DNA of 64,000 nt from positions 124,001 through 188,000 of the forward strand of contig NW_026516285.1 of assembly GCF_025602895.1 (NCBI RefSeq), read 5' to 3'. This DNA is from Polychytrium aggregatum. Lineage: Eukaryota > Chytridiomycota > Chytridiomycetes > Polychytriales. The position numbers were made by a program, and so were the translations under genes. The notes below the pieces were generated by a model. That model was given only the letters and a program-made list of their open reading frames with translations. It ran no database searches and had not been told where the DNA came from. Of this stretch, positions 1-64,000 are shown one piece after another (within the stretch, counting starts at the first letter, position 1; the number at the start of each line of letters is the position of its first letter).

Positions 1-771
1 CACTACCAAGGTGAGCTCATGTGTTTGCTGCTCTGAGTCGGCAGCTCTCCCGAGCTGACATATGCTCGACTAGACCCAGACCCCCCCCCAGTCTCTGCTC
101 GATCTCATTTTTATCTGCGGGCCTTCATGCGCCTCGACCACGCTGTCAAGATCTGAGTCGCTTGTGGACCGCCTGAATCAATCGATGGTTGCCATACAAA
201 CCCGGTTTGTGTGACAGGTGTGAACGCATAAATACACTTGCGTCAAGTCCAGTATGAAGCCCGGCATGGAATCCGCTGTCGAGTCCAGTATGTAGCCCGG
301 CACAACGATCCGCGCCCCTCTGCTCAAATTCTTACGGTTCCCGCGCATTCCCTCACCGAGTCCCCGTGAGTACCCTGTACTCTTGGCTGCAATACAACTC
401 TCAGCAGCAATACGACTCTCAGCAGCAATACGACTCTCAGCAGCGACCCATCACTTGGCCATGAGTCGCTCACAGCAAGCGCTGCATACCACAGCGGAAA
501 CTCACTCCTTGGACGAAAGACTGTCGGGATGCCGAGTCTTTGAGAAAACAGGCTTATATTGATAATTGCAACAAATATCAGCATTGAGTACGCCAGACGC
601 AAAAGATGGAGGATGGTCAATCACAGATGGGGTGCAGCAGAAGTAAACGAAATCAAAGGGCTGAAAAGGTCATGATATCTGGAAAAGCTCGAGTGAATCA
701 ATCAGGCAAATGGTGGGTTCCGCTGCTGGATACCACGCAGCTGATCAACACTGCACCGGGGCCCTCTGTGC
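1..771. other. Intergenic left edge, no gene recognised
   Basis: No open frame here resembles a known protein. The first ten bases followed by GTGAGC could be the end of an exon whose gene lies off the left edge, but ten bases are not enough to support a call. Two imperfect copies of a roughly 20-bp phrase (GTCCAGTATG followed by AGCCCGGCA) lie near 248-302. A short tandem array is listed separately. Nothing else is visible. Confidence 0.5.
386..440. repeat. Tandem repeat, 18-bp unit, about 3 copies
   Basis: The unit GCAGCAATACGACTCTCA is present three times head to tail; the first copy has two substitutions. The array lies in non-coding DNA downstream of the hydrolase gene. Confidence 0.8.
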
Positions 772-1605
772 TCAGGGCAGCTTGGCGAGGTTCTCCTTGA
801 AAAACGCAAGCGAGTCCTTGTAGGCTTTCTCGCGAGCAGCCTTGACCTTGGGATCGTTTTCATTGCCACGGACAGCAAATCCGTGGGTGGTGCCGGGGTA
901 GACATCGATCTGGTGGGCAAGACGTCCGGCCTCGTTCTTCTTGCCCAGGACGTCGCGGATGATGGTGATCTGCTCCTCCTTGACGCTGCGGTCCTTGTCG
1001 GCCAGAACAAAGTGGATAGGAGCCTGGATCTTCTCAATGTCGTCGGGGAAGGTGAGGCCGCCGGGATGGGCCGAGCAGACCGCATCGGCGACGCCGGGCT
1101 CCTGGCTGAGGATGACGGCAATGCGGCCGCCCCAGCAATAGCCGATCAAGGCGACCCGCTTGATGCCGCGCTCTTGGCGCAGAGTCTCGATCACCTTGCG
1201 GATTCGGTTGACGCCCTTGGAGATGGGGTTGAAGTACATGAAGGCCGGAGCGTGCCAGAGGATGGCCCCGATGGCCTGGGCCTTCTGGAACAAGGTCGCT
1301 GGCTGTTCGCCCGAGAGGGTCTCGACGCACTGCAGGAGCTCCGGCGGCGGCTCGGTGCCTTCAAAGATATCCGGCACCACGGTGAGGAACTGGGTGTCCT
1401 TGGCAAACGAGTCGGCAATCAGTCGAGAGTTGGGCAGCTTGTAACCAAAGATGTCGGTGGCGACGACGATGGCGGTGCTCTCGATGAACGAGTCAGTGGT
1501 GGCTGTTCGGGGTGCGACATAGCAGTCGATGCCGCCGATGGGCGAGGTGGTGCCGGCGGGATTGCCGGAATCAATGAATCCGCCGCAGCAGGCTACAGAA
1601 GTCAT
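772..1605 (-). CDS. Dienelactone hydrolase family protein
   Basis: Single-exon gene of 277 residues, an alpha/beta-hydrolase of the dienelactone hydrolase (carboxymethylenebutenolidase-like) family, a cytosolic family acting on lactones and small esters. Visible catalytic elements are the nucleophile elbow G-Y-C-W-G-G, where cysteine replaces the usual serine as in true DLH enzymes, an aspartate in the strand L-A-D-K-D, and a histidine in T-T-H-G-F near the C-terminus. The chosen start (ATG at 1603-1605) gives M-T-S-V-A-C-C-G-G-F, typical of fungal DLH N-termini. The frame stays open to an ATG at 1776 and would add 57 arginine- and proline-rich residues that look non-native. A transposon end lies only about 215 bp upstream of the chosen start, so part of the promoter may have been displaced. 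The physiological substrate cannot be told. Confidence 0.88.
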   Translation of the reverse strand: MTSVACCGGFIDSGNPAGTTSPIGGIDCYVAPRTATTDSFIESTAIVVATDIFGYKLPNSRLIADSFAKDTQFLTVVPDIFEGTEPPPELLQCVETLSGEQPATLFQKAQAIGAILWHAPAFMYFNPISKGVNRIRKVIETLRQERGIKRVALIGYCWGGRIAVILSQEPGVADAVCSAHPGGLTFPDDIEKIQAPIHFVLADKDRSVKEEQITIIRDVLGKKNEAGRLAHQIDVYPGTTHGFAVRGNENDPKVKAAREKAYKDSLAFFKENLAKLP

Positions 1606-1820
1606 GGCTGTGTCGGGAGAGAGAATGTCGAAGGCCGCAGATGGGTTCGGTCGAAGCAACCGGGGCAGAAGGGCGGGTTTTTGAGCTCCAAGGGTTCGGA
1701 AACCGCCACGTTGGCGAACCGCGGATTTCAAAGCGCCAGGGTCGCACCACGCGCAGGGAGGCACGCTGATTTTCAAGACCCGAGCAGCTCTCGCCTCGGA
1801 TTGGACGCCGACGTATTGCC

Positions 1821-1848
1821 TGCACTTTATTCAGAAAAAAACGGGACA
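1821..1848 (+). repeat. Left terminal inverted repeat, copy 1
   Basis: It reads CACTTTATTCAG, then seven A and CGGGACA, preceded by TG where copy 2 has TA. It pairs imperfectly with 5388-5413. The inner block of A residues plus CGGGACA is the most conserved part across all copies in the window. Confidence 0.85.
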
Positions 1849-1920
1849 ATATAGCCGTTTCCATGAACATGTAGTATGTGCTGTGCTTGCGTCAAGCAAA
1901 GCCACAAGAAATAGATCAGA
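1821..1920 (-). ncRNA. Candidate Fanzor guide RNA (fRNA/omega RNA) scaffold, copy 1
   Basis: This is the stretch between the Fanzor stop codon and the element end, read on the minus strand. In the TnpB/Fanzor family the guide scaffold lies at the 3' end of the nuclease gene and runs to the transposon terminus, with the guide immediately outside. The segment contains a perfect 6-bp stem with a 3-base loop (1884-1898, TGCTTG/CAAGCA). It is nearly identical in copies 2 and 3, although copy 3 has diverged strongly at its other end. The location follows family knowledge and the conservation is seen directly; transcription is not shown. Confidence 0.5.
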
Positions 1921-4287
1921 TCACTTTGGCAGCCTCCGAGTGAAGACCGCCGGTCGCTCTCCGGTCTCCACAATCGACTTGCACACTGTGATCATGTTGC
2001 GCGCCGCATTGACGTCGCGATTCCACACTGTCCGGCAGCTGGGATTCTTGCAGCTCCTGACAAAGTGGGAATTCGCAACACTGGGCGCATCGAGTCCTTC
2101 CAACCGAACTGGCTCCAGGCACTTGGAGCACACTTGCGAGGTGTTGAACTCGTTCGTCGAGGCCACCTTGACGCTTCCATGATGGTGATTGGGACGGCGT
2201 CGGTGGTGCTCGAACTGCTCAAAGTACCGAGCAAACCGCTGCCTCCGAGGGCTGGATGCATAGCCCTTGCCCTGTCGCCATGACGCATTGCCAAAGGCGA
2301 TCACCACATCGGTCCGTATCGGGACGTGCTTCAGGACGGCCTTGCACATCTTGTCGACGGCCACTTGGCGTCTCTTGTGGGCTGTGAATCGATGGTGACG
2401 GGTCTTCTTGCCAAGGTGGAAGTCGAGCTACACTCGCAGCTCCGGTCGCAGGACATGGGTGAGATGGATCTTGAAGGCCTCCGAGGACTGCACCTTGGGC
2501 GAGGGAGTGGTCGACATCCAGGTCTCGATATCGAGTCGATACTTCATGGTGTTGTGCCACTTGGTGTTGGACTTGTGGCCACACATGTGCTGGTAGTGGC
2601 CATTGGAGAATGAGACCACCTCGTCTTGGTGGCCCGGTGCTTGGATGACCGCCGTGAAGATGGAGCCGACTCCAGGATCGATGCCAATCCAAGTGGTCTT
2701 GTCGGGGTCTGGGTCGCCGATGTGGGCCTGGATACGCTGCTCGGCAGTCGGAGGAGGCTCGATGGTCTCGGTGTGATCGGTTCGAGGCAGAAACTTGACG
2801 AGGCCGATGGTGCATCCAATGCCATCGGTGCTGATCTCGTAGTTGAACAGCTTCTTGTTCACGTCCCGCTCTTGGAAGAGGGAACTACGCAGCTTGAAGC
2901 AACTGCGCCAGAGACGATCCTGGTTGTTGACACCGTCCTCGCCTTCATCCTTGAGCATGTCCCTGGTGAGTCCAAGGCGCTTCTTTGGACCCAGGAGTTC
3001 CCAGAGAGTGACCGTGTCAATCTTGACATACTTGGCCGTGGCAGTGCATAGAGGAACCATCGTGCACACGGCCGGAGGAGTGTCAAGAGCGAGCTGCTTG
3101 AGGGCCCAGTTGAGCCTGGATTCCAGCTTGTTGATCTTGGCCTTGGTGGTGCCGAGCTCAGACTTGGCCGTGGTGAACCTCTTGTCGTCGGAGGGAATGC
3201 CTTGGGTAGTGAGGCTGTCCAGCTTGGCCTGGCGCTGCAGCTCGGTGATTCGGAGGGCGGGCATGTCGCAGTCGATCCACTTGTGGACATTGTCGACCAT
3301 CTTGTCTCGGGCGAGGATTCCCACATGGTGTGAGAGGCGATGGAGGGCCCGGAAGCGGTCCTGGTCGTTGCTGTACCGAAACTCGTCCAGGACGTGGCCA
3401 AAGTCGGGATAGAGGAACTCGAGATCGGCCTTGGGTGGAGTCTGCCCTGGTTTCTCGAAGAGCTCGAGACAGGCCTCGATGGCTTCGTGCTTATGCTTGT
3501 TGGCTGGGAAGACGGCAGCGCAGAAGCGGCGAAGGAGTCGCCAGTAGGCCAGGTCGAGATGGGTGGTGCAGTTGGTGGCATAGGCATTGACAGCCAGTGT
3601 GAGAAGCTGACTGTGAGCACCATCAGGCAGACGAGGGGCCGGAGGCAGGTCTGCGTGCCGAGTGGTCTGGTAGTCGCGAAAGGAAGCGACCAGATGCTCG
3701 TTGTATTTCTTGGTGTCCCTGGCCGTCGAGAGGGCACCGGCCTGGACGATCTTGAAGCATTGGCGGATGAAAGCAGGGGTGGACTTGGAGATGACGGGGA
3801 CGGGAAGATCCTGCTCGATGCACCGGAGGATGTGCAGGTTGAGCAGCCTGGATGCCTCGAACTGGATCTGGGTCATGGCCTCGACGGTGGCCTGGATCTT
3901 GTCGCGGAGAGCGGGATTGAGACAACAGCCATCCATCGTCTGCTTGAAGCAGCTGAACTGAGGGGCGGATGACCTTCCATCCACGAGTGGGACGACAGAA
4001 CTCTTGAGGGGCCGGTATTTGGGACACTTGTTGGTGTTGCTTCGCTGATGATCGGTACCGTCGCACTTGGGACATCGCTTGACAGGACCAGATGAGGGAC
4101 CAGGCTCGGTGGGATCGACATCCATTGGATCTGCAGAAGCAGTGGTGGTGAGCGACGGAGCAACAGACGACCAAGCATGCGTGGGATCAGAATACGAACC
4201 AGAGACAGGCTCCGACTGTGACTTGGCTTTCTTGGGCCTGGGTGGCCGAGGCTGGCCATCACCGGTACCCTTGCGCTTCGGAGGCAT
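1921..4287 (-). pseudogene. Fanzor RNA-guided nuclease, full length with one in-frame TAG
   Basis: One continuous reading frame of 788 codons broken only by TAG at 2428-2430 (codon 620). The diverged copy at 57.2 kb has glutamine at the aligned position, so a CAG-to-TAG change is likely. The N-terminus is basic (P-P-K-R-K, R-P-K-K-A-K), consistent with nuclear localisation, and is followed by a CxxC...C zinc-knuckle-like segment (C-P-K-C-D-G-T-D-H). The C-terminal half holds the split RuvC nuclease: RuvC-I G-I-D-P-G (Asp about 537), the V-V-I-A-F-G-N-A strand (about 661-668), N-E-F-N-T-S-Q-V-C-S-K-C (about 712-723) with the second zinc pair C-K-N-P-S-C, and RuvC-III N-R-D-V-N-A-A-R-N (Asp about 758). 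The glutamate in N-E-F fits the relocated catalytic Glu reported for Fanzors (inference). A TATA-like box lies about 130 bp upstream. Length and motif order match Fanzor1-type proteins of fungi. Confidence 0.85.
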
Positions 4288-4416
4288 GGGGGCAAAGGAT
4301 GCTGGATGTCTGCCAGTGGTACTGGTCAGAGCAGAGACTTCTCTTTATCGTACAATAGCGCGATGATCCGATCAAGGCGAGATGAGGGAAGAAAGCAGCA
4401 GGACGAAGGTGTGGCA

Positions 4417-4422
4417 TTTATA
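4417..4422 (-). promoter_or_regulatory. TATA-like box upstream of Fanzor
   Basis: TATAAA on the minus strand, about 130 bp before the Fanzor start codon and inside the roughly 250-bp gap between the transposase stop and the Fanzor start. This suggests the nuclease gene has its own promoter rather than being read through from the transposase. Confidence 0.45.
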
Positions 4423-4538
4423 CCCGAGAGCAGGAACCCGTCGTTGCGGGCTGGTTGGGGAAGTGACCTGTTCAAAAATCGCCGAGAGGTTCAAGCCAGG
4501 GATGTGAACGTGAGAACGGCGGCTTGATCGGAGGGAAC

Positions 4539-5329
4539 TCAACCCCAGAAGCGCATCGCTCGCTCAATCAGCCGTGGGAAGACATCTGGAAGCACCCTCC
4601 GCACGACGGACTCAAACAGGGTCACCATCCCGACCCTGAACCCCTCGGACGCATTCAGCGCTGTTGTCTTCCTGTACCGATGCTTCACAATCCCAAAGAA
4701 GTTCTCGATGGGATTGAAGTCGGGTGAAGCAGGTGGGGTGAAGATCACTGACCATCCACGGCGCTCGATGCAGTCCAGGACAGCCATTGTCTTGTGCATG
4801 CTGACATTGTCCATCACAATCACAGAGTCGTCTGAGAAGCACCCCTCGGTGAGTATCCGTAGAGAGGGAAAATGGATTTCCTGATCCCTGTCTCGTCGAC
4901 AAAAACGAATCGTCGTGGGTCGATGGAGCGGACCTGGTCCCTGAACTGTGCCACTCGCTCATCCAGTCGCTTGGACTTGTAGAGGTGTGTTGCCCTCTTG
5001 TGTGAGAGACCTGCTCGGTGGATGGCAGTGTGGCAGAGTGAGAGTGATACTTTCCTCTGGAGGATGGACTCGAGCTTGCATCGCAACACAGGACCAGTCT
5101 GGAACGGGTCCTGTTCAATCAGGGTGCGGATGACTGGACATGCCTGCTCGAAGAAAGTGGATCTGCGAGCTGGGACCCGGGATGGGTCATCCAGCTTGCA
5201 TCCTCGGTGCCATCGATGGATGGTGCTCTTGGATACACTGAATATGGAGGCAACCTTACGCAGGCTATGGATGAGGGCGTAGCATCGCAATGCGGCGGTG
5301 CGAAAGTCGGATGTGTGGCGAATGGTCAT
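4539..5329 (-). pseudogene. Tc1/mariner DD34E transposase with internal deletion
   Basis: The N-terminal half (5329-4820) has a homeodomain-like helix-turn-helix segment (V-S-K-S-T-I-H-R-W-H) and the first catalytic aspartate in F-V-F-V-D-E-T-G. The C-terminal half lies in another frame (from about 4850 to 4539) and holds V-I-V-M-D-N, the second Asp, and S-P-D-F-N-P-I-E-N, the catalytic Glu. I count 34 residues between them, so this is a DD34E Tc1/IS630-type enzyme. Between the halves, right after G-Y-S-P, a stretch is missing. Copy 2 keeps part of it (P-L-R-Q-R-N-H and following), so copy 1 has an internal deletion that also shifts frame. The protein would cut and paste the element at TA; this copy cannot encode it intact. 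Confidence 0.88.
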
Positions 5330-5387
5330 GGCCAGCGCGCGATAACATTGGGTAACAGAATATTCGATGAATGGTCAAAAACCCGGG

Positions 5388-5413
5388 TGTCCCGTTTTTT
5401 ATTGGATTGCCTA
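5388..5413 (-). repeat. Right terminal inverted repeat, copy 1
   Basis: Reading inward on the minus strand: TAGGCAATCCAAT, a run of A, then CGGGACA. It is followed outward by TA, the expected Tc1/mariner target duplication. The same end is found at 48566-48591 in copy 2. Confidence 0.85.
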
Positions 5414-5492
5414 TATTCGACGGATTGGTCACGTAGCAATCCTCGCCACCATCCATGCATCTATCTGTGCGCCCATGCGTACACCCAGATGC

Positions 5493-8400
5493 CTACAACG
5501 TCCCAAAGCACTCAGGTATCAGCCGGCGGATCTTTTGGATCCACTCGAGATCCTCGGCCGTGATTGCCACACTCAGACCCTGTCCGTCGATGGCCACACG
5601 GACATGGTGGTGGGTTTCAATCAGCGTCGTCGTAGAGCCATCGCGAACGACATGCACGCTCGACGACTCGCTGCCGTGCTGGAGGCACTGCTCGCAGGCG
5701 GCAACAAAGCGCTCGATGCCCGCCGAATTGGCCACCAGGATTGGGTGGTCCAGCAAGATGTCGCTGTGAGCGGCACCACCACCACCAGCACCAGCACCAC
5801 TACCACCACCGCCGCTGCTGCTGCTGCTGCTGGATGCTGGTGGATCGAGGCTGACAATCATCGTCTCGTTCGGGCCAAGCCGGAAGTGGCCCCGGACTGT
5901 CGAGAGGCTGTGCTGCCACGAGTTCGCCAGCCTAGGCGTGATTTCAGATGCTGACTGGCTCGGGGGTTGTTTGTATGCAAGATTAGATCATGCGCCGGGA
6001 GACGATATCCGCGACGAATCGCCAGCAAGACCACCGGTACGATGAGGATTGATGGAGCAGAGACATATTAGTCGCCAGACTGGTGAGAGAAGCCGAGATC
6101 ATCAGGCGACATATGGGAACGAGTGGGCTGAACGAATGGATTGGCGATGACAGTTCAAACGGCCGCCCGTCTGCCTTGTCCATTCTGTGGCAACATGTTG
6201 CAATCGATCATGCAGGCGCAGCGCTTACCTCCTCCGACAGGAGCGCCTTATACTTTTGTGCACCCAGAGGAAACTCCATGAGTTCGCCAAGAGTTTGGCT
6301 GAAGAGGCACCGAACCCGACCAGCCGACGGAGCAAGGCTCTTGGCCAGTATCGGATACAGATGTGGCAAGGACGGAAACAAGGCAATCTTGGGGCTTGTT
6401 TGTGAATCGAGCAGAGCTGCAATCTGCTGTAGCGTCAGCGACGTGTCGATCGGCAGCGACTGTATCTTCATCTTCAGCGGCATGAACGAGGTCAGTCGTG
6501 ACTGGTCCGTGAAGCTCGGATCTGAGTGTTTCCGAGAGTAGCAGGAGTCAGCACGCATGTGACAGCCAACGGCAAGTCGGCATCGGAGCGGATGAACACT
6601 GAAAGACAAGTCAAATGGCGGCACGCACACAAGGCACATCAGCCGTGGCTGCCTGAGGAGATGTACAGACCGGTCAAGATCAGCACCGAGTTGGGGTCTT
6701 GTCGGTAAGCCGCCACCAGCCCTCGAACCGACCCGGACAGCAACGACGCATGGTCGGTGAATATGATATAGGGCCCCTTCATTCGCAGGATCGATGCGGG
6801 GGTCGGATGCAAGTACAGCCGCTTGTGCTCGAGCAGTTCGCCGTGGGTAAGGGGCGTCGAGGCGCTATAGAGGTTTTCCTGCGACTCGGTCGATGCCCTT
6901 GTATGCGCCGCAGCCACGGCGTTGCAAAGAGTTCAGGGTGAGAATCGGAGGGTGGTCGTTCCGGTCGACTTTGTTCTCGGCTTGGCACTGGAAGACTTAC
7001 CACTCACCCAGGATATTGGCCATGTGGAGTGAGCGCTTGGCCACAGGCGAGACATAATGCATCGGAAACTGCGACATCCCAAGGGCCCGGAGGTGCTTCG
7101 AGATGATGTCCAGCAAGTCATAGAGATACCCACACGGGCCGATCGGCAGAATCACGTTGCCGCCACGATCGACGGCCATCGCTGAGTCCATGTGCAGTCG
7201 GACGCACGCCAGGCAAGCGAACAAAAGCATACGATCAGCAAGATGGCGAGACGTTCCGGCGCGGGAAGAGAGAGATAGAATACCTATACGCTCGCACAGG
7301 CTGTTGATTGACGCAATCGGGGAGACAGAGTGGTCGGCAGCGATAGAGCCGTGGAAAATCCAGATGCTGCAGTCGTTGAGTGCCTCGGTGTTGATTCTTG
7401 ACGAGTGCTGAGGCTGGCTGACCGACGAGACACCGACAATGCCGATCTAGCAAGGTCGATCCCATCGATCCAGAGCGCCATAGAGATGTTGGCCAAGCAA
7501 CGAAGGCATGGTTGGATCGCATGACATTGCCCGGGCCACTGCGGTGGATAGAATTTCGATACAAACGACAGCCCAAACCAGGGCTATGTTGTGGTGCCTT
7601 ACCTTGGTTGCGGAGGTGTCAAGAATCCAGTTGGTGCTGCCCAGGTTGAATCCAGAGCTGACGGGAACTGCCATCAAGTCGGATCCCAGGCGCTTCGAGG
7701 CCACAGTTCCCCAAGGAGACAGCGGTGACAGCATGTAAGTCGAATTGGGACGAATCTGCATGAGCGACAATCGGATCCAGTGGTCTTGATACCGAGACGG
7801 ACGCAGCTCTGTCGATACCACAGCCGAGTGTGCGCAACCGGCTTACCAGAATTTGGTTGTGGGAGACCCGTTGGATCTTGGCCATGCATGAGCGCAGCTC
7901 GTGCAGCGAAAACATGGGCTGAAGCTCGTATCCGATCTGGATGTACCCAACATCGCTGTGGCAGTTGAGAGCCAAGGCCGGTCAGGGCGGTTGGTTGGGT
8001 CAGAATCAGGCGGTGGGTCCAGCGCCCGGACACGCCGGGAAACCGAGGGGTGTTTGCCAGCGATACGTACTCGCCAAAGCTTGCAACCAGCTCTTCCAAG
8101 ACGATGCTGTTATCGATAGAGAGGAGATGCGTGAGCAGCCGCTGTCTCGATTGGATCCTCCATTTCGCCGCGACCGAGTTGTCCAGCGACGCCGGGGTTT
8201 CATGCGTCTGACCGATGGCGGGCCCGCTACCCAGATCTAGCTCCAGGATCGTGGAGGACGTGGAATGAGCGGCATGTCGGGCCTGTCGAGTATACCGACC
8301 TTCCAAGCTGTGCGGCTGCCTCGGAGGCCAAGATCTCTCCACGGAACGTTGTCCGCTCGGTGAGGTACGGGAGCCCAAGCCAGCTTGAGGAGTTGGTCAG

Positions 8401-8574
8401 CAGGACGGCATCGATGGTCGCTGGATCAACCGAGTCGAGATTGGGGAGGACGAAGCGAAACCGAGACGCCGAGGCGGCATAGGACGGCGTGGAACGAGGT
8501 AGCTTGTAATGCGTGGTCAGGGCTTGCGGATGGCCGAGAGGACAATCGACGAGGATGTGTGTGCCGGAAGGCAT
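5493..8574 (-). CDS. INTS9: Integrator complex subunit 9 (INTS9)
   Basis: Multi-exon gene for the INTS9 metallo-beta-lactamase/beta-CASP protein, the non-catalytic partner of INTS11 in the nuclear Integrator snRNA-processing and transcription-termination complex. Segments that align in order with human INTS9: T-H-I-L-V-D-C-P-L-G and L-P-Y-L-T-E-R-T (8574-8290); F-S-L-H-E-L-R-S-C-M-A-K-I-Q (about 7910); S-G-F-N-L-G-S-T-N-W-I-L (about 7640); D-C-S-I-W-I-F-H-G (about 7370); G-G-N-V-I-L-P-I-G and Y-V-S-P-V-A (7175-7010); Y-I-I-F-T-D-H-A-S-L (about 6770); the 6540-6210 exon; and a C-terminal domain (5900-5493) after a Ser/Gly-rich linker encoded by a CAG/CAC-rich tract. Metal-binding motifs are degenerate, as expected for INTS9. 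A short exon upstream of 8574 is likely, since human INTS9 has about 20 more N-terminal residues. Not all exon borders are resolved. Confidence 0.85.
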
Positions 8575-9618
8575 CAATACTAGGGAGCAAGCCGCCTCAT
8601 GCGACCCAAGGGACCGCTATCAGCGATGCAGCGGATCGCCGACCCCGAGATTGAAAGGATCCGCGATAATCCAGTGTATTGACGAACATCGAGAGATTCA
8701 GGGTGCTGGTCAGAAAGGGCGAGACGGCCGAGCATGCACATGGTGGAGACGATACGGCAGGCCGGTCGAGTAAAGCGGCACGAACCACAGATCCACGAGC
8801 TGCCATGGCCCAGTTGGAGACGGATGGAGACGGATGGAGACGGATGGAGACGGACACGGGGTGATGTGGGGGAGGTTGGTCCAGGACGATGCCTGGTCGA
8901 GATCACCCCGGCGCGACGGAATACGATTGCAGGTTCTGTGGTCCTGGACCGACGGCCGACACAGCAGCCGCGTCCTCCTGGCACATCCCACCCCCAAACA
9001 CCCACAGCGCAGCCGATGCAGCCGATGCAGCTGGTGTGCATCAGGCCCGCCCGATAGCGCAGCCAATTGTGGCCTCGATGGCGACGACACGGCGTTGTTG
9101 GGCTGCCCGGACGGGCGAGCGCATGTCGTACCTGGTTTTCTGTCTTTGTTGCTCTCGCCGCGCGGTTCTCGTCGCAGCCTTGCGGGGTCCTCGCCGCGCT
9201 CTCGCTGCCGTCTCGGCCCGAGGTCGGTCTCGGTCCTATTCCGCCAAGTTTTCGATGGTTGCGAGGCCGTTCTTCCGCCTCGCCCGCTCCCGTATCTCTC
9301 CAGTCCGACGGTCCGCCGCCTCCTCCCCAGTGCCTCCATGTCTCGTCTATAACACTCCGTCGATCGCATCTGGCTCCCTCTGTCGTCTCCTCTCTGCCAA
9401 ACAAGCTCGCTCGCTCGGCATCCACCGTTTCTGTCCGGCGATCAAATTCTACTCCAAGCAAACTGCCCACGCATCTTGCTGGCTCCACCAAGTCACCTTT
9501 GTCGACTGGCTCCATCGCCGTCCCTGCCTCTGCTGTCCGATAAGCACCACTGTCCCCCGTCTTATCAGCCCATCCCGTGCCCCATCCCAAGACCCAGCCC
9601 AAGATTCAGTCCAAGATC
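8575..9618. promoter_or_regulatory. Divergent intergenic region between INTS9 and the TBC gene
   Basis: About 1 kb between two head-to-head genes, so it must hold both promoters and possibly the missing first INTS9 exon. Long antisense frames here (for example 9602-8580 minus and 8889-9830 plus) are low-complexity Arg/Pro/Ser translations without family resemblance. A 10-bp tandem repeat is listed separately. Confidence 0.5.
8815..8856. repeat. 10-bp tandem repeat (CGGATGGAGA), about 4 copies
   Basis: CGGATGGAGA is repeated head to tail, with the last copy changing to CGGACACGGG. It lies in the divergent INTS9/TBC promoter region. Confidence 0.8.
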
Positions 9619-12262
9619 ATGTCAGCCAGCACCGACGAGTTCCGCGACATCATCAACGCCGAGATGCTTGTCGATATGGAGAAGCTGGGATTCGCCGCCC
9701 AGCATGGAATTCCAGACGAGGTATTTCCACATACACACGCCCCAGGTCCAGTCGTCGAGTACTCGATAGTGCTCTAGAACACCGAACTGGCTCCCTCTCC
9801 CAGCGACTGGATCGTATCCCTCCTCGGTAGCAGCGGCAGCAATCGACACAGACCCATACCTTCCCCCACGGTGTTGGAGAGCTGTGGCCGTCTGCTGTGC
9901 CAGCCCCGGGGCTCGCACCGGGCATTCAGAGTCTGATGAAGGGCGGGGCGGCTGCTTGCTCGTTTCTGGCTCGTTTGCTGGCTCGTTTGCTGGCTCCAGG
10001 TCCGAGGCGAAGTCTGGAAGTACCTCCTTGGAGTCTACTCTGCCGATAAAGGTGCGTTCCGGCAACCCTCGCCGTACTCGGGCTCGAACAGAGAGCCGAT
10101 CCATTGAGCCATCACACCCTTAAAGGAATGAACCACCGGGATATTGAGTCATTGGGCAATCTTCAACTCTTATGGACACAAGCCACCGTGCCTCGTTGAT
10201 CCCAACCAATCGGCGATGCATAGGCTGCTCTGTTATTTTGCATCACCGCCTGCCTGCATGGGGGATTGCATTCGGCGGTTCAACAGCGCTGGTGCCTGTC
10301 CTGGGTGTCTCAGAATGGAGTCTGAATGCCGGATTCCGACATTGGCTTGAATGACGCACTAACGGCTCTGATGCTCCATCCCGGGTTCCCGCAACCACCC
10401 ATCCTCGGCGTCGATTTGATCCGTCGCGGATCCTTGCATTCTGCGTTCTGTATTCTGCACCCCTGCTGCCAATCACCCGTTGCTTTTGGGCAATCTTTTT
10501 TCTGCGCTCCTTGTCCTCGTGTTCATCCTCACTCTCGCTTCTCAGCCAGCGAGATGCCCAGCATCAAGGCCAAGGCTGAGGAGTACTCACGACTCACCAA
10601 AGACAAGAGCGAGGTGATCAACCGGGTCCGTGGTGAAGCTTCGCGGTATGTCAAGAGCCGCTCAAAGTACTTCAAGAGCCAGGACTATATCCTCACCATC
10701 GAGAACGTGCTGACGACGTTCCTCAACCACCACCGCCACATCGACTACTCGCCCGCCCTGGTTCATTTTTGCGGTCCGTTGGTCTATTCGATGTCGGCCG
10801 AGGCGGAAGTCTACTATAGCCTCGAGAAGATTGTGCAGAGCCTGGGTACGTGTTGTGGGCCTGTTTTCCATGGCCGGCAAAGCTCCGAGTGAAGGGCGGT
10901 GGGTGCAGGGGCGTATCACGATCTCGGCGTATCCTGGTGTCAGCATCTCTGGCTGCATCGGCACTTGCAGGCACCACTGCAAATACGCTGCTCGGAGCCA
11001 CCGAGGGCATTCCGCATGGGTAGAATCGACGACACGGGTCTCGATGTGACCATCGATCGCTTGGTCTTACTTTTGCCCTTGATGTGTTCTCTGACTTATT
11101 GCCTCGTGTCTCCACAGACGATCACTTGGCTCAGCACAGCATCAGCGAGCGGCTCTCCAACTTTATCACTCTGTTCCGCACGCTCCTCCCCGATCTCTAC
11201 AACCACTTTGAGGAAGAGGAGGTGGACCACAAGACCTGGGCGCGGTCGTGGTTCGAGAATCTGCTGGCCAAGGAGCTGCCGTTCGAATGTAAGTGATGTC
11301 TGCGGTGCCTGCGGTGTCTGCGGTGTCTGCTGGCCGGCAAAGTTGCTGGTCGTCATTGTCGCTTGCAGATGGGGTGTGTGCATTGTGCCTCCGCTCCAGC
11401 CCTGTCAATCCATAGCCTATTGCATCTTTGGCATGGGTGCCCTTGCACATTGGTCGATAGTTGTGTGGAATCGTCATTAAGTCGGCTGCAAACACCACCA
11501 ACTGACTCCCCGCCCTCAATCCGATTGCGACACTTCCGCCAGGTGTCCTGAGACTCTGGGATACCTATTTCTCCGTTCCCGATGGATTCCAAATGCATGT
11601 CTATGTCTGCTTAGGTACGAAGCAGGATCGTGTCGCTGCCGCCCGGCTCCGGCCACGTCGGTGCATACGGCTGACAATATTCTGACTCGCTTGGCCGATA
11701 GCTATTCTCTATCAATGTAAAGAAAACCTAGAAGGTAGGCGCTTCCATCCCATCGCTCGGTCCGCTGCCTTGATGCGACAGCGGATCCGTGCATGCCCAG
11801 CTGCCCTTGGTCGCTGTGTCTGCTCACACATCATGTCTGCTGTGGTTCCAGAGCTGGAACAATCCGAGATCCACTCGCTGCTGCTACGCCTGCCGGCACT
11901 GGATATAGATCAGATTGTCAGCCAAGCCAACCAAATCAAATATGAGGTATGTCTGAAGGTGCAAGTCGTCAGCGTCGTCTGCAGCGGCCAGCGACAACCA
12001 GCGGCAACCAGACCGCAGCGGGGGGGGATCAGTCCAGCCGAGCAATATGCGCGATTGCGAATGGATGGATGGACAAGTGGATGGACGAGTTATGGACAAG
12101 TGGATGGACGAGTTATGGACAAGCGGACATGGACGTCGACGGGATGTGTCTTGCACGCAATCGACGCTCGCGCCGCCTCTGCTCTGCTCTAATCAGCCAG
12201 CCAAACCAACCCTGCTCTCTGGACAGGTGATGGAGCGCTGTCTCAGCGACCTGACCAGCTGA
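9619..12262 (+). CDS. TBC (Rab-GAP-like) domain protein
   Basis: Eight exons close in frame: 9619-9720, 10000-10051, 10546-10845, 11118-11288, 11543-11614, 11702-11734, 11852-11946, 12227-12262 (861 nt, 286 residues, TGA stop). All introns are GT...AG. The TBC fold starts with H-G-I-P-D-E-V-R-G-E-V-W-K-Y-L-L, which contains the arginine-finger motif, and continues through E-E-E-V-D-H-K-T-W and V-L-R-L-W-D-T-Y-F-S. It ends with a short helical tail (S-Q-A-N-Q-I-K-Y). TBC proteins stimulate GTP hydrolysis on Rab GTPases at membranes. The usual glutamine-finger motif Y-x-Q-G-M reads Y-S-P-A-L here, so the protein may be a weak GAP or a scaffold. The family member is not identified. Intron 7 carries a 24-bp tandem repeat. 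Confidence 0.88.
12058..12130. repeat. GGATGGAC-type tandem repeat in TBC intron 7
   Basis: A GGATG/GGACAAG module is repeated with a period of about 24 bp (GGATGGACGAGTTATGGACA). It lies wholly inside the last intron of the TBC gene. Confidence 0.75.
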
Positions 12263-13698
12263 TGTGCCCCAACCGCCTGCCGTGCGTTGGATGTCTCCAA
12301 GCCGCACAGCCCTAATCAATCCGTAATCACAGTCCGCTCGGCCGCATCCATCGCGTCGTTCCGCATCCACCCCTATGAGTCCAATACAGTCTCGTCTGGC
12401 CCGCCAGCGCGCCACGTCGCTGCTGCCGATAGGAGCAAATCGCACAAGCGGCTGCAGCAGGTCGCCGTGGGCTGCAGCAGGTCGCCGTGGGCTGCAGCAG
12501 GTCACCGTGGTCGGCGTCCGTTGTTGGCCACCATCGTGCACAGCCAGCCTGCCAAGCACGCCTCCTGCCAAGACGCCGCTGCCGCCAAGCCCGGCTCGGC
12601 TCTGTCGGGAGGCGCAACGGCCGAATCGTGGGATCAGTCCCGTGCCGAGCCTGGCCTTTGCTTGTGTCTGGGCACCGGCCCGCCCATGCCGAGCGGCCCA
12701 AACGGAGCAGCGCGTCTGGACCACGGCGGGCTGCGGAAACCCGAGAGGAAGCCCGAGAGGAAGCTGAGAGGAAGCCTGCGGAGCGAGCCCGAGGCGGTCG
12801 GCCGAATAGGCCTGGAATGCCCAGGCTGGGCCGGGGAGTATTCAGGCCGAGTTGGGACATGCCCAGGCCGAGTCGAGGGCGTTCAGGCAGAAAGCCATGG
12901 CCGTGGGTGCCGTGGGTGCCGTGGCTGTGCTTGCGGAGGGGGGAAACCGGAGAAAATTGCGCAGCACAGCCCGCCCGGTTTTGTGCCCGCCGGCCACTGC
13001 GGCGCTGCCACGACAAACAGGGACATGTTTTGTTGCGCGATTGGGGCTTTGTTTCCGGGCCGGTGTTTGCGATGCCGATCTGCGTTGTTTTGCGCTGCTT
13101 GGTATTGGTGGGGGTGGGTTGCTGTTTTGCGTCAAGGGCCTGCGTTATTTCTGTGCTGGCTTTGGCGTTGTTGACTTTCGTTGTCGTTCGGGTATCCGGC
13201 TCGCTCTGCCGACGACCGCTTGTCGCTTGTTGGCCTTGGTCGCTTGCCGCTCATCTGCCTGCTGGCCTCGATTGCCTGTGGGTCTCGGCTGCTTGATCGC
13301 CGTCATTGCTTGACAGCCGTGGTTGCTGGACACTCTTGCTTCGTTCCCTGTCGCCCTCATTCCATCGCCCTGTTTGTCCTGGTCCTTGGGCTTGTCGTGG
13401 ATTTCTGCCGCCCGTCTCGCTTGTCTTGGCTCGATTTACAAATATCGCGGCTGGGTTACTTGGCTGTCCCGCCAGCCTGCGTCGTCGCCGACATTCCCGA
13501 ACATCATCCTCCAGACCTCGAATCAACTGATTGTCATTCTCACAATCCATCCCCTCCATCCTCGATCCTCGATCCTCTCCCCTGGTTCCCCGTCGCCGAA
13601 TCACCGTGCCAGTCCACCCATATCTCGTCCGCCCCTGCCAATCGCACACCGTCTCCCCCTCCGCCTTATCGCATCGTCTCCTTCTCTGACCCGATGCC
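12263..13698. other. Intergenic region upstream of the Fungal_trans gene
   Basis: About 1.4 kb between two tandem plus-strand genes. Overlapping open frames occur in several registers because the DNA is GC-rich. Their translations are Arg/Pro/Cys-rich and match no family I know. A perfect-period 20-bp repeat lies at 12451-12510. I see no gene. Confidence 0.55.
12451..12510. repeat. 20-bp tandem repeat, 3 copies
   Basis: The unit GTCGCCGTGGGCTGCAGCAG occurs three times without spacing; the third copy has one internal change (GTCACCGTGG). Confidence 0.8.
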
Positions 13699-16600
13699 AT
13701 GAGAGAACACCACGCAACCGCCTCAAAGAGGTTCACCCCTCACCGCATCAACCTGTTCCACCACCAGAAGCGGCGCTTCGATGCCGCTAAAAAGACGCAA
13801 AAGACCTATGCCGACTACATTCTTGTACTGCTCGACAATCTCTTTCAGCTCCAGAGCGATCGGCCCTGCCGCTTCACATCGCTAGCCGTCGATCATGTCC
13901 GGTGTCGCTCCCTTGGGCCCGCCGGCGATGCCGACGATGCTGCTGATTTTAAGAACGTCAAGCTCGAGGATATGGCCGTCGACGGGCCGCAAGCCCCCGG
14001 CCTTGCCGATCCGGACTCGTCCCTCGACGAGCTGCTGTCGGCCAGCCCCGAGCCCGTGCAGGCCGCCAGGGATGGCTCAGCGCCCGATGACCAGCCAAAG
14101 CTGGACGACAGTCATACCCCGCTCGACGCCGTCTGGAGAGTCTGGATCCCGGCCTCGTCCATGGCCAAGCTCATTGTTCTCAAGAAGCGCTGCTCGCCTC
14201 CCAACTCCAAAAAGCTCGCCACCTGGGAGTTTGTCGAGCTGCTTTCGGAGCTGTATGAACTCTCCAACGACACTGCTTTCAAGGTCGGCTTTCTGGAGCT
14301 CCTGGCCTCGGCGCCCGATCCCGACACCGTCTCGTCCGCGTCTTCCTCTGCTCAGAACGCTCGCTTCAGCCCCAACCAGTACCGGGACACCGGCGCCAGC
14401 ACGATGTCCAGCCCGCACTCATCGTCGATCGCACCCAGCTCCAGCGCAAACCCGTCGCAGTCCCCGCCAAGTATCTTCACCCCGGAGTTCTCGCCGCCGC
14501 ACACGCCCGAATCGACTGGAATTCATCTCTCCCACCTGTCTCACCTGTCCATCGACACCACCTGGCCAACTTGGCTGCCCGGCACCAACCCAAATAGCTT
14601 CTCGGACGAATTCGTCTCAAATTCGGTTGGCCATTTCTTCAAGGTCGGTATTGGCGTTGGAAACGAGCCGGAGATGCTGCCCGCGGGAGACCGGCGATGT
14701 TCCACTGCTGCGGCAGGGGAATCGTCAAGACCCTGGCCTGGCCATACCGACCCAAACCCATCGCCCATCGCACACCCACTCGTTGCGGATGCATGCCAGT
14801 ATCGCCCCCTGTACACTCTTGCTGACATGCCGTCATTGCCCTGCTGACATTGCTGTCCGTCTTGTATCTCTGCCAGAATGCCGTTGGAACCTACGTCTCA
14901 CTCGGCCTGCTTTTCGAGCCTCATCTGAGATCCAACTGGACGACTCAGCCGGAATTCCTCAAGTACGCCATCCTGACCTCGGGTCTGTGGATGGAGCGTC
15001 GCGGTGTCGCTCCGCTTGGTTTCATCGTGCCCATGTTCTCGAAGGCTCGAGAGCTCGTCCTGGAAGCCATGGACACGCTCTCTGTCGAGTTGATCCAGGC
15101 TCTGATCTTGCTGGGACGCCAGTCGTATTGTAAGCCCCATCTTCCCCGAGCTGGATAGCCGTCGTCTTGTACCGGGGGATGCCGAAGCCCCTTCGCCAGC
15201 CGGGCCAGCCGGGCAGCCTTGTCATGGTGTCGTGCATCAGGCGATATGCCGCGGTGCTTTGCGAGATTTGGTTACTAACATTCTACGGCCCTTCGTCTCC
15301 CGCGATGCATCGCACCACCGGTCCCTTCTCTCAAACTGTCCGATCGAACGCTGGCTCATCGCTCTGAATCCGGCTCAGACATGGGCAACTGTAAGTGTCG
15401 CAGATTGGCAGTATAGTCCGCAGCTCGCTCGCGTCTCCGCGGATCGGCGACACCCTCGCTGTTTCGCATATTCATCGTCCCATTCTCACGCCACTGCATC
15501 ATGTCACTGACGCGATTTGGCGGCTCCTGCCAGTCCCGCTGTCCTGTCGCTTCCTGAAAATGGCGATTCGCGCCGCCCAAACACTGCAGATCGACCGGCC
15601 GTCGTGGTACAAGGACAAGAGTTGGTTTGAAGCCGAGCATGCTCGACGAGCCTGGTTTCAATGTGTCTATCTGAACTACCTGGCGGCCGCAAACGTCATG
15701 GCGTACCGGTCCATCGACGCCACGCCCCTTCCCCTGACGGTGCCGTGTCCGCCGTCCAACGAGTACTTTTGGACCAACCCCTCGTCCTGGCCGCCATTCT
15801 TTTGTGGCAGCGAGGTTCCACCGGGAGTGGATCCGTATATACCCGACTACACAAGCTATATCCTCACCTTTGTGCAGATCGACCAGCAGGCCACAAAGTA
15901 CCTCTCGCTCTACAACGACGGCCCGCCCGAACTCAACCCCGAGACCTATCTCGAGAACCAAGCCAAGCTCGAGGAGTACAAGGCCTGGTCATCCGTGACG
16001 GCCGACAAGCTGTGGAGCTGGTACATTTCCCTGCCCGAATGGATGAAAGACCTGAACAACCTTATCAACGACCAGCAGCGCAACCGCTTTGGAAAGTTCT
16101 CGATGGACATCTTGCAGTGCAATATCCTCTACCAGGGCACGCTGATATTGATCTACTTCCCGGCGATGATCGAAGGTGCGTGCCATACACACGACAGACT
16201 GATGCCGCAGCACTGCAGCGGCGGAGTGCGCCTGCCATATCCATGTGATCGTGGTGGCTGTGGTGCCAGGAGAGCAGCGTACTGGTTTTCTTGGCCGACC
16301 GACTCTTTCTGCCCTCCAGATCTGTGGCGCGACCCCGACTCGATGGGTGACAGTGCTCGGTTTCCTGTTGGTCTGCGAACCTGCGTCACTGCCGCGGCTA
16401 TCCTCCGCGAGCTGCTCAAGATCATGCAAAAGTTCGAGGCTGAAAACGAGCAACGCACCCTGATCTTCTCCAACTTTATGCCGCTGTGCCGTATGGTATG
16501 TTCGACCGCAATCGCTGCAGGTGTCGGTGTGCTCATTCACCGCCGCTCCGTGTGCTCGTCCCCAGCTAGACCTGGCCGGGTCCGGGTCCGGGTCCGGGTC

Positions 16601-17098
16601 CGTGCATGGTGTGGCTCCGCTGTTCTCGCCGGCTGACCAGCACATCGAACAATGCATTTGCAGGTGAATCTGATCACGCTCCGGCTCAACCCCCAAGAGT
16701 CCATCGAGGAGGTGCTGATGCTGTGGTTTCACATGCACAAGGACTGGATCTACAGGCCTCGGCCCAAGCTCTCACGCAGTCCGCTTGAGATGCTCGCCGA
16801 TTTGTTCCAGAAGCGCATGGTGCGGATTCATGTCCACTCGATGCTGACACCTCTGGAAAGCCAGATCGTGCGCGAGTGCGTCAAGCGACACCGTGCCGTG
16901 GCATCGCCCATCTGGGACATTGCCCTGGGCCCGTGGATCACCCTGGATCTCTGGACCGAGGTTGAGTTTGCGCTCACAGGCCGAAACGAACCCGTGCGGT
17001 TCCGCATCATCGATCCTCCGTCTCTGGAGATGTCGTCGTATCTCTGCCAGTACATGGTCAACAACCTGGCCTCCATCAAGTTCACGCAAAACCAGTAA
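13699..17098 (+). CDS. Fungal-specific transcription factor domain protein
   Basis: Five exons close in frame: 13699-14643, 14877-15129, 15534-16175, 16320-16495, 16664-17098 (2451 nt, 816 residues, TAA stop). The middle matches the Fungal_trans domain (PF04082): E-L-I-Q-A-L-I-L-L-G-R-Q-S-Y, then F-L-K-M-A-I-R-A-A-Q-T-L and R-R-A-W-F-Q-C-V-Y, the usual signature of this regulator family. Such proteins normally carry an N-terminal Zn2Cys6 DNA-binding cluster. None is visible in the first exon, which is instead Ser/Pro/Asp-rich, so either an upstream exon was missed or the protein lacks a zinc cluster. The intron 15130-15533 is the longest and could hide a small exon. The target genes cannot be predicted. 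Confidence 0.75.
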
Positions 17099-18284
17099 TG
17101 CGACTTCCAGCGCTTGCATCGCTGTGCTCTTGATTCTTTCCCCCCTACCCCGTCGCTCCCGTTGCCCCTTTGCTGGGTGTATGTGTATGTGTATGTGTGT
17201 GCCTGTTCATAGAAGTTTGATGTTGTGTGCGCGAATCGGGATGCCTGTTCGTCTTGTTTTGGGATGAAGGGAGCCGTCGCCCTTGGCCCGTCCCGACTAC
17301 CTGGCCCTCACTGCCGTACGACTGTCGTTTTGGCCAGCTGTGCCGAGGGTACCCCTTCCTTTTGTCGTTTGTGTTTGTAACGCATCGATATCATCACTAT
17401 ATGCCATGGAGCCCAGCCTCCTGTCCGCTCGATTCCCTTTCCTCGTAGTCGCTCTCTCCATCTTCTCGCCGGACCTGATGTGTCGATCATGTGCTCCAAG
17501 TTGACATGTCTTCCTTTCCTGCCAGCCATGCATGTCTTCCAGATGTAATTGCTCAAACCCAACGCCAAGTGGTGGAATGATAGAACATTCCTCCCTCCCT
17601 CCCTCCTCCAGACCCAAGAAACCACCATCACCACCACCACCACCATAATTGTCAACACCATCGCCTCCTCCCCTTCCTCTTACAAGCAAGCCAAACAGGA
17701 ACGAAAGAAAAAATAGTAACATGGCATTCAGAAAAAATCGACATACGCTTCGTACTTGGACTTTTCATTGCTTGCTTTCATTCTTTACTCCATTCTTTAC
17801 TCCATTCTTTGCTTCCATTTTCATTTTCATTTTCATTTCATCGCACCTCGTTTCTGTTTACTTTGGGATCCGTGAATACATACATCCATGCATCGATGCA
17901 TCCACTCGGTCTCATGCAACCCCTCGGTCTCATGCACTCCCTTGATCTCAGCGGGTCCGCAAAACAGCGCTATCGACCACCGGCAGCAGCAATATCAGCA
18001 GCGGAGGTGGTGAATCGATGAATGCTTCCTGCTCCCCACACTCGATGAGCGCCACTGCAAGCACCACAGTCGTGAACGAGAAATGATCTGGGGTGTCCCG
18101 TGCTCTCTGGTCTGAACTATATTTGATCCTGAGAGGGCTGCAGTCGGGAGGAAGGTGATATACAACAAACTGCCCAGCAAGTGAGTGCAGGTGGGATAGA
18201 TGAATCCCGAACGAAAGGGGTGAGGTTTGAGGTCGCAGTTACTGTCGACTGCCGAGCACAAGCGCAACAAGCAGTCCGCGATGA
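17099..18284. other. Convergent intergenic region with simple repeats
   Basis: About 1.2 kb between the 3' ends of the Fungal_trans gene and eIF2B-beta. It holds low-complexity DNA: CCCTCC and CACCAC runs near 17580-17645, a CATTCTTTACTC array near 17778-17815, TTTTCATTTTCATT near 17817-17840, and GTATGT runs near 17178-17200. No gene is seen. Confidence 0.6.
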
Positions 18285-20584
18285 TCAGAGCTCGTTGTCG
18301 TCCGAGCTGTACGACTCTGTCAAAAGTCGGTAGATGTACGACGGCGGGTGTGAACCGCTGTGGCAGCAATAGGACATCACGATGATGGTTCCAAGTCCAT
18401 TGTTGGTTGATTGTGTTGCGGTGCAAGGCCGAAGTAGCGATGGTAAAGTGTCAAAGCGGCGATGATGAGCCGAGGTGCATGTCAGTATCCGATATAGAAG
18501 GTACCTCTCTCTCCACTGTTGACACGCCCTTTTCGATGCGATCGCAAATGACATTCCACTTACACGTTGGTGATGAACAAGTTGACGAGCTCGGGCGAGA
18601 CGTAGTCAAAGAAGGGGTTGATGACATCAATCTTGTCGATCATATCACCTTGTAGACGAGTCAGCAGCGTCGCAGAGAATACAGGTGTCGCTAGTCAGTA
18701 TGGTCTTGGATCTCGCTATTCATCCTGCTCGTCCAATACCCCAGACTGGCGCGCAGGATCGATGTTCTAGGCCATACCTTCTTGGAAGTTGTAGACGGGA
18801 TCGGGGCTCACGCAGAGATTGAAGATGTCGGTGTCGTAGGGGTACAGCGGGGAGAGTTTGTATAGTCCCGCACAGACAACGACGGGGGTGGAGTGATGCT
18901 TCGCAGCCGAAGCCATGATCAAGCTTCCGCCGACAGTAACCAAGCCGCCGTTGGCCGTGACTTGAGAGCAAGAGATCCCGCAAAGGCGTGAGCAGATAGA
19001 ACTCCAAGCATCTCATTTACACACCCTTTGCTGCTCAGATCAGGAGCTGTGCCCAAGTTACGAGCCGGCTGCCGGATTAAAGCTGCCAAAGCACCGCACG
19101 AGGCAGCTGCACTCACCAGCATGTGTGCCCAAAAGAACCTTGTTGACTCTGGCCATAACTGCAAAGATGGCAGAGTCCGAGATCACGGTCGTGTCGATGC
19201 CCGCAGTCGACAGTGCCAGAGCCATTTGGTGGCCCTCAAAACTGAGCAGTGTAGAGGCGACGTCCAACAGCCCCGTCAGCATAGCGTGCCGATCCCATTC
19301 CCTCGGCGCTGATCGATCAGCAAGCAACCGTCGCTGCGGGCAGATTTCTTGCAGCACCTTGGTTGTAGAGACGACTTACTGAGGCGCTGTCTCGGCAACG
19401 ATCACTTGGAACTTGCGAACCTTGGCGGCCTCCTTCAAGAACGCCTCGACTGTCTGCGAGTATCCGATGGTCATGATGATTTCGCTGTCGGGGTTTCAAA
19501 AAAAGAAATATTGATGATACGGCAGCACTGTCAGCCCACCTGAAGAGAATGCAGCGGAGGCGCAGATCGGATGTGGCGCTGTTTGCCGATGACTACATCT
19601 GCGCAGACACTGGGCCGCTGTCGCATGCGGATGTGCTGCTTTTGGCATGCACACACAGCATCGCAGCGAACATGGCGGGAGTACGCCTTACTTGGAATGG
19701 ATATGCTCCAGGGCCTGTCCGGAGATGTTGGCGCTGGCGCTGGTGAGTTCGTCGACCAATTCGGCAATACTCTCGGCAAGGATACCACGGAAATGTGCTT
19801 ACGGATGCATCAGCGACCAGGAGAAGGTTAGAAGATGAGCACAGGAGGGAGGGCAGATGGACAGGACGGGATGGCGATGACGATGGCAATGGCGATGGCG
19901 GAGACGGGCATGAAGCCCAAGAGAAAATGATGCGCAGGATGCTCGAGTTAAGGACACCACATCGATGAACGAGTGCTGGATGCAGTTGCCACCGATCCAG
20001 ATCTGGCGAGCCAGCAAACCGCGTGGCAGAATCCGTCTTTGATCGATGCAGCAGAGGGTATGCCGGCGCTCTTACAGCCCGCGGTTCGCTGCTCGGACAG
20101 CATCTTGGCTGTGGCTGCTTACTATCGCCAGCGCCGAAGCACCCGAGGAGCAATGGTGGCCATGATCTGGGCAGATCTCGGTCTGCCGTGCCTCCGCTCC
20201 GGCGTCAGCGACGTAGATGCTGGCACTATGAAAAAGGATATTTGACATGGTGTCTCGATCGTTGAGATCGAATGTGTCGGCCGAGCCGTGGGTATTGATG
20301 TGCTGCTCCACCAGGGCCTCGTATTCCTCGCGGGCCAGATAGAGCACTCGTCGGACGATGTTGGCGACGGCGATTTCGATGGGCCGGGCGGCAATGAGCC
20401 GCCTTCCGACGTCCTTGATGGTCGAGATCAGGCTCTGCAGCGAATTCCATCGGGACGCCGAGGTGACCTTGCGCAACAGTCCTGCGGTTTCGATGGCGAC
20501 GTTGTAGGAGCCGCGGACCTGGAGACGCTTGAGCTTGGATGCAAGCAGATCGACAAGGGAGTTGATGGCGGCCTGGGACGACAT
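18285..20584 (-). CDS. EIF2B2: Translation initiation factor eIF2B subunit beta
   Basis: Regulatory-type subunit of the cytosolic eIF2B complex, which exchanges GDP for GTP on eIF2. Exon 1 (20584-20123) encodes [10 protein letters not shown] and [12 protein letters not shown]. Later exons encode [11 protein letters not shown] (19790-19692), [13 protein letters not shown] (about 19490-19380), H-Q-M-A-L-A-L and [13 protein letters not shown] (about 19240-19110), [12 protein letters not shown] (about 18970-18775), [11 protein letters not shown] (about 18650-18570) and [11 protein letters not shown] (18366-18285). The order follows human EIF2B2 and yeast GCD7. The splice between exon 1 and the 19.79-kb exon did not close, so a small exon in 19800-20120 is probably missing from this list. 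It is head to head with the CAF1 gene. Confidence 0.9.
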
Positions 20585-20954
20585 GTGTGCTGCGGTGTTC
20601 TTATGAGTGCGTGGGAGGGGGGGAGGAAGCAGTCCGGAGGAGCGGCAGGGCAGATGGACGGACCGGCAGAGAGATGGACCGTTGGCGCTTGTGTCGATCG
20701 GGCAGGGAGATGCACGCCAGTGTCCAACCCGTGTTGGCCAGAAGAAAAACGGGGACGGCCGATGCTCACAGCCGGGAGGGATAGCGCCACACGGGTCGAC
20801 CCGGATCGACCCGGATCGAGCCCCCGGCTCGTCCACCCGCCTGGCCCGTTTTTCTCGGCCGCCGCCGTTCTGCGCTGCGGGCTGGCTCTGGCTGTTGCGA
20901 GAAACGGCCGATGGAGCCACTGCTGCTGCTGCTTGCATGCAATCGATACCGATC
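20585..20954. promoter_or_regulatory. Short divergent promoter, eIF2B-beta / CAF1
   Basis: Only 370 bp separate the two start codons, so both genes share this promoter region. It is GC-rich with purine-rich tracts (GGGAGGGGGGGAGG) and a GACCCGGATCG direct repeat near 20799-20819. No clear TATA box is seen. Confidence 0.6.
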
Positions 20955-23172
20955 ATGGCCTCCGACAACATCCACTCGCCTGTACGCGACGTCTGGGAGG
21001 ACAACCTCGAGACCGAGCTGAAGTATCTGCGGGATCTCGTCGAGGAGTATCCCTTTCTGTCGATGGTGCGAGTCCCCTCCGCTCCTTCTGTCTCCTTCGC
21101 TGCGTCGCAGGCGGCCACGGGCCCTGCCGATACCGCCCATCGCCCATCGCCCATCGTCGTCGGACATCTTCCCGTGTCCATATCAGACTACTTGCCTGTA
21201 TTGTCAGCGACACTGGTGCTGATTTGTCTCGGGCCTGCATCTGCATCCGGCGTGGCTGCCTGGACCGCGCTTGCGTCCCCCCTGCTCCTGGGCGATTGTC
21301 CAAGAGGGACGAGATGTGCGAGATGGTCCCATATCAAATCCTTCGGGATCCTCTTGGCCCATGTCTCCATACACGATCCGTCACCGATCCGCAGCAGCAA
21401 CCTCGTGCAAGTGTTTTTCGTTTGCGCTAACCGTCATCTCTGTTGGTTCTCTCGCGGATTCGGCGACTGGCGCTTTCTCTCATCCCCCGCTGCAATCCCG
21501 TTGGATGCCGTACTGTCGTGTCACTTCCTTGGCCTTCAAAGGACACCGAGTTTCCCGGAGTGGTGGCTCGGCCGATAGGCAACTTCAAGACATCGACGGA
21601 CTATCACTACCAAACGCTGAGATGCAACGTCGACCTGCTCAAGATCATCCAACTCGGTACTGCATTGTCCCGTGATGCCAGCCTGCTACTTGCATCGATC
21701 AGTGGACCCATCGTCATCGAACGAGATGACGATGGGAGTGGAGCCGGCACCGAGAAGCCAGCGCTCTCCTTCCGCGGCTGACCGCTTCCCATCCGAACTC
21801 TCGCTGGCTTCGATGGCATCTAGGCATCACCTTTGTCAACGAACGGGGCGAGCCTCCGCCAGGAGTCTGCACATGGCAGTTCAACTTCAAGTTCAGTTTG
21901 AGGTGAGTCTCCATGCAAGCCGCTGGATCTCCATGCAAGTCGCTGGATCTCCGTGCAAGTCGTTGGATCGAACACATCTCCGACCAGGGCCATTTGCTGG
22001 AAATACGTATCGTGTGCTCCTGATGACCGAGTGGTCGTCTGATTGGGCGCCGACTTGACTGCACCATGAGTGTCATCAACCACCAGGAAAGACCGGACGA
22101 GCCGAGATGGACGGTCTCTGTCTTGGTTCGGCACCGAGGCGAGGACGGGTCGCTGGAAGGACGGGACTCCTTGGGCTGCTGGATTCAAGCATGTTCAAGC
22201 ATGTTCGCTGACTCGATCCGGTCTCTTCGATGGCAGCGAGGACATGTACGCCCCAGAATCGATCGAGCTGCTTCAAAAATCCGGAATCGACTTCAAGAAA
22301 CACGAAGAACTGGGGATCACGGTGGAGCACTTTGGCGAAGTGCTGATCAGCTCGGGATTCGTGCTCTTCAGCGATGTGCGATGGATATCATTTCATAGGT
22401 ATGGGCCTGCAAGGATGACCGCGATCCATGAAGCCAAGCCACCGACAGGAAGGAATGACCCGCATGGTGACGGTGATGACCATCTTTGGCTCCTGCGGCC
22501 GACACTAAATCACGAAACAATCGACTCTCATTCCCGCAACAGTGGCTACGATTTTGGATATTTATTGAAGATTCTGACCTGCCAGCTCCTTCCCGCGGAG
22601 GAGGCCGACTTTTTCGAGCTCCTGAAGCTGTATTTCCCGAATTTCTACGATATCAAATATCTGATGAAGAGCTGTAAAAACTTGAAGGGTGGGCTGCAGG
22701 ACGTTGCCGACGATCTCCAGGTAACGCAGAGCCTCAGACCACGGATGCCCACCGAGCCTGCGGTTGGCGGCGATTCCAGTTCAGAGCCCAGGCCCCCATC
22801 GCCGCTGATGTCGTTCCGTGTCTCTCTCAGATTCCCCGTATCGGACCGCAACACCAAGCCGGCAGCGATAGTCTGCTCACTTCGAAAACGTTCTTCAAGA
22901 TGAAGCAGATGTATTTTGACGACAGGATCGATGACAGCAAGTTCATGGGCTATCTGTTTGGTAAGGACTCGGCCATTTGCGCGCATATGGGTGTCTTGAC
23001 CCGTCTTTTTGCTATCCCCCCGCTCTTCGTCTGGCTCGGCGCATGTTCTTGATCTCACTCTTGCTCACCACGCCCTCCGGTGTGCCACACGGCTGATATG
23101 CGGCGTCGGTCGGTTCTGCCAGGGCTGTCGTCAACGTTCCCGCCAAAGGACTCGACTCTCTCGCTCGCATGA
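20955..23172 (+). CDS. CAF1: CCR4-NOT deadenylase CAF1/POP2 (CNOT7-like)
   Basis: Seven exons close in frame: 20955-21065, 21542-21656, 21824-21902, 22237-22398, 22543-22720, 22831-22960, 23123-23172 (825 nt, 274 residues, TGA stop). The product is the DEDDh 3'-5' exoribonuclease of the CCR4-NOT complex, which shortens mRNA poly(A) tails. Catalytic residues are visible: Asp and Glu in M-D-T-E-F-P-G, Asp in G-Y-D-F-G-Y-L, and His with Asp in Q-H-Q-A-G-S-D-S. Family landmarks include F-K-K-H-E-E-L-G-I and Y-L-M-K-S-C-K-N-L-K-G-G-L. The N-terminus (V-R-D-V-W-E-D-N-L-E) fits the family; an in-frame ATG six codons upstream could also be used. The protein ends soon after Y-L-F-G-L, with no Gln-rich tail. 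The last 50-bp exon is the least certain. Confidence 0.93.
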
Positions 23173-23670
23173 GCGCCGGCCCTCGGTATGACGAGAAATA
23201 AAAGTTCAAGTGCGCGATGACGCTTTCTTGGCTTCTATGTGGGCGAGGGTGCCCAGGGCCGAAGTCACCAACGCAGTCGTCGACGATCCAGGAATGCCAT
23301 GCGGCGACTAAACGAGGGAGAGTGGCAAATGCCAACACAGAATCCAAAGGACGAGAGAGAGGGGGGGGATGGTACAAGAGTGCAGAGAAGCAAAACGGAG
23401 TGGGTTGGATAACTGTACATGGTGACGGAGAAGGGGAGACGAGAAAAGCTCATAAGGGCTGTCGTATCCGCTCCGATCCAGCGGCAAAGACAGCGTCGTG
23501 CCGATATGATGTTCAGGCACGCCGCTGGTCGAGACGGAGAGATGGCAATGCGACATTTCGCAGGCGGATAAGTGAGGCTCGAGATTGACCAGGCAGAAGG
23601 GGAGGATATGCCATTCGGCTCAGCCAGCTCAGTCGACAGTCACAAAATCAATATCAGCGAGGATGTGGAA
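23173..23670. other. Convergent intergenic region, CAF1 / SLC25
   Basis: About 500 bp between the 3' ends of two convergent genes. I see no open frame with family resemblance and no strong repeat; it presumably holds both polyadenylation signals. Confidence 0.6.
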
Positions 23671-25970
23671 TCACGCAAACAGCTTCACGATGCCTTCGTA
23701 GCAGAAGAACATGATGGCGGCGTTCGGAACGACACGCATAAGATGCGCTGTCATGCCGCCGTAGAGAGCCCGGACGCCCTCCTCACGATAAACCAGGGCG
23801 GCGGTCTTCCACAATCCCGTGTACTTTTGGACGCCGTTGATGGGTGGCTGTCTCATGCGCGTTCGTAGTACCTACGAGGCGGAGTATTTGAGGAGGCGGT
23901 GTGCAGGCGTCAGATATCGAGTCCAGCCCGCAGCAGCCCAAGGGCAGCGCAGCAGTAACAAACCTCATGCGGGTAGGCGATGATGGCAGCAACAAGCTTG
24001 GCGATACTGGCTGTGGCCAAGGTGTCGACGGCATCTAGCATAGGCAATCAGCACAGAAGAGGCGCCGTGAGTATCAGGACAGATGCGGCCGATGACGATG
24101 GTCCGCAGGCCAACGGATGCAGAGTGCAGAGCGCCAACCTTGTGTCTCGTGAGAAAGCGAAAAGCCCGTGCTTTCTGCGCCCGACTGCTTGGAACGTTGC
24201 TCCTTTCGGATCTGCTTCATGTAGCTCTTCATCTTCTCGTAGATGACAAACTGGAATGTCGACTCGGCAAGACCTGGAGTGATGGATGGGCGGTGATTGT
24301 CCCCGTCATTGGGAGAGTCAGCGACACAGGCAAGGGTCCAGCTCGACATCCTCGACTCGGCTGGAAAGTCGACCCACTTGGACTCAAAGTCCCGTTGCCA
24401 CATAGTCAAGCTGGCTGCTTGTCGCAACCATCCCGAATGCCAGCAGTGGAGAGCATGATCAACATTGGCCGATCGCGCAGAGGCTTTCGCTTGCGCTTAC
24501 CGAGGAAGCTGGCCGAGAGGCCGGTGTAGAGCGCGCCGATTCCCTCGTTCTTGACGATCATGTAGGCGCAGTGGAAGCTGTTTTTGTAGGGAAGAGCGTT
24601 GCCGAGGCTCTTGCTTTCAGATTGTAGTTGCTGCGATGATGCACCGCGTTATATGAGAATCAGCTCATGGGAAGGGGAGGCGAACGCCACGAGGGCAGAT
24701 ACAAGCACGATCGACGCGGCAGAAGCGGAGGCTCGCAGAGCAACCAAAGGATGTGGAGTCAATTCGCTCACGCGGCATCGAGGCGACGGACTTGATCGAA
24801 AGGCGGCCGGCTGCCTCCGACTTGGGGGGGGGCATGTATGCAGCAGCAACTCACCATTCTCGTCTTGATGAGCCAGATGGGGTTGGTGCCAACAGCTGTG
24901 CAGATACCTGCTGTCGCAGCCGAGGCCATGTGGACGATCGACGTCTCCTTGCCATCGTTCAGGTGTGTGTAGAGATGCTTGCCCTGGCTGTATGCAGAGA
25001 AGTAGATCGACCGCGCCGGGATGATGCCGATCAAGTTGGGACCGAGACCCTTCCACAGAGCGCGGATGCCTTCTTGCTGGCGAATGGACCTGGAGAAGAG
25101 TCGAGCATTGAGCGAGTGGACGCAGAGGGCGGATCGAGCAACGGGACTGAACTGAGCGGGCGAGCCCGGTGGCGAAAGTGATCCGATGTGACTCACGCAG
25201 CCATCCCGTACCTCAGGATATCGACCACACCGGTCATGCTGAGGAGGGCGGCACGAAACGGGTTCAGCGATTTGGCCCGGGTTTCCATCGGCTGGTACAG
25301 CGAAGACTACACGAGGGACGGGAGGGGCTGATGATAAGTCCATGCACAGGCATGATGTGTCCGTCCGCCCAGGCAAGCTGCTGCCTGCGAGCGGCCGTTT
25401 CTGCTTTGTCGATAGGACGAGCAGGCGAAGCCGCGGCGTACCTGCAAGCGGGTCTTGACGACTTCCAGTGGGCAGAGAATTGTTGCGCCGACTGCGGTGA
25501 TGGCAGACGATTTGGATTGAGATTGGGTGAATATGGGCTGCTGGTTAGAACGAACCGGTGCTTTCGAGAGATGGGTGATGCACCCCAGCCCACACATGGA
25601 TGGCTTCGGGGACAGCTGGCTGCAACTCACTGGCACCGGCAGTTCTGGTTTGAAGGTATTTGATGTGTATGTGATCGATGGGATCCGTGTGAGACGCCGA
25701 TTGATATGCCAGCGCGAGGTGTGGTCGTTGTGGTCGTTGTGGTCATGATAGTTCCAGATCGTCGATGTGCAGGCATGGAATGGACGAGGATATTAGGCCA
25801 TGAGCCATCACCACGGACTGGCAAAAGACATGCCCACAGACAGCCACATACCCTCCGGCCGCAAAGTGGAGCCAAAAGGACGGCTGTTTCTTGTGCTTGG
25901 GAGGAGCGACCTTTATCGGGCGTACCGACGGGATGACGCTGGAGGATGGGGGTTCAGAGACGGCGGCCAT
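23671..25970 (-). CDS. Mitochondrial carrier, pyrimidine-nucleotide type (SLC25A33/36, yeast Rim2)
   Basis: Inner-membrane solute carrier with three repeats, split over about eight exons. Exon 1 (25970-25851) is a Pro/Lys-rich leader ending F-W-L-H-F-A-A-G-G. Then come C-P-L-E-V-V-K-T-R-L-Q (about 25510-25440), a linker exon (about 25310-25210), E-G-I-R-A-L-W-K-G-L-G-P-N and T-N-P-I-W-L-I-K-T-R-M (25095-24860), E-G-I-G-A-L-Y-T-G-L-S-A-S-F (about 24610-24490), E-S-T-F-Q-F-V-I-Y-E-K (about 24280-24110), a short exon with A-Y-P-H-E (about 24040-23965) and the last exon (about 23860-23671) with H-L-M-R-V-V-P-N-A-A-I-M-F. The P-x-(D/E)-x-x-(K/R) carrier signatures and the T-N-P-I-W-L-I-K-T-R-M phrase are typical of the pyrimidine-nucleotide branch. 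Transport substrate is inferred from family. Exon borders are approximate. Confidence 0.85.
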
Positions 25971-27523
25971 GGCGAGCTGTTGCTGGCGGTATGCTTGGGT
26001 GCCGAGGAGAGTCGCAGACGAAGGTCCAAACAGCAGTCGCAGGGCCGAGACGAGGGCTGAGATGCAGGACCGAGACGGTGGTCTGGGACGCAGGCCAAGG
26101 CAGCAAGGAGACAGGGCGGCTGCGGACGACGACCAGGCCAGAGCGGGTCATGAAGGGCAGATGAGGCCAGGAAGAAAAAAAGCGTGATGCGTTCTGTGCG
26201 TCTGTGCGGGCGGCGATTGGCTGAGCGGCTGGCTGTGTGGGCGATGAGAGCGACCAGGAGGAAATCGACGGACAGCCAGCAAGTAATTAACGGGCAACCA
26301 GCAAGTAATCAACAAGTAACCAACGGCCAACCAGCAAGTAATCAACAAGTAACCAACGGGCAACCAAGCAGCACACAGGGAACGGAAGGTGTCTGTGTCG
26401 ATGCACATTTACTGCTGACTGCCGACACAGATCGACCGAAATCGCCATTGCACCGCCACAGCACCGCCACAGATGTTCTGTGGGCACGGAACTGGCTGGA
26501 GCCGGCTGGGTGCCCTCACGTGGGGCGTGGCTTGGCCTGTCGCACGAAAAAAAAAAGATCGCCGAGCGAGAGCGGCAGCGAGGACGGGGCGAGAGCAGCC
26601 GAGGCGATGGCGAGACGAGGCGAGACGAGAGTCTGTCGAGAGCAGCCGAGAGCAGCAGCACACAGTGCACAGCGAGAGCGGGGTGCAGCGAGGACCGCCT
26701 CGCACGCTCTCGCCGCCGTCTCGCTGTCGGCGCTGTGTCTCGGCGGCCTGTCTTTTCTGCCTCCGTTCTTGCGCTTCTTCTCTTTCTTCCTTCCTCCTCC
26801 GGTTTCCATTTGGCCTATTGCTCCCCGCGGTCGGAATATCTCCTCACAACTCGCAAAGGTACACCTGCGCCCCCTGCATCGGCAAGCTGCTGCGTTCGCG
26901 CACGGCGTGCTTGTGTGCATGTACAGACAGGCCCTGTCACATCGGGATGCTGTCGTCTGCGACACACGACAGCTGGATGATTCGCTCGCGGAGTGCGGCT
27001 GTGGCTCCTGTCGAATGCGGGACCAAGGATGCAACGGACGCAAGCATTCATCGGTATCAATCCGATCGATACGGACTCGTGTGCTCAGTGAATCAGCGGC
27101 TTTGGACGACGATCCAGCATGGGACGCTGTGCCGGATGGCGGTGGGACGGCCCGAACGCCAGGATCGGTCCGTTGCTCTTTAACAAATGGATCTGTCCGT
27201 GGGAACAACACTGTCTCGGCATCAACACAGAGAAGCCACTCTCGGATGGATCCACGGCAGACGATTGCCTCCCGGACCCTGCAGCCGGTGCTGCCATAGG
27301 ACATGGACTTTGGACGGCAAAGCTCTCTGTGCATTGACGGCTCCAGCCATCAGCAACGCCCACCCATGACCTGCTCGAACAAGTCGTACCGATCCATGCC
27401 ACAGCTGCACCGCGGATTCACTGTCGCTCTTTCAATTTCGATTCGTTTACCCCCCCCGGCGGCAATCCTGACTACGAGTGCCACCTCACGACGCTGACCG
27501 TATCCGCCCCCTGGTGTTCGCAG
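25971..27523. promoter_or_regulatory. Divergent region between the carrier and eL28 genes
   Basis: 1.55 kb separating two head-to-head genes. The eL28 start codon comes right after a pyrimidine-rich CGCAG, the look of a splice acceptor, so a non-coding first exon and 5'-UTR intron of eL28 probably lie here. A 26.3-kb tandem repeat is listed separately. Long open frames in 26184-27334 on both strands look like GC-driven artefacts. Confidence 0.5.
26276..26365. repeat. Tandem repeat around CAACCAGCAAGTAAT
   Basis: Modules CAACCAGCAAGTAATCAAC and AAGTAACCAACGG alternate at least three times with small changes and a period of about 34 bp. The A-rich composition contrasts with the GC-rich surroundings. 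Confidence 0.8.
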
Positions 27524-28141
27524 ATGTCCTCTGATCTTGTCTGGCTTTTGACCAAGAAGTCCAACTCCTTCCTCGTCAAGAGAAACGGTGCTGAGTTCTC
27601 TCGCGAGAAGGGCAACCTCCTCAACAAGAACTCGTACAAGTTCTCTGGCATCGCCAGCGCCCAGGTATGTTGCGAGTCGGCGTGCTGGCCGTGGGTCTGG
27701 ATGCTGTTGCCGCCATCCATGTCTTGTGAACTCATCCCATCTGTGATGCTGGCTGGGTCTGCAGACCATCGGCATTGCCCAGGGTGCCAAGGGTGTCACC
27801 CTTACTCTGACCAAGACCAAGAAGGCCAACCACCCCATCAAGGCCACCACCGAGGTCGTCTTCAAGACCGGTGTCCGCGGTGCTGCCAAGACTGTCAAGA
27901 AGATCACCAACACCTACCGCCCTGATCTCCAGTCTGTACGTATCTGTCTCCGGCACGGCCCTTTGCTCTCAATGTGCGCCAGCCCTGTTGCTGCTGCTGC
28001 TATCCAGATCCTGTGACCGTCTCTGGTTTCCAATGCACTCTCAATGCCCTCGCTGACGCCTCGGCCCTGCTTCTGCTTCTGCTTCTCCAGGCTGCCCTCG
28101 CCCGCCTCAGCCGTGTTGCTCAGTCTGGCAAGGCCAACTAA
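27524..28141 (+). CDS. RPL28: 60S ribosomal protein eL28
   Basis: Three exons close in frame: 27524-27664, 27765-27935, 28091-28141 (363 nt, 120 residues, TAA stop). The product is large-subunit ribosomal protein eL28. Recognisable parts are M-S-S-D-L-V-W-L-L-T-K, N-S-F-L-V-K-R-N-G, F-S-R-E-K-G-N-L-L-N, and Y-R-P-D-L-Q-S near the C-terminus. The length is close to other eL28 proteins. All introns are GT...AG. eL28 is absent from budding yeast but present in many other fungi and animals, so its presence is informative about lineage (family knowledge). Confidence 0.95.
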
Positions 28142-28609
28142 GCGTGCGTGTGGATTTTGTTGCACATGGTCATGAATACAGTTGTTGCTGAGGATTGATT
28201 ACCCCGATCCTACTCACCGGACATGTTCCTGGACTGGACAATGTGGGTAGCCACTGGATGCCACTGCTGAGCTCGGATCGTCGAGCGGTGGAGTATTTAT
28301 GGCGGCTGTGACTCAGGACGACGACCATGGCCATATGTTGCGCGATCATGATTGGTGGTGGGAAGGGAGGATGCATTGTTGGGCGAGCTGCTCCGATCTC
28401 ATCGGAGGCCATCGATCGAGGATGATGCACCGCCTTCTCAGCATCGGTATTGGTGCTCGTAAAATCGAGATTGGCTCTGCGTCGACAATGCCCAAGCACC
28501 TCATTCTTGCTCGGGGGTTCTCCGAGGGTCTGCTCGCAATCCCTCTCGCTGCCAAGCTCACACATGTCCAACGGATCCAACGAGCGGATGCTCTCGAATA
28601 CGGGTCCCC
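28142..28609. other. Intergenic region downstream of eL28
   Basis: About 470 bp holding the eL28 3' UTR and the promoter of the following plus-strand gene. A CCTCAGTCACAGCC-like GC-rich segment and GGAGTATTTATGG near 28290 are visible, the latter possibly TATA-like for the next gene. Nothing else is seen. Confidence 0.4.
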
Positions 28610-30907
28610 ATGCAGAATCCCTCGGCTTCCAAGACATACTGCAGAGTTTTCTTTGCGGGATGCTGCTACGGCCCGTTGTCGACGCCCGTCGAGCTTGCCA
28701 GGGTCTTTCGGGCACTCGGGGTTGCTTCGACCCCCAAGCCCGCGGTCTATCGGATCGTCCAGACAGTGCATTCGGCGGTCAAGGCAGCAGACGCCCGACC
28801 CGACCGAGATGCGGGCCAGGATGCTGAAACTCGCGAGTTTGTCTCAGGCGCGATGCTTGTCGAGGCCGGGGTCTACGAAGTGGTCGGTTGTGCAGCAGGC
28901 ATATCTGCTGTCCCTGGTCTCGATCCCTCATCCAAACATGCCCCTCTTCCCACGGGCCGTCGTTCGTCCAGCACCAATGACTTTTCACGCACCGGCCAAG
29001 GCTCTGCATCGCCAAGCACTCGTCGTCTCGAGAAGAACCTGTCCGAGCTCACGATCATCTCAGATACAGGCGGTCCCGGCGTCGTTCCCGCCAGGCCCGG
29101 CATGCTGGCGGGTCGACCCATGGTCCAGGCGAGGCAACCAGACCGGCACATCCACAACCAGCACACCAACGTCGGAACCCGCAACAACAGCGATGGCGAT
29201 GTGTATCAGCAGCCCCTGCCAGAGCTGCCTCGGGCACATCGGCCATTGACGTCGCGCCCGTCATCAAGTCCGACTCAAACGCAGGACCGCCAGAGCAAGT
29301 GCAGCAGTCGTCTCGCCAATGCCACTGGCAAATCCTCGTCTGGTGTGCCAAGCCCAAACCCGCTCCAGTTGTCGAACGAGGAGCTTCAAGCCAGCATCCA
29401 GGCCATGCTCCAGCTCCTGGCCACACTGCCACAGCGCTATGTCAAGTACAACTCGGTCCTCTCCAGGCGCATCCACGATGCCGTCGGCCAAGTCGAGAGC
29501 ATGCAGACTCTGATCTTTGGCCACGAGACGGACGCCGACCTTGACAGACCCATGTATACCCCAGGTGCCCAGCCGGGCAAGGACGATAAGGTCGACGCAC
29601 TCGACAGTTACTACGCCGACCAGATGGAGATGGAAGACGATCCTGTTGACGCAGGAAGAGCAAGCAGCAGCAGCAGCAGCAATTGCTCCGGACGCAACGA
29701 CCCCGGAAGCACTCCTGGCCACAACAATCGAATGCATGCGCACCAGCGAGACTCAGCCGGTATCGACACAGGCGATGTCCGTGTGAACGATCCTCGTCCC
29801 AGCCATGTCGTCGGCAGCAGCCCCGGGCGCAATCCCAAGTCCATCCGACTCAGCCGGCAGCAGAGGTACTTTCTCTCGCTCAAGATCCTGCGGCTGCTCA
29901 AGGACTGCTGGGATGCCGTGTGGATCCGCTTCTCGCCGGCGACCCGCATCTTCCATCTCACCGACTTTGAGAGCCTCGACCGTGTGGAGGCCGCCGAACA
30001 TGTCCTCAACCGACTGCATCTGTGGAGACGGACGCTGGATCTGGCAAAGTGGAAGGAGCTCTCAAAGAGCTCGGCGCTCGAGCATCTCTGGAACACCACC
30101 CTCATTGCTCGCCGGCGCCGGTCGTTTTTACCGGCCTCGGTCTTTGTCGACCGGGCCAGCATGCCTCCGTCGAGCCGGCGCCGATCGACGGGATCATGGG
30201 CCGACAGTATCGCTGGAAATGCATCCCTCGACAAACGCTCTCGCCCGGACACAGCTGCCGGGCTGCAGCTGGGATTGGAGCGCATCCTGCACACCCAAAA
30301 CCATGCCCCCTTCCCCGCCAAGGTCGTCGCCGCAGGCATTTACCACTCGGGGGCTGCTCCTCTGGCGTCATTCTTGCCGCCGACGCCGTCGGATGATGCC
30401 ATGCACATACACCGGCCACTCGACCCAAGCCGGGCAGACAGCCTCGACCGCACCCTCGATTTCGCCCTGGACGACCTCGGGCTTGGGCTGGAGCTGGGCC
30501 TCGGACCGGAGCAGAAGCAGGAGCCGGGGCGACGCCCGAGAACTGCTCCTGCCAATGATCCTGTCTCAGAGTACCAACTGTTGAGCGAGTTCCGCATCCG
30601 CTTCATCTCCCAGATGACCGCGCGCCGACTGTATCGCGACGACGACCTCGTCGACCTGATGAACGAGCTGGCGCTCGAGCACAAGCGGGCCCTTGCCCAG
30701 TCCCATCCGAGTCAGATCTATCCCGGCCGGCTGATTGTCTCATCCATTCTGAGCGAGTTCCAGCTCGGCCTCGACCACCAACATCTGCACATGTACTCGC
30801 GGGGGAGCCTGGCAGCGGCAGAGCCGGACGAAAGTCAGACAGGCAGCGATCGGCCGGTGACGGCTGCCATCTCAAGCCAGGCAGACATGCCACCGTTGTC
30901 GCTGTAA
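28610..30907 (+). CDS. Unrecognised large protein
   Basis: A single uninterrupted frame of 765 codons. I do not recognise the family. The N-terminal third is Ser/Pro/Gln-rich and probably disordered. A helical segment around residues 265-305 (S-N-E-E-L-Q-A-S-I-Q-A-M-L-Q-L) is followed by an acidic stretch, then a poly-Ser tract from an AGC microsatellite. A well-structured helical region around residues 420-510 (R-Y-F-L-S-L-K-I-L-R-L-L-K-D-C-W-D-A-V) and another near 640-720 (E-F-R-I-R-F-I-S-Q-M-T-A-R-R-L) look like folded domains. Codon use is consistent with coding throughout. The true start could be inside the frame or in an unseen upstream exon, since the first 100 residues look less native. 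No signal peptide or membrane segment is evident. Confidence 0.6.
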   Translation: MQNPSASKTYCRVFFAGCCYGPLSTPVELARVFRALGVASTPKPAVYRIVQTVHSAVKAADARPDRDAGQDAETREFVSGAMLVEAGVYEVVGCAAGISAVPGLDPSSKHAPLPTGRRSSSTNDFSRTGQGSASPSTRRLEKNLSELTIISDTGGPGVVPARPGMLAGRPMVQARQPDRHIHNQHTNVGTRNNSDGDVYQQPLPELPRAHRPLTSRPSSSPTQTQDRQSKCSSRLANATGKSSSGVPSPNPLQLSNEELQASIQAMLQLLATLPQRYVKYNSVLSRRIHDAVGQVESMQTLIFGHETDADLDRPMYTPGAQPGKDDKVDALDSYYADQMEMEDDPVDAGRASSSSSSNCSGRNDPGSTPGHNNRMHAHQRDSAGIDTGDVRVNDPRPSHVVGSSPGRNPKSIRLSRQQRYFLSLKILRLLKDCWDAVWIRFSPATRIFHLTDFESLDRVEAAEHVLNRLHLWRRTLDLAKWKELSKSSALEHLWNTTLIARRRRSFLPASVFVDRASMPPSSRRRSTGSWADSIAGNASLDKRSRPDTAAGLQLGLERILHTQNHAPFPAKVVAAGIYHSGAAPLASFLPPTPSDDAMHIHRPLDPSRADSLDRTLDFALDDLGLGLELGLGPEQKQEPGRRPRTAPANDPVSEYQLLSEFRIRFISQMTARRLYRDDDLVDLMNELALEHKRALAQSHPSQIYPGRLIVSSILSEFQLGLDHQHLHMYSRGSLAAAEPDESQTGSDRPVTAAISSQADMPPLSL

Positions 30908-31607
30908 GACCACCAGCCTTTGAACAACCAACAAACAACTCGTGCAGTCCGTAATAGCCTCATGCCGCCCGTCCCCTTTCGCAAAACAACTCCGACATGG
31001 TGCCCTGCCATGAGCCACATCCCTCGCTTGCGCTGGTCTGCCTGCCATCGCACCCACCAACAACCGAGCCGACAGTCGAGCTGGCAATCGGACGGGCGGA
31101 TGGATTCCCCCCCCCCAAACAAACTCGCTCTGTCGTTCGCAGGACAGTCGCGGCGAGGCGAGAAGCTTGCTTGCGATGGTATTGTATTTTGGGCAAGATT
31201 ACAACACTGATTCTGGCTATCTACGAAGACGAGAAGGGTAATAATATAAGGAATGTGGCTCTCGCACACAGATGGAGAGAGTGGAGTGGCGAGCACATCA
31301 CCGCCCATCGCGAGAGGGGACGGGTGGTCGAGCAGACTCGAGGGACGAACACAGGCGGGTGGGTGATAATGGGGGGGGGGCGGAGGAATATTGACAGAAA
31401 GGCAGAGGAGGAAAGGTCGAGGGAGAAATCATTAGCTTGCAGAGAGGTGCACTGTCAAGGTGGGGAGGGCCCTTGCGGTAACAGAATCACTCCGCTTTGC
31501 CGGCAGAGGAAGGATCTTGACCCAAGGCACAGACTTTTGGCAGAAGGCCGCCCCGCTTGGAAGGCAGTTTGTATGGACAACAGATGGACGACGGACGGGA
31601 AGGGCGC
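30908..31607. other. Convergent intergenic region
   Basis: 700 bp between two convergent unrecognised genes. It contains homopolymer runs (C8 at about 31109, G9 at about 31372) and no frame with family resemblance. Confidence 0.55.
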
Positions 31608-32496
31608 TCACGAGTTCATGCGCTGTCGCCAGGACAGGGGGTGCAAGTCATGGGTGCTCAGTATCTTGGGCGGCTGGTAGACGCTTGGATGGTGGGCGAC
31701 AGGCTGGGCAGCCCGGGGCTGAGGCTGGGGCTGAGGCTGAGGGACGACCGGCGAGGTCTCCATCTCAATGTCCATGGCATCGGGTGATGACGGCGTGAGT
31801 GGGCCGGATAGCGAGTATCCCGACGAGGCGGAGGGTGCGCCATGCGGATGATGGTATCCGGCCGCGCTTGTGACGATGTTCGCCGACGAGGGCAGGCAGG
31901 CGAATCCTGGCGCATACGGCTGTATCGGCTCGAGGCTGTCTTGGGAGCGCAGCGAGTCAAACGAGCGATAGTGCGAGAGCCCTGAGGCAAAACCCGATCC
32001 GACACACGGATGGCCGTCCTGCGACTTGGGATAGGCCGGGATCGAGCCATATGCGAGGCCGACGGCGTGGAAGGGCTCTGCAGGAGCAGGAACGCTGGCC
32101 CAGTGACCTTGGCAGGGTTCGGGACGGCGCCGCTTGAGGGAGGTGGTGTCCTGCTCAAATAGAGCCTGGTTCTGTTTGGGAAGATCGGGTGATGGGAATG
32201 GGTCAGTAAGCAGCCAAGTTGAGGCAGCCGGCACATGAGCATCCAAATGACCAGACATCAGGGCGAGACAAGACAGGTCCGGGGTGCCTTGGGTACACTA
32301 CCACATCGGCAGCCACTGGATGCCACACGCATTCGCACCGAGGTACCGTTCACAATGCGTTGAACATATAACTGCAGCGAGAAGCCCAGCAACCACCGCA
32401 GAGTAACTGGCTGACCGGTGATAAGCACACACAAACCATGGCAGTGGCAGCTGTGATTCTCACCGAGTAGAGCTCGTGGTCGAGGAGACGCTTCAT
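31608..32496 (-). CDS. Small unrecognised Pro/Ser/Gln-rich protein
   Basis: Two exons close in frame: 32496-32464 encodes M-K-R-L-L-D-H-E-L-Y-S, then GTGAGA; exon 2 runs 32171-31608 after a CAG acceptor, giving 597 nt and 198 residues with a TGA stop. The joined start continues N-Q-A-L-F-E-Q-D-T-T-S-L-K-R-R-R-P, a basic patch that may be a nuclear signal. The rest is low complexity, with a Pro-Gln repeat (P-Q-P-Q-P-Q-P-Q) and many prolines and histidines. I do not recognise the family. An alternative single-exon reading begins at 32258. TATA-like boxes lie upstream at 32761-32768 and 32923-32930 on this strand. Confidence 0.55.
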
Positions 32497-33118
32497 GTTG
32501 GCGAGTGGCAGATGGGCTGTCGGTACAGGCGAATACAGAGACAGGTGTCTTGCTTGAAGGGAGCTACAGACTTGGACTCGATGCTATCGTCCTTGGCAGA
32601 GGGACGGGGCTCGAGGATGATGCGGGGAAGGAGTGTGGGAAAGCAATGGCTTTTATGTTCCAGGCGCGGCCGATCCGAGATACAGAGACGCTGGCCAAAA
32701 CGGGACGGTGTGGCAGACAGTGGTGCAGCGCCGGCGAGGGAAAATAGAAGCAGCAAGGGCTATTTATACAGGGGCCGGCAGGGCTGGTGCTGTTTGTGGA
32801 TGACGACGGCGAAGGGCAGGACAGCAGCAGGACAGCGGCAGGACAGCAGCAGGCAGAAGGCGGGAACGGTCCGTGCGGCGCAATTTCCACGGTCGGGACG
32901 AAGGAGGCGGCGACAACCGCCGTATTTATACCCCGGGCGGCGCGTCGCCTCCGCCCCCCGCGCACCAATCGGAGCGCGCCCTGCCCGCAGCCAATCACGC
33001 GGCTGGAGCAGCCGTGCGCAGCGGCGTGTGGGGGTGCGTCGGTGATTGGTCGACGGCGCGGCACAGGCGGCGTGGGGTTGGCGCGAGCGAGAGGCGCGAG
33101 CGAGAGACGAGGATGCGA
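32497..33118. promoter_or_regulatory. Upstream region of the 32-kb gene with two TATA-like boxes
   Basis: TATAAATA occurs on the minus strand at 32761-32768 and 32923-32930, the nearer about 265 bp before the start codon. A GGACAGCAGCA-type tandem repeat lies at 32818-32853. Open frames in this GC-rich stretch resemble no protein family. Confidence 0.4.
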
Positions 33119-33424
33119 ACGAGGAGCTCCAGAAAGAAATGGGACACCTTGGTTGTTGGTCATTGACCGAGTATTTTGTTACCGGATACCATCGCACGCT
33201 GGCCATGGCCATTCGCCAGTGTGTCCAAGAGCACCATTCACCGCTGGCACTCCGAGACCAGTGTGCAGGTCGATTGTGGAGACCGGCAGCGGCCCAATGT
33301 CTTCACCCGGAGGCTGCCAAAGTGATTTGATTTTTTCTTATGGCTTTGCTTGACGCAAGCACATCACATACTACATGTTCATGGAAGCGGGTGTGGTGTC
33401 CCGTTTTTTTTTCTGAATAGAGCG
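33119..33424 (+). mobile_element. Short non-autonomous derivative of the Fanzor/mariner element, copy 3
   Basis: About 300 bp with the family's ends in plus orientation. The left end has AGAAAGAAATGGGACACC, then the start of the transposase gene (M-A-I-R-Q, then V-S-K-S-T-I-H-R-W-H after a deletion). This joins directly to the last codons of Fanzor (I-V-E-T-G, then R-R-L-P-K and a stop, with a frame change) and the candidate guide RNA segment. The right terminal repeat ends AGAGCG before TA. It carries no complete gene, so it would need transposase, and for guide function a Fanzor, in trans. It is more diverged than copies 1 and 2, hence older. Confidence 0.85.
33318..33424 (+). ncRNA. Candidate guide RNA scaffold, copy 3
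   Basis: This equals the segment after the Fanzor stop in copies 1 and 2. The stretch from GGCTTTGCTTGACGC through TTCATGGAA has about 2 differences in 46 bases from copy 1, including an intact 6-bp hairpin (TGCTTG/CAAGCA). The opposite end of the same element has about 15 in 67. A guide would begin at about 33425. Confidence 0.42.
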
Positions 33425-33778
33425 TACGATCCAGGCAAATCAGCCAAGCAAAGCAGTCCAGCGTCGGTTCGAATACAATGGGCGGGTGCCAGAAGAGTCG
33501 TTGCTGGAGCACTCTGGCAGTCGGTCGTCAATACCAAAAAAACAACAATGGATACGAGTCTGAAAGTAGGAGCAGGCAGCAACTTGGCCAGGCCCACAAT
33601 CGATCGAGACAAAAATGCGGCTTGCAAGAAAAGCCATCTTGGACGAAGAGGCATCGGACCCGAAGAAAGGCGGCCAGTGCATCGGCAGATGTGGCTATGC
33701 GCACCGGCCACTCCTCCGCCAGGCCCTCGCTCTTGGTGTTGGAGCAGAGCCCCTTTGGTGCCAAAGCAGCGAGCTGCG

Positions 33779-35076
33779 TTAAATACCAATCGCCTCGAAT
33801 CGGCGAGTGACGCCAGCCAGCAGGACATCGTCTCGCTGTTGGTTGCTGAGTGGTGCTCGGATGGGTGGAAACTCGGAGGGCTTGATGAAGCGCTCTCTGT
33901 CGGCTTCGTCCAAGGGATCAATCCGGTATTCCTCCTTGACGACATACCGCTCAAACGATGCAATCGACAGATTCGGAGGCTCCTGGAGGGGAGCGGAAAC
34001 CTCCTCGCAGAAAGTGGGCCAGTCGCGAACGTCGGTCTTGGTCTCGTCGGAGGATACTTGAAGCAGGTACTTCAGGAGACTGGGGAGCACCATGTCCTTC
34101 TTTGAGTCCACGGTGTGGTCCTGGGTCGTAAAGGCCGGAATATGGAGGATGTTCTTGGGATTCATTCGAGCCTTGAACAGGCTGTCGTCGATGATGATGG
34201 TGTTTTTCTGGAGCGAGCAGCAGCAGCAGACCGGGTTAGATTGGCTCTCCCATATATCTATATACAGGCGCATAGAGCCTCTGGTCCCTGAAACACTTGC
34301 ATCGTCCTCGGTGAGCCTGGGCAGACGCCGCCATGATGTTTGGCTCACCGAAGCATCGCAACATATTCTGCCGTGTCCAGCGAACCGCCTGACGCGAACC
34401 ATGCACAAACGCAATGACTCACCTCCGACCAGCGGTTGTCGCTGTTTACCTCTGGGCTCTCCCAGACGGTCTGCAGTTCCTTGATGATCTCGGGTTTGTT
34501 GCCGCTGCCGTTCGACTTGCGCACCTGTCGACCTGTGAGGGTGCACTTATCCTGAGACCACTGGAAGGCCAGATCTTCGCTGCGGTCCTGCATGATGAGA
34601 TCTACCAAGGGCTCGGCATTTTTGGCCATGGCCGAGGTCCAGGTAGCAACGGAAAAGTTTTCGAGCAGGACCTTGAGGAAGACGTCAACGTGCGGACGGA
34701 TGTGGATGCGTCTGCCCGTCGAGGAGGCAGCGAGAACAAATGGATCAGCAACATGCGTGTGGACGGCCCAGAGTAGAGTGCTGATCAATCGACAGGTGCC
34801 AGAAGCGCAGAGCGACAGAGACGCCGAGAGCACACTGCACACAGCGGGCGGCTGGACGAGGCAGGGACGGGAAGCAGTCGTCGATCACAATGGGCATACA
34901 AATCAAACTCACTCTGGCCCTTTGCGCTTTGAGATGGTTGCATAGAGCCCGTGTGGACGGAATGGGTTTGTTTCCGATAAACGCCGGGCAGGGCTGTCGG
35001 TGATGCGATCGATCAGGACTCCATTGATGTCCAGGATGATCAGGAAGGGTCGTCTAACGGCAGTGTTCACGGTCAT
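33779..35076 (-). CDS. FCP1-like HAD-family (CTD phosphatase-type) domain protein
   Basis: Three exons close in frame: 35076-34913, 34711-34423, 34207-33779 (882 nt, 293 residues, TAA stop). The fold is the FCP1/NIF-type HAD domain, members of which dephosphorylate proteins such as the RNA polymerase II tail. Visible motifs are motif I L-D-I-N-G-V-L-I-D, motif II L-L-E-N-F-S-V-A-T-W-T-S, and motif III with T-I-I-I-D-D-S-L-F-K and P-K-N. In motif I the second aspartate of the usual D-x-D is asparagine. I recall a D-L-N-G-T-L form from related plant and fungal proteins, so this may be a subfamily trait rather than damage, but it could reduce phosphatase activity. The C-terminal 100 residues (E-R-F-I-K-P-S-E-F) are not recognised. 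Confidence 0.82.
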
Positions 35077-35783
35077 GATGGTGGTGCTGGACAGAGAGGA
35101 TGGAAACGGGGGAAGTCGGGGGCTGCGAGCCGAACGGAAAGCCGGGCAGATGGAGTGGGCGGAAGCTGGGTCTTCAGAACAGAGACGAAGACGACAGGCG
35201 GGCGGGCGGATCACAGGCGATCTCGAGCGGAAGGGCTTGGGGGCGGTGTGGGCGGGCCGAAGCGGTGGGAATCTGAGCGAGAATCCAAGGTGGGTATCCA
35301 AGGTGGGTATCCAAGATGGGAATCCACGGTGGGAATCCAAAGCGAGCAAGCTGAGAAGATCTTGACGAGCAGCGTGCAAAGACGACGACGACGACCCAGA
35401 GCGCAGAAACGGCCAAGAGCGGCCCTCCCCACCCGCTCGACTCTGCCCCGCAACTCTGCCCCGCAACCCTGCCGCAGCGCCCAGACACAAAAGAATGGCC
35501 TTCATGCTGGGGCATCGCTGGTTCCGGGTGGACTGCTTTGGCACTGGCCACGACCCCTCCCGGCGACAAGGCACGGCCTTGTGAGCGCGCAGGACGCACA
35601 GGACGCACAGGGGTCACGTCCTATTTTTTCATCGTGCCTATTTTTTCATCGTGTATTGTTGGGGCTCCGGAGCGCTGCGGGCTGCCACCGATTGCTGCTG
35701 TGTGCGACTGTCGCTGGTCCTGTTGCCAGCCGCGACTGGGACTGCTCCGGGCATACTGCGTGTGTATTCAAGCACTGTCCCTC
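35077..35783. other. Intergenic region with a 13-bp tandem repeat
   Basis: About 700 bp upstream of the HAD gene and downstream of the RBM26/27-like gene, both on the minus strand. A repeat built on ATCCAAGGTGGGT runs at about 35283-35345 with later copies drifting to GAATCCACGGTGG. A GAC run lies near 35383-35395. Plus-strand frames here look spurious. Confidence 0.55.
35283..35345. repeat. 13-15 bp degenerate tandem repeat
   Basis: Four to five copies of ATCCAAGGTGGGT and variants, head to tail, just upstream of the HAD phosphatase-like gene. Confidence 0.75.
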
Positions 35784-38700
35784 TTATCGCTTCCATGACC
35801 GGTCCTGGTGGTCGTCCTCGTCCTCGTCCTCATCGTTCCAGTGCGTCTCGAGGGTCGACTCGGCCGGGACGCCCGTTTCTGCCTCGGTCTCTGCCGGCGC
35901 TGGTGTGTCTTGCTCCGGAGGCTGATCCGCCGGCTCGGTCAGCGGGTCGGTCGTGGTCGTTGGGGACGTCGCAGCGCTGTTGGCGGCGTTGCTCTGCCAC
36001 GCAAGCTCGACGGCGCCGCCCGATGGCAGCTTCGAGCCGTATGCATAAGCCTGGACAGGCAGCAAGGAAAGCGTCAGCACGGCTGCGTATTGTCCCCGCA
36101 CACGAATCCGCAGCGCTCCACAGCATCATTGCTCCAACACAAGGCTCTCTGCCCCAGCCAGATGCACTCACAATCTCGGCAAACTTGCGCGCTTTGTATC
36201 GGACAAGCGCCGTCGCCTTTTCTTCGTCCAGGAACGACAGGCTTTCGATGGGGCCAAACGACTGGAGGAGCCATGGTGTTAACAACCACATCGTCGCTTT
36301 CTCTCGCCATGCTTGCCACGCAAAGACCAGAGTGCAGCCCAGGCTCACTTTCTCGCAGGGACTGCCCTTCCCAGCCGCCACTATGCATCCGGATCACCGC
36401 GGCGCTTACCTCGTACAGTTCCTTGAAGCCGTCGTGCTCGCCAGCAGGAATGCCCTTCACGAGCAGCGTCGTTGGCCGGTTGTCGAGGTTGAAGTGCCGA
36501 ACAGGGGCGTGTCCGGGCCCTCCGCCACGCATCCAGCTCTGCCCTCGTCCACCCCAGCCGAACGAGGCGCCACGTCCTCGTCCTGAATAGACGGCGATTG
36601 GAGCCGAGGCAGCAGCCGCAGCGGTCGGGCTTTGTGCGGGCGGAACCTCGACACCAGGTGTCTGGAGGCATTCGTTCAACATGGGCATCACAGACAAGCA
36701 GTCGCATGACAAGCGACGTTGCCACGACATCAGAACAGGAACGAGTCAGTGGATGCCACCAGAGCCAGCACCGGTCGCCCAGAGCATCAAGATCCCGAGC
36801 CCGTGTCTGGCTCGCCCGATGAAATGCACAATATCGGAGCTCTCAAACGTCCATGATCGCTGCCTATTCAAACGATGTACAAGCCCGCTGTCGCTGCATT
36901 CACATACCGTGCTGGGCTTGGTAGCTTCGCCGCTGGTCGACGCCGGTTCGCTGGCATCGGGCGTCTTGTTCTGTGCGAGCAGATCCAGCTCGCGGTCCAG
37001 TCGCTCACGTTCCTTCTCATCCATCAGAGCCTTGTTGGCAGCAGGGGTCGGCGCCGCTCGGGGTGGGGCCGCCACCGACATGTTCATCATGGACTTGATC
37101 GACTCGGCCAGCAGCTTGACAGTCTTCATGATCTCCACGCGAGCCGCAGGGGTGAGCGTCTTGTCCTTGTCCAGCTTCTCCATGAGCGCTTTCTGCTGGT
37201 CCAGCTGTCGCTGAATCAGCTCTTGCTTTTGCTGCTGCAGCTTTGCGATGGCCTTGATGCGTTCTTGCTGCTGCTTCTGTTCCTCAGTCAGCTCTTGGGG
37301 CTCCTGGGGCTGGCCGGACGACGGGCCGGCGCCAAACTTGCTGCCCTCGGCCCCACCATCGTCCCGCTCCTCGCGCGACCAATAAACCTTGACGAACCGA
37401 TTCGAGAAGATGGGCTCGGGCGAGTTGTAGGCCGCGTTTGCTTCCGAGTGCTGGCTGAACTGCACAACCGCCTTGTGGTAGTGTGCCATCACGTTGATGT
37501 TGACGATGGAGCCGAACTGCTTGAAGTAGCTGTTGATCTTGTCCATGTTGCAAAACTCTCGCGGGATGTTTTCAACCGTCAGCGATGTTCCTCCGGCTCG
37601 ATAGCCGCTGCCTTTGGCCCCGCCACGACCCATGCGGGCCCCACCGCGGCCGCGGCCGCGCTGGGAAGGACCTCGGCTATCCTCACGCAGCGGCCCTTCC
37701 CCGCCTGAAACAACCATGGCGCTCGATGGCTCTGCATTGAGCGCAGCTCGTTCGGGATCGTAGCCTTCGGGCATGGCCATTGGATGGCCCTGTGCACCTG
37801 AGAGATTCCGATGCATCGGCGTCAGAACCAGGCGTGGCTGCCCAGAGATCCCCCGATATCAAGTCAGATGCAACACGTCGGCTGTGAGCACTGATTCAGC
37901 CACAGGTGGCGCCGATACTCACCATACATATCCATGGGTCTAGCCGGCGCAAACATAACGTTGCCGTACATCGGCCCTCCGGCCATTGGCACAGGCGCAT
38001 TCATGACCGGGCCCATAGGATGCGACTGGTACATGTTGAACTGTGGTCGCACCATAGCGGCAGAGTCATCGACAACAATTCTGTCGGCGCCGTGGTCATA
38101 CGGACACAGGTCGCCTCGGAGGCAGTATCCCTTTTCTGTTGGTGGGAGGAGAGGCTAGTGAGTGACACCGCCAAGTGTCGGCATTGCTGGCGGTAGCAGG
38201 CAGTGCCAAGCAAGCGCCCTGGGCAGTCCGGTTCAGATAGCCGACAGCACATAGCAAACCACGGGCACCCACCGTCATAGTCGTGGCATCGCCCACGCCG
38301 GCGTTCTGAAAAGTTCCCGTTTCGTCCTCCCGCGGCGGACCGAGAGCCTCCTCGTGGATTCTTCATCATGCCACCCGCTGCAAACCGGGCCTCTGCGACA
38401 GGAATCGGATATCCCTGCATCGGCGCCACACCCCACTGTCCAGGATTCGAGCCATCCCAGGGGCCGCGTGCGCCAGGGTTGTTTCCGAGGAATCCAGGAC
38501 CGCTGTTTCCATAGTTCCGCGGTCGACCCGAGTCGTAGTCCCGCCGTTGAGACGAGCTGTCGTATCCACCGCGTCGCGAAGGCCGGCCACTATCCATCCC
38601 GTCGGCGAACCCGCCGTCATCCTTGTAGGATCGCTTCTGGTCGTGCGCCTTGGATGTATGGACGCTGATGCTTCCTTCCTCGACCCTCGGAATCTTGTGC

Positions 38701-39844
38701 CCGGTCGATGCGTCGCCGTGCGAGCTTCCGGCGTCGTCTGAGCGGCCGTGCTTTCGGCTCTCGGACTGGCTGGAGCTATGCTTGCGGTGCTTGAAGTTGC
38801 GATCCGAGTTGTCTTCGTCGTCGGAATGGTCGATCAGATCGACGTCTCTCCGGTCGTCCGAGTGCGTTGGGATTTGCTGGGGCTCCGGGTCTTCCCTAGA
38901 CGAGCTCGAGGGTCCCCGGGCGCTGCTCGACTTGTGCGAGAGATGTTCCAGCACAGTGTCGGTGAAGCCGTCGGTGTCTACATCCACGGTTGGCGTTCAT
39001 GCCCAGATGGTTGTTCGTTTTTAAGAAACAAGAGCCACAAACTGTTAGCTGGTCGTGGGCGCATCACTCTCAAAATTGAGTCAGCCAAGCATACTCGGTG
39101 GACTAGACGGATCCTTTCAGAGCTACAAGACCCCCGAGACACATCCAACGAGACCTACCGTTTCGAAGGAACTCGCTCAGCGAGGCAGACAGTAGCGAGC
39201 GCAGCTCTGCCGTGGACTTTTCGTGTTTCAGAAGAGCAATGACATAGTCCGCAAGCACATCTGGGTCGGCGTCGCAGCTGTTGAGTCCGGAATGCCAGCC
39301 CGAGCCATGGGCATTTGGAGTAGAATATTCCGAGGCACATGCGACGACAGTATGCCCCACGACAGTACCGTCGCAGCACCGATATATGTCGAGTCACAGT
39401 TTTAAAGCACGGCGCCGCAGCCGCCACAAGAAAAGCCCGCATCCGCCGATCAATCGGCCGAGAAATCCAACAGGTTCGAGGCGAGATTCGTTCGCATCGT
39501 GGAGCCCCGATATAGACAGAGGGGATACAGAAGAAGAAAGCACAGTCAGTCAGTCAATCAGTTCGATTGGAGTCAGATATTCGATGTTCGGGCAGACTCA
39601 GATCGCCTCCCTCGTCCGGTCTGCTCTGCTCGCCGCTAAAAGTCCGAAGATCGTGCCCGACAAACAGAGCAATCGGGCGGCTCTCTAGTCACTTGGAGCC
39701 GCTGGAAATCCAGCAGCCGAGGCCTTGGAAACGGCCCCAGGAATATTTGCTGGGACACAGGAGCAGAACGAAACAATACATGGGCTCCAGCTTCTCCATC
39801 AGGAAGCTCTTGAGCTGCCTCTCTTCGTCTGCGGTAAAGTACAT
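35784..39844 (-). CDS. RNA-binding protein, RBM26/RBM27 homologue
   Basis: Eight exons close in frame: 39844-39780, 39277-39159, 38977-38273, 38135-37923, 37797-36908, 36661-36410, 36261-36172, 36050-35784 (2601 nt, 866 residues). The architecture matches animal RBM26/27, nuclear poly(A)-RNA binding proteins of the PAXT exosome-targeting network. There is an N-terminal PWI-like domain (L-E-P-I-C-D-A-D-P-D-V-L-A-D-Y), a Ser/Arg/Asp-rich linker, a CCCH zinc finger with spacing C-x8-C-x5-C-x3-H split across the exon 3/4 junction, a first RRM (L-T-V-E-N-I-P-R-E-F), a Gln/Lys-rich coiled coil (Q-Q-Q-E-R-I-K-A-I-A-K-L), an RGG-like Gly/Arg segment, a second RRM (T-T-L-L-V-K-G-I-P) over three exons, and an acidic tail. 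The 65-bp first exon was found because it completes the PWI signature E-P-I-C-D-A-D-P. Confidence 0.92.
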
Positions 39845-40536
39845 GGCCGATGTGGGGCTTGATCGGGCGGCTTGGTGGTGTTGCAGTGCCAGTCGGGTGT
39901 GCGTATGCGGATATACTGCCTGGACGCTGTATTGCTGACTGACTGGCTGGCTGGCGATGGAGGGCCGAATGCGTGCACGCTAGGAGACAGGCCCGGTCTT
40001 GCTGGGCTGTTGCTGGAGACCCAAGGACGCAATCGGCGATGCTCGTCGAGATCTCAAAAGCTTCGCCTTGCTGGGTGCGAGAAGCAGCCGGCTCGAACGG
40101 GATCGAGCCAGGACACAGCATCAACGCGCTCAACCGAAGCGCCAGGGTGCGAAACAGATGCGAAACAGATGCAAAACAGATGCAACACCGCATTGCAGAG
40201 TGCACCTTGCTCCCGTACCGCAGCACCAATGCAACGCAATATCGCCCCTGTGTGCGGGCCGCTGGTGGGGATGGGAAGCGCTGTGAGTTCTTCACTGCAG
40301 GGCTTCCCATACTGGCTGAATCGCCCTCTTTCCCACGGCGGCAGTGCGGCGTCCATATTGTCGAGAGCGGTGCCCAATCACCGAGGGACAATGGCCCAGC
40401 GTGCATGGGCGCACTTGGTTCTGTTTCCCCGAGCCTCTGGCCCGACTCTTGTGTCCTGCGGGTGGTCTCCGTGAAGACGGGAGCCCCGGTATGCTCACAT
40501 TCCCATCTCGAGACTGGATATCTGCTCGCACGCAAC
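39845..40536. promoter_or_regulatory. Divergent promoter, RBM26/27-like and CFAP161-like genes
   Basis: 692 bp between head-to-head start codons. A 12-bp repeat (GAAACAGATGC and AAAACAGATGC) occurs three times at about 40150-40187. The long frame on the minus strand across 40757-39636 is Cys/Ser/Arg-rich and has no family resemblance. Confidence 0.5.
40150..40187. repeat. 12-bp tandem repeat (AAACAGATGC), 3 copies
   Basis: GCGAAACAGATGCGAAACAG continues to AAAACAGATGC, a short array inside the divergent promoter. Confidence 0.75.
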
Positions 40537-42583
40537 ATGTATGGAACACCAGTCAATGCCTTCACTCTCAAGCCACCAACCCTGTTGGCCAACTGGTTTG
40601 AAGAGACGTTGCCCTTGCAGGTGTGTTGCCATCGACCACAACATGATGACCAAGTCTGTGCCCTCATCCGGAGCTGAAGCGATGGTCCGGAACCTGCACA
40701 AGGTCCCACAGTGACAGTTGACTCGGCTCTTGCGCTATGGCATCCACATGTATCCACAGGACAAGATGGTCGAGTTTACAGAGAAGCGAGAGGCAACGCG
40801 AGAACAGTACCAGAGAAAAACTGGCCAGGGTCTTCCCATGGCCTGGACGGCGCTGTGGACTCACTCTGAGCAAGCCAACCGACCCATTGACATCCCGCCC
40901 CTGGAGCTTCTGAAGCAGAAGGAGGCCCAGCTCCAACAACAGAGACAGTATCTGCAAGAGCAAGAGCGGCGGCTATTCATGCGCAATCTCAAGCACTACG
41001 ACCAGTACCCAAAGTTCAAAAAGTGGGTTGCGAAGGAGCGGGACAAGCTCCAGAGTCCACAGCCCATCGCGGTATCTCCTGGGCCCGAGACCGAGCCAGT
41101 GGGTGCCCCATCTGCAACCTCAGCCCCACAGCGCATCTGGGTCCGTCGTGGGATCAAGCTGCCCTATGCAGCCGAGGCCACGGCTGCAGCGACAGCCCAT
41201 CAGCCTCCTCCGGCTCGGTCCAAGTGCATGCACCATCTCTACTATGAGCCCGCGCCGTCTTTCATCGACGCTGGCCGCGAGAAACTGGCGTTCACACAAA
41301 GCACTCCACCCGGACCAGCCGGTGCGAGCGCAGGACAGAGCAGTTTGTCCAAACCGAGTCCGGGCAACGTCTCTGCAGGTTCGGCCGTGGCGGAGCAGGC
41401 CACCACTCACTCGCCATCCAAGCGCCAGGAGCGGCCGAGATGTGACAGCTATGCCGCGGACTCTACTCTGCATGACGGTCGTCCGCTTCGGTTTGGAGAC
41501 TGTATCCAGTTGCAAAACCTCGACACAGGCATCCTGACTTTTGATGTTTGGACAAAGATCTTTGCTCCTTCGGGAGTGTTTCCCACTGTCGAACGACAGC
41601 GGTTGATGGACACTTACGGCAAGTTTGAGTTTGTGGCCTTTGCCGGAGCCGAGTCCCTCGGCAGTATATCCAGGACGGTCTTTCAGATCACAAGGTCTGT
41701 TTGGAGACGAGAGTCAAATTCTGCGACTCTTGAAAGCGCCCATCCCGTGCGCTTGATACCCTGCATATCCGACATTGCTCAGCACCCATGTGTATCGGAC
41801 TTTCTGCTTGCCACCGAGCGTTCGCTCGATGCTCACGAGTACTTCCCGTTGCTGTCTAGACCCCACAACGACCGTGACGAATGTCTTGGCGATGATGTTT
41901 TGTACTTTGGCCAACCCTTTCGGCTGCTCACCCTCCCTGGAAGGTTTGAGCGGCAGGTATGGTCTCGCGACTGCCACGAGTTTGACTTGACTGGCATCTC
42001 TGGCGACGCTGCGTTGATTCTGCTGCGACCAGCAACCACGCCACTCGCGGTCGCAACGAATGGCTCGGGTCATACAGCGTCGATTCTCACAGCCCATTCA
42101 CCGTATTCTGCATCATCAAGTACGCTGTCAAGACATCTCCCACCACCGTCTCCAACTTTTCGATCTATGGCGGGCATCAGTCTGTGACACTCTCGGACGA
42201 CATCAATGCCCGGGATACTCTCTGGTGAGTTTCGTGCTGGCATATGTTCTCAATCGACGCAGGTCGCTGCCTCTGGAGCTCCGGGCTGCTGCCGAACGCA
42301 GGCGCTGTCGCTGACACGACCTCGGGGCATGCGTACGGCCTGCAGGAAAGTGGGCAGCCCGTTCATCCGGTTTCCGATGGCCGTCAACCTCCTTCCGGTG
42401 CCCTCGAGCGAGAAGGTGTATCTCCAGAGTTGCATGACGGGCAGATTCATGGAGATCTACAAGGCCGAACGAGGGCGGTTCCTGTATGGAGACGAGCATC
42501 CAGTCGTGGCCAACCGCAGCAGCAGCGATTTACCACATGCCACATGGGGGTTTAGGCGAATATATGTCTCGGATCTGCAGTAG
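40537..42583 (+). CDS. CFAP161-like beta-trefoil protein (probable flagellar component), frameshifted
   Basis: Exons 40537-40620, 40718-42224 and 42346-42583 join at good GT...AG sites. The start M-Y-G-T-P-V-N-A-F and the order of later phrases resemble CFAP161, a ciliary microtubule-inner protein with MIR-like trefoil repeats. Matching phrases: L-R-F-G-D-C-I-Q-L-Q-N, then I-S-R-T-V-F-Q-I-T-R, V-L-Y-F-G-Q-P-F-R-L, T-P-L-A-V-A-T-N, and at the C-terminus V-Y-L-Q-S-C-M-T-G-R-F-M-E-I. Residues about 60-110 are a Gln/Glu-rich helix, followed by a Pro/Ala-rich linker absent from animal CFAP161. The frame must shift near 42055 between T-P-L-A-V-A-T-N and E-W-L-G-S-Y-S-V, and exon lengths sum to 3n+2. 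A one-base deletion, a sequencing error or a missed intron would each explain it. Family assignment is tentative. Confidence 0.45.
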
Positions 42584-42860
42584 TGGAGCAGTTTCCTCTC
42601 GGTTGCTCAAGCTGGCCGTGGATGGCTGACTCAAGCACACATCCATATCGAAAAAGCGGTCCATATCGCCATGGAGACTTGCGACACCACCCACTCTTGG
42701 GATGATCGGTGCGCCCCATGCTATATTTGTGTGCTGAATTCATAAGGTTTCCATCGTTGCCTGCGGTGTCGGTCTGGGCGTATGTGCAGAGTCGCTGTCG
42801 AGGTGTGGGCTTGCACAATGTACTCATCGCAATCTGCACTCGCACAGAGGTTGAGCGGTG

Positions 42861-44081
42861 CTACTTGGAATCGTCATAGTCGCGAGAAAACATGATGCTT
42901 CGGTTGAGATATTGCCGAACGTTGCCGGTGAAGGGGATGAGCCCTGCCAATGCAAACAAAGCAGATGAGACCTCTGAACCAAACGTGTAACGCCAAACGG
43001 CTGAACAGTGCTGGGTGAACTGAAAACGGGTCTGTCTGCCGGATCCAGCTGATGGTTCTATAACGATGACATACCCATTGCCCGCGCACGGCGAACGGCC
43101 TTGGCCATTCTCTGCTGGTTGAGCCTGGTGAGCCCTGGAGTGATAGTGATATCGAGGAGGCAACGAGGAGGGATTTAGGCGTCATCGAGCGAGTCGGAAC
43201 CACACGATCCAAAGCTGTACGCATGTTCACGCCGTCTGCAAACGATACGCCGATGGGTGAAAGTTGCAAGGCCCATGCCTCGCACTCACCAGTGGCTTTT
43301 CGTGACAGAATAGCGCCGTTGTCGTCCAGGAATTGCGGGAAGATGACGGTATTCTGTGTGGCATCGATCGGAGCTGGGCATCAGCAACACACATCCCAGG
43401 CTTCTGCTGGTCAGGCCCGATCAGCGCGTGGGCCGAGACGAGGTGGACGTACCTTGTAGACCTTGATGGGGTTCCAGTTCCTCACGGCGAAAAAGTCCTC
43501 CTTCTTCTCCGGAGCTTTGCGCTTCTCGCTGGTCTGTTTCTCCTGCCAGTAGATCTCGTCGTTGAGGTCGGTGGGCTTATAGGTCTAGAGGCCGTTCGAT
43601 GGACACAGATTGCATCGATCCGGTGCGGCAGTCCAGTGATTGTGAGCATGCGTTCATGGCAGAAGCCCGGCACTCACGCCAATGTGGCTGTCGTTCAGCC
43701 GCTGCCCAGTCGGTTGAAGGGTGCAGATCACATGGGAAGTGAGCCATGGACAATGAATCGCCCGTTACCTGATACGGCTTGAAGACTCGAGAGCGTGATC
43801 GTCGGTTGCTGGCATCCTGATCCTGGCCTAGATGCAGCCAAAGTGCCGCGGGAGAGGGAGTGCAATCAGCATCACCAGACCAGCCACAAGTATGAGCAGA
43901 ATATACATCCTCGCAGGCGACGGAGGGGAATGCGCCATCTACCGCTCGACTCTTCGTAGCGCGGCTGTCGGAACTGGTCGATGTCGCTGCGGAAGGACGA
44001 CATGCTGCAGGACTGGACGGCAGCCCATGGTGATCGCAGCTTCAGCGCCCCGAGGGCTCGCGGGATAGCAGACAGGCTCAT
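42861..44081 (-). CDS. Mitochondrial ribosomal protein bS18m
   Basis: Six exons close in frame: 44081-43943, 43827-43769, 43584-43453, 43353-43290, 43134-43075, 42943-42861 (537 nt, 178 residues, TAG stop). The core is the bS18 signature: L-D-D-N-G-A-I-L-S-R-K-A-T-G-L-T, then N-Q-Q-R-M-A-K-A-V-R-R-A-R and A-M-G-L-I-P-F. The N-terminus (M-S-L-S-A-I-P-R-A-L-G-A-L-K-L-R) is basic and amphipathic, as expected for a mitochondrial targeting sequence. The protein sits in the small subunit of the mitochondrial ribosome. It is head to head with the kanadaptin gene, 307 bp apart. Confidence 0.9.
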
Positions 44082-44388
44082 TGTCTCTGGGGCTCGTGGT
44101 GAAGCGGCGACGGTGGTGTCGGTGGTGTCGGTGGCCTTGGTTCTGGGCAGCAGCAACAGCAGCGGCAGCGGATGCTTGATCGACAGCCGATCTGGACGGG
44201 ATGCTTCCTGATGCGAGCCTGCGTTTGTTGTGCACGACAATTTTTTCGGAAGCGGGGAGCTATGCGCCACACACGTGGCTCGACCCGATTTCGTGAGTCA
44301 TCATGACTCAGCACGCTGACCGAGGCGGTGACCTGGCCCCAAGCACCTCTCACCCGCACCAGATCCACTTCCCAGCAATCCAGGAGCA
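44082..44388. promoter_or_regulatory. Short divergent promoter, bS18m / kanadaptin
   Basis: Only 307 bp lie between the start codons. It contains GGTGTCGGTGGTGTCGGTGG and AGCAGCAACAGCAGCGG runs and a TGAGTCATCATGACTCA imperfect palindrome near 44293-44309 that resembles an AP-1/Gcn4-type site (TGAGTCA/TGACTCA). Confidence 0.5.
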
Positions 44389-47300
44389 ATGCATAGCCAG
44401 GCCGACACACATTCGAGCGCGGCGCAGGTCTTTGCCGTCCCTGCGCTCCCGGGCGCTGCGAGAAAGCAGGAAGCTCAAACCGCATCCGACAACCACAGCG
44501 ACAGCGACAAGCCGTCAGCACCGCCAAGCGCACCGCCAAGCGCACCGCCGCTCAACTATACCGAGCCATCGTGGTCGGCGACTCCCCGGTCGGATTATTA
44601 CTTTGAGATCCTCAAGAATGGCACCATCGTTGGGGTTACGCATCTCAACACCAAGGCATTCTACACGATCGGTAGGAAGCTGGATGCATGTTGGATGCAT
44701 GCTGGAGAGTGCCAGCGCCAGCGATCGAGAAATGTATTCCCGACCCTCTGGTCCGTCGCTCCAAATGGCGGCCAAAGATCCGATGCATGAGCTCCTCTAA
44801 TGGTTTTCTTGCATTCCGCGCCCGCAAGGCCGCCTTCCGATCTGCGATATCGAGCTGGAGCATCCCGTAAGTCGACCTGTGAATGCGATGCCCTCTGACC
44901 AGATCCAGATCCAGATCCAGATCGATGCGATGGGATTCTTACCTGTGTCGCCACGCATCGGCTCTGGAAGAGCGTTTCCAGATACCATGCTATAATCCAG
45001 TTCAGGAAGGACGGTATGTATCTCCCTGGATGCACACGGCTCCTGGTCGGACTCGAAGGTCTACCTCGATCGCTCCGCTCGCTGTCCCAGGCTCATCGAC
45101 TTCAACTTTCTGCAAACAGACGCCGCCTATATCTATGATCTCGGCAGCGCACACAAGACCTTTGTCAATAAGATCGAGGTCCCAACCCGCGAGTTCTGGC
45201 GCCTCAAAGTCGGAGGCAAGTCGCAGCAAACTGCTTGGCTGGCGAGCAGGCGCTCATCCCAGTTTACGCGAGCGGCAACTGCCCGAATGCCTGACTCTCT
45301 CTCCGCTCCATAGATATGGTGCGTTTTGGTCAGAGCAGCCGGGCCTTCTTCTTCCAAGGACCTCCGGAACCAGAGCCAGAGCCTTCTTCGGCACCTATGA
45401 TGCGCAAGCCGACAGCTTCTGAGCCAGAAGACAGAGGCGTCACCTGGGGCTTCCCGGAGGACGCTGTCGAGGAAGACGACGAAGACGAGATCGACAACGA
45501 GCGGGAGGCCGACCGAACAGGACTCGACGAAAGCCTCTTTTACGTCCGTGACTCGCGCAAGGCCCTCAAAAACTGGGCCGACAATCGTGGTCTGGATGCC
45601 GATTTTGAGATCGATGAGGAGGGCCATGGACACAATCGATGCTATGTCGCCCGCGTCGAGCTGCCGCTGGACCACGGCGCAAAACGGGTTGTTGGCATCG
45701 GACGAGCATCCAAGAAAAAGGACGCCGAGCGCGAGGCGGCCCTGGATGCCTGCATCAAACTCGATCGGATCGGCCATCTGCGATCCTCGCCGAACAACCA
45801 GCGTGAGCAAGGTGAGTTTACACACCGAGACACACAAAGACAAGAGCTTGTACCAGTCGCTGGCGAGAAGGAGGGGGTGATCCAGTCAAGTGTCGTCTTG
45901 GACAGCGATCAAGCAGCTGAATGTGGTGATCCGATGGCACTGACGAATACCGGTCGTTGCCGCTCGGATGACCTGACAGAGAAGAAGCGCCTCAAGGAGC
46001 TGCTTGGAAACGACGACGACGACCAAGATTCATTTTACGACCGAACAGGAACAGGTGTGTACCGAACCCCTCCAACCATGAGCGCAGTCGAGAGCAGGGT
46101 TGCTAGCGGTCGAGCATACCGTCGGCCCGAATGAGGCTGACAGTCCATCATCGACCTGTTCCCAGCGGACCGCAAGGCTCAGCGCAAGAACAAGACTGCA
46201 GTTGAGACACTCCAGTCGCTGTCAGAGAAGCGGCTGGATGTGCTCGCAAAGATTAGCAATCTTGAGACGCAGCTGCAGGCCCACGAACAGAGTAAGATGC
46301 TTGCACGCGCTGTCATGCATTCCCGGATATCCTCATCCAACGATTGAGATTGGTGTCGGACACTGGGATACCACCACCACCACAATTAATCAAACTAAGC
46401 TGACAGATTACTGTTTACTATGCTTGGCTATGTCTGGGTGGTCTGCTAGATGCGATTGTACAGAGCGAGGATGCTTTGGATGACTACATGGCGCAAATCC
46501 AGGCAAAGGCCGAGCACATGGAGCGTGCCAAGATTCAGCAGCAAATCGACCAACACAGCAAGGTAACGCGAGGGCAATACAGCCGCTGCATGCTCAAGCA
46601 TGCCAAGTCCTCGCGAGATGTCGCTGACAACGCTCCCGTTTGTTCCAACAGGAAGTCAAGCGTCTGGAGAAGCTCATATCGGTATACTTTGAGCCAGAAT
46701 CCTGCTCTGCAGCTCGCTGATATTCTTGAGCTAACCACTACTCCCTCGTTTTCGCCTGGCTTGGCAACTTCAAAGATTGTGGCTCCTAGCGAAGCTTTCA
46801 AAGGGTCGGTGTCACCGACGGACCAAGGGTCTAACATGGGATGCCGCATGGCTGTGTGAAAAGTACTGACATTGAACCGTTTGATGCGACATGGTGTGGA
46901 TGGTTCCTTGCCCAGGTTCGATTTATCCAAGCCCAGGAAGCCAGATCAGCCCAAGGATAGTGCTGCACCTGCATCATCACAGCAGGCCGCACCCGAATCT
47001 ACGGCACCTGCATCCGCACCAAAATGTTCTCAGACCCCTCAGCCTAAAGCCCAAGTCCAAGCCCAGCCTGGCGCTTTGAAAATGGAAGATAATATTGTGC
47101 TCAGCGAGCCTGCAGAAACAGCCACGACCCAGCACCCTGGTCCGTCAGTAGCACCGCCGGCCTCATCAGCAACGAGTGCCCTGCCTGCGTCCGCACAGAA
47201 ACAAGAAACGGCACCTGAATCCTCAGGCTCTGTCCACAATCAGTTTGGTCTGATTGTCCGTAACAAGAAGCGTGAGGCAGAGGCTCTGCCAGCACGTCCC

Positions 47301-47513
47301 GAGAAGCAGCCCCGATCCAAGCAGCCACGTTACGATGGCGACGATGACAGCCACGACGGTGACTATTCCAAGTATCAGTGGAGTACCGATGGTGCAGATG
47401 AGCCTGGCTCCGAGTGGGTGGCTCCTGGCGAACAGCTTAATGCAGACGACGTCAAGAAGCAGAATGCATTGTATGGCTATACACTTTATTCAGAAAAAAA
47501 CGGGACAATATAG
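44389..47513 (+). CDS. Kanadaptin (FHA-domain protein, SLC4A1AP family)
   Basis: Nuclear FHA-domain protein. Exons from splice signals: 44389-44671, 44829-44866, 44971-45013, 45120-45215, 45314-45811, 45980-46054, 46166-46291, then about 46467-46562, about 46652-46681, and the last from about 46917. The FHA part is Y-F-E-I-L-K-N-G-T-I-V, R-L-P-I-C-D-I-E-L-E-H-P, S-R-Y-H-A-I-I-Q-F and S-A-H-K-T-F-V-N-K. Then come M-V-R-F-G-Q-S-S-R, a double-stranded-RNA-binding-like segment, K-K-R-L-K-E-L-L-G, a coiled coil and an acidic C-terminus ending W-V-A-P-G-E-Q and A-L-Y-G-Y. Intron 4 uses a GC donor (GCAAGT) instead of GT. The exon 7/8 join is one base out of frame in my model and remains open. A transposon inserted at the stop codon adds 11-12 foreign codons (T-L-Y-S-E-K-N-G-T-I) before a TAG inside the element. 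Confidence 0.86.
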
Positions 47514-47579
47514 CCGTTTCCATGAACATGTAGTATGTGCTGTGCTTGCGTCAAGCAAAGCCACAAGAAATAAAACAGA
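47480..47579 (-). ncRNA. Candidate guide RNA scaffold, copy 2
   Basis: The region between the Fanzor stop codon and the element end, nearly base-identical to copy 1 with the 6-bp hairpin intact. A guide read through the left end would be antisense to the last kanadaptin codons. Confidence 0.5.
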
Positions 47580-47927
47580 TCACTTTGGCAGCCTCCGAGT
47601 GAAGACCGCCGGTCGCTCTCCGATCTCCACAATCGACCTGCATACTGTGATCATGTTGCGCGCCGCATTGACGTCGCGATTCCACACTGTCCGGCAGCTG
47701 GGATTCTTGCAGCTCCTGACAAAGTGGGAATTCGCAACACTGGGCGCATCGAGTCCTTCCAACCGAACTGGCTCCCGGCACTTGGAGCACACCTGCGAGG
47801 TGTTGAACTCGTTCGTCGAGACTACCTTGACGCTTCCATGATGGTGATTGGGACGGCGGCGGTGGTGCTCGAATTGCTCAAAGTACCGAGCAAACCGCTG
47901 CCTCCGAGGGCTGGATGCATAGCCCTT
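47580..47927 (-). pseudogene. Fanzor C-terminal fragment, copy 2
   Basis: Starts at K-G-Y-A-S-S-P-R and keeps N-E-F-N-T-S-Q-V-C-S-K-C, the second zinc pair and N-R-D-V-N-A-A-R-N, ending R-R-L-P-K with a stop. RuvC-I and the N-terminal two thirds are absent, so it cannot be an active nuclease. Against copy 1 there are only a few amino-acid differences. Confidence 0.9.
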
Positions 47928-48507
47928 AGTACATGCGATGCAGCACACCAGAGTGGTTGATGGCAAATGCAGCCGAGACAGACTTGTGTTTCATGTGATT
48001 GCGCTGGCGAAGCGGAGCACCCTTCGGTGAGTATCCGTAAAGAGGGAAAATGGATCTCCTGATCCCCGTCTCATCGACAAAAACGAATCACCGCGGGTCG
48101 ATGGAGCGGACCTGGTCCCTGAACTGTGCCACTCGCTCATCCAGTCGCTTGGACTTGTTGAGGTGTGTTGCTCTCTTGTGAGAGAGACCTGCTCGGTGGA
48201 TGGCAGTGTGGCAGAGTGAGAGTGATACTTTCCTCTGGAGGATGGACTCGAGCTTGCATCGCAACACAGGACCAGTCTGGAACGGGTCCTGTTCAATCAG
48301 GGTGCGAATGACTGGACATGCCTGCTCGAAGAAAGTGGATCTGCGAGCTGGGACCCGGGATGGGTCATCCAGCTTGCATCCTCGGTGCCATCGATGGATG
48401 GTGCTCTTGGATACACTGAATATGGAGGCGACCTTACGCAGGCTATGGATGAGGGCGTAGCATCGCAATGCGGCGGTGCGAAAGTCGGATGTGTGGCGAA
48501 TGGTCAT
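47928..48507 (-). pseudogene. Transposase N-terminal fragment, copy 2
   Basis: Encodes the helix-turn-helix region and the first half of the DDE domain through G-Y-S-P-K-G-A-P-L-R-Q-R-N, then about 25 further residues ending H-R-M-Y and a TAA made at the deletion junction. A premature stop also follows S-I-D-P-R (codon TGA where copy 1 has R-F-V-F-V-D-E), so the first catalytic Asp lies beyond it. The later residues fill part of the gap in copy 1. Confidence 0.88.
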
Positions 48508-48591
48508 GGCCAGCGCGCGATAACATTGGGTAACAAAATATTCGATGAATGGTCAAAAACCCGGGTGTCCCGTTTTTTATTGGATTGCCTA

Positions 48592-48970
48592 TAACTAGTT
48601 GGTCGTTTGGCCCGAGACCGGCCCGAGACTCGGCCACAGCGCAACACGGTGTCCATTGATGCACGCCGGGTCGTCCGCGCCGATTCTATATGCAATGGTT
48701 ACCCGCATTCTTGTCGATGCACATGCGTCGGAGAACCCGAGCAAACGGAGCCTGCTCTCACTTCCCTGCGCACAGAGTCGGTGATGAGTTGCTGGGCTGG
48801 ACTGGCTGTGGCGCTGGTTGTGCCACAGCAGCGGTGCTCACATGACCAAGAAGGCTGCGCTCTGTTCCCAGAGCCAGCACCCAAATCGGCACCGCTTGAC
48901 ACCGATCGCATCCGCTCTGGATCGGAAGTGTGTCTCCTGATCGCCAGACTCCCGACAGCGGCAGAGAAAA
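48592..48970. other. Intergenic region upstream of the METTL2-type gene
   Basis: About 380 bp between the transposon end (the former kanadaptin 3' region) and the next plus-strand start codon. It must contain the displaced kanadaptin 3' UTR and polyadenylation signal as well as the promoter of the next gene. No frame of note. Confidence 0.5.
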
Positions 48971-51257
48971 ATGAGCAGCCCAGAAGCGTCCCTCGAGCCG
49001 GCCCAGTCCAACGACAAGAAGAAGGTGTCAAGTCTCAGCAGCTTTGGAACTCGACAGCTGCAGAACGAAGCCGATGTGTTCAGCCATAATGCATGGTAGC
49101 CGAGCGATTCCCAAAGTGCGATGCCCGGCGTCTCGTATTGGCCGGCCAACAGCACCAGCACCAACACCGATATGGCTTAAACGAGGCCGTGCATGCGCCG
49201 TAGCGATCCTGTAGCGAGCCTAACCAGCGATCGCCTTGTTTTTGGACTGTGGCTATCTTGCCAGGGACAACTTCCAATGGGGAGACGAGCAGGAGAAAGA
49301 TGCACTCGAGATCATCCAGAAGCAGCAAGAAAAGCCCGTCTCTGACGAGGACAAAGGTTGTGCCATCGTCCGTACTACAAGCACGATCGTGGATGCAGGC
49401 GCAATCGAGGCGATTACTGACTTGGCTCGACATCTGCTGGCGCTCGTGGACAGACATGTATCACCGAGATCCCGATCGATTCTGGAGCTTGTTTTACAGC
49501 AAGAATCAGAACAAATTCTTCAAGGATCGTCATTGGTAACGCTGGAAGGTCGACTGGTGCGCGTGGAAACAGGAGCGCCTCGTTGATGTGGGTGTGGCGA
49601 ACTGATGCGCTGGCGGGCATGCTAACTCATCCGACCGGACCCACAACCAGGCTGAGGATCGAGTTTCCAGGTTCGTGGATGTGATTGTCGCCAGCCGGTC
49701 CTCGGCCTATTTGAGACAGGCTCTGATCATTCTCGCCCTGTGCTTGTGCAGAGCTCTTTGCCAAGCTCCCCAAGGACAATCTCGTAGGTGCCCAAGCAGG
49801 ATCTGTGGTGGCTATATCGCCGGCACGCAGCGGACATACTAACGATCACGCATGCCTAGATGCCATTCAGAGTATTCGAAATCGGATGTGGAGCTGGTAT
49901 GCAGTTTGTCTGCCGTGCGTTGAGTCAGGACCCTGTCGTCAGCCCACAGCACAGCGCCGAAGTATATTGATGGCACCTTCGACGGATATCGTCGACTGAT
50001 TGGAAACCCTTTGGCAGGCAACACCGTTTTCCCGCTCTTGAACGAGGCTCGTGATGCCAACGTATTTGTGTACGCAGGCGATTTTGCCTGGACGGCGATT
50101 GATGTCGTCAAGGTACGACCACCCGACACAGGCGAACGCAAGCGCAACGCACGAGTTTTTGCATACCAGACCGGCATGTCCAGCCAGCCCTCTCCATCGC
50201 TGGGTAACGGTCTCCCAGCCGAGCATGCCACAATGACGGACACGACATTGAATCCTGGGTTTATTCTTTCTGCGACTGCTTGGGCCACGAACGTGCGCTC
50301 ATGATATCAGAGTAACCCAGAGTATAACGAGGACAAGTGCAAGGCTTTTGTATATGGTATGCTCTTTGCTCGCACAATCGGCTGGCCAGGTGGGCGACGA
50401 GCTGATTTCTCTGCTTCACCATAGATATTACAGCGCCGGATATTCCGGAATACATCGAACCCGAATCGCTCGATGTTTGCATTTGCATCTTCGTGCTGTC
50501 TGCTGTGCACCCAGACACATGGGCCCGTGCCGTTGACAACATTTACAAGGTGGGCATGGCACTCTGACATGTCGGCGATATGGATTGGCATCGTGAGGAC
50601 GCTTGTGGCTCGGCGCGATCGACTTACATCCCAGACTCTGCGGCCCGTGTAGATGCTCAAGCCCGGCGGCCTTGTTCTGCTGAGAGGTGAGATCCTGCTG
50701 CCGCCAAGCACTGGTCCGGGCCTCCCTTGATTTTGCTCTGACTGCGGCCTCACACGTCTTGTGCACCGACAGATTATGCACGCTACGACCTTGCCCAGCT
50801 GCGGTTCAAAGGCGGCCGCTTCCTGGACGAGAACTTTTATGTCCGTGGAGACGGTACTCGAGTGTATTTTTTCACTCAAGGTGAGGCAGATAGGCCAGGA
50901 GACAGCCACCCTAAGCTTCGATGCGGTCGGCAAACGTCTGACTGCACAGCCACGGAGTGATGGCGTCGAACCGATACAAGTGGCGGGGCGCCATCGATAC
51001 TCAAGAGCGACATCTAAACGATGACCACTACCCTACCACCAGATGAAATCGCGAATATGTTTTCCAAGTTCCACATCGACCAGAATGCACTTGATCGACG
51101 ACTGATCGTCAACCGACACAAGAAGCTCAAAATGTACCGTATCTGGATCCAGGGCAAGTTCCGCAAGCCTCTGCCAGGAGAAGCCCCCAGGGTTTCGGCA
51201 GAGGCGTCCATTCCGACAGCGCGGCCTGAGGGCGCCGAAGCCGATGAGATGGAGTGA
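48971..51257 (+). CDS. METTL2: tRNA 3-methylcytidine methyltransferase, METTL2/Trm140 family
   Basis: SAM-dependent methyltransferase that makes m3C in the anticodon loop of tRNAs (family knowledge). Exon 1 (48971-49095) ends F-S-H-N-A-W and joins exon 2 at 49265, D-N-F-Q-W-G-D-E-Q, the family signature H-N-A-W-D-N-x-x-W. Later exons hold N-K-F-F-K-D-R-H-W (ending 49535), E-L-F-A-K-L-P (about 49755), G-N-T-V-F-P-L-L-N from the SAM-binding motif with Y-A-G-D-F-A (50011-50115), the [10 protein letters not shown] segment (about 50490), [10 protein letters not shown] (about 50655), [16 protein letters not shown] (about 50830-50880), and the last exon (from about 51040) with [10 protein letters not shown]. 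Not every exon border was closed. The C-terminal 25 residues after P-L-P-G-E are extra. Confidence 0.88.
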
Positions 51258-51684
51258 ACGGCTGCTGGACGCTTCCTGCCGTGAAGGGGGAGATACTGGT
51301 CCTCTACCCGCCGTCCTCGCCGTCCCTGCCGTCCCAAGCATCCCAAGGATGGCAGCCACCCAGAATACAGTTCTTGGTGTATCGCTTTTGGCGGAATGCG
51401 TGCGTCCGGTTATCGGATCTTGGTTCCTGCCGAGGTTCCCGCTTGAGGTGTGGGAGCGGCCATGGATTCACTCCTGTCAGCGCCAGAGCCGCGCTCCGCC
51501 TGGATTACGTAACCTCACCATGTCAATGGCCATACGAAAAAAAAAGATCCGCCCCGGCACCCAAACGCAGTCTCAAAACGCTGATCGATCGATCTGGCTC
51601 TCGTGTCTGCTCCGTCGACCGATCTTCGCAGCCAGCCAGCTTGCCCTGTATCTGCACCCAGCCTTCTCCAGCCACTCGCCAGCC
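51258..51684. other. Intergenic region METTL2 / AIFM1
   Basis: About 430 bp between tandem plus-strand genes. Long frames cover it, but the translations are Arg/Ser/Pro-rich without family features. It presumably holds the AIFM1 promoter. Confidence 0.5.
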
Positions 51685-54600
51685 ATGCTCCGATCTGCTG
51701 CCGTCCGAATCGCCAATAGTCGCGTGCCATCGGTGCGCTCGCTCGGTCTGTCCCAGACTGGTGCTCTGCTTCGTCCCTCGGCTCGCCTGTTCGCCTCGCC
51801 CGCTGGCAACCAGCCTCACCGCAACAACAACAACAACAACAACAACGCCCATGACAACCACGGCGATGCGGAAGAGGGCCAGAACAGCACTCGTCTGCTG
51901 ATGCTTGCCTCGGCCGCCATCTTCGGACCGCTCGTATGTCATCGATACAGCTCATGGCTTCCCGAATGTGGTTTCGATCTCGCATCATGACGGCTGCCCT
52001 CAGCCGTGTATCAAAGGCGCTCCGAAGCCACCCGTCGTGTTCGAGTGATGTGTGCTGTACCGATCTGACATTATCCCCTCCGTATTGATGTGGATCAGTT
52101 TTGGAAGCTCACCGAGGATCACATCAAGAGCGGCGTTGTCGAGCAGCCCAAGTCCAAATCGGTGGCCAACAGCCTCGTCAGCAAGTCTGTGTCGACCGTA
52201 TCCGCAGCTCCCGTCAAGAAAACCGACCCTGTTCCCCGCAAGCAGACGGCCATCCCCAAGGGTCGGTATCGGATCGGTTTGATCGGCGAACACCGGCGAT
52301 CGCGAGCGACTGCCTGCGAGTGCAGCCAAGTCACCCGGCCGCGACTGCCTCCGCCGCCTACTGACTTGCCATCTTGTATCCATGCTTTGGAATCGACAGT
52401 GACCTATGTCTTGGTTGGTGCCGGAACTGCCTCGTACAGTGCCATTGAGGTATGTGGTTGCCATCCGCAGTGCATGCCCTGTCAAACGGTAGTGAAATAT
52501 CCGTATCTCGCGATCTGACGACATTCACTACCAGGCGATCCGGGAAGCCGAGCCCAATGCCGACATTCTGATCATCGGAGATGAAGACCATGTGCCGTAC
52601 ATGCGCCCGCCGCTTTCCAAGGAGCTTTGGTTCAGCCCGAGCTCCAAGCCACTGGCCTTCAATGACTGGCATGGCGCCGAGCGAAGGTACGTCCATCCAG
52701 ACCCGCAGTCGTGAGATCGAAGAGCAACCAGCGCTTCGTGACCGAGGCATGGTGAGCTGGAAAGTTCACCTTCAAGCGGTGTTCACCAGTTCGGGATCCA
52801 CCCTTCCATGTGTCTGATACCTCCATCATCCGCCATCAGCCTGTTCTACCAGGAGGAGAGTAAGTACTTGCGAGCGACACACATCGACCCATATGCATCC
52901 GACACTTTGTTTCCGGGCACACCGCTTGTCGGCTCACCCACATATGCGGTCAGGCAACTACGAGCGCGTGCCCGACGCCGAGGAGCTTCTTCAGCCTGCA
53001 AAGACCAAGGTTCGATGGCTGAAGAGCAAGGTCAGCAAGCTCGACCTCGATGGCCAGTACGTGGTCCTTGGCAACGGCGACAAGATCAAATACGGAAAAG
53101 TTTTGTATGTATTCCGTTCGTGTCACAAGAGAGGGCTTGCAACTGCATGGATATACATCCGAGCAGCGACAACGATTGCTGTTCTTACAAGCGTTCTTGC
53201 TCCTCTCCACCTGAATTAGGCTGGCGACAGGTGCCACCCCCAACAAGCTGCCTGTGTTTGAGAAGCTCTCTACACAGGCCAAGGAGAGAGTGCTGACCTT
53301 CAGAACGGTTAGTAGTTGCCGAGCCGCATCCTCTGAGCAGCAGCCAGTCGCAATTCAGGGTATCTGCCCCCATCGTCCGTGGAGGGCGCAGTGTTGATCG
53401 CATTTCTTACCGCCAGTCGAGGTCATATCTTGTGGTGTCTAACACTTGACTGCTTCGTCTTCTATCAAACTTTCGCTTAACAGCTCGATGACTATGAGCA
53501 CCTTCTCTCCGTGGCCAACTCGGGCAAGACCATCGCCATCGTCGGCGGTGGCTTCCTCGGCAGTGAGCTCGCCGTTGCGCTTGGTGAGTAATCGCATCTG
53601 TTTGGCCATGAATCGAGCTGCACAATCTTGGGCTAACAACACTCTCGTGGTTCTGATTGCAGCACAAAAAGGTAGGCTGCCTGCAGCTAGTTGTAGCAGC
53701 AGGATACTCTCGATCCATGGTGGGATGCTTACTGCGCAGTTGACTTGATCTGACAGCCAAGAAGGGCGCGAAGATCAACGTGGTCCAGATCTTCCCTGAA
53801 GAAGGTAAGTCAGTGCCAAGATCGAGTGCACAGCCCTTCTGCTGACATGCATGCTGCTGTGATCTGGGCCTCTGTGACATCTGGGTGATCCACTAATGCC
53901 CGTGTGTTTGCCAGGAAACATGAGCCAAGTGTTCCCACGCTACCTCACTCGTTGGACCACCCAGAGACTCATCGATGGTGAGGCAACCGCACCACCGTTT
54001 GCACTGCTCGCTCAACTCCGACACTACAGCGAAACCTAACGATACATTTGAATGTGAGCAGAGGGGGTCCAGATCAAGAACAGTGCCAGCATCACTTCAG
54101 TCAAGGAGAAGGGCAACAAGATCGTTATTGGTGTTTCGGACCAAGATACCGTTGAAGCGGTAGGCTGGCCTTCCAATTGGCAGCTCTTGCGATCGCACCG
54201 ATGCGCTTTGCTAGTGTTGACTCGCCATGATTCGATCTGCAGGACTATGTCGTCGTTGCTGCCGGCGTTTCGCCCAATGTGGTAAGTGCGGCTGATCCGA
54301 CTTGCGCTCCGCAGCTGCCTCACGGGACTCGCCTCTAAACACCGCCCAACGTCGTAAAGGAAATCGCCAAGGCCTCTGGACTGGAAATCGATTCTGCCCG
54401 TGGTGGCATTGTTGGTGGGTAGTAGCGACTGTGATGCAACTCCTGCGTCGTTATTGAGTGTGGTCGCCTGTGCGGCTCCAAGCTTAGGAGAGGAGGGGTG
54501 GGCTGGATTGTATCTGACCCGCGGCTCGTTTACAGTCAATGCCGAGCTGGAGGCTCGCCACAACGTCTTTGTTGCTGGAGATGCCAGCAGTTTCCACGAC

Positions 54601-55349
54601 ATTGCCCTTGGCCGTCGCCGTGTTGAGCACTATGACCACGCGATCAACAGCGGTCGTCAGGTCGGCGAGAACATGACCAAAACCAAGGTAAGAGAGTCTC
54701 TGCTCTCGAAGCGAGCGCAAATGTCCCGTTCACACAAGGCCATTTGGCTTCTGTGGCTGCGCGCTCGTGCTCTGCTATATTCACACCGGCCACATCTATC
54801 CGCTACTGCAGCGCCCGTATGTACACCAGCCCATGTTCTGGAGCGATCTGGGACCCAAGATCGGTTATGTGAGTGGCTTTGTCGCGCGGCACATCATAGT
54901 TTCTTGAATGAACCTGCGTGGTGCTCGATTGGATGCGAGTATTCGCTGACCACTCGGGTTGGCGGCGGGGTTTGCTTCTGCAGGAGGCTGTGGGTATCAC
55001 CGAGTCGTCCCTCTCGACCATTGGCATCTGGGCCAAGGGCGACGATAACGGTCGGGGACCTGCCGAGCAGGATCCCTCGAAGGAGGATTACGGAAAGGGC
55101 GTTGTCTTTTACATCTCCAAGGAGAAGAAGATCGGTGAGTTGCATCGCGAGCACAGACGTTCGCACAAACGACAGCCATACAGCCGCACGTTCTCACCAA
55201 CACCCTGTCCTCTGCTGCCACCGCCAGTCGGCATCTTGATGTGGAACATCTTTGGCAAGGCCCCCGTTGCCCGCAAGATCATTTCCCAGGGCAAGACCTT
55301 TGAGGACATCGAGGGTCTGGCCGGACTCTTCAACGTCCACGAACAATAA
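51685..55349 (+). CDS. AIFM1: Apoptosis-inducing factor, mitochondrial (AIFM1-like)
   Basis: FAD/NADH oxidoreductase of the mitochondrial intermembrane space, needed for respiratory-chain assembly and released in cell death (family knowledge). Exon 1 (51685-51933) is an Arg/Ser-rich targeting leader with an eight-Asn run from an AAC microsatellite and then a membrane segment ([12 protein letters not shown]). Later exons hold [10 protein letters not shown] (FAD), [25 protein letters not shown] (NAD), [18 protein letters not shown], and the AIF C-terminal domain with [13 protein letters not shown]. The last exon (55228-55349) gives V-G-I-L-M-W-N-I-F, ending in TAA. The gene is cut into about 14 small exons between 52.1 and 55.3 kb; I did not close every border. 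Confidence 0.92.
51826..51848 (+). repeat. (AAC)n microsatellite inside AIFM1 coding sequence
   Basis: About eight AAC triplets encode an asparagine run between the targeting leader and the membrane segment; length variation here would keep the frame. Confidence 0.85.
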
Positions 55350-55775
55350 GCGCGCGCTCCTAATTTCTAGATCCCTTTTCATAATTCCTCAGACTCCCAG
55401 ACTATGGTGGCAGCCTGTTTGGCGCCATATCCATCCCTCCCATCCTTGCACCTTTCCTGGCCTGGTTGCTCTGATCTCCGTCATCAGAGCCGGTCGAATA
55501 CAGATCGTATGATACAGCTCCACTTTCTTCGGCAATGGCACAATGGATACGCCGGTCTATTTGGAGAGGCGGGTTGGCTCGTCGGTGAGACGCTGTCAAG
55601 GGCTCGGAGCAGGCCTCTTTCGCCCAGACCAGTCAAAGCGCCCAGCTACAGGCCGTCGTGCGTTGAATCATCCACCCAATGGCTCGGCCATCAATCCTGA
55701 AGTATCAAGAGCCAAGAGGCGCGATGGAAGGGCACAGGAATTCCCCACGAATGAGGCGAGAAGCATCGCTGGCCC
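55350..55775. other. Convergent intergenic region AIFM1 / ENY2
   Basis: About 425 bp between the 3' ends of two convergent genes. No coding frame with family resemblance and no repeat of note. Confidence 0.55.
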
Positions 55776-56397
55776 TCAGTTGTCCGCGTCGACGAGGAAC
55801 TTGCGAATCTTTTGAAGGAGCTCGGCCTTGACGCTCTCAGGGACCTTTTCTGGATCGCAAGACGATTGAACCGTCAGTGCAGTTCAGGCATACGACGCCA
55901 TCGGCATTCCACCTGCTGGACCGCCATCCGATTGTCCTGTTCTACGACACAGGATCTACTCACCTCGACCAACAGGGGTGATCTCGGCAATGAGGTCGTC
56001 GACGCCCACTTTCTCCAAGCCCTTTGCCTTGATGACCTCTGTGGACACGAATGCCAAACGTCGGTTCAGCCATAGCCTTGTGGGATTGGGTGCTCGCAGA
56101 CATGCAGTGCACATGGAGGACGGGCAGCATCCCCCGGCCTGCCCGACGCCACGGATCAGACGACTGTCTCCATAATCCGAGTCGAGCGATATTTTCACCG
56201 AAAGCAAGTCTGTCGTTTGCACCACGGCGAAGACTACCTCGGCAATATGTCCTGAGCTCGTCTCTCCATCCACAGTCGACGAGCCGTTGCTTCAGAAGCT
56301 CCTTGAGTCTGTCCTTCTCGCCTGTTTTGATCAGCTTCTGGTCAATGACCTGCTTCATGTTTCGGTCCTGGGATCTTCCAAAGACACCAACGACCAT
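55776..56397 (-). CDS. ENY2: ENY2/Sus1, SAGA DUB-module and TREX-2 subunit
   Basis: Three exons close in frame: 56397-56238, 56038-55964, 55849-55776 (309 nt, 102 residues, TGA stop). The product links histone H2B deubiquitination (SAGA) and mRNA export (TREX-2) in the nucleus. The sequence follows human ENY2 almost end to end: Q-K-L-I-K-T-G-E-K-D-R-L-K-E-L-L, C-G-W-R-D-E-L, E-V-I-K-A-K-G-L-E-K-V, V-D-D-L-I-A-E-I-T-P, and V-P-E-S-V-K-A-E-L-L-Q-K-I-R. An internal ATG at 56358 (M-K-Q-V-I-D-Q) would give 89 residues, closer to the family size, and may be the true start. The small size and phase-1 introns recall yeast SUS1, which is also intron-split. Confidence 0.93.
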
Positions 56398-57065
56398 GCA
56401 TCCGGCGATGGGGGCGATGGGGGGGCCGATGCGAGCCGCATGTGTATGATGGGGACAGCGCAATGGCCGTGCGCGAATGCGGCCGATCAAGGGCTGACTG
56501 TTAATAGAGCATATCGCAAGTACGGACGGCTCTGGTCCCATATGGCGATGCTCTCGCTCGGCAAGACTGGCCACCTACGACATTGCTGTGCTGGATCGGG
56601 CGGGATGATCAGATTGTGCATTGGCCTTCTGCAGCCGCGGCTCGCAATGGCATCTGGAGAACCGAGACGGCCATGCTCGCTCCTCGCTCCTCGCTCGCGT
56701 CTCGTCACGCCGCATGTCACATGACTCGCCGGCCGTCCCGGTTTCTGTTCCGCCAACATCGAGAATCGCACTATCAATTTTTTACCGGCCCCTCGCGGCT
56801 GCTCATCTCGGTCACCTGAAAGTCACGTTGTATGTGGCGCAGCAAAATTGGAATCCGGCCATGGTCGGTTGACGGCATTTGGTATCGCCTTGAGCCGATT
56901 GACAGTGGTGGTGGGCGATTGGTGTGGAGGAATGACCAATTGTATCATTGTTGGAAGCTCCACTCCGATTGCGGACAAGAACCACCACCATCTGAATCTC
57001 TCTGGTTGGAAACCTAGTCAAGCGTGGCTGTGTGTCAGCGAGATGACATGATCGTTCGGCTATCA
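56398..57065. other. Intergenic region upstream of ENY2
   Basis: About 670 bp holding the ENY2 promoter up to the first recognisable transposon sequence. No gene is seen; the unknown left end of copy 4 may lie within the last 100 bp. Confidence 0.5.
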
Positions 57066-57085
57066 GGCAAGACTCTCCTTGACAA

Positions 57086-57129
57086 GATGTCTTCCCACGA
57101 CTGATTGAGCGAGCGATGCGTTTCTGGAT
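57086..57129 (+). pseudogene. Transposase C-terminal remnant, copy 4
   Basis: Encodes D-V-F-P-R-L-I-E-R-A-M-R-F-W, matching the last residues of the copy 1 transposase. In that copy a 250-bp spacer separates this from the Fanzor start; here Fanzor sequence follows within about 60 bp, so the spacer and the Fanzor 5' part are deleted. Confidence 0.85.
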
Positions 57130-57183
57130 CCGAATCAAGGACGCCACTGCGCAGTATCTCTGCCAGCCCAAAATGCGCTGGTT

Positions 57184-57970
57184 TTGAGGAGATTCTTTCT
57201 TCCCCAAGGGCAGAACCAGCCATCGTCGCTATTTTCTCGCACTGATGGCTCCCCGCAAGCGAAAGACACCACCCAGGCGACCAAGTGGATCCAGAGCACC
57301 CACAAGATCCTTGGTCTGCAGGAATGGATGAGCACCACACCGAGCCCCAAGAACCCTGGGTTGGCTTCCTTCTTGCGATATATTCGCCATGTGTTCGATG
57401 GAGACATGCTGGAGAAACAGCTGTACTTCAGCCTGACCCGGCGACGGCGATTCAAGCGACTGGATCTCCACAGCAAGCGACAGCGCACCGTCCACGAGAT
57501 GTGCAAGCAAGTCATCGACCAGGCACCAAGGGAGACCGAAGTGGTGATTGCCTTTGGGAATGCATCCTGGAAACAGGGGAAGGGATATGCATCCGTCCCA
57601 GGAGACTCAGGTTTGCCAAGCACTTTGAGCAGTTCCACCACCACCAGAGACGACCACCAAACCGATCCGTCTCCAAGATCCATGTGTGCTCGGTGAACGA
57701 GTTCAACACATCCCAGGTGTGCTCACATTGCCGGGAATTCAAGCGACTTGAGTCACCCGAGTATCTTGATATCGAGAAACCACACTTTGTCCGGAGCTGT
57801 GCAAGCTGCCATACGCTGTGGGATCGAGACATCAATGCAGCCAGGAACATGATCTCGGTATGCCAGTCGATCATCGCCACAGGAGATCGACCGGATGTAT
57901 TCAAGACCATGCTTCCCAAACCAACCAAAACCACTCGATTGCCAACGAAGACGGGAAACAATCACATGGC
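57184..57970 (+). pseudogene. Fanzor C-terminal fragment with frameshift, copy 4
   Basis: Starts upstream of E-W-M-S-T-T-P-S-P-K and runs through V-V-I-A-F-G-N-A-S-W in one frame. It then shifts frame near 57600 and continues H-V/K-H-F-E-Q-F, N-E-F-N-T-S-Q-V-C-S-H-C, a second zinc pair C-A-S-C, and D-R-D-I-N-A-A-R-N-M. RuvC-I is absent. The conserved phrases are those expected to be constrained in Fanzor nucleases. At the position of the TAG in copy 1 this copy has glutamine (L-E-K-Q-L-Y-F). No stop follows L-P-K; the frame runs on through the terminal repeat. Confidence 0.85.
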
Positions 57971-57971
57971 C

Positions 57972-58004
57972 TGCCCGCTGGGCCTACAAGTCAGTCAGCG
58001 GGCA
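57972..58004 (+). ncRNA. Strong hairpin at the Fanzor 3' end, copy 4 (candidate guide RNA scaffold)
   Basis: A perfect 9-bp stem, TGCCCGCTG (57972-57980) with CAGCGGGCA (57996-58004), encloses a 15-base loop. It lies about 50 bp before the element end, in the place where omega/fRNA scaffold stems are expected. The primary sequence differs from copies 1-3. Confidence 0.42.
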
Positions 58005-58025
58005 TCTGAAGCCAGAAAGGGGAAG

Positions 58026-58053
58026 TGTCCCGTTTCTTTCTGGATAGACTGTA
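58026..58053 (+). repeat. Right terminal repeat, copy 4
   Basis: Read on the minus strand it starts TACAGTCTATCCAG, then a purine run and ACGGGACA. The outer TACAGT is the classical Tc1/mariner end and the closest to consensus in this window. Confidence 0.8.
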
Positions 58054-58584
58054 AGTATCTCGCACTGTTCCTTGAGTATTTCGACAGTGGATGCCGGGTC
58101 GCCCATATTCTGGGCAGTCCACTTCGGGGTTGCCATCCCTCTTGGGATGGTCGATGGGAGGTGTTTGACTCCCTTGTGCAAAGTGTGTGTGTGCTGATGT
58201 GTGTGTGTGCTGATGTGTGTGTGTGCTGATGTGTGTGTGTGCTGATGTGTGTGTGTGCTGATGTGTGTGTGTGCTGATGTGTGTGTGTGCTGATGTGTGT
58301 GTGTGCTGATGTGTGTGTGTGCACAGTGTGTGTGTGTGACGGCGAGAGGCCTCTCGCCTTCCCTCGGGGGTCTCTCGCCAGAGATTGCTCTTCTCGCCGA
58401 CCGAGGTGGCTCCGAGAGCGCGCTTTTTCGTTCTCGCTCATTTTATTAACAAGAAATTTTTTCATAGTGTCGACGTAGCATGCGGCGATCCAGCGGCTGA
58501 GGCGATCGTATCAAGCAATGTGTATTCGGCCAGGAACATCCGCCAGTCTCACGAAAGTACATCAGCTGCGATCGCAAGCCCAGA
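58054..58584. other. Intergenic region with a GT-rich minisatellite
   Basis: About 530 bp between copy 4 and the ISWI stop codon. It contains an eight-copy 16-bp array (listed separately) and a GAGAGGCC/GGGTCTCTCGCC imperfect palindrome near 58343-58380. No gene. Confidence 0.6.
58193..58320. repeat. 16-bp minisatellite GCTGATGTGTGTGTGT, exactly 8 copies
   Basis: Eight head-to-tail perfect copies (starts 58193, 58209, 58225 and so on to 58305), flanked by GT dinucleotide runs. It is likely length-variable. Confidence 0.95.

Positions 58585-64000
<5,416 letters not shown>

Follow-up and report, generated by a model that had tools for sequence, protein, structure and literature searches.

Fanzors are RNA-guided DNA cutters. 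Like the Fanzor-carrying element described here, the IS200/605 and IS607 elements with TnpB join a transposase to an RNA-guided nuclease, and in both of these groups the TAM of TnpB coincides with the insertion site. For IS200/605, TnpB has been described as a gene drive in plasmids (PMC11870625); for Fanzors, the biological role was given as unknown by Saito et al. 2023. The occurrence of Fanzor1 in mariner elements has been known since 2013 (Bao and Jurka 2013, PMC3627910), and the combination of transposase and Fanzor as such is not new. PGv-1 and PUl-1 of that study carry a mariner-like transposase with a Fanzor1, and PGv-1 belongs to a set of four single-copy, virus-linked elements, about 78% alike in their common part, in which the 3′ portion behind a common transposase half varies, a Fanzor in one and methyltransferase genes in others. 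The Spu-1 element of Spizellomyces punctatus carries the Fanzor1 SpuFz1 in a TA-flanked element with terminal repeats and has ghost copies that retain the 3′ end; a conserved CA ahead of its 5′ repeat matches the measured TAM, CATA (PMC10432273), and Saito et al. 2023 mention no transposase within its repeats. Finally, the KolobokP DNA transposons of eukaryotes encode a His-Me homing endonuclease in addition to their DDD/E transposase (PMC9587614).

The element analyzed here, called type A, resembles Spu-1 in its Fanzor1, its TA flanks and terminal repeats, its ghosts with a retained 3′ end, and a conserved motif before the 5′ repeat, but differs in having a transposase, intact in some copies, and a Fanzor that is only remotely like SpuFz1 and has the predicted motif (W)TTA. 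It shares the gene combination with PGv-1 and PUl-1 and, together with a sister element (type E), resembles the PGv-1 set in the joining of one transposase half to different 3′ parts; unlike that set, types A and E show the exchange of a Fanzor for a Fanzor within one genome, at 95% identity and high copy number. In contrast to IS200/605 and IS607, type A combines a DDE transposase with a eukaryotic Fanzor, and whereas KolobokP likewise sets a site-cutting nuclease beside a transposase, that nuclease is a protein homing endonuclease and is not RNA-guided.

Results

An Inactive Type A Copy and Its Relatives in the Window

Within the 64-kb stretch of DNA analyzed here (the window), positions 1823–5412 form a Tc1/mariner element (IS630-type, DD34E) whose transposase and Fanzor genes both lie on the minus strand (Table 1). 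The first-pass annotation had described a tandem pair of minus-strand genes between terminal inverted repeats, and this description is borne out. Its borders, 1821–5413, for which it had cited a second copy in the window as confirmation, required correction. Both ends are indeed confirmed by that copy, which lies at 47482–48590 with TA on each side but, as a deletion derivative of 1.1 kb, has neither gene complete. By hand count, 19 of the 26 positions agree between the terminal repeats of the family, which contain a perfect inner 13-mer, AAAAAACGGGACA. No clean TA duplication flanks the copy at 1823–5412, whose 3′ end is followed by CAGGCAA and then TA. This copy is dead: the transposase frame is shortened and the Fanzor has one in-frame stop. 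A search of the whole window against Rfam at gathering scores gave no match.

Table 1. Coordinates of type A and type E features in the window
Feature	Position	Strand	Remarks
Fanzor-carrying Tc1/mariner element, type A, inactive copy	1823..5412	-	Borders are the end of homology to other copies
5′ terminal inverted repeat (transposase end)	5387..5412	-	Common form TA|CAGGCAATCCAATAAAAAACGGGACA; first base deviates in this copy
Transposase remnant (IS630/Tc1-mariner)	4539..5329	-	Lower border (about 4539) from comparison with copy L020
Fanzor gene	1921..4287	-	Single in-frame TAG at 2428-2430; 790 aa without stop in other copies
Predicted omega-RNA scaffold region	1823..1920	-	Between Fanzor stop and 3′ end; copies differ little here
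3′ terminal inverted repeat (Fanzor end)	1823..1848	-	CACTTTATTCAGAAAAAAACGGGACA on the plus strand
Type A deletion derivative (ghost)	47482..48590	-	Both ends retained; TA on each side; 5′ flank TTA
Older type A ghost, about 300 bp	33121..33424	+	3′ end retained (87%), 5′ end partly (79%)
Type E remnant	57085..58053	+	Transposase end, C-terminal part of the E Fanzor and its 3′ end, then TA

The DD34E mariner transposase named in the annotation is found in full copies but not in the window copy, which has no DDE match in Pfam. A full copy (L020) matches DDE_3 with 82.4 bits (cut-off 28.6) and IS630 with 115.9 bits (cut-off 100), and its transposase translation shows, by eye count, the D34E spacing VMDN-34-NPIE. 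The transposase stretch of the window copy is 142 bp shorter than that of full copies (791 vs. 933 bp), and its frame stops after 169 aa, ahead of the second and third catalytic residues.

Type A Copies across the Genome

When the assembly was searched with both ends, as the first-pass annotation had proposed, two TA-flanked 28-mers had 178 exact matches for the 5′ end and 211 for the 3′ end, whereas the backward controls of both had 0 genome-wide, which excludes chance. Well over a hundred places in the genome carry type A, either complete or partial, and complete copies of 3738 bp encode a 310-aa transposase and a 790-aa Fanzor. At sites where both ends were located by exact inner cores, TA was present on both sides in 17 of 20 distinct cases; the family shows the Tc1/mariner signature of a TA target-site duplication with terminal inverted repeats, the window's own copy not being among the cases with TA on both sides. 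The two genes also move together, as had been supposed: a full-length Fanzor lies 227–355 bp downstream on the same strand at 43 or more of the 128 transposase places, and at least 70 of the 128 have a Fanzor or TNB match downstream among the matches listed (two split rows were dropped from this pairing). As the Fanzor counts apply to the matches listed, we rejected the label "solo" for the remaining 58 transposases. The copies are strongly reticulate, and strong claims from mosaic allelic copies were dropped because, without reads, mixing of a high-copy repeat in the assembly is possible. From the alignment of 22 elements L041, L043 and L045 were left out, and L027 was excluded from the rates.

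A Remote Fanzor1 under Constraint

Several features confirm the placement of the protein within TnpB/Fanzor; of the two outcomes that the first-pass annotation had named as refuting, a protein outside this family and genes that do not move together, neither was observed. The C-terminal zinc ribbon of the protein (TNB, PF07282) reaches 40.6 bits for the fragment in the window and 36.3 bits for L020, against a cut-off of 26.3, and the published TnpB/Fanzor motif, D-X(125,275)-[TS]-[TS]-X-X-[C4]-X(5,50)-RD (PMC3627910), is recognized by eye in D540, T719 S720, C723/C726/C749/C754 and R760 D761 (numbering of alignment A1, which is the protein's own plus one). Fanzors are distinguished from TnpB by DPG at RuvC-I and by a glutamate six residues ahead of the zinc finger (PMC10711439), and the Fanzors of types A and E both have GIDPG and E-FNTSQV-C, that is, the rearranged, Fanzor-type glutamate. 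They also have the large size (790 aa in A, 854 and 850 aa in E), the divergent N-terminal half, and the residence in a DNA transposon other than IS607, here mariner, that characterize Fanzor1.

In a profile comparison with solved Fanzor1 proteins, the type A Fanzor matches SpuFz1 of Spizellomyces with E=0.0015 for the whole sequence and 0.0066 for the stretch 456–790, and all three catalytic residues of SpuFz1, D383/E541/D606, align with D540/E716/D761. The profile match to GtFz1 has only E=0.16, single-sequence comparison with SpuFz1 is not significant (E=0.52), and a single-sequence search with the type E Fanzor retrieved no Fanzor at E up to 1. Judged from these alignments, the type A Fanzor is probably a remote Fanzor1 relative of SpuFz1. 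Scans of viral contigs and prokaryote genomes for Fanzor relatives, and of viral contigs for transposase relatives, all seeded with a few short peptides, confirmed none.

Of the best 57 of 1301 candidate Fanzor places, which were scored, 49 have no internal stop. The pooled pN/pS of the Fanzor is 0.33 over 21 copies (one deleted copy excluded), and copies with a deleted transposase show no clear difference from full copies among these reticulate sequences (0.33 vs. 0.30). The row "Fz mid" (ratio 1.86) was out of frame and was excluded, and "Fz N-term" has two surplus bases at its end.

A Sister Element with a Second Fanzor

The 5′ module, consisting of the end and the transposase, is also joined to a second Fanzor with its own 3′ end. 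In this sister, type E, the 5′ end and transposase are held in common with type A at 95% DNA identity, and transposase identity between the types is close to that within A (0.948 vs. 0.952); when 8 A proteins are set against 2 E proteins, five residues differ without overlap. From the transposase stop onward the two diverge: the Fanzors are only 43% identical and the 3′ ends differ.

Type E 5′ flanks came first from 13 places, with 10 distinct flanks. A ghost with an A-like 3′ end (C30/C79) was then removed and C72 added, and the T count described below is 5 of 10 both before and after this change. Places were assigned by E sequence or E junction (C2, C63 with two, C24, C58, C174, C68 and the ghost C88/C101) or, for C157 and C72, by TNB match only. 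Eight type E places were searched by predicted distance and the end was found in two, of which C364 has no TA. Outside the 10 sites stand C96/C127/C140, with one common flank and TGA before the end, and C5, where no end was found.

Bases Flanking the Insertions

In type A, T precedes the 5′ TA at 172 of 178 ends and at 58 of 60 distinct sites sampled, and W stands ahead of that T at 50 of the 58. At the same position outside the 3′ TA, T occurs at 4 of 42 distinct sites (those ending in TA among 46 distinct 3′ flanks), which is near the background, 12.8% of NTA across the window. TTA is found at every one of the 17 sites that have TA on both sides; the three sites without read ATA, GTA and ATA. 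L020 and L033, both without TA at the 3′ side, have an intact 5′ end whose TA is preceded by A or G. In type E, A, C, G and T all occur before the 5′ TA, with T at 5 of 10 distinct sites. The two types differ (Fisher P=0.0004), the sister sample being small, and the type E proportion is itself above background (P=0.005). The type A motif sits where the TAM of a Fanzor must lie and, from these flanks, seems to follow the Fanzor.

A search for empty alleles of 19 sites found none among the 41 matches listed (40 scored of 456 candidates) and hence gave no instance of a converted empty site. No listed match reaches across both flanks in the manner of an empty site; the longest crossing is 14 bases, at L032, where the 3′ flank resembles the 5′ end. 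At least 10 of the 19 sites occur at two places among the matches listed. As the paired contigs are nearly identical in their flanks, shared insertions are expected, and we rejected the missing empty alleles as proof of homing.

Over the last 38 bp of the element diversity is 0.0075, and comparably low values, 0.009–0.012, occur within the genes (L020 blocks 201–300, 601–700 and 1601–1700). The 3′ region folds weakly, with z between −0.41 and −1.94, and a consensus structure for the 3′ ends of A and E contains no pairs.

Discussion

The flanking letters suggest that the Fanzor helps to decide which insertions survive. Our main reading, to which we assign a probability of about one half, is TAM-gated retention, where the near-fixed T before the 5′ TA would be the footprint of the Fanzor's TAM and not of the transposase's preference. 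The stretch between the Fanzor stop and the 3′ end would be transcribed as an omega-RNA running into the flanking host DNA, and the guide would therefore be a copy of the insertion site. After excision, or in a homologue without the element, the empty site would present (W)TTA with the guide sequence behind it. This site would be cut by the Fanzor, and homologous repair would copy the element back. The filled site would be immune because the element keeps the motif apart from the guide, and insertions without a 5′ TAM could not be restored and would be lost. A symmetric transposase dimer would hardly be expected to yield an orientation-dependent motif at mariner target sites.

It is quite possible, if somewhat doubtful, that the Fanzor is a passenger and that (W)TTA is what the transposase complex prefers as its target, the asymmetry coming from two unlike ends. 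The ends do differ, at 7 of the 26 repeat positions, TA is the classical mariner target, and the T excess in type E, whose transposase is almost identical, may reflect some bias of the transposase itself toward TTA. Yet with this near-identity of transposase and 5′ end, T is seen at 58 of 60 distinct sites in A against 5 of 10 in E. The outer base at the 3′ side is close to background, and many of the Fanzor frames are both intact and constrained. The comparison of A and E is not perfectly controlled, since the 3′ repeat and the five transposase residues also differ.

The same flank data would be accounted for if the Fanzor itself chose the target, binding (W)TTA and bringing the transposase, so that the motif was set at insertion and not by later loss. 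We consider this unlikely: the literature consulted does not report recruitment of a transposase by Fanzor or TnpB, and a guide from the old site would not be expected to match the new one. Least probable is that the T is part of the element, one extra base at its 5′ end; its near-fixation in type A would agree with this, but L020 and L033 have A or G there with an intact 5′ end, and the sister shows all four bases.

A broader picture, which we offer tentatively and at slightly less than even odds, is that the Fanzor serves a eukaryotic cut-and-paste transposon as an RNA-guided drive for retention and homing: its TAM would filter the insertions that persist, and a swap of the Fanzor with its 3′ end behind an almost unchanged transposase would alter the insertion-site signature. 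The genome offers a useful comparison for the question of whether a Fanzor filters insertions, since a transposase and 5′ end that hardly vary are combined with two Fanzor cassettes, and there are many type A insertions, complete copies, and ghosts with the presumed guide-RNA end. The prediction is a TAM of about 5′-WTTA-3′ for the type A Fanzor and a different or looser one for type E. A retention and homing drive, if true, would be genomic evidence for the service of a Fanzor to its transposon.

Element structure, copies and coding state

The window is C401:124001-188000 in an assembly of 64.7 Mb and 418 contigs, and has a G+C content of 57.7%. Comparison with other copies showed that both borders of its type A element recur at further loci. 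Read inward, the transposase-side end is TA followed by CAGGCAATCCAATAAAAAACGGGACA and the Fanzor-side end TA followed by CACTTTATTCAGAAAAAAACGGGACA. Exact matches to the two end strings numbered 178 and 211 genome-wide, and backward controls of both gave none; as many regions are present twice in the assembly, these are numbers of ends and not of independent insertions. A complete element is 3738 bp long and encodes a 310-aa transposase and a 790-aa Fanzor.

Positions of the features in the window (bare numbers), on other contigs (C) and within a numbered locus (L)
Feature	Position	Strand	Remarks
Type A element, window copy	1823-5412	minus	order 5' repeat, transposase, Fanzor, 3' repeat
CAGGCAA beside the window copy's 3' end	1800-1823		followed by TA; same in partner copy L018
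Type A ghost (deletion derivative)	47482-48590		3' end kept
Tandem repeat	58183-58326		16-bp unit GTGTGTGTGTGCTGAT
Locus L090, with short ghost	C246:75300-76100		about 310 bp
Locus L025, with ghost	C9:63144-71144		1.1 kb
Site with the 5' flank of the L025 ghost	C79:128136-131841		beside transposase match; 3' end 3.6 kb off
Type A element in the 3' end of an older ghost, L017	about 6001-6299		on both C30 and C79
Locus L049, with TnpB-like frame	C279:33500-35900		343 aa; PF07282, 61 bits
PF07282 match pair	C124:405504-410788		70.5 bits, 477-aa frames
PF07282 match pair	C379:92828-98112		70.5 bits, 477-aa frames

The window copy is dead, since its Fanzor contains one in-frame stop and its transposase stretch spans 791 bp of a 933-bp full frame. 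The CAGGCAA at its 3' end equals the first seven bases of the type A family 5' end. Among 22 aligned elements longer than 3 kb, some of which are two copies of one site, 15 have a full, stop-free Fanzor frame, 8 a stop-free 933-bp transposase frame and 7 both. Internal stops were absent from 49 of the 57 Fanzor places scored (the best 57 of 1301 candidates). At least 43 of the 128 transposase places are followed on the same strand by a full-length Fanzor, 227–355 bp downstream; at least 70 have a Fanzor or TNB match there.

Family placement

The transposase of L020, a full type A copy, scored above the cut-offs for DDE_3 and the IS630 model and shows D-34-E spacing when read by eye. The type A Fanzor exceeds the cut-off for PF07282 and carries GIDPG and a glutamate six residues ahead of the zinc finger; the DPG and rearranged-glutamate signatures are already described (PMC10711439). 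A profile built from five Fanzors of both types matched SpuFz1 with E=0.0015 (C-terminal stretch alone, 0.0066) and GtFz1 with E=0.16. D540, E716 and D761 of the Fanzor alignment, in which residue numbers are the protein's own plus 1, align with SpuFz1 D383, E541 and D606, the residues named in PMC10432273. As single queries, a type A Fanzor reached SpuFz1 at E=0.52 and a type E Fanzor gave no Fanzor match. By these scores, the lineage is only distantly related to the solved Fanzors.

The N-terminal region of the L020 Fanzor contains one knuckle-like CX2CX4HX7C motif (aa 75-91), and that of the type E copy L047 contains two (aa 33-49 and 98-114). The L049 frame, with DRG replacing DPG, is perhaps Fanzor2 or IS607-like; tblastn found no similarity between it and the type A Fanzor. 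The paired PF07282 matches on C124 and C379 lie about 5.3 kb apart in opposite orientation, C-termini outward.

Insertion-site motif

On the gene strand, T precedes the 5' TA at 172 of 178 type A ends. The 72 type A 5' ends in fetched DNA gave 60 distinct flanks, 58 of them with the T, and the base before that T is A or T in 50 of the 58 (background 0.434, P=2e-11). Forty type A flanks were hand-picked, roughly in list order, from the first hundred 5'-end places; the two non-TTA cases among that hundred were both already in the flank set. Of the six exceptions, the remaining four fall beyond that hundred, and one of these is expected to be L020's partner copy. We observed an asymmetry: on the outer 3' side, T occupies the equivalent position beside TA in 4 of 42 distinct sites, near the window background for T before TA of 12.8% (5' vs outer 3' side, P=5e-21). 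Where TA flanks both ends, all 17 sites carry TTA; the three sites that lack TA at the 3' end have ATA, GTA and ATA.

The sister element, type E, is carried by L047 and L048 and encodes a Fanzor of 854 or 850 aa, 43% identical to that of type A. Over positions 1-1016, which cover the 5' end and the transposase, mean identity was 0.952 among type A copies, 0.948 between types and 0.974 between the two type E copies. Directly past the transposase stop, identity between types falls to 0.43-0.49, whereas it remains 0.88-0.97 within type A, and the 3' ends are unlike. An E-specific junction pattern was found at 12 genome places, all with 0 mismatches where 3 were allowed. Five transposase residues do not overlap between types (8 A vs 2 E proteins). 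The shared 5' half may reflect a single exchange or ongoing homogenisation of that half. The flanks differ: the 10 distinct TA-bearing type E sites have T in 5, A in 2, C in 2 and G in 1 (P=0.0004 against type A; P=0.014 against the first 24 A sites), a T frequency that exceeds background (P=0.005). A near-same transposase thus stands in two Fanzor contexts with different motifs. This argues, with moderate strength, for the Fanzor rather than the transposase as the determinant of the insertion-site signature.

The 3' end

The 3' end is the predicted guide-RNA region. Nucleotide diversity is 0.0075 in its last 38 bp and 0.018 in the preceding 100 bp, compared with 0.036 and 0.048 in the Fanzor halves; some blocks within genes are nearly as low (0.009-0.012). 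Folding of the 3' region exceeds that of shuffled sequences by only a small margin (z -1.76, -1.94, -1.39 and -0.41), and the A and E 3' ends have no predicted base pairs in common. The 3' end is kept in the deletion derivatives in the window, at L025 and L029 and on C246, as it is in ghost Spu-1 elements.

Turnover and mosaic copies

One site is found in two states, a 3.63-kb element on C398 (L028) and the short ghost on C246, which retains both ends. The deletion junction of that ghost has an overlap of about 7 bp. The L025 site probably also exists in two forms, the ghost on C9 and a long element on C79, where its 5' flank adjoins a transposase match and a 3' end. At L017, the older ghost that holds the type A element in its 3' end has A-like ends (83-84%).

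Near-identical contigs carry several same-site pairs whose flanks differ little and whose within-element differences are mosaic for variants common among other copies. L026 and L034 have nearly alike flanks and 155 such differences, 100 of them at positions where both states are common elsewhere; L020/L023, L017/L036 and the window copy/L018 differ at 40, 29 and 92 positions. The ghost in the window and its C124 partner have 7 mismatches in 2701 bp including flanks. In a set of 17 copies with one from each site, linkage (r2) of variable positions declines from 0.36 at distances up to 20 bp to 0.09 at 21-100 bp; past 20 bp, all four combinations occur in more than 80% of site pairs. Rampant gene conversion or templated repair would be expected to produce these patterns, and assembly mixing of a high-copy repeat could do so as well.

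A proposed role for the Fanzor

Fanzor1 in mariner elements, some with both genes, is already described (PMC3627910), and Fanzor activity, TAMs and ghosts have likewise been reported (PMC10432273 and PMC11423790). Among the titles and abstract openings listed, none describes a Fanzor-dependent insertion-site signature. According to PMC10432273 and PMC10711439, TnpB and Fanzor read a motif 5' of a guide-matched target, the TAM, and the guide derives from DNA adjoining the 3' end. With the guide and the motif so placed, the empty type A site would therefore have the form of a Fanzor target, (W)TTA plus guide. Spu-1 is arranged alike: a conserved CA stands ahead of its 5' repeat and the TAM is CATA. 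No transposase was found for it (PMC10432273), whereas that of types A and E is known. From the observed gene content, spread, motif, asymmetry and difference between types A and E, we propose that the Fanzor would restore the element solely at sites bearing its TAM, through a guide RNA, cleavage of the target and repair, and that insertions elsewhere would be lost.
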